Assembly: GCA_030765065.1 (NCBI GenBank) | Contig: CM060975.1 | Location: 107,652,094 to 107,716,093 of the forward strand | Length of the DNA: 64,000 nucleotides | Source: Deroplatys truncata | Lineage: Eukaryota > Arthropoda > Insecta > Mantodea > Mantidae | Direction: 5' to 3' | Shown here: one piece after another, positions 1 to 64,000 of the stretch | Layout of the letters: each line of letters begins with the position of its first letter | How positions within the stretch are numbered: the first letter of the stretch is position 1 | Made by a program: the position numbers and the translations under genes | Notes under the pieces: model-generated | Told to the model about the DNA's origin: nothing | Database searches by the model: none | The model's input: only the letters and a program-made list of their open reading frames with translations

Positions 1-370
1 CTTTCCTTTTTTTGTCCCACTCGCGTGAAAGAAAACGTTTGGCACAATTAATTAGAAAACCGCTGCAATTCTTTTCAAGCTTTGCTGAGTCAAAGTCATT
101 ATAAATATAAGCCGTGCAATATAACCTCCACCGTGAGGATAGGTCTATAGTCTTTGTACGCAGCACTAGAGGTGCCACCATGCATCATTCTCTTTCTCTT
201 GAGCTGATCTTTATTTGCAGTCGCACAATTGTAGCACATAAAAGCATCGCAATCCGAAAGCAAATAGACAATTCAAAACTCACTCCTTTTACAGAAGGTG
301 ATTCATACATTTTAAAACTATATGTAAAATCGGAACTTGAATTGCTTTGAAATCTTGTTTATGGTTATCA
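1..370. other. Unassigned AT-rich DNA at window start
   Basis: I see no repeat of the window's main families, no tRNA-like boxes and no convincing coding frame. A 78-codon open frame at 114-350 has no recognisable motif and is probably chance. Confidence 0.4.
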
Positions 371-374
371 GGAA

Positions 375-562
375 TTAAAGCGGGATTTCGGGACCTAAGC
401 TCACAGGAAGGCCTATTGTGCTTCTGGAAACCTTCGGGAGGAAGGGGTGAAGCGAAGGATGTAGAGCAAACAGAACCGGGCGACAGGATCGAACGCAGGC
501 GAGGTCCCTAACGTTTCCAGATACTGCATCATGCTGCGCCAGCGAGACAGGCCATGGGCCTA

Positions 563-607
<45 letters not shown>

Positions 608-780
608 AAGCCCGTGACACAGCACACATCAGGACAGGCAGTTCCACAAAGCAAACTCTACCACCACACGCCTCGCACGCCATCCACTCGCCAGATACTT
701 TGACTCTATAGCATGATAAGGAAATGAGGCACAGGGAAATTTGCAGCATTATATAATCCACCCCAGCGTTCGCCTACGAC
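375..780 (-). repeat. Decayed long tRNA-type SINE, body only
   Basis: The minus strand resembles the bodies at 35531-36034, 40330-40830 and 53195-53712. Shared landmarks are a GGAAACGTTAGGGACC-like block and a TTCATCCCTTCC-like block near the 3' end. A long CT run (about 566-605) sits inside. The tRNA-like head is not clear, so the copy is probably 5' truncated. The 128-residue minus frame across it owes its Arg-Glu run to the CT tract and is not a gene. Confidence 0.45.
566..605. repeat. (CT)n microsatellite
   Basis: Pure CT dinucleotide run inside the decayed SINE body. A matching GA-rich tract occurs at about 959-998. Confidence 0.9.
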
Positions 781-959
781 CCAGGGAAAATAGAGAAAAA
801 GGAAGTCTAGCCATCTCGCCCTTATTTTACAAGCTGCCTTACTGCAGAGAAAGTAGAAGAGTGCAACGGAGTCACCTTTAGAAATTTCATTGTGTTATAC
901 TAGTACATACTGAAGTAGTGTCAAGTGGCCCTAAAACTAGTCATCTCTACTGGAACTTC

Positions 960-997
<38 letters not shown>

Positions 998-1004
998 TTA
1001 ATCA
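781..1004. repeat. Unassigned DNA with (GA)n tract at 959-998
   Basis: No family recognised. The interrupted GA tract at 959-998 is the only clear feature. Confidence 0.5.
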
Positions 1005-1190
1005 TGTTATATTCACGTGACATTTTACTGAGTATTATTTAGTAAAGGTTTGTATTAATTGAGCATTTCTTTGTAGGTACAAAGAAGATATACTTGGCTG
1101 AAGCGACAGTGATATCTTTAAAAAGAGGATTGCTATATGCTGGATTTGAACTTCCATAGTCTTTGCATATCACGAGAAACAAAAGAACGG
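1005..1190 (-). mobile_element. Diverged HINE-B fragment
   Basis: The order of short blocks follows the minus-strand HINE-B copies: a GTGACATTTT-like remnant of the terminal region, a TAGGTACAAAG block, a GCTATATGCTGG block and CTTCCATAGTCTTTGC. It is heavily decayed and lacks the CA tract and both termini. Confidence 0.4.
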
Positions 1191-2030
1191 TGAACCGGTT
1201 CTTCAAAAGGTGTGTGCTAAAAGTACTGGTAATGAAGTAACGAATATCTGGAAAATGGCTAATGTCAGAAACATATCTATTTCAAATGAGTTCTGTCCTT
1301 TAACGAGATTTTCATTTAGCAACCTTTTAACTATATGTTATGGTTCCCTAGTTTACACAAGGTTGTGCAAAGTTCAACCAGAAGAAGGGGCTTCTCAGTT
1401 TATTTGTAGAAACTTCAAGACAAGCATTATGTTCCTCTTGTCAATTTGCCAATGTATGTCAAAATCGCTGCAGCATTTATTGAAAAACATAATTTAAAAA
1501 CGAAATATTTTCCACGTAAAGCATGCACTTTTAATCGTGTCTCTTTATTAAAATGGAGGTGCCTAAACTAGGAAGCGTATCGTACCTAGGATTGGGAAGA
1601 CGGTAAGACTGACACAAGGTAACAGGACTGTCCCCGCAAACATTTGTTCACAAAAGTTAAATTCGGGGATATTGGGTTTAATTAACTATATATTATATCC
1701 AGCATGAACACAAAATTCCCATACTCAGACGTTTTCAGAAATAATTACACGAGTTCACACAAATAACGTAATTATTGCAGAGGGAAAGATAAATAAATTA
1801 TGTTGACATAAACACAAAACAGATTTATCTTGATCACTATAGCTTTTCACCTCAGGCTTACCTGGCCATTAAACAGATCAACACCACTAAGAAATAATTC
1901 CCGTTGCACAAAGTAAGTTCCTTCATAAAATATAGTTTATTATATAAACTCATAATACATTGGCAATTTAAAATTTCTCAGAATAACTTAATCTGTATAG
2001 AACATAACAAAATCACAGTAATTAAAAAAA
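1191..2030. other. Unassigned AT-rich DNA
   Basis: No transposon landmarks recognised. A 95-codon plus frame (1210-1497) has no motif I know. It begins inside decayed repeat sequence and is most likely chance. Confidence 0.4.
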
Positions 2031-3604
2031 TCTGATGTGTTACACTCACATGACTTTCTCTACTCTTGTACAAACTATTTTTACAAAAGCTTATTCTCCA
2101 TCTACTTCATGTTAATCGAGATAAACATTTGTAGACTCTGTCTTATTGCTAAGTTTCTTGTAGATGTAAGGGGAATATATATTTACAAGGGCAATATGGA
2201 AATACGTAGCCTTTAAACATATACATATCTCCTAATAGCTGATTGCTAGGTGCAGCACCATTCTCTTTGCTACAGATTAATACTCTTTGCATATCCAAGA
2301 CAAAAAAATCTGATGTGTTACACTCACATGACTTTCTCTACTCTTGTACGAACTATTTTTACAAACGCTTAATCTCCATATGCTTCATGTTAATCGAGCT
2401 ATTCAGATGTCAATCTTATTGATAATTTTCTTGTAGATGCAAGGGGAATATGGTAAGTTTTAAGCGATAGTCAAATACTTTAACGCTGGTTGCTATGTGG
2501 CGCATTCCATTCTCTTTGCATGTCCAGGACATAAAAAAATGAATAACGAATTTGAGAAAAAGTATAAGTATTGGAAAATTTAAGGTAATAGCAAGCAATA
2601 TCTCGCAAACGGTTCACTCAACAAAAGAAATGTATATGACATAAATTGTGTATTTTAACGCGATCTACATTTTTCGTGTAGTAAACTTTTGTCTATCTCT
2701 TATGGTTTACCAGTTATGAAAAAGTCGTTCATAATGAAGAACACTTTTGGAGACATTGCCAGAAAATTCGAGATATACATTTTATTTGCCATGACAATAT
2801 CTTAAACATATGATAGTTTAATCAAAATCGTTAGAGCCGTTTTTGAGAAAATTAAAATTTTCGAAAAATGTTCCATGTAAAGGGTAGTCTGGGGTGGGGG
2901 GATTTTCTTGAAAACCTTCGTGTCGCATCTCTGGAAGATACTGAACCTAAATACTAAGTTTGGTGTTTATCCGACTGTTCGTTTTTGAGTTATGCTGTTC
3001 ACAGACACACAGACACACAGACAGACACACACACGGACATGTTTCCAAAAATGCTCTTTTTGGATTCAGGGGGTCTCAAAACATATATTTCCGGTGAAAT
3101 CTCGGTATCGAATTTTTGGGTGGAATGCAAAAATGAATAACGAATTCCCATTTGAGAAAAGCATTGAAAAATTTAAGGGAATAACAAGCAATATCTCGAA
3201 AATGGTTCACTCAACAAAAAAAATGTATATGACATAAATCGTGTATTTTAACGCGATCTACATTTTTTGTACAGTAAAATTTTGTGTATCTCTTATGGTT
3301 TACCAGTTATGCAAAAGTCGTTCACAATGAAGAATACTTTTGGAGACATTCCCAGAAAATTCAAGATATACATTTTATTTGTCATAAAAATTTCTTAAAC
3401 ATATGATATTTTAATCAAAATCGTTAGAGCCATTTTTGAGAAAATTAAAATTTTCGAAAAATGTTCCATGTAAAGGGTAGTCTGGGGTGGGGGGATTTTC
3501 TTGAAAAGCTTCGTGTCGCATCTCTGGAAGATACTGAACCTGAATACCAAGTTTGGTGTTTATCCGACTCTTCGTTTATGAGTTATGCTGTTCACAGACA
3601 CACA

Positions 3605-3649
<45 letters not shown>

Positions 3650-3781
3650 GGACATGTTTCCAAAAATGCTTTTTTTGGATTCAGGGGGTCTCAAAACATG
3701 TATTTCCGGTGAAATCTCGGTATCGAATTTTTGGGTGGAATACAATACTTCCTCTACTTACTATACGTAGGAGAGAAAATA
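2031..3781 (-). mobile_element. HINE-A element (host copy), split by an inserted HINE-A
   Basis: Read on the minus strand, the 5' part (3781 down to about 3130) runs from a mutated ACTTTCTCTACT end, through the CA tract, to the T-run before the GTCCTGG block. The 3' part (2308 down to 2031) resumes at GTCTTGGATATGC and ends with AGTAGAGAAAGT, the ATGTG/CACAT stem-loop and CAGA plus a T-run. The two parts are one element interrupted by another HINE-A at 2309-3129. It is non-coding. The peptides with Thr-His repeats come from the CA microsatellite (about 3599-3649). Assignment to Helentron-associated elements is inferred from structure only. Confidence 0.7.
2309..3129 (-). mobile_element. HINE-A element nested inside another HINE-A
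   Basis: It starts on the plus strand at TCTGATGTGTTACACTCACA, which is the 3' stem-loop end in minus orientation. It keeps the subterminal ACTTTCTCTACT, the conserved body and a short CA tract (about 3001-3035). About 43 bp of its other end are missing, so it stops at a GGTGGAATGC-like block where the host copy resumes. The insertion point is the host T-run after TTCGTTATTCA. The 3' junction with the host is the same as that at 25117/25118. Confidence 0.7.
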
Positions 3782-3789
3782 AAAATTAA

Positions 3790-4254
3790 TTAATATTGAC
3801 CAAAACGGCAGAGGGAACTCGCACACTGCATATAAAATCAAATGACCAAGCCAAACAAAATAAATTATACAGGGTTAAAAAATGTAAATCGCGTCTATGG
3901 CTCCGCAAAATATGTACACTTTAATGCCGAAACCTCTGCTTATCGAGAAATGGGTACAAACAAACCTGGATGAAAATCCTTTTAGCAATTGAAATATTTG
4001 GCTTACTAAGCCATCCAAGAAACTCACCAGAGAGATGTGTCCCCTCACACTGGCAGAATCGAACTCCATGAGCCAGGTGAAGGAACAGACACCAAAAACA
4101 TCCGACACGCCACATACGATGACTAATAGAAACACAGTCGGTAAACAACATCGCTCAACGACACTTGCGGAAATTATTTGTAATTCGTTAGCCGAAATGA
4201 CCAAATAAAAAAAGAAAGTAATATCCAACAGCACAAGCATAGTTTAGGATTGAA
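3790..4254. other. Unassigned stretch with a 121-codon minus ORF
   Basis: The stretch lies between two HINE-A pieces. A minus frame at 3875-4240 would encode a hydrophobic 121-residue peptide (MLVLLDITFFFYLV start), and an overlapping frame covers 76 codons. I recognise no domain in either. A TATACAGGGT-like string at about 3868 resembles a Tc/mariner end but has no partner nearby. Confidence 0.3.
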
Positions 4255-4257
4255 TGA

Positions 4258-4440
4258 TTGTCTTTAAAACCTTCATGTCGCATCCTTGAAACATGATAAA
4301 CCTAAATACAAAGTTTGGTGTTTATTCGACTCAGCAATTTTGAGTTATGCTGACAACACACAAGGTTCACACACGCGCATACATGAGCCCACGTATCGAA
4401 TTAAGGTTTCACACAATTTAATTTTTGGGTACTTTCGGCT
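4258..4440 (-). mobile_element. HINE-A fragment
   Basis: The fragment matches the minus-strand block CCTTCATGTCGCATC, then a TACAAAGTTTGGTGTTTAT-like block, a remnant of the CA tract and the TTTTTGGGT block. Both termini are absent. Confidence 0.6.
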
Positions 4441-4939
4441 ATTTAATCTCCTATTAGGTTATAACCGTGCATATGTTTTATACGTATAGAGTAATTATAT
4501 TATACAGGATGGACCATTTAAGTTGAGACTGCCCAATATCTCCAAAACTACGTTGTAGAAAAAATGTCTTTAATAAAAGTTGCTTGATATTATGGGGAAA
4601 GTAAACGCCTTTAGTCGTGTTATATTTGGAGGACGTTGGGATGATCATTTTAGGACCAATTAACTTATTTAAATGGGAACCTATCTTTTTATGATGTTTT
4701 CTCACTCGTCATAAAAAACTAAACAACAGGTGTATAAAGCACTTTGCAATTCTCTTACACCAACATAAATAACAATGAAAGTTCTGAATGGCTGTGTACG
4801 AAGAGCGCAATGCATGGCCGGACCATCCATGAATGGTCATTTGAGGGTCAAGTTACGTTTTGTAATTAGGAAGCAATTATTTCCCTTATTCCTCGTGACA
4901 AAATATACAGCTTTTTATAAACCATTTTCTGCATAGAAC

Positions 4940-6758
4940 ATGGTTCTTTCACTGGTGTAGACAATTAAACAGAGATGAAAGGTACACAGAGTATCACTAC
5001 CTACCTTAGGGTAATAAATGTTCATTTTACCTCTATGTATTTTCAACTCTGTGAATAAACGAAACTTTTTTACTTTCTCTACTACGTGTAGTAAGTAGGG
5101 GAGGTATAGTATTCCACCCAAAAATTCGACACGGAGATTTCACCAGAAATCCAAAAAACGCATTTTTGGAAACATGTCCGTGTGTGTGTGTATGTCTGTC
5201 TGTGAACAGCATAACTCAGAAATGAACAGTTAGATAAACACCAAAGTTGGTATTGAGGTTCAGTATCTTCCAGAGATGCGATACGGAGGTTTTCAAGAAA
5301 ATCCCCCCCACCCCATATTACACTTTACATGGTAAATCTTTCGAAAGTTTTAATTTTCTCAAAAATGGCTAACGATTTTGATTAAAATATCGTATATTTA
5401 AGATATTTTCATGACAAATGAAATGTATATCTCGAATTTTCTGGGAATGTCTCCAAAAGTATTCTTCATTGTGAACGACTTTTCCATAACTGGTAAACCA
5501 TAAGGGATAGACAAGATTTTACTACACAAAAAATGTAGATCGCGTTAAAATACACAATTTATGTCATATACATGTTTTGTTGTTGAGTGAACCATTTTAG
5601 AGATATTGCTTGTTATTCCCTTAAATTTTCCAATACTTTTCTCAAATGGGAATTCGTTATTCATTTTTTTATGTGCTGGACATGCAAAGAGAATGCAATG
5701 CTCCACATAGCAACCACCTCTTAAAAGATTTGACTATCGCTTAAATTCTACCATATTCCCCTTGCATCTACAAGAAAATTAGCAATAAGATTAGCATCTC
5801 CATTAACATGAAGCATATGGAGAATAAGCGTTTGTAAAAATAGTTTGTACAAGAGTAGAGAAAGTCATGTGAGTGTAACAGATCAGATTTTTCCTTAAGG
5901 TAATCCCGTAAGGAAAAATATGGTGATGTAAGATCAGGAGATCGAGCTGGCCAATTAATGAGACCTGCGCGTCCTATCCAACGATCAGGGTAATTGTTAT
6001 TTAATATATCCTTAGCAGTGCGTGCATAGGGCGCAGTGCATCCGTCATACTGGTATTACATTTGGACTTGGTTTGTAATGACACGTTTTGTAACAATAAC
6101 GGCAACTCCTCCGTTAAAGAGTTTCTGTACTTTGCACCTGTAAAGGTGCCATTAATGAAGTCCAGTCAATTACCTTGTCACCCAAAATCCCACACCACAC
6201 ATTAACAGACCAGGATCTTTGATGTTCCACTTCTCGTAACCAATGTGGATTTTGCACAGCCCAATAGTGCATATTGTGTCGATTTACTTCACCATGATTT
6301 GTGAAAGTACTCTCGTCACTAAATAATACGAACTGAAAAAGGTTGTTAATAATCCGCAGTCTATCTTGTGTCCACCTGCAGAACGTTAGTATATTTACAA
6401 AATCGTCACCATACAGTTGTTGATGTGATGACACATGGTAGGGATGGAACTTATGCCGTTTCAATATTCTGAGGACACTGCATTGGTTGCCATTTCGCGA
6501 GAACTGACTTGGGGTTGCAATTCACTGTAGCAACTTCCCTATCTTCGTCCGTAGCTGTTCTACGACTCCTTTCTTTGGCTGGACACTGCCTTCTTCGGAG
6601 AATTGCTTTATCACACGATAAAATGAATCTCTTGATGGATTTCTTCTATCAGGAAACCTCCCCGCGTGCAGAAGAATAGCCTGTTCCACATCTCTCCTAG
6701 TTTCCCCGTAAATGAGAACCATTTCCACTTTTTCTGGCTGAGAAATGGACCATTTCAA
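4940..6758 (-). pseudogene. Tc/mariner-type transposase remnant (DD41D spacing), split by HINE-A
   Basis: The helix-turn-helix part starts at MKWSISQPEKVEM (6758) and includes RFPDRRNPSRDSFYRV. After one in-frame TGA (about 6519-6521) comes RILKRHKFHPYHVSSHQQ, then the first catalytic Asp in LFSDESTFTNHG and the NVWCGILGD motif. Past a frameshift near 6110 the second Asp lies in YDGCTAPYA. The third site reads SPDLTSPYF, with Tyr where the family has Asp. I count 41 residues between the second Asp and that site. The frame runs into the HINE-A at 5890, and a KIHRG-like C-terminal remnant remains below 5071. The family binds its own inverted repeats and moves by cut and paste; this copy cannot. 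Confidence 0.75.
5072..5890 (+). mobile_element. HINE-A element, complete
   Basis: It starts ACTTTCTCTACTACGTG after a T-run. It contains the GTGTGTGTGTATGTCTGTC tract (about 5180-5205) and ends AGAGTAGAGAAAGT, then the ATGTG stem-loop region and CAGA followed by T's. It interrupts the transposase remnant of the 4505-8225 element, so it is younger than that element. It is non-coding; the 68-codon minus frame at its start is chance. Confidence 0.8.
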
Positions 6759-7051
6759 CCCACAGTCAACTGAGTAGCTTCAAATGTTAAATGACTTAAA
6801 TGGAACTGATGGTTGTTACTCGGTGATCGCTAACTGTAGGTATGTACTACCAGTGGATCAAACTGGTCTCGAAGACGGCTGCAAGTACACTAATGACCCG
6901 TGGAAAGTAAACAAAACAATGGACACAATGTCTCATTGCCTCCTCGCCTACTGTTATTATGCTGTACTGGGTTGAATGGGTCCAACCATGCATTGCCTCT
7001 TCGTGCACACCCAATCAGAATTTTCGTTGGTAAGAGTAATTGCAAGATTCT

Positions 7052-7976
7052 TGAGGCAGTATTTTTAACACTTGAATAATTTCAATTAAATTTATTAATA
7101 TGTAATTTCAATAACAGCCCACCTTGAAGCAATATATTTGTAATATGTATGTAATAATTTATAAAATGTATGTAACAGTCATTGCATATGCTTATATTAT
7201 TATAAACATGTTCAATAATGTTATGTGAATGCATTACGTAATTTAATAATGTAAGAGCTGTGAGAATAATAAGTTTAAAGTTGCTAACAATGAGGTAACC
7301 TTGAGGCAATAATGAGTTTGAGAGCTTGAATACTACTAGTCATGATTAGGGCAGCAATAATGTAAATTTTGTGACAGTTTAAAATTAGCCAATCAACAGC
7401 CAGAAAAAGCTTTAGTAAAATGCAGGTATTCTATTGGACTAGGATTAGCCAATCAGAGATTTGAAATACAGAAGTTTACGGGTTGAAATATGTTCAGTTG
7501 CTGGCAGACCTTGGTATTAACCAGATGAAAGATGTGTTCTCTAGAGAAATATTACGTATTCGTGTGAAACGAGCATTAAGTATACGCGTTAACAAAGTGC
7601 AAGTATTAAATTAAAGAATCTCACAGATCTTGATATCAGTGTAGTGCTATTTAATTTGTGTCAAGGATTAATAAAAACAAGTGAATTTAAACTTAAAATA
7701 TCTGTAGGCCTACATTCTTATCGCACCATGCCTTGATTAAGATAAATGTGTCTCTAAAACAATAGTGAAGCAACCGAGGCAAACATAAACATAAATATCT
7801 ATAGAAGCAGTTTAATAACAAAGTTAAATAATATAATATTTTTAAACTTGGAGCGTAAGAACAAAAATACATCTTCAAATCGGCTTTTCATACGTAGTAG
7901 CATATTGCGTAAACAGCAACTTCAAACTGTCGTCCATACGTGGAGCTAAAATAAATAAACTCCTAAAGACAATATC
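7052..7976 (+). mobile_element. Solo LTR, family L1 (fossil)
   Basis: It begins TGAGGCAGTATTTTTAAC and is bounded by TTCT on both sides (7048-7051 and 7977-7980). The two flanks join to restore the right inverted repeat of the surrounding Tc/mariner element, which confirms the boundaries. It holds TAGCCAATCA-type CCAAT boxes near the middle and an AATAAAA-like signal further on. No internal coding region is present, so this is a recombined solo LTR. Its 3' end differs somewhat from the CTACTTCA end of its relatives. The superfamily is not assigned. Confidence 0.75.
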
Positions 7977-8229
7977 TTCTTCATGCTTTACGCAAAAGTT
8001 GTTTGGTTTTTTATGAGCAATGAGAAAACAACATAAAAATATAGGTTACCATTAAAAAAAATTAAATTTATCCTAAAATGATCATCACAATGTCCTCCTA
8101 ATAAAACACGACTAAAGATATTTAGTTTCTCCCATAATAGCAAGCAGTTTTTATTTAAGACGCTTCTTTCTACAACGCTTAGTTTTGGAGATACTGTACA
8201 GTCTCAATTTAAATAGTCTACCCTATATT

Positions 8230-9174
8230 TGCGCAGGTATAAATTAATTTGTATGAGCTGCAGTTAATTCTTACAGCTTTTCCAATGTGATAGGCATCAA
8301 AATACTAACTTCTTAAGTACCTTCTTAAAACAGTTGGGAGGCTATTTACGTACTCAGGAAAAATCATACAAGAGAGAGCTTATACATCTAAATTAAAATT
8401 TTCAACATACCCTTTGGGAATGAATTCACTTTACACAAAAATAAATGTAATTTCTGGACGAATTTTGTTCCTCTTGAAATGTATATCTTCGTTTGAAGCT
8501 GTTTTATGAGTTGTTCACGTCTTTTAGAAATGAAGTAGCCTAATAAATGCATACTAATAAGTATTTCAGAAATTTATTCTATTGAAAAGAAGGAAATATT
8601 CACATGTTAGTCAAAGAAGTCATCTAAGACTGAAGCGAGTATATTTATGGTGGATTAAATTCTCCATAAAGGAGCAAATGAAAATTAAATAAGCAAAAAA
8701 TAAAAGGTATAATAAAAGTAGTATGGATAATAAAGGGCTGAACCTCAGGTTAATAAAACTACGAAGGTGCAGTAATCTTAGGAGTGGAACAGAATGAAAT
8801 AAAATATAGGTGTGAATTGTCTGCTGCAGATATGAATTTCCTTGTGAATTGTAGAGTAAAATGGGTGTAGAATAACATGAATAAGGGATCCAGAAGAGAG
8901 TAAATGGGGAGTGTAGATGGGAAAGTGCGACCGCAGAACGAAAGTAGTCGCAAACTTTCGTAATAACTATTCAGTTCGAAGAATAATCATAAGCAAAGAA
9001 TTAAATTAAAAATCTACATTATACAAGTATAAGGACAAGTAAATGAGGAAGAATCCTTTATTCGAACTTTGAGAGGAACTTTTACATTATTTTAAGCAGT
9101 CTGGGAAGTGGGCCTTATCTAGAAATCCACTGAAGCCAGAAAACATGGCTTCATATTTTCGGGCATATTTGATA
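8230..9174. other. Unassigned AT-rich DNA
   Basis: I see nothing attributable to the window's repeat families and no coding frame with recognisable motifs. Confidence 0.4.
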
Positions 9175-9176
9175 TA

Positions 9177-9652
9177 TAGTGTTATTCAAAAAGAAGGAAT
9201 AAACTTTAAATATTTATTTCTAATGAACGACAATAAATGGCGACCCATGCGATACATCACTGAATAGGGAAAAGTACAAAATTTTATTTTATATATTCAA
9301 AATGAGAACCATTTGTTATGCGAGGACGACCAGTGCTTTTCCGTTTGCATACGCAACCATCTTCTACGAATTTATTGTATCAGTTGTAAATTGTTTATTA
9401 CGAGGCGGCTCGTTGTTGAACTTACAACGAAATGCACTCTGCAATGAAAAAATGGATTCATTCTTTGCATACCGCAGCACACAAAACGACTTTTCCTGTA
9501 GCGTCGCCATTTTCTCGTAAACAAACACAGCGCCGCTGTAGGCAGTGTATGGAACTAATTGATGGGCAATGATGCGTCATATGTGTCGCTAACTATTGTA
9601 GTTCATTAGAAATAAATATTTAAAGTATGTTCCTTATTTTTGAATAACCCTG
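9177..9652 (-). mobile_element. MITE-like deletion derivative of a Tc/mariner element
   Basis: The terminal inverted repeats are about 54 bp. The right end reads inward CAGGGTTATTCAAAAATAAG and the left matches with a few changes. TA lies outside both ends (9175-9176 and 9653-9654). The interior keeps the transposase N terminus on the minus strand from ATG at 9510 (MATLQEKSFCVLRYAKNE), ending after a frameshift in a KSTGRPR-like AT-hook motif near 9300. The catalytic region is missing. It therefore looks like an internally deleted copy mobilised, if ever, by a full-length relative. Confidence 0.8.
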
Positions 9653-9659
9653 TATTAGT

Positions 9660-10760
9660 ACAAAAGCTTTACTGCAGAATAAGTATACATATAGTTACAT
9701 CTCTGTAAAGTTACATATTCATACGTGTGGTAGCTAGTGGAAGAAAACTATTAACTTCTGAGAAAATATTGGGAAAATATTAGAAAAGCATTGACATTTC
9801 GGTATCTCTTTTCTAAGAACTACTTAAAGTACAGATTTTGGATTCTTACTGCATCTTAAGACATATTTTGTGACACTTAACTAAAGCTAAAATTAGCTTT
9901 TATAGATTTCAAACAAACTATAACTAAACTTAACTGTAAATGTTTTCTAATATACTCATCAAATAATAAGAATTTTAATAAAGAAGGTTGTAAATCAATA
10001 TTTAAACATGCATGCTTTTCATTTGAATGGCTAAATTTTAAGCATACTCTGAATCTAGAAGATTAACAGGATAGGAAAGGACAAATTTGACAATTTTAGA
10101 TATTCCAGGCAAAGTGAACGGGTAAAACGAGTTATTGCACTAAAAATCTAAGAGACCATACGTGAACTGCAGTCTCTAGTCCAAAATATAAAACCGAAAA
10201 AAAAAATTGTTTTAAAAAATTAGTTTGCGATCTTCCGCCCCTGTATATCTACGGGTTTGTAAGGTAATCTTAGACGCATACATTTTACACACACACTGAA
10301 AAAATACCATATTGGCATATATTCTAGAAATCCTTGACCTCCTAGGTAAATTTTTCCAAACTGCCCTCCATACTTAAGTCCACATTTTACAGGCATATAC
10401 ATAAGTCTAATAATGTGAATAGCAAAATTCACATTTCAATCTCCCGAACAGTTCCTTGCTCATAAAACTTGCTGATTGTTTTCTCAAAAGTGTTTATGAC
10501 GATTTCGATTAAAATGCGCGTTGAGATATTAACATAACAGATACAACTTATCTCTTAAACTCCTGTAAAATACCTATGAGCTCTGCTGTGTCACCCAATT
10601 TTACGAACAAATCTGTCAAACATCCCTTAAAAATTTAAACAATAAATAATGTTATGTTATGGGAAAGAAAGGTATATAATATGTTTTTACAATACATTCC
10701 AAATATGCCGGAGTTAGTTTTAGGCACATTGCAACATTATTGCTCTGGGCTATGCGCAGC
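9660..10760. other. Unassigned AT-rich DNA
   Basis: About 1.1 kb without recognisable elements. A 70-codon minus frame at 10220-10432 has no motif I know. Confidence 0.4.
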
Positions 10761-10764
10761 AGTT

Positions 10765-11703
10765 TGAGGCAGTATTTTTAACACTTAAATGATTTCAGTC
10801 TAATTATATAATACGTAAATTCAATAACAGCCCGCCTTGAAGCAATATGTGTATGTAACAATATATAAAAAGTGTATATAACAGTCATTGTATATGTTTG
10901 TATTATTGTATCCATGTGTAATAATGTTATGCGACTATATTACGTAATTTAATAATGTAGGAGCTGTGAGAAAAAAAAGCTAAAAGTTGCTAACGATGAG
11001 GTAACCTTAAGGCAATAATGCGTTTGAGAGTTTAAAAATACTACTTCTGATTCCTGGAAGCAATAATGTAATTTTAATGACAGTTTATGAAGTAGCCAAT
11101 CAACAACCAGAAAATAACTTTAGTTAAATAAAGGTATTCTATTTGGGTAGGATTAGCCAATCAGAAACTGAAAAGGAGAAAATTTTACAAATTTAGAGTT
11201 CAGTTGCCTGCAGAGTGCGTTACTAACCAGACGCAAAAAGTGTCCTCAAGAAATATAATATGTATTCGCGTAAGACAAAAATAAGTTTACGTGTTAAAAA
11301 GTGTAATTAATTAATAAAAATAATCTCACAGCTCTCTATATCAGTGAAGTGTTATTTAAATCGTGTCAATCATTAATAAAAGGAATGAAGTAAGATTAAA
11401 ATCTGTGTAAGCCTACATTGTTGTCGCATCACAACCCTGCTAAGAGAAACGTGTCTCTAACAATAATACTGACGCAGCGAGGCAAACATAAATATAATAT
11501 TTAGAGAAAGAGTAAAATTACAAAGTTAATATTTTCTTAAACTTGGGGCAAAGGCTTCCGGAAACTGTTTACTATACGTGCGGTTGCAACTACCAAGTTC
11601 GGCTCCCCAATAGATGAAATACGATACAACTCCTTTTAAAATGCAACAAAACACCTACTTCAAATTGGCTTCCATACCTGGGGCAGAAATAAAACCTACT
11701 TCA
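10765..11703 (+). mobile_element. Solo LTR, family L1 (fossil)
   Basis: It begins TGAGGCAGTATTTTTAAC and ends CCTACTTCA. A perfect 4-bp target duplication AGTT flanks it (10761-10764 and 11704-11707). The middle has paired CCAAT boxes (AGCCAATCAACA, TAGCCAATCAG) and a later AATAAAA signal, as expected of an LTR. There is no internal region. Confidence 0.85.
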
Positions 11704-11707
11704 AGTT

Positions 11708-12197
11708 TTCAGTATCTTGCAATTTTTCAAGTAAATTATTGGAGGAAATATATAGTTATTGGGTAAGTCATCAAAATTGTTTCACAGCGTCATCCAACAA
11801 CCGAAAGCCCAGTGGTCTAAGACGTATGGATTAGGAAAGATTGATGGAAAATGCCTGTTGGTGAAATGATTGCAAAGGTCTGTAAGGCTGAGCCACATAT
11901 AGTAGTAAACAAGAATTGTTCTAAAGAGTTAAATTCTGCAAATTTTATTAAAAATTTTAAAGGCTTTGGTTTACAAGAGAATTGGGCGAGATGATTAGAA
12001 GCATTTAACCCCTCCATGTCTAATGTAGCGAGTTCTAGTTCTGTTTTAGATGGGTATGTACTGTAGAATCCCAGGACGACTGGCACACATTATTTACAAA
12101 CAAAAATTCATTTAAATCTTGAGTCATAGAGGGTCTCTGCAGACAAAGTAAACGCGTAACGAGGAATCAGAGGAGCAGACCGTCTGAAAATAACGAT
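11708..12197. other. Unassigned DNA between two solo LTRs
   Basis: The LTRs on either side have different target duplications, so this is not the inside of one element. An 89-codon minus frame (11817-12086) shows no motif I recognise. Confidence 0.45.
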
Positions 12198-12201
12198 AGC
12201 T

Positions 12202-13169
12202 TGAGGCAGTATTTTTAACATTTAAATGATTTCAGTCTAATTATATAATATATAAATTCAATAACAGCCCACCTTAAAGTAATATGTGTATGTAACAATA
12301 ATTTGTAAGATGTATATTACAGTCATTGTATATGCTTATATTATTGTATACATGTGTAATAAGGTTATGTGAATGTATTACGTAATTTAATAATGTAGAG
12401 TTGTGAGGATAATAGGTCAAAGTTGCTAATAATGAGGTAACCTTCAGGCAATAATGACTAAGAAAGTGTAATAATGCTACTAGTCATTCGTGGAGCAACA
12501 ATAATGTAAATTTTGAGACAGTTTATAAAATAGCCAAGCAACAACCAGAAAAAAGCTTAAATTAAACAAAACTATTCTATTTGATTAGGAATAGCCTTGA
12601 ATACAGAAATTTGCAAATTTAGGCGCTAGAAATCAAGTCAGTTGCTTGTAGACAGCGCTCATAACTGGACGTGTTGCTTGTAGACAGTGTTCCTAACCGG
12701 ACGCGAGATGCGTCCTCGAGAAATTTAATACGTATTCGTGTGAGACGGGCGAAAATAGTTTACGTGTTAAAAAGTGCAAGTATTAAATATAAAACAAATC
12801 TCATAGCTCGCGCTCTCTCTCTCTCTCTCTCTCTCTCTATCAGTGAAGTGTTATTTAAATCGTGTCAAGCATTAATAAAAGGAGTGAAGTAAAAATTATA
12901 ATCTGTGTAAGCCTACATTCTTAGCCGCACTACTCTCTGCAAAGAGAAACATCTCTCTAAAAATAATACTGACGCAGCCGACGTAAACATAAATATATAA
13001 TATTTAAAGAAACAGTCAAATTAAAAAGTTAATATTTTTAAATTTGGGACGAAGGCTACCGGGTACCATATGTGCGGTTGCAACTACTTCAAGTTCGCAT
13101 CCCCAACAGTTGAACTACAATACAACTCCAACTTCAAATTGGCTTTCCATACGTGAAGCAAACTCTTCA
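12202..13169 (+). mobile_element. Solo LTR, family L1 (fossil)
   Basis: It begins TGAGGCAGTATTTTTAAC and ends ACTCTTCA. A perfect 4-bp target duplication AGCT flanks it (12198-12201 and 13170-13173). A CT microsatellite (about 12808-12838) expanded inside it. It is an independent insertion from the copy at 10765-11703 because the target sites differ. Confidence 0.85.
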
Positions 13170-13173
13170 AGCT

Positions 13174-13515
13174 AGCAATGAAAATAGTGCAGGAATCCAA
13201 ATAAACCGTGATGAAGAGAGAACTAAAACATGTAACATGGGTCATTCACATCAATAAATAAAAGAAAGTAAAGCTTTTAAGAGATAAAATAGTTAAACCA
13301 AAGTTTAGATTATTATACATAATAAATACAATTCAACAAATTAGACTTCGGCTTTAGACCTTAGCTCGCTCATTCAAGTGAAACTTAATTCAGGAATTAT
13401 AATGTTAACGAGAGAATTATTGCCTTCACCTTAAAAATTCCTGCACCTGTACTAACTAAATTATGTTTTAATAAAAATGGTACGTATACTGTAAGCAAAA
13501 CAAAAATTAGGATAA
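13174..13515. other. Unassigned AT-rich DNA
   Basis: No recognisable element or gene. Confidence 0.4.
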
Positions 13516-13591
13516 AAATCTGATGTGTTACATTTACTTTCTATTTCCTCTATCGTTTATTAGTGAGTAAACAGATATTCTTACGAAAGCT

Positions 13592-14490
13592 TATTAAGGT
13601 TCTTTACCATGTACATAGTAAATAGAGAAGGTATATAGCATTCCGCCCAAAAACTTGAAACCAAGATTTCACCGGAAACACATGTTTTGAGCCACCCTAA
13701 ATCCAAAAAAGCATTTTTAGATAAAGGTCCGTGTATGTGTCTGTGTATCAGTGTGTCTTTGTGTCTGTGAACGGCATGACTCAGAAACAAAAAGTCGGTT
13801 AAGTAGCAAACTTGGTATTTAAATTCAGTATCTTCCAAGGATCCGATTCGAACATATTCAAGAAAATCCCCCACCCCAAACTACTCTTTACATGGAACAT
13901 TTTTGAAAAATTTGGTTTTCTAATGATGCTTTTCATTTGGTTCTAATGATTTTGATTAAATACCATATCTTAAAAACATTTACATGACAAATTCAACGTA
14001 TATCTTGAATTTTCTGGGAATGGCCTTTGAAGATCTCTCCATTCGGAAGGAATTTTGTATAATATTGTATAACAGGTAAAATTAAGCGATAGACAAAAAT
14101 GCACTACACAAAATATGTAGATCTCTTTAAAATACACAATTTTTTTCAAATAAGCTTTTTGTGGCATAAGCCATTTCTGGCATCCGTTATTAATGGCTCG
14201 AATTGTTCAGTCCTTAGCCATTCTTTTAAACTCTTATCGATTTTCAGCTGTTTCTAGCACCGTCATGGTAAAAGTATTAATTTTAATCCTAGCATATATC
14301 TTCCAGTTCTTAAACATTTGACTATCGCTGTTCTCTTTGTATCTATAACGAAATGTGTAATGTAGCTATTTCTGCAAAGGTTTATTTGGATTATTAGTAG
14401 ATATAAAAGTAAGAATAGCTTGTATACTCACTAATAAACAATAGAGGGTAGAAAAAGTCAAGTGAACGCATTACATAAGATTTTTTTTTC
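13592..14490 (+). mobile_element. HINE-B element nested in the T-run of another HINE-B
   Basis: The 5' region holds a GTAAATAGAGAAGG-like remnant, then the body with a GTGTATGTGTCTGTG tract (about 13730-13770). The 3' end has a GTAGAAAAAGT subterminal repeat, the stem-loop region and AAGA before a run of T's. The flanking host pieces join as AAAGCTTATT plus TTCTATCTAC, matching the uninterrupted host sequence seen at 50490-50520. Confidence 0.7.
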
Positions 14491-16062
14491 TATCTACTTC
14501 ATTTTAATCAAGATAAACTTTCTGGAAATAGCTGCATTACACATTTCGTTACCCATACAAAGGGAATGACGATAGCCAAATGTTTTGGAAATGAACGTAA
14601 TATGCTGGCCTTAAAATTAATACTTTTTCCATGGCAGCCAAGAAACAGCTGAAAATCGACAAGAGTTTAAAACATTAGCTAAGCATTGAACAACTCGAAC
14701 CATTAATAAGGGATACCTCGGAAATGGTTGATGCCACAAAAAATTTGTTTGAAATAAATTGTGTATTTTGAAGAGATGCACATTTTTTTACAGTATACTC
14801 GTACGTTTTCGTCTATCACTTAACATTTACCAGCTATACAGAATTATACAAAATTCCTTCCGAATGAAGAAGACTTCACAGGATATTTCCAGAACATTGA
14901 AGATCCAGATTTTGTGTGTCAAGTAAATATCTTAAAGATTATCACCGTCCACCAGGATTAGGCTTTTCGGCTTGTTCCGCCTTAGAATTTTTCATACCAT
15001 CTCGTTAAAGGACGTCCAAAGTTCCTTGCATTGCAGCTTTTTTTATTCTATTATTTGGCATGTATTGGACACGGTCACTCCAATTTTGTCTATATTTTTC
15101 AATTACAGTTGTAATATATTCTACATTTAGTTCCTGTCTAATATCAATACTTCTTTTATGATCCAGTAATGAATATCCTGCTACAAAGCGGAGGAGCTTC
15201 ATGTCTGATGATTCAATTTGTCGTAATTGTGTGATGTTAAGATCCAACATTCACTACCATACAGCAGCAAAGGCAAGGCTAGTACTTTGAAAAATTATGT
15301 GTTTTCCGCACATTATATTTTACTGTACGTTGTAGCGTTCCACAGAAATGTCCGAATCTAGCCGATTTTAGCTCTACATCATCTGCTCCCTTAACATTTG
15401 AACATTCTTACTTGTTCAAGTTTTTGTCCGTCTATAACAATTTTGGTTCTTATGGCTCCAATCCTTGAAATGCTATCAGTTTTGTTTTATCTGTCGATAT
15501 TCTCATTCCATAATCAGTATCAATTTGACTCAACTCATTTGCTGCAATTTGAACTTCGTCTTCAGATTTTCCTATTATGAGCTGATCACCACCAAATAAT
15601 AGCCTCATGAAATTAAAACTATATTATGCATTCTCTTATTCAATATAGTCCACCACTTATGAATGATATCGTCAATATAAACATTAAAAAGGACAGCCAT
15701 GTCTAGCTCCTTTGCTGATATTGGCCGATTCTATCCTATTCTTTGCAGTACGAATCCTTATCTTATTATTTTTTTATAATGACTGAATTGTCGTAATTAA
15801 CTGCTGGAACTTCCATTTCTTTTAACGATTCCTATAATATTTTGTATTTTACCTTGTCAAACGCTTTTTCGTAACTAATAAAAACATATAATTTGGTAAT
15901 CTATATTCTCTTGTTTTCTCAGTTACTTGAACCAAAGTAAAGATACAATCACAACATGATCTACCTTGTTGTAGATCAACCAACCATGTTGTACCATTCG
16001 TGCTTCTATAATTGGTCTTAGACTGATATTTATAATTTTGGCATATAATTTAACAGAAATTT

Positions 16063-16375
16063 CTTCTACTTTTTCGTCTTATGTAAGACTTACAGGCGGG
16101 TGCCTGGGATCAGAGGCCGTCGAGGAGCAGACAGAATATCCAGGATGGGAGGAAGGAAGTAGATGAAACGAAATTATGGTGAAATGGATGAAAGGAAAGG
16201 TGATGATGGAGCAGTTGGTGGAATGAATGGCGGGGGAAACCAGAGAACCCGGAGAAAAACCACCCAGATGCCGCTTTGTCCACCACAAATCCCACATGCG
16301 GGTCCCTGGGATTGAACCCAGGTTGGCGCCTCGGTGAGAGGCGAGCGGTCTAACCACTCGGCCACGGCGCCGCCC
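16063..16375 (-). mobile_element. tRNA-headed SINE (S1)
   Basis: The minus strand starts with a tRNA-like head (GGCGCCGTGGCCGAGTGGTT). It has a pol III A box around GGCCGAGTGG and a B box GGTTCAATCC. The body ends with TCCTGGATATTCTGTC, GCTCCTCGACGGCC and CCTGTAAGTC. The 12-bp target duplication TAACAGAAATTT (16051-16062 and 16376-16387) is perfect. It sits inside the RTE-like LINE. The open frames through it (MAEWLDRSPLTEA) are by-products of the tRNA head. Confidence 0.9.
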
Positions 16376-16496
16376 TAACAGAAATTTAACATACTTATTC
16401 CTTGGTAATTTACACATTGTGATTTATCTCTTTTTTTATAAATGAGGCATATCAAAGCATATCCACTCCTCTGGTACATGTCCCAGCAAACATTCA

Positions 16497-16838
16497 TCTT
16501 CTTCTCCTTTATCTGTTTAACCTCCTCTTATGTAGGAATTACAGGCTGGTGCCTGGGGTCAGAGGCCCGTGGAGGAGCAGACACTCATAGATCAGACAGA
16601 ATATCCAGGATGGGTGATTAGCCCAATGCCTGGTATGGGAGGAAGGAAGTAGATAAAATGGATGGTAGGAAAGGTGATGATGGAGCAGTTGGTGGAATGA
16701 ATGACGGGGGAAACCGAAGAAAACCCGCCCAGACACCGCTTTGTCCACCACAAATCAAATCCCACATGCGGGTCCCTGGGATTGACCCGGGCCGCCTCGG
16801 TGAGAGGCGAGCGGTCTAACCACTCGGCCACGCCGCCG
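16497..16838 (-). mobile_element. tRNA-headed SINE (S1), second copy
   Basis: Same head, body and orientation as the copy 120 bp away, with its own target duplication CCAGCAAACATTCA / CCAGCAAACGTTCA (16483-16496 and 16839-16852, one mismatch). Insertion was therefore independent. The body contains a short extra segment (about 16583-16600) absent from the first copy. Confidence 0.9.
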
Positions 16839-17819
16839 CCAGCAAACGTTCAGCTGTTTCAGCTGATCAGATGCATATTTAATCAACTCCAGATTTATAT
16901 TATTAGTGCCCAAAGATTGTTTTTAACTTCTTGGATCACTTCTTGCAGTTTATCCATTTTTCTGAGATCGACAAAATCGTTAATATTGACGCTTATTTTT
17001 GGTTCTTCTTTATTTTCACTCCATAATTGTTTAAAGTATTTTACCCACTCTTTTTCGGATACTATATTTAACTAGAAAATTTGTAAGCATAATCTTCTCT
17101 GTAATTAACATTATTGGATGATGACTAGGTGTTTAGATACGCTTTTTTTTGTCTTGTCTTTTATTGATTTACTAATATGGTCGTTCCAAATTGTTAAACC
17201 CCTTTTAGTATACTTATTTTTCCTTGTTCCTAATGCTTCAGCTGCTGCTTGCGTCATTATTTCTTTTATATTGTCCCATTCTCCATTTATTTACTACTCA
17301 CTGCTTTTATTTGGCATTTCTCATTTAATCTCTTTGGTATAATAATCTGATGCTATATTCTTGGAGTAGATGTGCTTTATATGTTCATGTTTCCAACTGG
17401 GTGGTTTTATATGGGCTTCCCCTTTTTAAAAAAGGTATCCCGCTGCTTAGTAAAATGTGCTCTGATCCTTAAGATATGTATTTTAATCAGAATAGTTTGC
17501 CATTTTTTAGAAAATCAAAAATTTCTAAAAATATTCCATGTAAAGTGTCGTTTGGGTTGGGGGAATTTTCTTGAGAGTATTCGTGTCCCATCTTTGGAAG
17601 ATGCTGAACTTAAATACGAAGTTTGATGTTTATCCGACTTTTCGTTTTCAAGTTAATCTGTTCACACACACATAAACAGACGGAACGTTTTCTAAAATCA
17701 TTTTTATATGTGTTCAAGAGGCCTTAAAACACACATTTCTGGTAAAATCCCGACATCGAATTTTTCGGTGGATTAAAATATACTTCCCCTGCATAGTATA
17801 GCTAGTAAAGAAAGTAAAA

Positions 17820-18737
17820 TATCCCTTAATTATGCAATAAATATTGCTTTTTTTAAATAGAATATTATTAGATTTATTATACTATGAAGCTTGAGGTAAA
17901 TCTTAAAAGATCTTGTCAATGGGAAAGGTCCTACAAAGGACAAAAACTGAATGAAGATGGAGGTGTATGTTGCTAAAATATACAATTTATTTCAAATTAC
18001 TTTTCGTAGTTACGGTTTTTGAAATATTTGTTATTGTGTGTTTGAGGTTGAAGTTTAATAATTGTAACCAGTGCAATAATTTATCGTAAAATGACCACAA
18101 AAACAGTCTATAGAATGGCAATATCCTACGGGATTTTATTGCTGCACATTTTTATCATAAAGACAAATATTTCTAATAAAAGACCAAACAGCTTCAGAGA
18201 GTAAGTAACCAGAAACCACTCAAATTTATGCTTTAACCAATGAGAACCTTATCACCGAAGGCTGAGAAAGGATCCTCTCGGCTAAAGCCACAGTATTGTC
18301 CCATATTTCATCCAGACATCAGCGTTTTAAAGAAAAATAATACAAACGATCCGTTCGTTCCTTTCTGTTAGCGGAAATATTCACGCCACTGCTTGTAGAC
18401 ATGAACAGAATTCCGGAGTAGTCTTTTCCCCTACATGAAGCACCAAAAATGCTGCAGGGGAGGTGTAATGGAAGTAGTGGGACCCCACATGCACTGCATG
18501 AATTAGCCGCATGTAGGATGGATTTTTAACGCTAACGACTCTTTCTTCGGCAAGGCGGCGGGAATGGCTCCGGAGGGAGATCCTGGAAATTAACACTCTC
18601 CATGGCCTTCTTTGATTGATCTAATTAAACTGCTGCAAGAGACCAGAAGCTGTGCGTGAGAGGAAAAATACTCACCGAAAACAGGGCAGACGTTATACCT
18701 CCATACTGCATAATACACGCCAAGCTCTGAAACAGAA
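17820..18737. other. Unassigned DNA
   Basis: No repeat family recognised. The more GC-rich part at 18360-18660 has a 71-codon minus frame without known motif. Confidence 0.35.
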
Positions 18738-18800
18738 AAGGTCTGATGCGTAACAGTCGCACAACTTTTTCTAATTATATACCTACTCTAGTTTTCACAA
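18738..18800 (-). mobile_element. HINE terminal fragment
   Basis: The string GTCTGATGCGTAACAGTCGC followed by ACAACTTTTTCTA is a decayed version of the HINE 3' stem-loop and subterminal repeat. Confidence 0.5.
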
Positions 18801-18895
18801 TTATTGTTAGAATAATAAACAACAATAACAGTTGATTAGGGTATTATACTACTTCTACTTGGAGGTTATTTTACACAATGCATACCAAAATGCAA

Positions 18896-19590
18896 AACAA
18901 GATGATATATTACATTCACATGACATTCTCTACACACTACCGTTTACTTTCATACAGCTTCTACAAACTATTTTTGCAAAAGCTAATTTTTGTATCTACC
19001 TCAAACTGTGATAACTTTTGCATAACTAATTTCATTAGGTACACATGTCATATGTACAAAGGCGATAGTCAAATGTTTAAAAGCGTGTCACTATGTGCTG
19101 GCCCTGAAATTCAAAAAAAATTTCCGCGACAACGGGAGAAAAAACTGAATAGCGATCGCACTATATCATATCATTGTAAAATGCTAACCAATAATAACCA
19201 ATATCTCAGGAATGGCTGATGCCACAAAAAACTTATTTTAATAAAATGTGTATATTAAAGATATATAAATATATATATATATATATGTATATATATTTGT
19301 GTACAGTACTTTTTGTCCATCTCTTATAGCATACTCGTTATTAAAATTAGCAATAGTCTTTCCGAATGAAAAGGATTTCACAGGATATTCTCAGAAAAAG
19401 TTTCAATATAAACATTTTGCCACGTAGATATCTTAAATGTAAAATTAAAATACCGAAAATGTTCCCATGTAAAGGATTGTTTGAGTTGGGATGAATAACT
19501 CTTGAAAATCTTTGTGTTCCATCTTTGAAAGATATTGAATATAAATGTCAATTTTGGTGTTTATCAGACATGGTTTGAGCAATGATCGAA
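18896..19590 (-). mobile_element. HINE-B element, partial
   Basis: It starts with GATATATTACATTCACATGA and ACATTCTCTAC, then follows the HINE-B block order to a TTGGTGTTTATC block near 19560. The CA tract and the other terminus are missing. An AT microsatellite (about 19262-19300) interrupts it. Confidence 0.65.
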
Positions 19591-19599
19591 GTTCATTCG

Positions 19600-19860
19600 G
19601 TGTATCTTTATTAAGTATGGTAATTTACGGTAGCTTTTAGGTTCCTGAGATAACATACCCAATGGCGATTTACAAGTCCCAGGCTTTATTGGTAACATCT
19701 GTTAGGCTAATCTACGATAATTAATTGTTGTTTCACACAAGGTGTATGTAGGACAATGGTTGAAAGGTAGAATCAGACTGAAAAATTCAATGCCATGGCC
19801 GGAATTTGAACTACGGATCTCCTCCTGGTTTACCGGAAAACATTCGACTCAATTGAGGAA
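19600..19860 (-). mobile_element. Decayed tRNA-like SINE
   Basis: On the minus strand a B-box-like GTTCAAATTCC (about 19805-19815) is preceded by CAGGAGGAGATCCG. The downstream body has no match I can name. The A box is not clear. Confidence 0.4.
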
Positions 19861-19882
19861 TTTAATGCCATACGGTTATGTT

Positions 19883-19945
19883 GGCATGTAGCTCAGTTGG
19901 TAAGAGCAATCGCGCGTAGAACCGAAGATCAGTTATCCATGTGTG
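19883..19945 (+). repeat. tRNA-like sequence, decayed
   Basis: GGCATGTAGCTCAGTTGG followed by TAAGAGCAATCG is a good pol III A box and D arm. The B-box region (GATCAGTTATCC) is degenerate and no cloverleaf closes. It is probably the head of an old SINE or a tRNA pseudogene. Confidence 0.5.
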
Positions 19946-20335
19946 GTTACTGACGTTAATAAAATCAATAACCTACAGCTTAGCTATTGCATAAATTAAA
20001 TCGTAAGTTAAAATGAACAAATAAAAAGGAAGTAAAGACCCAGCTAAGATTTAAATGCTAAAATTCACCAATCAAATAGATGCAACTATGTTCCATGACT
20101 GCAATATTAAGTATTTCAAAAGTTAGAGAATTCAGTATAGTTCATGTACACCCGTGGACAAAAATGAGTCATTCCCAGATTCTATGTGACGATCGGAGGG
20201 CATCGTGTGCCTTCGTAACAGCTGTGTTCACAACACACGTGCAGGAACTGTAGAACGGTCTTTGCCCTGTGAGCGCAATCGTCACCTTCTAAACGTGTTT
20301 CTCGGTGGTGACGCTTATAAGCTACTGAAAACAGA

Positions 20336-20402
20336 GCCCGTTGGCCGAGAGGTTAAGAAGGTACCGCTTGCGCTCATAAGCCCCTCGGTTCAAATCCCCG
20401 AT
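20336..20402 (+). repeat. tRNA-Ser/Leu-like module inside the Tc1-like element
   Basis: GTTGGCCGAGAGGTTAAGAA supplies an A box and GGTTCAAATCCCC a B box, with type II tRNA spacing between. A matching, more decayed copy lies at the same place in the second Tc1-like element (54733-54800, minus). It is therefore part of the family rather than a chance insertion here. Confidence 0.65.
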
Positions 20403-20652
20403 TAGTTATTGTTATTTTACGTTCTTAATTTTATGACTGCTTGTGTAGAATATAATATTGCATTAATACAACTTTAACATTTTAAGTTCTATGTATATCT
20501 ATGCACAAAAAAACACAATTCTACTAAAACATTCGTTTTAAATAAATAAATCAACAAATGCAAATAAACTATTATTTTTTTAAAACTAAAACACACAAAA
20601 AATAAACAAAATTAACATCGGGTATATGAACCTTGAGCTCGTATAAATGCTC

Positions 20653-21318
20653 CCTTGCCAGCAGGCTCAACACGCTGGAGGAGCAGCTCAGCGCGCAGTT
20701 CGCTGGTGTCACCGACATCATAGATGAATCCCACGGGGTTACTAAGAAGCACTTCAACGAATGCCAAGAATGCTTGGGACGAATAGACAGACAATGCGAA
20801 GGCATGGAAACCCGACTCTCTCATCAGATCAAGGAGGCCCTCAACACCATGAAGATACACTACGACGACCTGAACACACATCAACGAGACTAAACTTGAA
20901 ACCTTAGAACAGCTTCGACAGACTACACCAGCCACCTCGTCCAGTACATCAACATCATCATCATCATCATCATCATCATCAACAAAGAGCCAACTCCCGG
21001 AGGTAACAAGGCCGGGATTGGAGTATACAACTCCTGTTAAGTCACCACCGTTCACACGTCCCTGTCAGGGCTTCGGCCATGACAGATACCTGACCTCCAC
21101 AGCGGAGAACTCCGCCACTTCAACGTATTCACCCACAATCAGCGGGTTTGCTTCGGCGGTACCAGCCACCATGTTCACCATAATGCCCCAAATAAATAGC
21201 GCCACAACAGCAACAAATCCTTCTATTCCTCTTCCTTTTTCCTTTCTAATACCTATATTCACATTCTTGTTTTTTTTCTTAAAACCTTTATTCCTGTTTT
21301 CCCTTTAAAAATTTTAAA
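20653..21318 (+). mobile_element. Retroposed insert with coiled-coil ORF fragment and A-rich tail
   Basis: It interrupts the transposase remnant of the Tc1-like element. It is flanked by AAATGCTC (20645-20652 and 21319-21326) and ends in an A-rich tail. The first 240 bases read RLNTLEEQLSAQFAGVTDI and continue as a probable coiled coil with Glu, Gln and Leu spacing, to a stop near 20893. An ATC run (about 20949-20982) follows. The parent is unknown: an ORF1-type or gag-like coding fragment, or a retroposed transcript, are possible. Confidence 0.55.
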
Positions 21319-21418
21319 AAATGCTCTCATTTTCAGGTTATACATAAAAATAAATTCCTTTAGTGACGTGGACCAGAATCTAAAGCATCTCAGCCTTCTT
21401 GTATTTGTGTCCAGAAGC

Positions 21419-21772
21419 CATTTTTTTCCTTCATGCATCTGTAGGGAAATTCGAACGCAGTTTCTTTTCCACCCTTAGCCCACACATTTTCAATGGGGTT
21501 CAGATCAGGTGAACAGGGAGGCCAGTCTATTATTCTGACATCCTGCCTCTCTGAGATTCAATTTGAAAAGCTTTCGACGTATGTGGACAGGATGATTATC
21601 CTGTACGTATGAACAATTCCATCAGGTTGTCTCATCCTCACAGAGGGAATCAAAGTATTCTCAAATATTACCGGTTATTGCGCACTGCTCAGTGTATCTC
21701 AAGCTGCCACAACACACCTAGACCGTCCCTTGATATCCAACAACATACAGATATGCGACTATGATGAAATTG
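21419..21772 (-). pseudogene. Tc1-like transposase C-terminal remnant, copy 1
   Basis: The minus strand gives MRQPDGIV, then a frameshifted QDN region, then ERQDVRIIDWPPCSPDLNPI with the ENVW motif of Tc1 transposases. The C terminus continues past the insert at 20653-21318 as FIRAQGSYTR near 20615. Several frame breaks and an in-frame stop mean it is inactive. The N-terminal half is absent. Confidence 0.75.
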
Positions 21773-22827
21773 CTGATGTTGTCCACCAATGCCATTCGGA
21801 ATTAATTTATCTGCATCATTTTCCCTCTGGTTTCCCAATAAAAAGTCTGTAAGTTATCACTTTTAAGGCCTTTGCATTTGGCGAGATGTTGTTTGTTCAG
21901 GATGACATCATCTTCACAGAGAGCGCACTTGTGTAGGTAGGCATCCTATCTTGTAGAGGTGTTCTGCGAGGCAATCGTGGCCAGTTGCCATCCTAAATAA
22001 GGCCACTGCAGTCTTCCTTGGCATTTTTTGTATATCACCTCTATCTTTAATATTCTTATAATCTTTATCTTTTAATTATATTCTTCATCAAGTCTCTGCT
22101 GTCTTTTGAAATGTTGTTTAATGTTATTTAATTGTTTGTTTGTTTATTTATTTCTATTTGTCCTGCAGGTTTTATTTGTTGTATTGCACCTTTCTTTGTT
22201 AATTGATCTGCATGTACATTGCCCAAAAGTCCAACATGAGCTGGGATCCATTGTGGAGTGACATGATTTCTAGGTTCAACTGCTTTAATTAGGCTTCCTA
22301 TTTCTTTAATATTTCTTGTTGTTTTACTATTGTAATTTACTATTCCATTTATGGCTGATTTTGAGTCTGATAAGATGACTATTTTTTGTTTTATGTATGG
22401 TCTATATAAAATGTTCTGTAATGCTGCTTTATAACTATTAATTCTCCATCATAGTGGTTTGACGTTTCATTTAATGTTAGATACTGTGCAAAATGTTTAC
22501 AGTATACTCCTGCACCGGCATTTTTTTATTGATGAGGGATCCATCTGTATATATTCGAGCCATTCTTTTTCTGGGTATGTTTCATTTTCCGTAGCTATTG
22601 CTATGGCTCTCATTTCATCTGGTATATTGTTTTGTTTGTGTATTGTATATATCGGTCATTCTGATATTGTATATCAATGTATTCTATTGGACTCATTACC
22701 TCTGTTGCAATTATATTTGTTTTAATTATATTCTTGTAGTTTAAGTTATTAATATATGTTCTGAAGGTTATTTGAGTTTTTAAATTACTTATAGTATCTG
22801 CTATAGTATCTATCTATTCCAAGCCAA
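21773..22827 (-). mobile_element. LINE 3' end with RNase H domain
   Basis: It is flanked by a perfect 12-bp duplication ATGATGAAATTG (21761-21772 and 22828-22839). The minus strand encodes an RNase H domain with ILSDSKSAINGIVN and TPQWIPAHVGLLGNVHADQL, then the C-terminal RKTAVALFRMATGHDCLAEH motif and a Cys/His HLAKCK segment, ending in a stop near 21803. These features are typical of Jockey, R1 or I-type LINEs, which reverse transcribe their RNA at a nicked target. The reverse transcriptase is missing (5' truncation), and several frames are broken upstream. Confidence 0.85.
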
Positions 22828-22976
22828 ATGATGAAATTGTGAAGCCACGTATTTTGCATCGTAATAACTATTGTATTATAAACTTCACTAAAGACTGTGT
22901 ATGTAATGCAGTACACTGAAAATAAGTATGCACTATGTGCTGATTAAATAATAACAGAATAAAAAAAGTGTTTGTT

Positions 22977-23035
22977 ACATGCGAACCTGCGGTCTTAACC
23001 ACAGAAATACCCTACGCTTTGCCACAGCGCTACAC
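22977..23035 (-). repeat. Second tRNA-like module of the Tc1-like element
   Basis: The minus strand reads GTAGCGCTGTGGCAAAGC, then GTGGTTAAGACCGCAGGTTC with a B-box-like core. The corresponding site in the other copy is at 53876-53930 on the plus strand. Confidence 0.5.
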
Positions 23036-23199
23036 AGAAGACACATGGAAGGTAGTATGTTTAATAATGTCATACAACTTGCTGCAGTGACTACACAACT
23101 GTATTGTGTATGCAGTAAACAAGCGCTGTAGCGTGTAGGACTTAGAAAAATTTGGCGTTTATGACACGATCAATTTGTTTTTCTTTTGACAAAGGGTGT

Positions 23200-24066
23200 A
23201 CATACGTGCAGTAAAATAGGCAGAACACATAGGTAGGTTTGGTTGGCAGCACCGAATGCAGGGAATGCATCTTTATACCTGACAGCATGAACGGGAAGGG
23301 AATAAGAAAACACAATCGTAGAAAAAATATATTCTAAACACAAAGCATCGGATTAAAAACATGCAACTGCAGAAAAATCCAGCTGTGCTAATGAATAAGT
23401 AGACATTTCATTTTGAATGTAAGTGATAGATAGGAATGAAAATGGAGGTATTGCAATGGAAGTAAATAACTGTCACCTAAGACCACTTATCAATGATCTA
23501 TAACGCTACTTATTATTTAACAACGTATCAACTCAGAAGCTATAACCATTTTCGATAAACTTGAGCAATATTATGTTGGGGATTATGACAAAGTACACGG
23601 GTGCTGCTAACAAATGAGTTACTTGCTTCAAGGTACGTATTTCTAAAGTGGCAAGGAAGACTCGCAACTCACGTAAAGCGAGCTCATCAGAATGCTTTGG
23701 GGATTCCCCGCCTCGTATTTCACGGCGCCGCGCCGGCAGTCGAGAAGCTCATTGGTTATTGAAGCGGAACCCATTTTCCGTCCAATAACTCGCTACTCCT
23801 ACTGCAGCAAAACGTATGTTGATTGCTTTCTTCATGACCGACTTTGCAGCACCTGTGTTTTATATATTTACTTACTGATTTACCGATTGTTACGAAATCT
23901 CTGATAAGCAGGCAATAGCTATACGTTTCCGAGGTAGAACTAGGCCGGGAAATATAGCAGTTCCTCGCTAACGTAATAAATATTAAGATGCTGCTCGTAT
24001 CAATACAAAAAGTATTCCTATCGTTCTTGATCCTTTCTGTTTAACACTCCTTCTTTATTTTCCTGA
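23200..24066. other. Unassigned DNA with a GC-rich patch
   Basis: No element recognised. At 23695-23815 the base composition rises sharply (CACGGCGCCGCGCCGGCAG) and includes ATTGGTTATT and CCAATAAC. This could be a promoter-like remnant or part of an unknown repeat. No supporting coding frame is seen. Confidence 0.35.
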
Positions 24067-24068
24067 AG

Positions 24069-24140
24069 TTGCACTCACGTGACTTTCTCTACTCAGTCTT
24101 CTACAAACTATTCTTACAAAAGTTTATTCTTATAGCGGAC
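24069..24140 (-). mobile_element. HINE terminal fragment
   Basis: GTTGCACTCACGTGACTTTC with TCTACTC and the ACAAACTATTCTTACAAAAG block is the HINE 3' region on the minus strand, truncated after about 70 bp. Confidence 0.6.
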
Positions 24141-24286
24141 CTTTGGCCTATAACTTTTGTTTTTGTTACACAGATTTTGTTTTATTATATTTTCTTGAAG
24201 CTCCTGGGTTCTATTGTTCTTAACTTGTTGAACTCTTAACATACATATTATTCACAAAGTGCTGGTTCTTTTTTCACCTATTTTTT

Positions 24287-25117
24287 ACTTTCTCTACTAC
24301 GTATAGTAAGTAGGGGAACTATTGTATTCCACCCAAAAATTCAATACCGAGATTTCACCGGAAATACATGTTTTGAGACCCCCTGAATCCAAAAAAAGCA
24401 TTTTATGAAACATGTCCGTGTGTGTGTGTCTGTCTGTGAACAGCATAACTCAGAAACGAACAGTCGGATAAACACCAAACTTGGTATTTAGGTTCAGTAT
24501 CTTCCAGAGATGCGACACGAAGGTTTTTGAGAAAATCTCCCCACCCCAGATTATCTTTTATATAAAACTTTTTCGAAACTTTTAATTTTCTCAAAAATGG
24601 CTCCAACGATTTTGATTAAAATATCATATCTTTAAGATATTGTCATGAGAAATGAAATGTATATCTTGAATTTTCTGGGAATGTCTCCAAAAGCGTTCTT
24701 CATTGTGAACGACTTTTGCATAACTGGTAAACCATAAGAGATAGATAAAATTTTACTGCACAAAAAATGTAGATCGCGTTAAAATACACAATTTATGTCA
24801 TATACATTTTTTTGTTGAGTGAACCGTTTTCGAGATATTGCTTGTTATTCCCTTAAATTTTCCAATACTTATTCTTTTCTCAAATTCGTTATTCATTTTT
24901 TTTGTCCTGGACATATAACGAGAATGGAATGCGCCACATAGCAACCAGCGCTTAAAAGATTTGACTCTCGCTTAAAACCTATCATATTCCCCTTGCATCT
25001 ACAAGAAAATTAGCAATAAGGTTAACATCTCGATTAACATGAAGCATATGGAGAATAAGCGTTTGTAAGAATAGTTTGTACAAGAGTAGAGAAAGTCATG
25101 TGAGTGTAACACATCAG
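24287..25117 (+). mobile_element. HINE-A element, complete; first half of a composite
   Basis: It starts ACTTTCTCTACTACGTATAG after a T-run. It has a short GT tract (about 24417-24435), the full body, and the AGTAGAGAAAGT, stem-loop and CAGA end, then a T-run. Immediately after, the sequence continues into the 3' part of another HINE-A (25118-25450). Confidence 0.8.
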
Positions 25118-25450
25118 ATTTTTTTTGTCTTGGATATGCAAAGAGTATTAATCTGTGGCAAAGAGAATGGTGCTGCACCAGCTTTTAAGAGATATGTCTA
25201 TGCTTAAAGGCTACTGTATTTCTATACTGCGCTTGTAAATACAAACAAACAGGGGAACATAGTACGCCTTAAGCGATAGTCGAATATTTTTAGAACTGGT
25301 TGCTATGTGTAAAATGTAATTCTCTTTGCATGCAAAAGATCGATTCTGCAAATGTTTATCTCAATTAATATGAAATAGATGGAGAATAAGAGTTTGTAAA
25401 AATAGTTTGTACAAGAGTAGAGAAAGTCATGTGAGTGTAACACATCAGAT
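25118..25450 (+). mobile_element. 3' part of a second HINE-A, fused to the preceding copy
   Basis: It begins GTCTTGGATATGCAAAGAG and includes a duplicated segment (TATTAATCTGTGGCAAAG) that is also present at 2280-2308 but not in other copies. It ends with its own AGTAGAGAAAGT, stem-loop and CAGA. No 5' half of this element is visible upstream of 24287. Confidence 0.75.
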
Positions 25451-25674
25451 TTTTTTTATAGAATTATTGATCATTTGCACCCGGGACCTGATTTTAGAAT
25501 AAACCTACAAGTGTGTTTAATACTAGAGAAAACTCACACTCGCTTATTGTATTAACCAAGGATATTCTTCTCTTTCTCCTCCTCTTTCACTGTCTCTCAA
25601 ACCCTTTCCTTTCTCCGTGTAAGTCATTTATTGTTTTGTAACCTATAAGAAAACTGCTGTTTATAATGCTAATA

Positions 25675-26272
25675 GAAACAAAATGGCATTTTCCAAAAAA
25701 ACGGCATTAATAATTTCGATTAAAATACCATATATTAAAGCGTTTTACCACACAAATAAAACGAATATCTTGAATGTTTTGGAATAGCCTGTGAAGTCCT
25801 CTTCATTTGGAAGGAATTTTGTACAATCTTGTATAACTGGTAAACGTTAAGCTATAGACGAAAACGTACTAAACAAAAAATGTAGAGCTCTTTAAAATAC
25901 ACAATTTGTTTCAAATAACTTTTTTGTGGAAGCAGCCATTTCTGAAATATCCGTTAATAAATTCTTGATTTTTTTTATTTTTTTGTCATTCCTTGAAAGC
26001 CCTGTCAACATTCAGTTGTTTCTCGCGATTGCATGGAAACAGTATGGAATTTTGAGACCAGCATTCGTACATCGTCCAGTGCTTAAACATTTGACTATCG
26101 CTCTTCCCTTTGTATCTATAACGAAATGTGTAATGTAGCTATTACTATAAAGGTTTATTTGGATTAAAATGGAGTAGATAGAAAAATAAGCTTTAGTTAG
26201 AATAGTTTGTATAGGAATAATAGACAGTAAAGCGTAGAGAAAGCCATGTGAATGTACCACATCAGATATTTT
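25675..26272 (+). mobile_element. HINE-B element, 5' truncated
   Basis: It starts in the body near CAAAAAAACGGCATTAATAA and follows the HINE-B block order through TGGAAACAGTATGG and CTTTGTATCTATAACG. It ends GTAGAGAAAGCCATGTGAAT, then ACCACATCAGA. Confidence 0.75.
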
Positions 26273-26279
26273 TATTGTA

Positions 26280-27689
26280 CTGAGCCTTTTGTATTTTCAA
26301 CACACTTCTGTTCCTTTGACCCAGCGATTGTTTAAGGACCAATGCTGTGCATTCAAAAACAAAACACATACGGTAATCCATACGTTTTATTCGATATTGT
26401 GCTAATAATTAATTGTTGTTTAGCATTTAGCCGCTATATCCCCAGGGTCCCTTGAGCTTATGGAGAGCCGAGATTCCATGGAAACAATTTCAGAAACTTT
26501 ACCGCACACAAGTCCCTAATTTCTCCCTCTTGAGAACACTGCAGCCGTTGCAAGTTTAGTTTCTCTGTTCTGTGCCCATCGGCTAGAGCTACGTGGAAAC
26601 CAAAAGTACCTTTGGGCCCATTGCCCATAAATTTCTGCAGCTCTTTTATCTTACACATAGTATTTGTTTTACGTCTTACGTGCCTCAAATGTGGCGCTTT
26701 AGATGTGTCCCCAAACTTTATTTTATGTATTTACAGTGGCATTGCAGCCATAAAACTGCTATTCCGGCCAGAAAAATTCATGGGCGTATTAATCTTGGGA
26801 GAAAAGTTCAATTTCGGGTCCCCATCGCGACTAAGGCATCACGTATTACGTAATAAGACGTAAAAGCGAGTTCCAGGGGTCACCGTCACCTTTACGAGGC
26901 CATTTCGCTTAAGTACCTCATCTCTTATACCCGACCGCTGTCTCGTCTTCAATCTAAGTAAGCTTAACTGCGCTAAAACGTGCACTGCCCAAATTACTGT
27001 AAATGTGAATTATCTGCTTTTCCCAACTGGACTTTCTATAGTTAGTCACATATTCTACTGTATATGGCTTAACAACAATGCAGATATAAATCATTCTTAC
27101 TTTGTTTTTGAAATATGCTTTTTTTTGCCCCTTCAAACTCTCAGTCTAAAAATAACTTAGTTCATTTTAATTCTAAATGCGTTTTCATTTGGTCCCTTTT
27201 TCTAATTTTTTCCAGAATCCGTCTCCTAAATCTCTAACTCGCAAAACTTCCATTATACCTTCTCTTCAGATCAACTTCATCCTGGAGGAGGCCAGTTCAA
27301 AGCTTCCTTTGTCATATTCTCTTTCCATTGGTGCCGAAATTTCTCCAGGCCATCAGTACATTAGTTTTGTGTCATAACTAGAGCCCGGATTTGTATGCAT
27401 AAACAAATAGTAAAATATGCATCCAAATATACATCACATTTGTAAAACATATGTATCATAATAAGCAAAAACCAATCACTGAAAATAAAATAAACTACTT
27501 CTTTTATGGACGATTTCTTATCAATACGAGTAAGGGCTCTAGTACTTCGTCGTCATTAGTACACGACTGTCAGGCCATAACGAGCCGCAGATTTTGGGAT
27601 TTAACCCGAGTGAACTGGTTTCAAACTCGTTACGAGGAAAACTGTTTATCTCGACATCCTGAAAATATTGTAACCACGGCGCCCGCCGC
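26280..27689. other. Unassigned DNA
   Basis: About 1.4 kb with no recognised repeat. Open frames of 76-102 codons (for example 26593-26863 and 27451-27759) overlap on both strands without motifs and are not called. Confidence 0.35.
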
Positions 27690-27882
27690 GGAGAATGTAT
27701 TCCGACTCGATTTCCTGGCCGGTCGAGCGTGGCTAACGACTGGACCTTCAGAACAATAGCCCGCGCAACAAACCCATTACGTGCCGCTTCCCCGCAGTTT
27801 ATGTAATGACTGCTCCAGAAGATTCATTTCGTCAGGTTCTAGTTACCTCCCCTTCCACAACGTTCCACTGTATTTGGATGAC
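27690..27882 (+). mobile_element. LTR fragment, opposite orientation to its neighbour (fossil)
   Basis: This piece matches, in the opposite orientation, the LTR at 28364-30110 across blocks such as TTCAGAACAA, CCGCAGTTT and AACGTTCCACT. It abuts the gag-like fragment that follows. It is probably the remains of a second LTR brought in by insertion or rearrangement. Confidence 0.5.
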
Positions 27883-27884
27883 TT

Positions 27885-28345
27885 GACGCGCGGAGATATG
27901 TCGCATCCTGGCGTCTCGACCTTCAAGTCCTTAAGTCTTTCTTCCATCATGGCATTCAGTTCCTTGGCGGTGGCATCGATTGCTCCTTCCAGGACGCTAA
28001 GCCGTTTCCCGAAGTCCTCTAGGCATTAACGCTTTGGCCAGGGTCTTTCGCCTTTCCGCCTAGTTCTTCCATGTCTTTCTGCATGCCCGTCAGTTATTCA
28101 TAAATTTTGGTCAATAGCTCCGTCTTCGTCTTGGACATTTCCGTCTTCATTTCACCCTCCATCTTCTGCATCCCGGATTGCAATTTCGCCTTCATCTTAT
28201 GCATTCCCAAATTTACATTCTTCTTTCACTCTCTATCTTATCCATACTGAATTCCATTTTTGTCTCCATCTTCCCCATTCCAGATTTCAGAGTCTTGATT
28301 TTAAGTAATGATCGTTTAGTCATTTTCTCTACCGTATCATTTATA
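27885..28345 (-). mobile_element. Gag-like region of an LTR retroelement (fossil)
   Basis: Adjacent to the LTR and primer-binding site, the minus strand holds a short broken gag-like reading region rich in Lys, Met and Glu. It starts MTKRSLLKIKTLKSG and would form a coiled coil. No protease, reverse transcriptase or integrase is present. Family not assigned; a Ty3-like element is possible. Confidence 0.5.
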
Positions 28346-28362
28346 TATTAATCCTGATGCCA
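28346..28362 (-). other. Candidate primer-binding site
   Basis: Directly next to the inner edge of the LTR the minus strand reads TGGCATCAGGATTAATA, which starts with the TGG complementary to a tRNA CCA end. The tRNA was not identified with certainty; tRNA-Leu is possible. Confidence 0.5.
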
Positions 28363-28702
28363 ATGTAACAAATGAGAACACCAGCTGCTGAGAAACACAA
28401 TTTATTTATCACTTAAGACACTCAACACGTTTCACTTGTCACTGTTGACACACACTAGGAACAGAACACAACTGAACAGTTGAATACCAACTCGCAACTG
28501 AACTGCAATATGCACCGTCCACTTTCAACTGTCCAGGATCTTCAACTTCCTCATTAACTGAACTGTCCAACTGAGCGCTAGTCGACCCCTTATATAGGCT
28601 CCGCATACAAAGTGGAACGTTCTTGAAGGGAGGACTACTAGAATCTGCTGAAAGAAATCTTCTGCATAAGTCACTATTCAAACTGCGGAGAAGCTGCATA
28701 TA

Positions 28703-29983
28703 CGAGGGGCACTATTTATATTTTGAGCCTTGGCAACCCTGAATATTGTAGGTGACATCTGACGTTTCCAATGGAAAGTTTGATATTTTTACCATAATTT
28801 ACCTCAAACATTTTGTCAATAGAGCGTCATTTGTTTTGTTTACACTAACTTGAAAATGGTGTGCCAACAAAAACATGGAATTAACTCGTGAAAATGTTCG
28901 TGCAATGCTTTATTATGACCTTCGACGTGGATTATCAAGACAAGAGTGCGTCGATCAACTAACTTCCACATTTGACGGCAAAGCTCCATCCTTTGCCACC
29001 GTGAAACACTGGTATAACGAATTTAATCGTGTCCGCCGTTCGCTCAATGATGAAGTTCGTGAAGGTCGTCCAAAATCAGTTGTGCCAGAAAACAATGATG
29101 ATGTGCAAAAACTAATAATGAAAGATCGTCATACGACATATTGTGAGATTGAGGCAACCCTAGGCATTAGTTCCACCAGCATATGTAAAATATTGCATGA
29201 TTATTTAGCTGTGAAAAAGGTTTTCTCTCGTTGGATCTCACATAATTTGACGCAATCTCAAAAAGATGCTCGTGTCGATTGGTGTACTAAAATGCTCCAG
29301 AAATACAATGGCGGTGCCCCAAAAGACGTATATAAGATTCTAACAGATGACGAATCATGGATCTATGCGTATGAGCCGGAACAGCAGTCGACTGTATGGG
29401 TGTTTCAAGATGAAGCAAATCCAACAAAAGTTGTTCGCACTCGAAGCACTTCGAAGCAAATGGTCGCCTGCTTTTTCAGCAAAACTGGCCATGTGGCAAC
29501 AGTGCCTTTAGAGGAACGTAAAACGGTCAATGCCGAATGGTACACAACCATTTGTTTGCCGGAAGTCTTCGGTGATGTAAGGAAAACCAACAAGAACCGT
29601 AGGATCGTTCTTCATCAAGACAATGCGAGGGCACACACATCTCGTCTAACAACAAAGTATTTGAAGGTTCAAATAATCGAATTGTTGGGTTATCCGCCAA
29701 ACAGTCCTGATTTGGCACCCAATGACTTCTTTTTGTTCCCGAACATCAAGAATAAATTGCGTGGACAACGATTTCGTTGGCAGAAGAAGCCGTTGATGCC
29801 TTAAAAATCCATGTTTTGGAGGTGTTTTAAGAATACTGGAATAAATGCTTTAACAAATGGTTCAAACGGATGCAAAAGTGTATTGATCGTAAAGGAAAAT
29901 ATTTTGAAAAATAATAAAGCAGTTTTCAATCAGAAATTACTTTGTTTTAATTATTAGGCTCAAAATATAAATAGTGCCCCTCG
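28703..29983 (+). mobile_element. mariner element, full length, nearly intact
   Basis: Perfect or near-perfect 27-bp inverted repeats begin CGAGGGGCACTATTTATATT and are flanked by the TA target duplication (28701-28702 and 29984-29985). The length (1281 bp) is typical of mariner. One transposase frame fills the interior, with few disabling changes, so this is among the youngest insertions in the window. Confidence 0.95.
28875..29914 (+). pseudogene. mariner transposase (DD34D), two disabling changes near the C terminus
   Basis: The frame is open from ATG 28875 for 309 codons. The N-terminal paired helix-turn-helix region spans about residues 1-110 (MELTRENVRAMLYYDLRRGL; WYNEFNRVRRSL; REGRPKS). 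The linker motif appears as RWISHNL. Catalytic residues are seen in LTDDESWIYAYEP, LHQDNARAHTS and NSPDLAPNDFFLF, with 34 residues between the second and third Asp. Near 29774 one base appears missing (RF then RWQKK instead of an AEEAVDALK continuation). The restored frame then has a TAA at 29828-29830 before the natural end KRMQKCIDRKGKYFEK at 29912. Uninterrupted it would be about 346 residues, the usual length. It acts in the nucleus on its own inverted repeats. Confidence 0.93.
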
Positions 29984-30114
29984 TAAGAGATTTTTGTGGG
30001 GGCTGTTGTTCTGAAACGCCGATCGTTAGCCGCACTCAGATAGTCAGGCAAATGAGTCGGGGTGCGCTCACCCCGGCGGCCCGTTGATAACTACGCGCCG
30101 CAGTGACAATATGA

Positions 30115-31080
30115 ATTCGTCACTAAACTTGATCATTTTGTACATTTTTCACTCCTCATCCTCGAAGTTGATGTGGGTTTGACTTAAATAGAATCCGGAG
30201 TGTCACTTTTTATCTTAATGATCCTGAAAACTATGTATTGGACGCTTATATTACAGCCGTTTTAATTACCTCTACAGGTCATCCCTTCCCACCACACAGT
30301 GTTGTTTACCAGATAGTAAGTCACACTGTACCGAGTTTGGTTGATATTGCTCCAGGCGCCCCAGAGTGATGCTGGTACATATATGCACACATACATACAT
30401 TCATTATTGCATTGTATATTGATTACACAGACTTTGTTAGTATTAGTAACTACTGGTTAGCTAACAGGGAAAATAATCATAATCCCGCATTTAAGAGTAA
30501 ACGATGCGTTTTTACATTAAAAATTTAAAATATACATTTACCCCTGAAGTATGCATTATCAAAAACTCATAAAATTGTCTGTAAAAGTGTGATTTACAAA
30601 GTATATAATCTTGATTACCTTTAAATATATAAAAAGAACATTCGTATGTAAGTCTGGGCTTTAGTGATAACTCTACCCAAAAAAGTCGCATGCAATCTTA
30701 ATGGCGCATCAGAATTATGTTTCAAAATTGCACTTTTAAACTGGTCATGCGAATTGAAAATTTCTCCATTTGAAGTCCAAATTTTGTACCGGCGTCAGCT
30801 GCCTCACCGGGCAGAATAGTTTCTTTTGGCAAGTATTTCCAGCTTCTCTAATGTTAGAGGCTTCTGCTCACTGGAGGCAACAGTTGACTTGACTATTGTA
30901 GTGATGGAGTCGGGTTGTACGAGAGGAACACTGAACATTTTTAGAAAATCAAACAAGGATTATCGATAAAACATTAAAATCTTCCGGGCTGGAAGGCCGT
31001 GGTCTATGGGTAAAATTACTAGCACCGGACGTTTTGGTCAACTCTGTGGTTGCCATCTTCAAGAGTGTAACACCCAGGAC
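30115..31080. other. Unassigned DNA
   Basis: No clear element. The part at about 30960-31080 looks repeat-like and leads into the mariner remnant that follows. Confidence 0.35.
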
Positions 31081-31084
31081 AGCT

Positions 31085-31325
31085 TATTCCCCTTTAACAT
31101 CAATACATTCTTGCATTCGATGAAACCAGCACTTAAAATAATGGTGCCACTCTACCTGAGGCACTTCAGAAACGAGATTTTTATAAAGTTTCACTGTTTC
31201 ATCTCATGACGAAAAAGTGCTTTCCCGCGTTTTATCTTGAATTTTTGGAAACAAAAAGAAATTGCAAGGTACTAGGTCACGGCTGTATGGTGGACGGTCC
31301 ATGGTGCTCACCTTTAGGAGTTTTG
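31085..31325 (-). pseudogene. mariner-family transposase C-terminal remnant
   Basis: The minus strand reads PPYSRDLVPCNFFLFPKIQD, equivalent to the third catalytic motif of mariner with Asn in place of the last Asp. Past frame breaks comes VEWHHYFKCWFHRMQECIDV with a short tail, the normal C-terminal motif. The rest of the element was not found. Confidence 0.65.
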
Positions 31326-31329
31326 AGTG

Positions 31330-32284
31330 AATTGGGTTGCAACAGGAAAACAGGATAATGTTCTCTTTTGCCAGTTAGAAAAAAATAATATTTTGCATTT
31401 AGCTTTCAGATTATGCGTTCTTCAGTGATAATTGAATGCTAAAAATGTGTGGTTTTTAAGATAAAACTCCAAATTGTTCTTCAATAACTTATTTACAATA
31501 AAAAGTACCTTTAAAATCATAAAATATGATAATACAAATTAGTAAACATAACGCTAATTCTGGAAAAATAATGCGAAATTCTCCAAAAATAACCCCGATT
31601 TCCACCAAAAAAATAAAACGGAAAACGCAAGTCCCTACTTATGGGCAATAATATGTTCCAAAGGAAAGACCACCGATAAGGACCACGAACAAGAAAAATA
31701 AGGTCTCAAATTATTAAAGTTAGGTATACCAAAAACTTAGTCTTGAGTCACTGACGTACATGCATATTTAAGATAAATGTTAAAGGTGAGAAAAAAAAGA
31801 AGAAAGGAATAGATAAACTACCTCTTAAAAACTGAACAAATTTGATCTGGCTTCGTGCACTTTAGCAGGAAATTGTCTATGTTTTGCCTGTTCATGTGGT
31901 CAGTATGGAGATCTCAACATAACACTCTCCTTCTAGAATTCTTATGTGAATTAAATTTTTTTCTGGTTCTCCCAATGCGCACATTCCACCAAAATAAGTA
32001 TCCAGTCCTCATCCATACCACAGAGCCGGCAGATCCTCCCACCAAAATCGTCAGTCATTTTCTGTACCTTCAGCCTCCCAATCTAAACCCCGCCATTGCT
32101 TATCTTTCCTTTCTTCCAAAGTATATATGCCCCTTTATCCAAAATCAATGAATAAGTAGTGCATTGCCTTTAACTAGAAATTAATTTGTCGCCCGGCTCG
32201 TGCAAACCACCACATACTTGCGACTCCTCGCAGATGTCTGCGCGGCATTACTTACCCCTTCGCTAGCAAATTTCTCCAAAATAG
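31330..32284. other. Unassigned AT-rich DNA
   Basis: No recognised element. A 98-codon plus frame (31855-32151) shows no motif I know. Confidence 0.35.
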
Positions 32285-33565
32285 CTAATTCTACAAATGC
32301 CACAAATATTTTTATTTGACATAAGTGCATATTTTAACGAGATCTACATTGCTCGTGTAGTAATTTTTACTTTTTTTACTGAGTATAGTAAGTAGAAGTA
32401 TTGTTTTCCACCCAAAAATTCGACACAGAAATACCACCGAATAAACATGTTTTGAGGTGCCCTGAATCCAAATAAAGCATTTTGGAAACATGTCTGTGTA
32501 TGTGTGTGTGAGTATGTGTCTGGGAACAGCATAACTCAAAAATTAAAAGTCAGATAAATACCAAACTTAGTATTTGAGTTTTGTGTCTTCTAAGGATGCG
32601 ACACGAAGATTTTCAAGAAAATCCCCCACCCTCAATTACCCCTTACATTGAACATTTTTCTAAAACTTTAATTTTCTCAAAAATGGCTCTAACGATTTTG
32701 ATTAAAATAGCATATATTTAAGATATTTTCATGAAAAATGTATACCTTTAATTATTTGGGAATGTCTCCAAAAGTCCTCTTCATTCTGAATGACTTTTGC
32801 ATATCTGATACACCGTAAGAGATAGACAAAATTTTACTGCACAAAAATGTAGATTTCGTTAAAACCTACAATTTATATAATGTACAATTTTTTTGTGGAG
32901 TGAAGCATTCCGAGATATTCCTTGTTATTTGTTTGAATTTTCCAATACCTATACTTTTTCTCAAACGTGAATTCGTTATTCGTTTTTTTTATGTCCTGGA
33001 CATGCAAAGAGAATGGAATGCTCCACATACAACCAGCGCTTAAAAGATTTGACTATTGCTTAAAGCCTACTTAGCACCTACAAGAAAATTAGCAATAAGA
33101 TAGTTTCTGCAAATGTTTATCTTGATTAACATGAAGTAGATGGAGAATAAGCGTTTGTAAAAATTGTTTGTACAAGAGTAGGGAAAATCATGTGAGTGCA
33201 ACGCACCAGACCTTTTTTTTCTTTTACTGTTTATCACGTACACAAAATTTACCAGGATATTTTGAGAAAATTCAAGATGTTAATTTTATTCGCAAGGACA
33301 ATATTTTCAACATACGACACTTTAATCAACATCATTACAACCGTCTTGGTAAAATAACTGAAAGCTTTCCATAAAGGGTAAATTGGAGTAAGAGTAACTT
33401 CGTCAAAATCTTCGTATGGAATACTTAAGAGGTGCTAGACTTAAATCCGATGTTTAGTTTTTTAATTATATTGTTCACAGATACTTGATGTATTTTGAAC
33501 ACGGTTTTATGGATTCAGGAAGCCTCAAAATGTATATTGCCATTGAATCGTGATATCGAACTTCA
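32285..33565 (-). mobile_element. HINE host copy split by a plus-strand HINE-A
   Basis: The minus-strand pieces 32285-32368 (TTTAACGAGATCTACATT block) and 33220-33565 (AAATTCAAGATG through the TCGTGATATCGAAC block) are consecutive parts of one decayed element. Between them lies the HINE-A at 32369-33213, inserted at a T-run. Confidence 0.65.
32369..33213 (+). mobile_element. HINE-A element, complete, nested in another HINE
   Basis: It starts ACTTTTTTTACTGAGTATAG and contains TGTGTATGTGTGTGTGAG (about 32490-32520). It ends with GTAGGGAAAATCATGTGAGT, a slightly mutated version of the usual end, and then a T-run. Confidence 0.75.
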
Positions 33566-33569
33566 TGTG

Positions 33570-34525
33570 TATTCAACTTCCCGATAGGTAAATGGTAGTG
33601 GATATAACTCGCTCGGTGTTTTCGTGTACTATTTTCTCTTCTAGATGAATACCGAACACACGTCTGACCTCGAGGGTCAAAACAAGTGTTCCAAATATTG
33701 AGGTATTCAGGAAATATCAAGTTATATTTAAAGGAACTTTATCCCTGCAATTTTACTAAATTCATTTCCACCCTCTTGGTTTAAGTTTTCTCTTGCGGAT
33801 TTCGGACATTCAGTTGGCTAGGCGAAATCCGACAGTGTGAATGTAAGCTAATTAGTCGAGGGAGGGAAGAGAATCACAATAATTAGTGACGTCAGCTCCA
33901 ATACCTGCCTGCAGTGACAGCTCTTCACTGCCGTAGGTATTACCTACAGTTCCCCAGCACCGACCGAATACAAGGAAAATGTCTCCCTCCGATCTTTACC
34001 GTTAATACGTAAAATTTCCCTCATCACTCTCCACTTAGTCGACATAATCATCTTCCTCTTCATCATCTCTTTCTCCAGAAGGATCAAAATGGCTGCAGTC
34101 ATTAACCACAATAAGTCCCTGGCACATGCGTGACAGGCCGCAGCTGTGCACACAGCTTGAGATTTTCATCTACATCCTCAGGGTCTTCTCCTGAACCAAG
34201 GTTTATTTCTTTGGTTATGTTCTGATGACAGCGACTGTGCTACTACCGAAATACATTTTGAAATCATTAGGAAGGAAACAATCTAAGGATTTCTAATTCA
34301 TTGGTCTTCTATCGTCAAATTTAGCATTTTGCAGCCCTACTATGGTGGAAAGTTAAATATTTGTTGCACGTGACATAATTTACTTCTTTTTTGCACAATA
34401 ATGTGGTTTTAGTTTTCTATATGATATTTAACAGAAGTAAATTTGGTATTCCAACAAATGAATTTGTTTCTATGGAAACCCATATCCACCAACATAAACT
34501 TGGTGGCTGTAATAACATACTATAC
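33570..34525. other. Unassigned DNA
   Basis: No repeat family or gene recognised. A GTGACGTCA string at about 33886-33894 resembles a CRE/ATF site but stands alone. Confidence 0.35.
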
Positions 34526-34529
34526 ACAG

Positions 34530-34790
34530 GTGGTATAGTGGTTACCATGTTAGCCTCTAGTTCCCGAGGTCGCAGGTTCAAATTCGGCGGAGGGCGATGG
34601 AGCTTTTCGGGCGTAAAAATCCTTAGCATGGCTTCCTTCGGAAGGTAAGTAAAGCTGGTGGTCCCGTGTGCAAGATTTACGACACGTAAAAGAACCTCAA
34701 GCCTGATAGAAGCCTCTGAGCAATACTACCGGTCTTTCTCGCGTAATGTAGAATGGAACGTTAAGAATCACAGCAGTTAAAGAGCGTCCG
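34530..34790 (+). mobile_element. tRNA-headed SINE (S3)
   Basis: The head GTGGTATAGTGGTTACCATG is a pol III A box and AGGTTCAAATTCG is the B box. The body includes ATCCTTAGCATGGCTTCCTT, AAAGAACCTCAAGCCTG and GAATGGAACGTTAAG. A relative on the other strand lies at 40935-41165. Target duplications were not found. Confidence 0.75.
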
Positions 34791-34799
34791 TAAATAAAA

Positions 34800-35518
34800 A
34801 CTCAATCTAATTTATACAGTATACACTACGGCGGGAAGTAAAATAGACTTGAAGGCTTAGTTTACATAAGGAGTAATAACACATTACAGTGAAATGTGTT
34901 ACTACCTCAAGCAGAATAACTTATAACAGTACAACATTATTGTAAACTAATAAACTGTAATTAAAGGTGAACATTCTACATTTTTCAGACATCAATGACG
35001 CGCACCCAATTTTCTATGCCTCTTCAATAACTAATCCTCATAATCCACGACTGCGAGTTCTTCTTCTGAAATACTGAATCGTATTATCGTCCATATTAGT
35101 TTCAAACTAACCAATTTGAAACACGGCATCAACCATCAAACAATTGACTCAAAGCCTACTAAATTATAGTATCTTACTAAACCATCGTATTAATTATGTT
35201 AAATTATCAACACTGCATTACGAAGTCCAAGGTGATAGTGGGAAAGTTGCTTAGAAACTGTTTTTCTTATTAATAATTAATTCCCAATAATAAAATATAG
35301 ATCTTGCAAAAACTACTGTGCAAAACATGTATAACAGGATCTCGGAAATAGAAAGAAACTCGTACTTCGTCTCGTCGTTTCAAACTATTCCTGGATTCTG
35401 TAATAATAATGTATTTCCTAGAATCATATCGCAATATACGATTTCGGGACTTGCATATTTCTTTATTAACACACTGTAACAATTTAAATATACTTCTATT
35501 TTTCCATTCTTGGTTTAG
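34800..35518. other. Unassigned AT-rich DNA
   Basis: Nothing recognised. Confidence 0.4.
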
Positions 35519-35530
35519 TTTAGGCTAAGC

Positions 35531-36034
35531 TACTAAGCTACGCCTGTGGCCCACATTCGGGAGGTCCTGGGTTCGATGCCCGGCGACCTCCCACTCTGAT
35601 CCATGGATCTTTCGTGGTTTTACCGGGGTCGACAGGCGAATGCTGGGCAAGTTTCCTCTCTGCCACGATTTTATTTCCATCATCTGCATTCATTCTATTT
35701 CCTTCTCATCTTTCAAGTGTGCTTCTAGGTTTCGTGGTGCATGGCGGTGCCGGACAGATGGTGCGGGTGCTTGCTCACTGGAAAGAATATTCCCCGAGGA
35801 CAGTGGAGGGCTGCTCGACTGGTGGGAGGTTCTTCGCCCGCTCCGGCAGGGAACGGGTCTGCGAGTTTGGAAACGTTATGTACTGTGGTCTGTCTGCTAC
35901 AGGGCTTTAGTATTCTGTGTGGTTCCTTCACTTCATTGCTTCCTTCTGCTCGGTGGTAGGTACAACAGACCTATGTAGATCGAGGTGCACGAAGTGTCCC
36001 TCTCAATTCAACTACCTTTAGCTTCACCTTTGCC
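35531..36034 (+). mobile_element. Long tRNA-headed SINE (S2)
   Basis: The head carries the B-box sequence GGTTCGATGCCCGG. The central block TTTCGTGGTTTTACCGG recurs in other SINEs here. The body shares GGAAACGTTATG and CTTCACTTCATTGCTTCC with the S2 copies at 40330, 53195 and 375. A near-perfect target duplication TTTAGGCTAAGC / TTTAAGCTAAGC (35519-35530 and 36035-36046) sets the ends. Open frames of up to 112 codons on this element are not genes. Confidence 0.8.
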
Positions 36035-36046
36035 TTTAAGCTAAGC

Positions 36047-36391
36047 CTGTTCCGGTCTCACATTGTTCCATTTTTTGGGATCATCTATATAGCGTGGTCC
36101 TTTTGCTTGTTTCGAGATTTTGCTCTCTGGCATTCTTTATGGGTGTTTTGATTTTCTCTCTACGTGTTAAGCTTTGTGTATCTAGGATCTATTAGTCGTA
36201 GCTCTGTCATCGATGTATTTCTAATTCGATCCATTTTTGTGCAATCCTTAGCAATTTCGAGAAATGTCAATTTTGTAATTGTTTTACCGAGTGTTTTGCG
36301 TATGGTAGTCTCCATATTTCGGTGCCATACAGCAGTCCCATAGAACCTGAGCTGTTTTCTGTCCTGGTTTTTCCTTTATAATTCTGAAACC
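36047..36391 (-). mobile_element. Probable LINE 3' coding fragment
   Basis: The minus strand shows GLLYGTEIWRLPYAKHSVKQ, like the LLYGSETW region downstream of reverse transcriptase in many LINEs, followed by a KMDRIRNTSMTELRLI-like stretch in another frame. It has several breaks. It is bordered by the S2 SINE on one side and a solo LTR on the other. Confidence 0.5.
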
Positions 36392-37475
36392 TGAAGTAGA
36401 AGGTTTATTGTGTTATTTGCCCCACGTTTTGGGAGACAATTTGAAGTTGTTAATTTTGTTGTATTTACGTTGTTCTTTGCCCCACGCTTTGGGCGTCAAT
36501 TTGAAGTAGGATGTTGCTTCACGTATGGAAACCAATTTGAAGTAGGGGTTGTATTGTAGTTCAACTGTTGGGGAGCCGAACTTGAAATAGTTGCAACCGT
36601 ACGTATGGTAAAAAGTTTCCGGTAGCCTTCGCCCCAAATGTACTTTCCGGTGGCCTTTGCCATAAAAGATGTTTAAAAAAATATTAACTTTGTAATTTCT
36701 TTAAATATTATATATTCATGTTTGCCTCGGCTGCGTCAGTATTATTTTTAGAGACATGAATTTCTTAACAGGGCTGAAAAATGTAGGCTTACACAGATTA
36801 TAATTTTAATTCATTCCTTTTTTATTAATTCTCGACACGATTTTAATAACACTTCACTGATATAGAGAGAGCTGTGAGATTTTTTTTTATCACTTGCACT
36901 TTTTAACACGTAAGCTATTTTTGTGTCACACAAAATACATATTAAATTTTTCGAGGACACACCTCGCGTCCGATTAGAAACACTATCTAAAACAAACGCG
37001 TCCAGTTATGAGCAGTGTCTACAAGCAACTGACTTCTAGATTTGTAAATTTTGCTATATTTCAGTTTCTGATTGGCTAATCCTACTCCAATAGAATACCT
37101 TCATTTAACTAAAGCTTTTTCTGGTTGTTGTTTGGCTATTTATAAACTGTCACAAAAATTACATTATTGCTTCCAAGAATCACAAGTAGTATTGTTAAAC
37201 TTTCAAATTCAGTATTGCCTCAAGGTTACCTCATTGTTACCTCATTGTTAGCAACTTTTAACCTATTATTCTCACAGCTCCTACATTATTAAATTACGTA
37301 ATATATTCACATAACATTATTGAACATGCATGCAATAATAGAATCATTTACAATGACCGTAATATACACTTTTTATATCTTGTTACATACACATATTGCT
37401 TTAAGCGGGCTGTTATTGAATTTATATATTATATAATTAGACTGAAATCATTTAAGTGTTAAAAATACTGCCTCA
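36392..37475 (-). mobile_element. Solo LTR, family L1 (fossil)
   Basis: Plus-strand ends are TGAAGTAG and TACTGCCTCA, the reverse of the L1 family ends. The flanking 4-mers AACC and AATC differ at one base, so the target duplication is probable rather than certain. Near its 3' end, units of about 45-50 bp containing CCCCACG and CAATTTGAAGT recur, which explains its greater length (1084 bp). Confidence 0.75.
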
Positions 37476-37675
37476 AATCACTACTCATTGTTTACGCCAT
37501 TATCTTTTTTATGACTGAAGACACAACTAGGCATTTATTGATGTATTTGCTCTATGAGATTACGGTTGGATATTTACCAGATTTGCATGTGGACAGTTTC
37601 AGTATTTCGTACAACATTTAACATGTGCAGTGCTTTTTCGGAGCGTAAAAAGTAAAACCATGCCATTTGCAAGTA

Positions 37676-38973
37676 TAGTGTCTTTCAACAAGAGTGTCCT
37701 ATCTCTGAAGTTAAATAAAACACGTTGTATAAATTATAGACGTTTATTTCTTATTTATTTTGTCATTACGTCATTTGTCATTTATTCATGTCATTACGTG
37801 TGGAAGAGAACATCAGTTAAGCCACCGCTTTGTTGGATTGCGCGTATACGGTTGACCCAATTTTCAATGACAGAAGAACGTAAATTAGGCCCAACTTCAC
37901 GAATAACACGCGTGATGTTATTCATAAGATCATTTACTGTTTCTGGCTTGTTGAAATTAAGTCGAGATTTAACATAACCCCACAAGAAGTAAACCAACGG
38001 CGTTAAATTACATGACCTCGGGGGCCAGTTAACATCACCACCATGGGAAATCATGAAACCTCTGAACTTCTTCAAAAGATCGATTCTTTTAAGAGCAGTA
38101 TGGCATGTGGCACCATCTTGCTGGAACCAGACGTTTCTGAGATCCATACCACCCAATTGAGGCCAAGTCCCTTATACGAGCCCGGTATTTTTCTCCATTG
38201 ACAGTTAGAGCTTTTCCATCTTCATCTTGGAAAAAATATGGACCAATGAATCCACCATACCAAAATCCACACCACACAGTAACCTTTTGGGGATGAAGTG
38301 GTCGTTCTTGCATCTGCATTGCATTGTGATTGCTCCATTAGCGGCAATTTTATTTGTTAACACAACCATCCATCCAAAAGTGGGCTTCGTCACTGAAGAT
38401 GATTTTTCGACAAAAATCCGTATCAGCTTCCAATTGCTGCATATCCCAGTTAGCGAATACACGGCGCAACCTATGGTCATTGGGCTTTAGTTCTTGAATT
38501 AACAGCATTTTGTAAGCGTGAAACTTCAAGTCCAGGTGCAGAATTCACCAAGTTATGGTTGGCGAAAGCCCCAATTCTTGTGCTCGACGAGTAAATGATC
38601 TGTTTCCGTTCGCGGGTACACTCTCAACAACGGCGCCTATGTTTTTGTTGGAGCGCTTACGTCGATTACGTACAGGCGTACTTTGATCGCTGACAGAACC
38701 ACTTCTTTCAAATTTATCGATCAAACGCCGTATCGTTCTCTCGCAGGGACGATTATGCACACCGTAAACTTCACGCAATACACGGAAGGTTTGGCGAAGA
38801 GATGATCCATTTTGATAATAAATTTTCACAATTTCTACGCGTTGCTGAATGATGTAACGTTCCAGGCTATTTGTCAATAACAACTGTAACCACATGAAAA
38901 AATGACTGCTATAACTCAATAACAATGGCAGCTATCACATGTTAAAATAGGACACTCTTGATGAAAGACCCTA
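37676..38973 (-). mobile_element. mariner-type element (DD41D group), full length
   Basis: Inverted repeats of about 27 bp (left TAGTGTCTTTCAACAAGAG; right, inverted, TAGGGTCTTTCATCAAGAG) are flanked by TA (37674-37675 and 38974-38975). The transposase remnant fills the interior on the minus strand. The complete ends with a decayed gene suggest an older insertion than the mariner at 28703. Confidence 0.9.
37794..38870 (-). pseudogene. DD41D-type mariner transposase remnant
   Basis: The N-terminal region (about 38864-38545) starts near LERYIIQQRVEIVKIYYQNG, followed by CERTIRRLIDKFERSGSV, a helix-turn-helix of the DUF4817 type. After a frameshift the first Asp would lie in IIFSDEAHFW (frameshifted). 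PLHPQKVTVWCGFWYGGFIG follows, then VWFQQDGATCHTA with the second Asp. The third motif reads PPRSCNLTPLVYFLWGYVKS, with Val in place of the catalytic Asp. At least three frames are used, and stops occur in the middle part. It cannot be active. Confidence 0.85.
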
Positions 38974-38975
38974 TA

Positions 38976-39260
38976 TAAAGATTGTGAGAATGTTGACCGC
39001 GGAAGAACAGGAACAAGACCGGGGATTCTTGCCTGACAAGCCTGAGAAGAAGCTCTCGGAGCAAGATGTATTTCACCTTACATATAGAAAAGACGAGTAA
39101 TCCTAATGTTGTTGTTAGGCATAATGTCTCTTTTCATTGGGTTTAGTCTTTACTAGCTTAGAAGTGTTGAGTGCACTAGTAAAAACAATCCTCAATGATT
39201 GGTCTCCGAAATAAAACAACTGATTTACTTCTCAGATTTTCCATAAATAGTGAGAACGGA
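38976..39260. other. Unassigned DNA
   Basis: Short spacer between the mariner-type element and a LINE fragment; nothing recognised. Confidence 0.4.
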
Positions 39261-39261
39261 A

Positions 39262-39783
39262 GAAAGAAATTGAAGAAAGAATAGCAATTGGTAACCGTTG
39301 TCTACAACCCCTAATAACACAATGAATGCTAGATATATAGGAAGAAAAGTACAAATAAGAATATATAAAACAGTTATCAAGCCAATAATTGTCTATGGCA
39401 GTGAGACATGGCCATTGACAGAACAAGCTAAATCTGCTATAGCAGTATGGGAAAGGAAATTTTTGAGAAAGATATATGGTCCATTTAAACATAATGGTGT
39501 TTGGTGTATAAGAACAAACAAAGAAATAACAGAATTATATCAAAATAGATATATAGTAACGGATATAAAAAGCAAAAAATTGAATTATAGGACATATAGG
39601 AAAACAGAATCCCTAAATTAGTTATGAAACCAAAATTGGTCTCAAGAAGAAAAAAAGGAAGACCAAAGTTAAAGATATTAGGAGTGAAACCGTGGAGAGG
39701 AAAGCAGAGGTTCGATTGGAATGGTGGTACATCGTTAAGGAGGCCAAGGTCAAACTACAAGGACTACAGCGCTACAGAAGAAG

Positions 39784-39813
<30 letters not shown>
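39262..39813 (+). mobile_element. LINE 3' end with GAA-repeat tail
   Basis: The plus strand encodes the region after reverse transcriptase: AIGNRCLQ, then YKTVIKPIIVYGSETWPLTE, VWERKFLRKIYGP and, past a frame break, WWYIVKEAKVKLQGLQRY up to a GAA run at about 39776-39812. This order and the microsatellite tail are usual for RTE-like LINEs and their relatives. It is 5' truncated, with a stop and frame changes. Confidence 0.8.
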
Positions 39814-39815
<2 letters not shown>

Positions 39816-39819
39816 GTGA

Positions 39820-40325
39820 AAACGGATCCTGAGGCTTCCTGGACGCATTCCGTGCAATATGAAGCAGGAAAACGTGTTGGTTGGGGAGGGATTAACAATT
39901 TCCTAAAATAAATCAGGAGCACGAAGACAAATGCATTTTGTGGAACAGAAAGCGTAACATTTGTGAGTGTGACTTTACTACAAGAAAAGAATACTAGTAA
40001 ATACTCACCAAACCCATCAGTATGATAACTTTGTTGTGCATCTTGAGAAAGAAACCAACTGGTCGAGCAAAGAAGAAAGACGTAGCAACAACCCCAATCG
40101 CCCCCCAACCACACTCACAGCGTCTATCGCTCCGATTCTGCTGTTCAAACGAACCGCGGCATCTAATAATTATTGTTATACTGTCGAAGTTGCAACGCCA
40201 ATTCTCAAATGCTAAGCCACAAAGCATCTTTAAAATATCAGCTACTAATAGTAACATTTTCAGACTTTTGGTTTGAGTCCGGTAGCCAAATTCCAAGGCT
40301 AATGTTTCTGCCGATATTTAGGAGT
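39820..40325. other. Unassigned DNA
   Basis: No element recognised. Overlapping frames on both strands (for example 39994-40296) have no motif. Confidence 0.35.
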
Positions 40326-40329
40326 TAGG

Positions 40330-40830
40330 AGTAGACAGACGGAGGGGCCTCTATTAATCGCAGCACAGCCCGAAAGTAAGCCAACGTACTTCCAACGTGA
40401 CCCCTGGGAGGAAGGGATGAAGCGGAGACCTGAAGGACGATGAACAGATCCCGAAGACGATGTGCGCTAGAAAGGACGGGGTCCCTAACGATTCCAACAT
40501 GCTGCCAATCCTGACGCTGGCTGGCTCTGCCTAAGCCCCGAGCCATCCGGGGGCCCCATGTTAATCGAGACACTCCCAGGAAGCGTTGCCCCAGCTGTCC
40601 CACCAAACGCAAAGGAGAAATATTTCCAGAGCGCAAATTCCACCGTCCTGCCCAACGTATCAACCACCATAGCCTGGACCTACAACCCTGAAACAGATGA
40701 AAGGAAATGGACCGGAAGTTCGTGGTAGGAGTGAATCGCTCCAGCATTTGCAACAAATCCGAGAAAACCACGAAGATACCCATTAAATTAAACTGAGTTC
40801 TATTTATGGACACTCTTTAACGGCTATAGT
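40330..40830 (-). mobile_element. Long tRNA-type SINE (S2)
   Basis: The minus strand has ATCTTCGTGGTTTTCTCGG, TTTCAGGGTTGTAGG and GGTGGTTGATACGTTGGGC, matching the S2 copies at 53195 and 35531. It ends with a TTCATCCCTTCCTCCC block and GCGATTAATAGAGGCC. The tRNA head is truncated or decayed. The 162-residue minus frame across it is not a gene. Confidence 0.7.
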
Positions 40831-40934
40831 TGTTGACGTACCATTCTATATTGGGCGTGAAAGACCCAACATTTTGCTCAGAGGCCTCTTTTTCAGGCTT
40901 GAGGTTATTTAAGTGTTGTAAATCCACGGGACTA

Positions 40935-41165
40935 CCGCTTTACTTCCCTTCCGAAGGAAGGCATGCTAAGGATTTTTACCTCCGAAAAAAATCCATCACC
41001 GTCCGCCTTGGGAACTAGAGGGCAGCACGGTATCCCTAGACCAGGAGGAGGACGAAAATACCCGAGTAGACGCCTCAAAGGAAATTGAACCCGGCACCTC
41101 CCGAATGCAAGCCTTACATGTAATCGGAAGCCTTCCAGCTCGGCGATCCAGCAGATTGTCCACCA
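40935..41165 (-). mobile_element. tRNA-headed SINE (S3), partial
   Basis: The minus strand head includes GGAAGGCTTCCGATTACATG and a B box GGTTCAATTTCC. The body shares ATCCTTAGCATGCC and CTTCCTTCGGAAGG with the copy at 34530. Confidence 0.65.
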
Positions 41166-41169
41166 AAAG

Positions 41170-43445
41170 AAACTAACGTGCACTATTTAACAACAAAATG
41201 AATTGCTAGAGTGAGATTGGGGCTGCATTATCAATATATTTTAACTTTTAGCAAACGGACTACACAGTATAGCTGGAAAAAATGCATCACACGGATTAGG
41301 CTAAATAACTGACCGAAGAGTACAGGGTTTAGGATAAATAAAGAATGGAAAGCGAGCGAACTCAGAAGCAAATTCAACTTAGATCGTGAAGAAGTAGCTA
41401 GGAGTAAGTGGGAAATATGTAATTCGGCGAATTACAAAGTGTTTTGGACAAGTATGTAATGTAACTGGCTAGCAGCTTCATTTTTGTTATTTATTTAGCT
41501 GAAATAAATCCAGATAAGCAGTAATACGTAGCTTTATTCAACTGTGATTAACCGACCCGCGGTAAGAATGGCTAGGCAAATAGACAATTTAAGGCAACAA
41601 CAGCGACGACGAGAGGAGGTAAGGCAGCTTCCCAGATTTTAGTAACACACCGCTACACAACAATGCAGTATAACAATATACTACGAACCTTCAATGCAAC
41701 AAAGAAGGACGAGTGGAAGTTTGGGCCGTACTGCCAGGCAGTGAAGAGCAGGAAGACCTAGGAAAGCGTTGTAGTCCTCTGTCAGGATGTAAACGCTCTA
41801 TGTGTCTGGATCCACCACGTGAAAGTTCACAAAGGAGAAAAATATGGCTTTCTCTCAGTTGGCTCCGCAGATCTGCATCGAGACACGCCGTCAGGAGTTA
41901 CCCTGATGAGCTCGGAGACGGAGTGGTCACCCGATGCTGAAGTAAGCTTGAAGAGGGAGAATGAATAGCTCGAACTTACATCTTCGCTTGAAAGGCATAA
42001 CCGTGCATATAGCAGGAGAGGTGTTACCTGGTTGAGTGCGGTGCATTGACTCATGGCTGGTTCCCTCTCCCTTGTATACCTGAGCCCGTGGCTCATTAGT
42101 CCATTGCAATTAGCATGGTGGTGCTATCTCTGCTTTATTGATTCAAATATTTACATTAGCACCTCTGTGTGGCGATTTTAACAACTAAGTATAATGCAGT
42201 TGGCCTTGTCCAAAAGCTTGTATACCTGCTGTGAATGTATTCAAGAAGACCTGATGGTACAGAATTTATGTTTGAACAGAGTAAGCAAACTCTGTGTTGC
42301 TATTGTTATGTGCCACTGAACTATTAGTATTCAGTGTTTTCTCTACTTCTTATCGAGATGTTATACACTTTAATATTTTGTTTTTCATCCTTCCATGATT
42401 GTACTGTACTGATGTCTTCTTCATTATGAAGCATTTACGATTATGTATTTCAAAGGAAATAGATACACTCATTCATACCTTCAGTAATAATATTACTAAG
42501 ACTTTCAGACATGGATTAATTAATAAAGTTGATGGTGGAGAAATTATTTTTATTTATTGAATATTTGCTTCAGCATACGGTACGAGCTGTCATAAAAGGC
42601 TTCCAAACTGTTATTGGGAGAAAGAATAAATCATTTCTTGCAGCGACCAGCTGTTCACTCCTGTCGGTCTCATATGCTGGAAGCTGGAGAATTAATTAAA
42701 ACGATGCTAAGACATTAAGTTAGCAAAATGATTTGTAGACAAGATCTGGTAGCCGAGTGACTACAAATCAGCATGGGAAACTCGAGATACCTTAATTTAA
42801 ACCGGTTCCAACCAGTGTTCAATGTAAGAAAGTCAGTCGTTTGCAACCGGAGCGTTTTCTCGAGTCTTCTTCCCTCTACGGTGCCCCTTACCATTTTGAT
42901 CAATTTTATCCCTCCACCCCTCCTTCCCCAAATTGTACCTTGGGACGAGACACGTACATCCCATAGCAAACTTGTACGTGTCTGTCCCCTTTCGAAAAAG
43001 TACTGCAGCCACTTGAGCTAAGAGACCAAGTCCCTTGCAAACACTCAACATTACAGCAGACTTGCGTCACCACTTTCTTCTGTTTCTCCATTATCATGTC
43101 CTTAAGCACAATTGGATAGATATAGGACAGAAATTGTAAAAGGTGTAATACCTTAGTAATTCGGAAATACGCTGTGAAAATCTCAGAACAAAACCTAACC
43201 TTTACCAGTGAAAGAAAGAAAGAAAACCACCGATACATAAGACCTACACCCTAATCTCTATTAATCATATATATTTTCATAGCTAGTCTGCAAATTACTG
43301 GTACAAAATTCTCCTCCTTACCTATAGGGGAGAATTGCCTATATTGTACTGGTTCCTAGTTCGTATCACGTTTATAAAATTGGTGTTTCTTGTAGCATCT
43401 GACATCTAGTGTTGGCATCGTCTACTACTCGCAATTAGGCTACAT
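41170..43445. other. Unassigned DNA
   Basis: About 2.3 kb without a recognised element. The more GC-rich part at 41560-42110 has frames of 75-89 codons on both strands without motifs. The section at 42780-43060 also lacks a match to families in this window. Confidence 0.35.
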
Positions 43446-43447
43446 TA

Positions 43448-43872
43448 TTTCGGGAGAAAATTCTGTATAATCTTGCATAACTTGTAAACGATAAAGGATA
43501 GACGAAAACGTACTGCACAAAGAATGTAGCTCTCTTCAAAACACACAATTTATTTTGAATAGGTTTTTTGTTGCATAAGCCATTTCTGAGATATCCGTTA
43601 TTAAAGGTTCGAGTTTCTCATCCCTTTAAGTCTTTTCAGCATTCAGCTGTTTCTTGGGATTGCATGGAAACAGTATGGAATTTTAAGACCAGCATATAGC
43701 ATCCAGTTCTTAAACATTTGGCTGTCGCTGTTCCCTTTGTATAACGAGATATGTAATGCAAAGGTTTGTTTGGATTAAAATAGTAGATAGAAAAACAAGG
43801 TTTAGTAAAATAGTTTGTGACCTCACTTATAAAGATGGTACAGAAAGTCATGAGATGTATCACATCAGATTT
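43448..43872 (+). mobile_element. HINE-B element, 5' truncated
   Basis: It begins in the body at TTCTGTATAATCTTGCATAA and ends with CAGAAAGTCATGAGATGTAT and CACATCAGA plus T's. Confidence 0.75.
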
Positions 43873-43879
43873 TTCCTCA

Positions 43880-46800
43880 ATATTATTCATATACGGCCAG
43901 TTACCACGGGAAATAGTACGCTTCCAATCGATAAATACAATAAGGAACAAACACAAGCTAGTGTATCAATAACCTTTGTGGTTATGTTTTTATTTTTGTT
44001 AACACCCTGCAAAAATGACTTTTATAACCAGCTTTCAAAACATAACTTTACATCTAGGTTGCAAGAGGAGATATGGGGAAGAGTGTTAGATAGAAAGACA
44101 GTATAGGGTAGGAAAGACAGAGAATGAAAGAGATAGAGAAAAAGTCTTCCTAATTAACGTAAAGATGCAAACAGAGCTGAGGGCTCTTTTATTAGAAAAT
44201 ACACAATTAAGGAAACAAATAACTACTTCTGCTTCCTAAAGAATATGCGTGTATAGCAGTTGAAATAGTTATTTATGATACAAGTGTTAAAACTGAAATT
44301 TCATTTTGTGTGCAGTAATGTCTGCGAATCGAGACAAAGGCGAGTGTAGCAGTCCTACAATCAAGAGAAAATCATTTTTAACATGTGTTGTTATATACTA
44401 TTTTTAAACATCCCTGAATGTGATACTATAAATTATCCAACGAATTGTGTGTAGAAGTACAGTATACATTCCGACATACGAAAAGTTGAGCTTTGGACTG
44501 TCATAGTTTGGCCTTCGTTGTTGTTTGACCTTCATGTACCAGTGCTGACAACATGGTCACCTGTGCTGTCATTTATTACATTATTTATTTATTGTTTATT
44601 ACATAAACGTTTAGTATATTAAAATCTTTCTATCTGGTACCAAATTAATTTGTCCCTGAGTTAATACTTTTTTTCTGTAGGCTGGTAACTTTAGGTGTTC
44701 CCTTTAAGTATGCTATATTGCTAACAATAGTACCCTGGTTATCCTTTACATTGGGGCGCATTTAAATATAGAATGATTTTATTTGCCTTCTGTGTTGAAG
44801 ATTTCCATATTCTGCACTTTTCTTCAAAATATGCCAACACATCTTCACTGTAATTATTTTTTACGTGTTTACCTTGCACATTTTATGAAATATATACTGT
44901 ATGCAATCTAGTTCGGTTTTCTCGACTTCTTTAGTAACAAAATTACAACATTATCTTCTCCGGTACTTGAAAAATTTGTTCATTAAAATAATCCACCATT
45001 ACATTAATCGAACAAGGCCTTCGCTTAATACGCATATAATTTCCATCGGTACAAACAAGGTTAATTATAATGGAATGTTATACAAGTGTTACTCCACTGA
45101 GTGTTATAATCTTCAATTTCTAGTAGAGTGGCTCTTATTAAGATAATGCATCCGTGAAATTTGAAAAATCCACAGCTCATAAGATATTTTTCTCAAATTT
45201 GTGCCAGATATTACACACAAGGACAATGATTTTGCAGTTTTTCAAAATTTTTACCTTGCATAGTTACTTAAATATTAATCTTTTATTGAGTGCTATAATC
45301 CACATGATGAATTTTTCATAATGTTCTGTGACCCATATCTGAGGTCTATAAACAATATAAATGTCAAGTCATGCCTATAATTAATAACAATATTTGTAAG
45401 CATGTATTTAAACCATGCATTTTTCAATGTAGCTGTTGTAAGATGGAAAATGCTACAAATAAGGTTTAGCAGGGTCGTTAGACGCTTATTGAAAAAAGGC
45501 TGGCGATGAATTATAACATTAATAGTAGAAAGTCAATAAGAAGCAAGTTATTTAATTTCAAACGTTTTATGCATGTGAGAAGCGAATCCACGCTTCTACT
45601 GCAGCGTGGTGGGTTCATTGTGAGACCTAGTCGCATTAATAATACATAATTTACCGCGAGGAAGGCAAGTTATAGTGTAACTACTAATAAATCCAAACTA
45701 CGAGGATCGGGCAACTATGTTTATTAGCAGCATTAAGCCAATACTTATAAAATTTCAGACCAAGCTAATATAAACGTACACTTAAGGACACTTTTTAGGG
45801 ATTTGGGTTCAAACATTGATGTTTTATTTTTAGTTGTAAATTATAAATGGTATAAGGAACATACCTATGTAATTTTTTAGTTATTTGGGTCTTTAAAGAG
45901 CTCTTATGGTCCGGAGATGTAGTATATTGGTGTATAACAATCTGTTCACCTGTTGTTTTTTTGGCATTTCCGTAATTTTATTTTTGACTCCTGGTACATT
46001 TTTCTAAAATCTCTTTATTTTAGAAGTATGAAGTTTTTTATGGTTGTACATAATCTTAGCTGCACCTTGTAGGTTAAAGATTTTGTTCCTAAATGATATG
46101 GTTTCCACAAAAAAGTAAAAATATAAAAACATTACACCAAAACTTATTTTCTTGTGACTATATTTTTAACATTAAATCACTCCCTTAAATGGACAATAGT
46201 TAACCGGCTATCCTAAGCTATTTATAAGAACCCATAATAAAAATGGCGTAGTTCTGTTCTTTATTTTCAGAGGAAAGTGTATCTATAAATGAAAGTAAAA
46301 TTTTTTTAGAAATTATTTTTGGATATTTAAATATTTGTTATAATTACAAGATTTAAGGTTAGCTATAACATCTTGATACCAATATACGCTGAAAACTTTC
46401 TTTAATAAGCAGTAAAAATTCATTGTTCTAGATGGTGTAATTATAAAGAAAACTGCTTTGCTTTCATTCAATTGCAAAAAAGCGATCTCTAACAAGCGTT
46501 CTTAAGTATGAACAACAGTTTCATTGAACCTACGCATATAGTATTGAAACATGAACTAATTTTGTGTAAAGCATATTATGATAACTGTTCAATAATAATT
46601 AATAACGTTAAACAGGTTACTTCCGTTATTATTTCCACAATTTTGCACTTACAAGCATAACTCCTTATCAGTTACACACCCTGCCAGGAGCTAAGAAACC
46701 GGTGAAGTTCAAATAAAAGATTAGAGATATACTGTTAATTTTAGAAAAAGGTCTATCATATTCGCTTTTTGTATTAACCACTAATCGTAGAGAAATGTAA

Positions 46801-47110
46801 CTTATTATACTTTCGATTTTTTTAAATGAAGCATAAATTAAAAAAGTGTAACATAATTATGTTCTTCTGAGATGCAGTACAAATGTTTTCCAAAAAGTAG
46901 GTAAAAATTTGCATCATGTAAAACATTTTTAGAATGCATAAATTGCTAAACAAAAGGGGGGGGGGTTTGCGTGAAAACAAAAGTTGAAAGTTGAGGCTGC
47001 CTATTGATAAGCATGTGCTTATCATTTGAGCTTCACTTTTATTGGCAGCTTAAAAAAGGTTATTTATTCTTAAATTTAGAATCTATATTACTTTATTATG
47101 AAGAATAGTT
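43880..47110. other. Long AT-rich stretch with no recognised element
   Basis: This 3.2-kb stretch is the largest in the window without an assigned repeat. Plus frames of 116 (43756-44106) and 81 codons (44901-45146) have no motifs. It could be old decayed repeat, intron or intergenic DNA. A G-run occurs near 46957-46965. Confidence 0.4.
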
Positions 47111-47114
47111 AATT

Positions 47115-47881
47115 ACTTTCTCTACTACGTTTAGTAAGTAGGGGAAAAACCACTTTTAGAAAAAGGTCTGTATGTGTGCCTGTGCCTGTGAACAGCATAA
47201 CTCAAAAATGAAAATTCGGATTAGTACCAAACTTGGTATTTAGGTTCAATGCATTCCTAGGTTGCGATACGAAGATTTCCAAGAACATACCCCACCCCAG
47301 ACTACCCTTTACATTGAGGACTTATCAAAAATTTTTATTTTCTAAAATTAGCTCTAACGATTTTGATTAAAATACCATAAATTAGAGATATTTTCATAAC
47401 AAGTAAAACGCACATCTTGAATTTTCTGGGAATAGCCTGTGAAGTCCACTTCTGTTAGAATAAATTTTGTATAATGTTGTACAACTGCTAAACGTTAAAC
47501 GATAGACGAAAACGTACTACACAAAAAATGTAGATCTCTTTAAAACACAAACTTTAGTTCAAATGAACTTTTTTGTGGCATAAGCCATTTCTGAGATATC
47601 CATTATTAAAAGTTCGAATTGTTCATTACTTTGTCATTCTTTAAAGTCCTGCCAATATTCAGTTGTTTCTCTTAATTGCATGGAAACAGTATGTAATTTT
47701 AAGGACAGCATATAGCCAACGGATCTTAAACATTTGATTATCCCTGCTCCCTTTAAATCTATAACTGCAAAGGTTTATTTAGATTAAAATCTGATATATT
47801 TAACAATTAGTAAGAATAGTATGTATACCCGATAATAAATGGCAGAGGGTAGATAAAGCCATGTGACTATATCACATCAGA
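47115..47881 (+). mobile_element. HINE-B element with intact ends and internal deletion
   Basis: It starts ACTTTCTCTACTACGTTTAG, then jumps to the short GTATGTGTGCCTGTGCC tract, having lost the FGTG-adjacent block seen in other copies. It follows the HINE-B body to AGATAAAGCCATGTGACTAT and CACATCAGA. Confidence 0.75.
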
Positions 47882-47884
47882 AAG

Positions 47885-48855
47885 TTTTAAATTTCTTCAC
47901 AATTTTGGACAAATTTCACATATGGTGTATTTTTAGTGCAGCTGTCAAAAAATAATTTTTAGATACTCCATGCCATTTACTAACCAATATTCTAACTTAT
48001 TTCCGAATAAGGAAAGAAACAAAAGTTAACTTCAAATGTATTTGTTTAACTAAAGGCTGTGGAAATGAAATGAAATGAAGCAATATAGAGAGTTGGTTGT
48101 GGCATTAAGCGTAGTTCCCTTAATAAAAGGGACGTTTTATTTTTATATTTGTATAAGGATTTTTATAATTATGTAATCCACATACTATGAAAGCAGGTTG
48201 GTTTTCTCTTGTAATATTCAAGTAGCCTTGGGATATGACAGTTACATTCTCTGCTATCCACACTGGCGATTGCCAGGCAAGCGAATCAAAAGGATGGAAT
48301 TCCATGTGTTCAGCACACCGCTTTATCCTCAGTTTCTAACCCACCCTCCCTTTTTTTCGTCAGTTTTCATCTGACCAAAGCAAATATGCAAAAGCTACGA
48401 TGAGAGTAAAAAAAGAGTGGGGGGAACCTACATGTGTTTAAAAGCGGGATTAAGGATTAAAAAGATTATAGATTTCTGGTTGCTCTTAGTAGAATCATCC
48501 ATATTCTGGATTTTTAAAACCCTTTTAGATATTTTTATTCCAATCTTGCTTTCCAAATGCCATACGCTTGTAGGCAAAGGCGGCTATTAGAGTGAAACAT
48601 ACACTCTGGTCTTGAGGTTCGTACAGAAAACGTTCAAATTATAAAAAAAAATATCTGAGCAACGAGCAAATAATGGCCACAGATTCCGTTTGCTGACGAT
48701 AATTTCAGATGATCAGAAGATTATCTTCAAAACGCACTTTTAGTGCTACAAAGTAACTAGCAAATATCGATAAATTCAATGAGAGGGCGTTGTCAAGCCG
48801 GAGTTTTAGAATATGTTGTGAAAATACATAGAAAACAAGCACTCTCCCTCGTCGT
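47885..48855. other. Unassigned DNA
   Basis: Nothing recognised. Confidence 0.4.
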
Positions 48856-49520
48856 CCCTTGTGTGTTACATTCGCATGACTTTCTCGACCAATTATCCTT
48901 TATTTTTATATAACTTGCACAAACTATTCTTACAAAAATATATTCTTCTGTCCCCATGTTAATCGACTTAAATCTTTGCATAAATAGCTTCATTGTAAAT
49001 TTTGTTGTAGATACAAGGCGAAGAAGGGGAAACCGAATCGAAAGTCATATGTTTAAAAAAGGGTCGCTATATGCTGGCCTTGAAATTCCATATTCTTTCC
49101 ACGAAATAGCGAGTAACAATTGAATAGCGATCGCACTTTAAAAATGAGAAATTATTGAAAATTCAAATGAATAATAAGGCATATCACGAAAATGGCTAAT
49201 TCTACAAAAAATTTATTTGAAATACATTGTGTGTTTTAAAGAGATCTTCATTTTTTATGCAGTACGTTTTTGTCTCTCCTACCCGTTATACAAAACTACA
49301 CAAAATTCCTTCCGAATGAAGAGGACTTCACAGTCTATTCGCAGAAAACTCAAGATATACATATTGACATATATACATATCTTGAATACCTCTTTTAATC
49401 AAAATCGCTAGAGCCATTTTTCTTAAAATCAAAGTTTTTGAAAGCGGTAGCTTGTAGTGAGAGTATTTTCTTGAAAATCTTCATGCCTTTGGAATACGGG
49501 TTTAATTCGCTTATTAACTT

Positions 49521-50075
49521 GTTTTTTTTTATTCTATTTTATTTTACGTAGCTTTAACTTCTTCGTCATATCGCGACTCTTAGAACGATATTTGATGGAT
49601 AGTTAGCCTTCTAGGTCTCATCCCTGTAACCACTCGCTCCGTCACGTGTCACAGAGACCCTAGCGCATAGCTACTTAATCTTCTGCTTCGCGCCGTGCAG
49701 ACGGCATTAGGGTGCCGTCCAGTCCAACCGCCGCCCCCATATAAAGGCGGGTAGTTAGCCTTCTAGATGTCATTCCTGTAACCACCTGCTTCATGCCGTG
49801 CAGATGACATTAGGGTGCCGTCCAGTCTAACTTCTTACATTGTAGATAGATGGCATAGCATTCGCTATTACCACTTATTTTTCATTTTTTACTATTCTTT
49901 TAGGCTTAAGGTGGAACTTTGGGTCATGGTATTAAATATCCAATCCGGTATTTACCTTGGTGACTGAGGAAAACCACGAACAAATCTCAGACTAATTGGT
50001 CGGGCCACGGGATTTGAACCCGGGACCTCCCGAATGCGGGCCACAGACTTTACCGCCTGGTCATCCCGCTCGGTG
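49521..50075 (-). mobile_element. Long tRNA-headed SINE (S4)
   Basis: A perfect 11-bp target duplication CTTATTAACTT (49510-49520 and 50076-50086) sets the ends. The minus-strand head GCACCGAGCGGGATGACCAG has an A box, and GGTTCAAATCCCGTGG is the B box. The block TGTTCGTGGTTTTCCTCAG follows, and the tail is A-rich (plus-strand T-run at about 49522-49540). The 3' half of the body holds an internal direct duplication (49603-49840). Confidence 0.9.
49603..49840. repeat. Direct duplication inside the SINE body
   Basis: Two units share TAGTTAGCCTTCTAG, CTGTAACCAC, GCCGTGCAGA and CATTAGGGTGCCGTCCAGTC (first about 49607-49729, second about 49751-49830). The first unit has an extra segment of about 40 bp. 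Confidence 0.75.
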
Positions 50076-50418
50076 CTTATTAACTTCTTTACTTACTTAA
50101 ACTTTTAAAAGAAAATCTTTAATCCCAAATAAAAAAATTAAAAATTTAAACACAAAAGCAAATACTTTGGCATATACTGAAATTAAATACCAAGTTTGCT
50201 ACTTATCCGACATTTCATTTTCACACCTATACACACAAGACACTATAAATGTTCTCTTTGGATTTAGGGAACCTCAAAATATGTATTTCCGGTGTAATCT
50301 CGATATCAAATTTTTTGATGGAATAAAATACCTACATTCTGTAACTACTAGGTTCCTCGTAGATATAGCCAAAACGGGATATTATATAACTGGGCAACTA
50401 CAAGATGGAAAAAAGTTC

Positions 50419-51256
50419 TGTTGTGTTACATTCACATCACTTTCTCTACCCTATATCGTTTATTAGTAAGTATACAAATTATTTTTATCAAAGCTTATTT
50501 TCCTATCTACTTCATTTTAATTCAGATAAACCTTCCGGAAATATCTGCATTACATATTTAGCTATAGATATAAAGCGAACAGTCACTGTCAAGTGTTTTA
50601 GAACTGGATGCTATATGCTGGCCTTAAAATTGCATACTTTCTCCATGACAACGTAGAAACAGCTGGAATTTGATAGGACTTTAAAAGAATGACATAGTAT
50701 CAAACAAATAGAACATTTAATAACGGATATCTCCAAAATGGCTAATTTCACAAATTTGAAACAAATTGTATGTTTTAAAGGTATCTATGTTTTTTGTGCA
50801 GTACGTTTAAGTCTATTACTTAACGTTTACCAGCTACCAAGATTACACAATATTCCTACCGAATGAAGAGGACTTTGTAGACTATTCTATAAAATTCAAG
50901 AGATGCATTTTATTTGCATGTAAATACCTATAATATATGGTATTTTAATCAAAATCGTTAGATCCGTTTTTTAGAAAATAAAAAAATTCGAAAAATATTC
51001 CATGGAAAAGGTAGTTTGGGCTGTCGCATCTTTGGAAGGTGCTGAACCTAATACCAAGTTAAGTATTTATCTGACTGTTCGTTTTCGAGTTATGCTGTTC
51101 ACAGACACACACATACATACATGGGCATTTTTCGAAAACTATATTTTTATTCAGGGGCCTCAAAACATGCATTTCCAGTGAAATCTCGGTATCAAATTTT
51201 TTAGTGGAATACAATACCTTTTGTATTTATTATATATGTGGTAGAGAAAGCTATGA
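50419..51256 (-). mobile_element. HINE-B element, nearly complete
   Basis: It starts CTGTTGTGTTACATTCACAT and CACTTTCTCTAC, and runs through the full body and CACACACATACATACATG tract (about 51103-51122). It ends near GTGGTAGAGAAAGC. It is a useful uninterrupted reference for the nested copies. Confidence 0.8.
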
Positions 51257-51520
51257 GCACAATGTTTTAGAGCATTACCTACAAAGCTTATTCTATTTGA
51301 AGTGTATAATTGTATGATAAACTGCCTTTCATGCTGCTAGCTTAGAGACAGACAGAAAGAATGGGAGAGCAAAAAAGAGAGGGGGGAGGCGGGGATATAC
51401 TGAGAAGGAAAATGGAAGGGGAGGAGAGAGGGGAAGAGAGAGAGAGAGACAAACGAATATCCGGAGTTACCGTAATTTTCTAGCAGAACTGCGCGTTCTG
51501 CTGGTCTATGCATTATATAA
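51257..51520. repeat. Purine-rich tract
   Basis: GA- and G-rich sequence at about 51350-51450 (for example GAGGAGAGAGGGGAAGAGAG) with no other feature. Confidence 0.6.
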
Positions 51521-51524
51521 AATT

Positions 51525-52542
51525 TGAAGTAGTTATTGTCTTTATGTTATTTGCTCTACGCTTTGGGAGCCAATTTAAAGAAGATGGTTGCTTCACGTAT
51601 GGATAACCAATTTGAAGTAGGAGTTGTATTGTATTTCAACTGTTGGGGAGCCGAACTTGAAGTAGTTGCAACCGCACGTATGGTAAAGAGTTTCCGGTAG
51701 CCTGCGCCCAAAAACTGTTGAGAAAAAAATTATTAACTTTGTAATTGATTGTTTCCTTAAATGTTATATATTTATGTTTGCCTCGGCTGCGTCAGTATTA
51801 TTGTTTGAGACATGGATTTCTTTGTAAGGCGTGGAGCGGCTAAAGAATGTAGGCTTACACAGATTATAATTTTTAATTCACTCCTTTTTATTAATTTTTG
51901 ACAGGATTTAAATAACACTTCACTGATATAGAGAGCTGTAAGATTCTTTTATTAATTACTTGCAATTTTTAACACGTAAACTATTTTCGTCTCACAAGAA
52001 TACCTATTAAATTTCTCGAGGATGCATCTCGCGTCCGGTTAGGAACACTTTCTACAACCAGTTATGAGCGCTGTCTACAATCAACTGACTTGATTTCTAC
52101 CACGTAAAGTTGTAATTTCTGCATTTAAGGTCTCTGATTGGCTAATCCTAGTCCAATAGAATACTTTCATTTAACTAAAGCTTTTTCTGGTTGTTGATTG
52201 GCTATTTTATAAACTGTCACAAAGATTACATTATTGCTTCCAAGAATTACAAGTAGTATTGCTAAACTTTAAAATTCATTATTGCCTCAATGTTACCTCA
52301 TTGTTAGCAACTTTTAACCTATTATTCTCACAGCTCCTACATTATTAAATTACGTAACACATTCATATAACATTGCTACACATGTATACAACAATATAAA
52401 CATATACAACGACTTAATATACACTTTTTATATATTGTTACATACTCATATTGCTTTAAGATGGGCTGTTATTGAATTATATATATATATATATATTATA
52501 TAATCAGACTGAAATCATTTAAGTGCTAAAAATACTGCCTCA
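51525..52542 (-). mobile_element. Solo LTR, family L1 (fossil)
   Basis: Plus-strand ends TGAAGTAG and TACTGCCTCA with a perfect 4-bp target duplication AATT (51521-51524 and 52543-52546). It has the same CCAAT boxes and polyadenylation-like signal as the other L1 copies, read on the minus strand. An AT microsatellite lies at about 52478-52502. Confidence 0.85.
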
Positions 52543-53194
52543 AATTAGACGAACATTTTAAGTAAATGTTATCTTTTGGATGGATGTATAATAGATAGAT
52601 ACTAACTTCAATGGGCTATTGTGAAGCGAGAAAAGGCTGTGTGTGTGTGTGTGTGTGTGTGCGTGTCTGCGTGCGTGCGTATGTGTGTGTGCATGTGTGA
52701 GAGAACAACATAAACTTGGAATGTAAGTTTAGTATCTTCCAAAGAAGCAGCAGGAATATTTTGAAGAAAATCCCCCACCCGAAACTAGCATTTACATACG
52801 GAGTTTTTTTAATTTCTTTTATTTTGCCAAAAATAGCTTTAACGATTTTAACTAAACTACTTTATATTTAAGATATTTATATAACAAATAAACAGTATAT
52901 CCTGAGGTTTCTGGGAAAATACTGTAAAGTACTATTCTTCGAAAGGAAATTTTTATAATTTTGTATAACTGGTAGACAAAAATGTACCGCACAAAAAATG
53001 TAGATCTTTCAAAAATTATTGTAATGACTTGTTCCCTGATATCAGCTATTCCTGAGATATTCGTCATATTGGTTTGAATTTTTCAGCAGTGTCATATTCT
53101 TAGCCTTGTCGCCATTCAGTTATTTCTCGCAATGCCAGAACCAGCATATACGGACTAGAGTAAACAGCTGACTATTCACTCCGTTTCGTTTATC

Positions 53195-53712
53195 CCACCG
53201 AGTAGCTGGCGTCGCGGTAACGTGTGCGACTCGCATCCGGAGGTTCTGGGTTTGATCTCTGGCTACGCTCACTCTGACCTACGGGATTTTCGTAGTTTCA
53301 GGGGCGGCAGGCGAGGTTGGGGTGGTTTCTTTTCTACCATGACCTCATTTCCTATACCCATAATCTCCTTCATTGTTATCTGATTCAGGGTTGTAGGAAC
53401 CAGTTGACGATATTCGGCGGGTTGTGGCTGGGCGATGGATGTGCACTTAGTAGAAGATTCTTCCCCAGCGTCGGTAGGGACTGCCCAGTCGGGAACTGCC
53501 TCCAAGAACTAGGGGTTTGTGGATGAGGTCGTGCGGCGTCGGTTGCATCTGGAAACGTTGATGCTTGCGCCGGTCGTCATCCGGATCTGGTCTCCCTTCG
53601 GATCTTACCCTTCGTTCCTTACTTCCTCCCTACTTCCCTCTCAGGGATCAAGTTAGAAGCAAAATGAGACGTTGCGGCTCTGCTCTTGTTTCAGGGGCCC
53701 CTCCGTAATGTG
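53195..53712 (+). mobile_element. Long tRNA-headed SINE (S2)
   Basis: The head ACCGAGTAGCTGGCGTCGCG with B-box-like GGGTTTGATCTCTGG is followed by ATTTTCGTAGTTTCAGGGG, ATTCAGGGTTGTAGGAACC, GGAAACGTTGATG and a TTACTTCCTCCCTACTTCCC tail. It is directly followed by the Tc1-like element, so its 3' end is only approximate. Confidence 0.75.
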
Positions 53713-53714
53713 TA

Positions 53715-54984
53715 CACTCGTGGACAAACAAAATGAGTCATATCTTGAACGCCAAATGTTTCTAATTCTACACGGCACAGTGCCTTGTTTACACCATAAG
53801 CAATGTAACTGTGTAGCCGCTGCAGCAAGTTGTACGATGTTATTAAAACATGCTACCTTCTAAGTGTCTTCTCTGTAGCGCTGTGGCGAAGCTGTGGTTG
53901 AGACCGCAGGTTGACTTCTCACATGTAGCAAGCACTTTTTTTCTTCTGTTAATAATATTTAATCACACATAGTGACTACATTTCATAAACGGTATTCGGT
54001 AAATTTCATAATAGAATAGTTCTTGCAATGCAAAATACTACAATTTCATCATGTTTACCTATCTGCATCTTGCTGGATATCAAGGGACGGTGTAAGTGTG
54101 TTGTGGCAGCTTGACGATATACTGAACAGTGCGTAGTACACGGTAACACTTGAGAATACTTTGTTTCCTTCTAAGAGGATAAAATATCCTGATGGAATTG
54201 TTGAATTCATACAGGATAATCATCCCGTCCACGTATGTCGAAATGTTTCAAATTGGTTCTCAGAGAGGCACGATGTCGGAGTGATAGACTGGCCTCCCTG
54301 TTCACCAGATTTGAACCCTACTGAAAATGTGTGGATTGAGGAGAAAAGGAGCAGCGCTCGAATTTCCCTGTGAATGCATGATGGACAAAAGATGGCTTCT
54401 GTGCACAAAGTCAGGAAGCCTGGAATGTTGCAGCTTCTCGGATTACTACAGGGGTTTAATTTCGTCTATAACCCGAAAATGAGGGCAGTTTTACGTGCTC
54501 AGGCTTCATACACCCATATTAATTTTGTTTATTTTTTGTATGTTTTAGTTTTAGAAAACAATAGTTTATTTGCATTTATTTCTTTAATTATTTAAAATTA
54601 GTGTTTTAGCAGAATTGTGTTTTGTGTGCACAGGTATACATAAAACTTATGCATAAAAATGCTAAAGTTATATTAATGCGATATTATGTTGTACACATCC
54701 AGACATGAAATTAATAATGTAAAAATTAAGACTAGCTAATACGAGATGTGAGCGCAAGCAGTACCTTCTTAACCTCTCGACTAACGAAATGTTTTTCCAG
54801 GTTCTGTTTTCAGTAGCTTATAAGCGTCACCACCGAGAAACACCGTTATAAGGTGACCTCAAGGCACAGACCATTCTACAGTTCCTGTATGTGCGTTGTG
54901 AACACAGCTATTACGAAGGTACACGAAGCCCTCCGATTGTCACATGGAATCTGGGGAGGACTAATTTTTTTTTGTCCACGGGTG
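53715..54984 (+). mobile_element. Tc1-like element, copy 2
   Basis: The ends CACTCGTGGACAAA and, inverted, CACCCGTGGACAAA are flanked by TA (53713-53714 and 54985-54986). The layout matches copy 1 at 20149-23198 after removal of that copy's inserts: non-coding left part with a tRNA-like module, C-terminal transposase region, then the second tRNA-like module near the right end (54733-54800, minus). Confidence 0.9.
54060..54520 (+). pseudogene. Tc1-like transposase C-terminal remnant, copy 2
   Basis: The plus strand reads WISRDGVSVLWQLDDILNSA-like sequence past an initial frame change, then IKYPDGIVEFIQDNHPVHVC with the second catalytic Asp. WPPCSPDLNPTENVW follows with the catalytic Glu. I count 35 residues between them, one more than the classical Tc1 DD34E. 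After a stop and frame change the C terminus appears as KMRAVLRAQASYTH. The N-terminal half is absent. Confidence 0.8.
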
Positions 54985-55152
54985 TAGCTATACCTTTCTT
55001 TTACCTTCCTCTATCTCCCTTGTAAAACAAGGAAATGTGTAATAGATAGAAAGGTAATCTTTCGCAAGGACAGTGTGTAGAAGCTGCAGGTAAGTAAACG
55101 ATTGCGAGAGTCATGCGAATATAACACATCCGATTTTTTAATATTCGTGTAG

Positions 55153-55490
55153 AGTTCACCGAGCGGGATGGCTCAAGAGTTAACGTCTGTGGAAGTTTCT
55201 GCGTTCAAACCCCCGGGACCGACCAATCTGACCGAAGGTTTTTTCGCGGTTTTCCTAGGCCGCTTGGTGAATTCTGGGTTGGATAGTTATTCCGCGAATT
55301 TTCCTATAGTCTCTTTTGTCACATTTCATTTCCTTCTTCTTCTTCTTCTTCTTCTTCTTCTTCTTCTTCTTCACTGCCATACCAAGTATTGGGCTGATCA
55401 CCTATCCTGGATATGCTATGGTCCAGAGTTTGCTTGCTCCTCGACAGGCTAGTGACCCAAGGCATTGACTTGTAAGTACTTGGGGGAGAG
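55153..55490 (+). mobile_element. tRNA-headed SINE (S1/S4 hybrid) with TTC run
   Basis: The head CACCGAGCGGGATGGCTCAA with B-box-like GCGTTCAAACCCCC matches that of the S4 SINE at 49521-50075. The block TTTTTTCGCGGTTTTCC follows, then a TTC run (55332-55371). The 3' part TATCCTGGATATGCTATGG, GCTCCTCGACAGGC and CTTGTAAGTACTT matches the tail of the S1 SINEs at 16063 and 16497. Confidence 0.75.
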
Positions 55491-55499
55491 TAATCAGTT

Positions 55500-56269
55500 A
55501 AAGAAGAAGCATATGTTTTCTCGAAATTCATATTTTGTAGCAGCAGCGTTGTAAATGTCAAAAATTAGCTGACCTATGTGAGAAATCCGTATTTTATTCC
55601 AGTTTTACTCTGAACATGTGCTCAATTATGCTAGCGTTGTCGCATATTTTGTTTGAAAGTAGTAATAAAATGAGTTTTACAAAGAGAAAATGCAATTTGT
55701 GGATGAGAGAAGCGGTGGAATTTGTTCCATGTGGTGGACAGAATTGTTGGTCGAGAGATTTGAACCGAGTACGATGGATTATCAAGAAGCAGCAAGCGTA
55801 GCCATCGGCGTTGCTTGTGTAAAATATGGAACTGTGAAGCCAAACGGTTTATTTCGGAGTGCAAACAATCTCTGTCTTGCAGATAAGAGTGCTTTGGAAA
55901 ATGCTATGCGGGACCGAAAATGGCGCTGTTCTTATCGAATTGGAAGCGGTTCTCTAGCGCTTCGCTCGCTCATTAGGGAGGTTCTATCCCTCCCCCTCCT
56001 CCCCGGCCACCCGCCCGCGCGAATCTTGTTATAACATTGTTGGAGACATATAAATTAAGAGCCCCAAATTGAGCAGTAAATCAGCGCAAGGTTCAGTCAG
56101 TTTACCCACCCCTCCCATATATATAGCGTGTTCAGAATTCCCAGCTATTTTGTACTCGCCGGAGTTGGAGCTGTGGTACACGAGCGAAGATAACACTTGC
56201 GGCTAAAGTTCTGAAACAATGAAATGTGTTTTACTTGAGTAATGTAATAATAAGTGCAAAAAAGCTACA
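55500..56269. other. Unassigned DNA with a GC-rich patch and a 114-codon ORF
   Basis: A plus frame at 55690-56034 (MQFVDERSGGICSMWWTELL start) overlaps another of 61 codons (MSFTKRKCNLWMREAVEF). No domain is recognised. The part at 55960-56030 is C-rich (CTCCCCCTCCTCCCCGGCC). A TATATATAG string follows near 56120, so a decayed LTR or promoter-bearing repeat is possible. Confidence 0.35.
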
Positions 56270-56277
56270 CTAATGTC

Positions 56278-57919
56278 CAACGTTGCCAACCCGGAAACAT
56301 TTATTCCGTTAAACTGAAGTTAAAATTCCGCTAAAATCCGCTAAATCTTATTATTGTTGTTGTTTGTCCTCTTAAAAGTGAAATTTCAATGTACTGTAAC
56401 TTACAAAAAAATTTTCTTTATCATGGTACATTATTAGTATTATTATTAAACATTTTATATTCCGCTCACCATATTATTGTAGTTCAAGCCACAGCATTTC
56501 ATTTTCATCCTGCATTAGAGTGTCTTCTTTGTCCACTGTTGAAGTACTGGGGCCAGCTGGAGAAATGTCTGCGTCGTATGCTCTCATGGTGCCGATTTCT
56601 CGGAGAACATCTTCTGGCAGCTCGTAATCATGGCAACACTTGCCCACACGATTAAGGCCAGCTCTTATTGTAATCATGGCGTTCACCATAACAGTAGTTA
56701 GTCTGTTGCGCAGTGATGCTTTTATCAAGTTTAACTGGCTAAATGTCCTTTCCATGTCTGCATTAGACCAGGGTAAAACCAGAAGTATTAAAGCCAGATA
56801 CGAAAGGTCTTGGAAAGAATTTAAGCCGGTAGCATCCTTATATGACCTAACTTCATTCCAGAACGCCGCAGTATTGTGTATTTCTTTCCACTGCACGGTA
56901 GTGAGCTTCGACCACTGAAAGTCAATTTTGGTTACTGTAAAGTCGGACAAGCCCGTTTCCTTGACCAACGATACTATCGGTTCTTTTATCACTCGCAAGC
57001 CTTCACTCGGAGGAATTAAGGACTCGTTCTGCAACACCTTCACATTTGGGCAAGCGGCGTTGCAGCTCAGAAGCAAGGGAAACAAGAAAATGTTCATATC
57101 TTTTCCTTATGACGTTTTCAACCTCGGATGAAATTTTGTTGGTGTTGTTCATATCTTGCAGCAAGACTTCGACTTCATGACCTAAGTATACTCTCGGCAA
57201 CTTATGTTTACCAACATCAGCTGTTAAAAGATCACCCCTCTACCCTGGTACAACAATTCTCCTAACGAGCCCACTCATTAGTAAAACAACATCGTTTAGA
57301 AGTCGTGATTGGTCTGCAGAATTGGACTGAAATGCCTTATTTACCAGCTGACATTCTTCCAAATAAGGTTTCAGAAAAGTGAGGTAAATTTTGTTTATGT
57401 TATCACTGTCATATTATAAAGAAGTTGAGCAGTATAGCATTTCTCATCAAGTGCTGCTATTTCAAAGTGCGCTTTTTGTTCAAGCCACTGAGACAGAACA
57501 CGAGAGACAAGCTCTAAAATAGACATCCAACGTGTGTTGCACTTCTGAACTATTTTAAGTGAATTAGCTCCGTCATTTATCTCATTACATATAAACACAT
57601 TTTCTCGCAGGACATGAAGGTATACATAGATGTCATATTCATATGGTATTGTGCAATGTGCACGTTTCATCACTTAGACTGAAATGGGTGTGCGGGAAGA
57701 GGGAAGACTAACTTACAGTTTCATCTAGGATTTTTTTCCCACTAAATCTGATTTCCAATTATATAATTGAAACAGAGTATTAAACAGAAAAATATTATTT
57801 TAAACAATAGTCCATATATCCGTTAAAAAACCGTTGACCGCTATATGCAAAATTTCACCCGTTGGTGATGTGTAAAATCCGTCAAATCTAGCGGAAATTC
57901 CACTAACTTGGCAACCCTG
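56278..57919 (-). mobile_element. hAT element, internally deleted
   Basis: A perfect 8-bp target duplication CTAATGTC flanks it (56270-56277 and 57920-57927), diagnostic for hAT. The right end inverted reads CAGGGTTGCCAAGTT and the left CAACGTTGCCAACCC, a degenerate pair. Subterminal repeats with CCGCTAAAATCCGC recur near both ends. The length is 1642 bp and only the C-terminal part of the transposase is present. Confidence 0.9.
56474..57673 (-). pseudogene. hAT transposase C-terminal part
   Basis: The minus strand reads QKCNTRWMSILELVSRVLSQ and KAHFEIAALDEKCYTAQLLY. After a frameshift near 57395 come IYLTFLKPYLEECQLVNKAF and VRRIVVPG, an in-frame TAG at 57240-57242, and LPRVYLGHEVEVLLQDMNN. 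After a second frameshift near 57050-57097, ALILLVLPWSNADMERTFSQ and LIKASLRNRLTTVMVNAM form the hAT dimerisation domain, with KCCHDYELPEDVLREIGTM near the end. This organisation is close to the KIAA1586/SCAND3-like hAT proteins. The BED finger and N-terminal catalytic region are absent. Confidence 0.85.
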
Positions 57920-58170
57920 CTAATGTCATTAAGGTAACCAGGGCAGGAGAAATGATCCCAAGGAACATCCTAAACGAACTAGATTATAATTAGCAGTGCT
58001 TGATGAAGATAACAATAACCTTAACTGATGCACTCACACGACCTTCTCTGCCCACTATTCTTTATTTTTAAACAGCTTCTACAAATTGTTCTTGAAAAAT
58101 CTTATTTTTCTACCTCTTTCAAGTGAAAATTTTTTAGATAAATGTTTGCATAATTAGTTTCCCTGCACAT

Positions 58171-58924
58171 TGAGGCAGTATTTTATATCATAACATGCTG
58201 TGAATGCCAAAGTGATTGTAGTGCAAATCAATATTATTGTATGTACAGAATTTTAGATGTAAGTTAGCCATAAGATTTGTTAAGAAATAAGTTCACAAGA
58301 CCTCACTGAAACTGACAATAGAAGTGGGTAACAATAAACAGAGGGGGTGAGTTTTTTATCACTAAGAAGAGACAAACAAATGACGTCAGGGTAGCGTGCC
58401 TTTCTTTAGAAATCGAGGGAATATCCTCCCTAGAGTATATATGTTAGTAGTAGTGATTGGCTGACAAAACAGCCGCTAATGTTGGCGCGATTTGGAAACC
58501 AATAGCAGCTCTATTATAATGTTTAGGCATTTCGAGGTGAAGGAGTATATATTCTCGAGCCAGAAGCATGTGTCATACAGTTTGCAAGAATCTCTCGTCG
58601 CAGTGTTAGTTGCAAAATGTGAAGTACGCGGCAACTAATACGACAGTAATTACATTCGGAAATATAACAGTTTCAGTCAGGCGTGTATAAAGATTACAGA
58701 TGTGAATTATTATTTAAGCGTGACGGCAATAAAAGTGTAAAAACAAATTATTTTATTAGTGTTATCTTTTCGCAACAACTCCTTTCCGTTTACACGCCTT
58801 GCTCAGAGATACCTGCTCGACTGAGTAATAATAGCTAGCCGGAAAACAAAGGAACCCAAAATTTGAAATAATAAAGCAAGAGGCGCTCAGCAAATAAGAT
58901 AACACGAGCCAGATTATTGCGACA
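58171..58924 (+). mobile_element. Solo LTR, family L2 (fossil)
   Basis: It begins TGAGGCAGTATTTTATATCA and ends TTATTGCGACA. The perfect 4-bp target duplication is ACAT (58167-58170 and 58925-58928), confirmed by the rejoined HINE-B sequence. CCAAT-type boxes (GTGATTGGCTGAC, GGAAACCAATAG), a TATATATTC box near 58544 and a later AATAAAAGTG signal mark promoter and polyadenylation regions. It shares the first 14 bases with family L1 but little else. Confidence 0.88.
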
Positions 58925-59408
58925 ACATTTCTTTACAGATACAAAGGGAACAGCAATAAGCAAATGTTTAAAAGCGGGTCGGTATATGATGTTACATGCT
59001 ATGCTCTTTGTTTCATCAAAAGAAACAACTGACGGTTAACAGTGCTTCAAAAATGAAATTGAAAAGTAATGACAAATTCAAACCAATAACAAAGGATATC
59101 CCTGAAATTGCTGATGCCACTAAATAAAGGTTAGGGATTTCAAAAAAAGTGTCTACTTTAAAGAAAATCTATATTTCTTATGGTTAACTATTACACATAC
59201 GTACACAATTCTTTCCGAATTAAAGACTTTATAGGCTGTTGCCAAAAAATTTAACATATACATTTTATTTGCCAAGTAAATTTCTTATGTGATATTTTAA
59301 TCACAATTCTTGGAATTTTTGAGAAAATGAAAAGAAGGAAAAAATTACTTTCAAAGACTAGTGTTGGATGGAGATCATCTTGAAAATCTTCGGAAGCTTC
59401 CTTTTTTA

Positions 59409-59535
59409 CTTTCTCTACTACGTATAGTAAGTAGGGGAAGTATTGCATTCCACCCAAAAATTCGATACCGAGATTTCACCGGAAATACATGTTTTGAGAC
59501 CTCCTGAATCCAAAAAAAGCATTTTTGGAAACATG

Positions 59536-59575
<40 letters not shown>

Positions 59576-60273
59576 TGTGAACAGCATAACTCAAAAACGA
59601 ACAGTCGGATAAGCACCAAACTTGGTATTTAGGTTCAGTATCTTCCAGAGATGCGACACGAAGGTTTTCAAGAAAATCCCCCCAACCCCGACTACCCTTT
59701 ACATGGAAGATTTTTCGAAAATTTTAATTTTCTCAAAAATGGCTCTAACGATTTTGATTAAAATATCATATGTTTAAGATAATGTCATGAGAAATGAAAT
59801 GTATATCTCGAATTTTCTGGGAATGTCTCCAAAAGTATTCTTCATTGTGAACGACTTTTGCATAACTGGTAAACCATAAGAGATAGACAAAATTTTACAA
59901 CACAAAAAATGTAGATCGCGTTAAAATACACAACTTATGTCATATACATTTCTTTTGTTGAGTGAACCGTTTTCGAGATATTGCTTGTTATTTCCTTAAA
60001 TTTTCCAATACTTATACTTTTTCTCAAATTCGTTATTCATTTTTTTATGTCCTGGACATGCAAAGAGAATGGAATGCGCCACATAGCAACCAGCGTTAAA
60101 ATATTTGACTATCGCTTAAAAGCTACCATAATTCCCTTGCATCTACAAGAAAATTACCAATAAGATTGACATCTGGATATCTCGATTAACATGAAGCATA
60201 TGGAGAATAGGCGTTTGTAAAAATAGATTGTACAAGAGTAGAGAAAGTTATGTGAATGTAACACATCAGATTT
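59409..60273 (+). mobile_element. HINE-A element, first of a tandem pair
   Basis: It starts ACTTTCTCTACTACGTATAG after a T-run. The GT tract is long (about 59538-59574). It ends AGTAGAGAAAGTTATGTGAA and ACACATCAGA plus T's. The second copy begins directly after the T-run. Confidence 0.85.
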
Positions 60274-60288
60274 TTTTTACTTTCTCTA

Positions 60289-61107
60289 CTACGTATAGTA
60301 AGTAGTGGAAGTATTGTATTCCACCCAAAAATTCGATACCGAGATTTCACCGGAAATACATGTTTTGAGACCCCCTGAATCAAAAAAAGTATTTTTGGAA
60401 ACATGTCCGTGTGTGTGAGTCTGTCTGTCTATGAACAGCATAACTCAGAAACGAACAGTCGGATAAACACCAAACTTGGTATTTAGGTTTAGTATCTTCC
60501 AGAGATGCAACACGAAGGTTTTCAAGAAAATCCCCTCACCCCAGATCACCCTTTACATGGAACGTTTTTCGAAAACTTTAATTTGCTCAAAAATGGCTCT
60601 AACGATTTGGATTAAAATATCATATATTTAAGATACTTTCATAACAAATAAAATGTATATCTTGAATTTTCTGGGAATGTCTCCAAAAGTATTCTTCATT
60701 GTGAACGACTTTTGCATAACTGGTAAACCATAAGAGATAGACAAAATGATACTACATATATTTGTCACATACATTTCTTTTTTGGTTGAGTGAACCATTT
60801 TCAGGATATTGCTTGTTATTCCCTTAAATTTTCCAATACTTATACTTTTTCTCAAATGGGAATTCGTTATTCATTTTTTTTGTCTTGGACATGCAAAGAG
60901 ACTGGAATACTCCACTTAGCAACCAGCTCTTAAAATATTTGACTATCGCTTAAAGGCTACCAATTCCCCTTGCATCTACAAGAAAATTAGCAATAAGATT
61001 AACATCTCGATATCTCGATTAACATGAAGTATATGGAGAATAAGCGTTTGTAAAAATAGTTTGTACAAGAGTAGAGAAAGTCATGTGAGTATAACACATC
61101 AGATTTT
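60289..61107 (+). mobile_element. HINE-A element, second of a tandem pair
   Basis: It starts ACTTTCTCTACTACGTATAG, has a short GT tract (about 60408-60428) and ends AGTAGAGAAAGTCATGTGAG and AACACATCAGA with T's. It is missing a few dozen bases around 60750 relative to its neighbour, so the pair is not a perfect duplication. Confidence 0.85.
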
Positions 61108-61117
61108 TTTTCATGTC

Positions 61118-61431
61118 AGCTCTAAGCAAATGATAGGTCCTAGACTTGTCAACTCAACTGCCGGCCTCATGCCCATGTGTGCACAGCAGAGGTGGGTGAT
61201 CATCCAACCGCTCATAATGTGGCCAGCATCACACATCCCCCAGCCAAAATGTTGGCTTCTGTGGCCGGAATCGCTGACTAACGCAGCTCCTCACTTTCCT
61301 CATGATGCTAAGTGGGCAACGGTCCTATAGCCGCAACCCCATGGATGGGATCGAATCCCGGGCGCACTCCGTGGCCAGGAGCCAGAGCTCCACACTTTAT
61401 CCCATAGCGCCACGGCGCAGAACTCTTTGAA
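61118..61431 (-). mobile_element. tRNA-headed SINE (S5)
   Basis: The minus-strand head GCGCCGTGGCGCTATGGGAT has an A-box-like region and GGGATTCGATCCCATCC supplies a B box. The body (ATTTTGGCTGGGGGATGTG and onward) matches no other SINE here. No target duplication was resolved. The plus frame at 61061-61330 is not a gene. Confidence 0.75.
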
Positions 61432-61789
61432 AGTTAATCAATTTAAATGCCAAATTTCGTACGTATTTTTTTCGTTTTTGAGTAATACTGTTCAGACTCG
61501 CGCACACAAGCATACTAGTTTCAGGTGCCTCACAACATGAATTTCTGGTGAAATCTCCGTTTAGAATTTTTGGTGAATTAATTACTTCCTCTACCTATTA
61601 GGTATGCGGCAGAGAGAGTAATATAAACCTCATATATTATAATATTTACATAAATAGTGCATTACTTATATACATTTTTGCCTAAAGATGATTTCAAAGT
61701 AAACGTTTGGTTGCACACAATTTTTTTCAAATAAATTCATAAAAGTAACACGAGCTCATGCGAAGGTAAATAAAAAAGAAGAATCTGAA

Positions 61790-62335
61790 ACTTTCAAGCC
61801 ATTTCACTTAGGAAAATTTAAACATATAACATTAAATATTTTAAAAACGGCTAGCGCTACGGGAAAGAATACACAAACTGCACATTTTAATTAGCTATGC
61901 ACTGATGCTGGAATATGCTTTGCCTACATCCTAAAGTTTCCCAATTAAAAAAGTTCAATCTGAATGAAGAGGACTTCGAAGGCTGGTTGTCGAAAATTTA
62001 AGGTGTAGGTACGTTTTATTCTGTGTCAATATCTCAAATACATGATACAATTGTTAGAAGCAGGTATATACTAAAAACCAATGAAAAAAACCGTTGTAAA
62101 ATAGTAAAATAATTTGATTTGGATAATTGAAAGGGCACACACACGCACGCAGAGAGATAAGAGGGAGAGAGAGAGAGATGCACAGACTACATGAATGCTT
62201 TATTCAAAACCACCTTGTTTATTTATTTTAGGGGATCTCATTAACATACAACTCTTGTGAAACCTCGACACGGAGTTTTAGGGTTCCATGTAATAATTTC
62301 ATCTTACCATAGACAAGTAGAAAGAAAGAAAAAAC
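61790..62335 (-). mobile_element. Strongly diverged HINE-B copy
   Basis: Block order follows HINE-B: a CTGATGCTGGAATATGC region, AATGAAGAGGACTTCG, an altered CACACACGCACGCAGAGAG tract (about 62137-62178), GTGAAACCTCGACACGG and a GTAGAAAGAAAG end. Identity is low. Confidence 0.45.
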
Positions 62336-62339
62336 AATC

Positions 62340-64000
62340 GATGGGTGTTTATTTTAAAAGTATTCATAGTTATTCCTGAAATTGTTTCTAATTTTCTTCC
62401 AAATAATTACGACAAATACTCATCAGAAATAATTTATATTATGTAATATTACAAAAACACCCATCATTTTATAGGATTAGAGAACGCGCAACTGCTTATA
62501 AAGTATATCAATGATTCAATCGGTCATTTTAAAATGAAGTTATCTCCAATATGTTTCTACAAATGTAGTTTTTTTATCTTTCGTAATCATGAGTGTTGCC
62601 TCACACGTTGCATAAGAAAACAGGTCTTAAAGGGAGCCAGCGAAACAATTCCAGTAGGATGGTACCATAGCACACTCGCTGCAGGAATTAAAAGAAATTG
62701 AGACACTCTGTGGCCTACAAAATCCGCAAATTTCTATCTCTGTGACTACTTTTTCGATATTTATTCGAAGCGTTCATAAATCCTTGTAATCGTAAACAGA
62801 AATTAATACTATTCCACTTGAAATGTTAAGAAAATCGCTTAACGTTAAGCATTGTAGGCTGACATTGTCGTCACAGAAATGTGACCGTTTGCAGGACATA
62901 GTTTTCAACAATAAAACTTTTTCTGTGTGTCATAAAATGTTACATTATTGTCATTACTCATTATTAATATGCATTAAACACTATAATTATGCTTTACTAT
63001 ACAGTTTAACAAATTTGCTTTCAGTGAATCGCCCTTTATAATTATGAATGATTTAAGTTTAAATTAGCATTGACTTTTATGTTAAGTTTATTGCCAAGAA
63101 TTTCCCTCTGAAAGGAGCATACCTACTTTTGAAGTCCCCCCTTAAGTAAAGAAGTATTTAAGAGGAACTAAAAATCTAATCCTTGTTAGTTTTTTTAGTA
63201 TCATGCTATTTATTATTAGTTCTTATTGGTCCATACGGTATCACAAGGTTTATTAGCTGAAAGACGAATGAATAGATGATTAAAACTCTGCTTTTAGATT
63301 AAGCTTCTGTGCAAATTTTAAAGCCGTAATCATACTTCTTACTGAATAATTTTAAAAAGGCCAGAATGTAAGTGAGACAGTGCTTACGAACGCTCTCACA
63401 TGCCGCAAATTCATAAAACCAAAAGGCTTCTGAACTTGCACCGCAACTGGTAAAGGAGGGGTTAAAAGCAGTTGAAAGTTACAAATCTCTCAATGATTAC
63501 GAAAAATGCAATTAGTAGAAGAGCAAGCAAGGGTTGTTTATCAAAGCTTTGCTCGACATAAATTCCATGCGACATCCATTTATTTGGCATAGCAACTTTG
63601 TCGACTCTCTCCATTGTGTCGCCGTGACGTCATACTGCCAGTTAGATGAGTCACAGCAAATCCATTACCAGCCAGTCTGTAATTTTCCTGAGCTGTAGCC
63701 AAATTATGGCTATCGTCGTTGACTTCGTACTCCGTTGCAAACACTGGATGCGTTATTGCCCTCATTGCTTTAAATGGGATTAAATGTTAATTGATTTGGA
63801 GCTCCCTCAACTTTCCATTATGGAAATAAGCGTTTAGGAGGTGCGCTCAGAAATGCACAGGGATTATCTAACAATAAGAACTTAATTGCATTATGAGTTC
63901 ATAGAGCAGGAAAACAAAAGAGGGCGTGTAGATAAATGAAATTACTTTTGCACCTTTTATGTTAATAAATCAACAAAGCGCAATTCAGCTATTGCATTTC
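62340..64000. other. Unassigned DNA to window end
   Basis: No recognised element. At 63580-63765 a 61-codon minus frame (MRAITHPVFATEYEVNDDSH) with plausible protein-like composition overlaps an AP-1-like ATGAGTCAC and a CGTGACGTCAT string. It could be part of an unrecognised repeat. The rest is AT-rich without features. Confidence 0.35.

What the first reader, a model, noticed from the sequence alone, without database searches (positions are those of the whole stretch)
24287..25450. Composite element that looks like rolling-circle read-through past a 3' terminator
A complete HINE-A (24287-25117) is followed, after its T-run, by the 3' part of another HINE-A (25118-25450) with its own terminator. 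The same junction, with the same unusual duplicated segment (TATTAATCTGTGGCAAAG here; one base different there), occurs on the minus strand at 2280-2308, where a HINE-A is nested in a host HINE-A and both host halves survive. At 24287 the host's 5' half is missing. That is what is expected if replication started at the inner copy's 5' end, skipped its terminator and stopped at the host's terminator, moving the composite as one unit. Terminator bypass is an established idea for Helitron-type elements. Its application here is my inference. The inner copy at 2309-3129 lacks its 5' tip, so the donor was a paralogous or earlier version.
Basis: partly seen in the sequence, partly recalled or inferred. 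Interest (0 to 1): 0.8.

Follow-up and report, generated by a model that had tools for sequence, protein, structure and literature searches.

The report
Two-tailed composite of nested rolling-circle repeats
A short mobile repeat at this spot carries, behind its own end signal, the end part of a related repeat into which such elements often insert; it is one of very many such composites in this genome, and copying past the first end signal is a likely but unproven way it arose.

Summary
The structure is real. 24287-25118 is a complete HINE-like element (5' half M5 plus 3' part A3). After its T-run, 25127-25449 is the 3' module of a related native element, HINE-Y, with its own terminator. No host 5' half lies upstream.

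The "unusual duplicated segment" is native to HINE-X/Y elements, whose internal T-run is the usual landing site, and the two inner copies are not close relatives. The fused junction is common: 3,569 exact end-to-X/Y and 8,147 end-to-A3 junctions, against 14,640 nested 5' junctions. In a sample, 13 of 29 X/Y-type junction loci lack the host 5' half.

Read-through is one of two routes with support. The other is recombination between the two direct 5' halves of a nested pair, which leaves the same structure. Among 18 A-type composites with a readable start, 7 carry A-type bases from the start of the 5' half (fits read-through) and 10 carry an X/Y-type base there (fits recombination or older subfamilies). 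Copy 24287 cannot be assigned: only a crossover right of about bp 370-382 is excluded. I lean slightly to read-through.

The parts
24287..24903 (+). M5, HINE 5' half with 5' subTIR ACTTTCTCTACT (24287-24298), ending in the internal T-run 24896-24903
24904..25118 (+). A3, 3' part of HINE-A: 3' subTIR 25085-25096, stem-loop ATGTGAGTGTAACACAT 25098-25114, end CACATCAGA 25110-25118
25119..25126 (+). T-run joining the first terminator to the second 3' module (fused junction)
25127..25449 (+). TY, 3' module of HINE-Y: segment TATTAATCTGTGGCAAAG 25146-25163, second 3' subTIR 25416-25427, stem-loop 25429-25445, end CACATCAGA 25441-25449, then T-run 25450-25457
   Evidence: native M5+TY copies such as L010, L011, L018, L038
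25251..25332 (-). piece of A3 in inverted orientation inside TY; native TY copies align over it
24233..24286 (+). left flank: stretch of another repeat; in 8 of 8 copies read elsewhere the 90 bp printed after the T-run are not HINE
3131..3785 (-). comparison locus: host 5' half (M5 of a HINE-X)
2309..3130 (-). comparison locus: nested HINE-A lacking about its first 35 bp
2026..2308 (-). comparison locus: host 3' module TX

Best explanation
The 24287-25457 element is the inner-plus-host-tail derivative of a nested pair: a HINE-A inserted into the internal T-run of a HINE-Y. This nested origin I hold at about 0.9. It most likely reached this T-run as one unit, copied by rolling circle from the inner 5' end, past the inner 3' terminator, to the host's terminator. 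Shown: the modules, the native hosts, nested intermediates elsewhere, and the absence of the host half here. Inferred: that the unit moved, and by read-through. The confidence given is for the whole statement including read-through.
For: Native M5+TY and M5+TX elements show the uninterrupted host. Nested intermediates with both host halves: L002, L003, 11 of 29 X/Y-type junction loci, and 9 of the 14 loci. L013 has A3 followed by a host piece that starts at a different internal T-run, so the join follows the insertion point. In the 29 loci fetched besides the window's own, none of the tails that brought them in stands alone without M5 or an element end before it. 7 of 18 A-type composites without host half carry A-type bases at M5 sites 44, 100 and 192; if M5 crossovers were uniform, 7 or more has P=1.4e-4. 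Leaving out L103 (A-type host), then also L053 (behind another element's end), then also L107 (b-type host) gives P=8e-4, 0.004 and 0.018. In 24287 the two parts look equally old: M5/tail private-change ratio 1.55, against 1.57 where M5 is directly followed by X/Y (22 copies) and 0.70 in nested loci (19). The left flank is another repeat broken at its T-run.
Against: 10 of 18 composites without host half carry the X/Y base at M5 site 44, against 5 of 39 nested inners (Fisher P=0.002), as recombination would leave, or an older subfamily. Host-like bases at both bp 382 and 389 occur in 4 of 18 (L014, L026, L043, L045) against 2 of 39 (P=0.07). At bp 290 copy 24287 itself has the base of 18 of 19 HINE-Y but of only 2 of 11 old HINE-A copies, a group I picked by hand. 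The clock test on this one locus does not exclude the nested ratio (P=0.10). No sister of this composite was seen among the 40 candidates scored (of 7,431), so movement as a unit is not shown directly.
Confidence: 0.45

Rival explanations
1. Recombination collapse: HINE-Y inserted at 24287, a HINE-A nested in its T-run, and homologous recombination between the two direct M5 copies (about 620 bp) removed one M5, leaving a host/inner hybrid M5 plus A3 plus TY at the host's own site. No terminator was skipped.
For: Excess of X/Y bases at the M5 start in composites, 10 of 18 against 5 of 39; mostly host-like M5 before A-type sequence in L014, L026, L043 and L045, though L026 has the A base at bp 290 and L045 at bp 44; the Y-type base at bp 290 of 24287.
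Against: A-type bases from bp 370/382 onward in 24287 exclude a crossover further right. L003's inner copy, whose host half is still present, and L077 carry nearly the same site pattern, so it can be an old subfamily. Host-like bases at bp 382 and 389 are only weakly enriched (4 of 18 against 2 of 39, P=0.07). Seven composites have A-type M5 from the start, too many for uniform crossovers.
Confidence: 0.38
2. Loss of the host 5' half by an ordinary deletion.
For: L084 keeps only about 19 bp matching the end of M5 before its inner element, and L100 perhaps a shorter remnant, so such losses may occur.
Against: At 24287 the M5 tip abuts the T-run of another repeat exactly, with no host remnant.
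Confidence: 0.07
3. A 5'-truncated HINE-Y, starting at its internal T-run, inserted into the terminal T-run of an older HINE-A.
For: Stacks such as M5-TX-TX-TX-TY (L022) look like tails added one by one.
Against: No solo tail at a non-HINE T-run among the tails that brought in the 29 loci besides the window's own; nested intermediates are common instead.
Confidence: 0.05
4. Segmental duplication of the 2-4 kb locus with later loss.
For: Same module order in the part that remains.
Against: No flank similarity; different tail types, TX at 2-4 kb and TY at 24 kb; the inner copies are not close relatives.
Confidence: 0.02

Closest known systems
HINE / DINE-1, non-autonomous Helentrons (Thomas et al. 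2014, PMC4067079; passages read)
   Same: Subterminal inverted repeats, 3' palindrome, microsatellite, T-rich insertion site, no coding capacity; [quoted passage not shown]
   Different: Here three 3' modules (A3, TX, TY) share one kind of 5' half, and elements repeatedly insert into the family's own internal T-run; junctions are counted genome-wide. The 3' subTIR may lie a little closer to the end than in mite HINEs.
Helraiser read-through / 3' transduction (Grabundzija et al. 2016, PMC4778049; passages read)
   Same: The 3' hairpin acts as terminator, can be bypassed, and an alternative terminator downstream is used; about 11.7% of transposition events captured the flank in their assay.
   Different: Bat Helitron with a defined CTAG end, tested in cells; here it is inference from sequence and the downstream sequence is a related element's tail.
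Cg_HINE of Crassostrea gigas (PMC7492417; passages read)
   Same: HINE ends, TT or T-rich target, no target-site duplication seen.
   Different: Those carry arrays of tandem repeats inside; here whole 3' or 5' halves are stacked.

Membership tests
HINE (Helentron-associated interspersed element) | 12-15 bp subterminal inverted repeats | tested here: met
   ACTTTCTCTACT at 24287 and its exact complement AGTAGAGAAAGT at 25085 and 25416
HINE (Helentron-associated interspersed element) | 3' subTIR about 38-60 bp from the 3' end (mite HINEs) | tested here: inconclusive
   22 bp from its end to CAGA, 30 with the T-run (positions); the paper's way of measuring was not checked
[quoted passage not shown]
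   ATGTG/CACAT stem at 25098 and 25429; predicted folding is not stronger than shuffles, z -0.41 and -1.15
HINE (Helentron-associated interspersed element) | insertion into T-rich sequence without target duplication | tested here: inconclusive
   T-runs at both ends here and at nested sites, and the left flank is interrupted at its T-run: the T-rich part is met. The right flank has no counterpart in the 8 repeat copies read, so the absence of a duplication is not tested here
HINE (Helentron-associated interspersed element) | autonomous Helentron partner with the same ends | tested here: inconclusive
   152 Helitron_like_N matches from 150 of 291 candidates scored, 18 listed rows with open frames of 2,000 aa or more; control genomes 0 of 14. 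HINE end motifs were not found in the two stretches read near one of them, L125 (about 330 bp before the frame) and L126; about 1.6 kb after the frame stayed unread
Terminator-bypass (read-through) composite | starts at one element's 5' end, includes its 3' terminator, ends at a later terminator | tested here: met
Terminator-bypass (read-through) composite | 5' half wholly derived from the inner element | tested here: inconclusive
   A-type from bp 370/382 on; left part shared by old HINE-A and HINE-Y
Terminator-bypass (read-through) composite | present at a site different from the donor nested locus | not testable with these tools
   donor not identified; one assembly only
Recombination-collapse product | hybrid M5: host type in front, inner type behind | tested here: inconclusive
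   mostly so in L014, L026, L043, L045 (or an old subfamily); undecided in 24287

The most novel reading that the evidence does not exclude
This HINE family builds itself modularly: its own internal T-run is a recurrent landing site, and repeated nesting plus read-through and recombination has produced thousands of stacked elements (for example M5-TX-TX-TX-TY and M5-M5-M5-A3), so that 5' and 3' halves evolve as exchangeable modules.
Probability: 0.45. Interest if true: 0.65.

Novelty: new variant of a known kind. Interest (0 to 1): 0.48.

Why it matters
In the passages I read, terminator bypass is shown in cells for a bat Helitron and only proposed for Helentron-type elements. A family with distinguishable 5' halves, several tail types and thousands of nested junctions lets bypass be measured against recombination in natural data, from the bases at the start of the 5' half. 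It also warns that a missing host half alone does not prove read-through.

Tried and rejected
Common descent of the 24 kb and 2-4 kb composites: rejected. An amplified composite subfamily: with L057's composite found many full-length relatives, mostly at 90-95%, among 40 candidates scored of 8,053. My reading of that table called L070-L073 unnested; one search showed all four to be nested. The five true units L074-L078 had no sister close in both parts; L078's A part is 1.7% from the nested L070. The first likelihood profile was distorted by gaps and replaced. A clean recombination breakpoint in 24287 was suspected and withdrawn when L003 and L077 showed nearly the same pattern. In one search I compared 'host-like through bp 389' as 4 of 18 against 0 of 39 (P=0.008) by a loose rule; the plain count is 4 of 18 against 2 of 39 (P=0.07), and I lowered the recombination odds from 0.40 to 0.38 for it. 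The age ratio of M5 to tail does not separate the routes across all composites; its 22 'native' copies include 6 with further tails. Rows dropped: L001, L009, L034 and L046 as duplicates; L111 and L114 as the same larger repeat as L110; L044 from the 39 nested controls because its M5 is X-like (with it, 6 of 40 at site 44, P=0.003, and 3 of 40 at bp 382/389, P=0.19); L013, L059 and L084 from the 18 composites (A-type at the start, but nested, unclear or with a host remnant); L052, L054, L055, L060 and L108 because their M5 start is missing or hidden; the L069 array counted once. L043, counted as a unit, sits in an older M5-like relic. The diagnostic sites were chosen after seeing the data and copies are related, so P values are only guides. 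Rfam search of the window: nothing over the curators' thresholds.

Full report
What is there. The window lies in a 4.29-Gb assembly of 818 contigs, of a eukaryote as I judge from its size and repeats. 24287-25118 is a complete HINE-like element: 5' ACTTTCTCTACT, a 3' copy in inverse complement, a small stem-loop and the end CACATCAGA, with T-runs around it. Directly after its T-run comes 25127-25449, a second 3' module with all the same 3' signals, then a T-run. I call the shared 5' half M5 and the 3' modules A3, TX and TY. Native, uninterrupted elements exist as M5+A3, M5+TX and M5+TY. The window composite is M5-A3-TY. The module TY carries an inverted A3-like piece (25251-25332), also present in other TY copies.

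The supposed special junction. The segment TATTAATCTGTGGCAAAG, or a close variant, follows the M5 T-run in native X/Y elements: a motif search matched in 11 of 15 native loci. Native M5-to-X/Y junctions number 32,508 exact matches. Element-end-to-X/Y junctions number 3,569, element-end-to-A3 junctions 8,147, and nested 5' junctions (M5 end followed by a new 5' tip) 14,640. The backward-read controls of these four searches were 0. So elements of this family land in the family's own internal T-run very often, and a shared junction says nothing about descent. The inner copy at 2-4 kb is nearest to L058 (2.1%) and the window copy 24287 to L006 (5.5%) among 40 A parts. The 500-bp flanks of the two loci share nothing at E<=1e-3.

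Nested and half-nested loci. The 30 loci fetched at X/Y-type junctions are the first 30 listed, all on contig C1, and 29 are distinct. I read 11 as nested with the host M5 directly upstream, 13 as units without it, and 5 as unclear. Among the 13, L066 lacks the first 33 bp of M5, L052 has an internal gap and L043 sits in an older M5-like relic. Of the first 23 places (22 loci), 9 are nested (L087, L089, L094, L095, L099, L102, L104-L106), 9 are units (7 if three copies of one larger repeat are counted once) and 4 are unclear. Of 16 loci at 5' junctions, 6 are balanced nests, 6 lack a host tail, 1 has an extra tail, 1 keeps only a host remnant and 2 are complex; 5 of these 16 are also among the 22. 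In these small samples loss of the host tail is about as frequent as loss of the host head. Copying that starts at the host 5' end and stops at the first terminator would give the former without any bypass. Tail stacks reach M5-TX-TX-TX-TY (L022), and L013 has a host piece starting at another internal T-run.

Read-through or recombination. The M5 copies in front of A3 and in front of X/Y differ at several positions. Read-through must give an M5 of the inner type from its tip; recombination between the two M5 copies of a nest must give host type in front and inner type behind. In 18 composites without host half with a readable start, 7 are A-type at positions 44, 100 and 192 and 10 have the X/Y base at 44; in 39 nested inners 26 and 5. 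X/Y bases at both 382 and 389 occur in 4 of 18 against 2 of 39 (P=0.07). Recombination alone with uniform crossovers would rarely give 7 of 18 (P=1.4e-4); stricter choices of composites give P=8e-4 to 0.018. Read-through alone does not explain the excess of X/Y bases at the start (P=0.002), unless composites simply come from older HINE-A subfamilies, which I cannot exclude. I conclude that both routes probably operate.

The copy in question. M5 of 24287 reads X/Y-like or old-A-like up to bp 290 and mostly A-like from bp 370/382 on, with a few X/Y-like bases among them; L003's inner copy (host half still present) and the unit L077 share nearly this pattern. At bp 290 it has the base of 18 of 19 HINE-Y and 2 of 11 hand-picked old HINE-A copies. 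Its two parts have the private-change ratio of coeval sequence (1.55; M5 directly followed by X/Y 1.57; nested 0.70), but the nested ratio is not excluded (P=0.10). The last 54 bp of the left flank belong to another repeat with 38 further matches listed; in 8 of 8 copies read, the 90 bp printed after the T-run are not HINE. The right flank is not that repeat's continuation in those copies, so a full empty site was not found. I put read-through at 0.45 and recombination at 0.38.

Relation to what is known. Thomas et al. [quoted passage not shown] Grabundzija et al. (PMC4778049, passages read) show bypass of the 3' hairpin for a bat Helitron. The genome holds Helitron_like_N genes, 18 listed rows with open frames of 2,000 aa or more, but I could not show that they share these ends. 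Paper searches listed no title on composites built by nesting into an internal T-run; I read passages of three papers only, so this is no proof of novelty.

Noticed in passing
L069 (C1:93435200-93441400): Tandem array of a composite (M5-A3-TX plus a short M5 end and the first 103 bp of TX), about 1.3 kb per unit, units about 96-97% alike: a possible rolling-circle concatemer or unequal-crossover array.
   Followed up: partly
C1:13833732-13843086, 26123579-26132956, 32879668-32889020; shorter form 22028068-22033263: Pairs of nested 5' junctions about 442-451 bp apart recur in inverted orientation about 9.4 kb (once 5.2 kb) apart, suggesting a larger recurrent element bounded by inverted M5 doublets (one search list); it could not be read.
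   Followed up: no
L110, L111, L114, L115: Composites M5-TX followed by another tail share upstream flank sequence: a composite carried along inside another repeat.
   Followed up: no
window 59403-61107: Two HINE-A copies head to tail, the second starting in the terminal T-run of the first.
   Followed up: no
window 28854-29801 and 56474-57106: Mariner-like transposase reading frame and a hAT dimerisation region, relics of other transposons.
   Followed up: no
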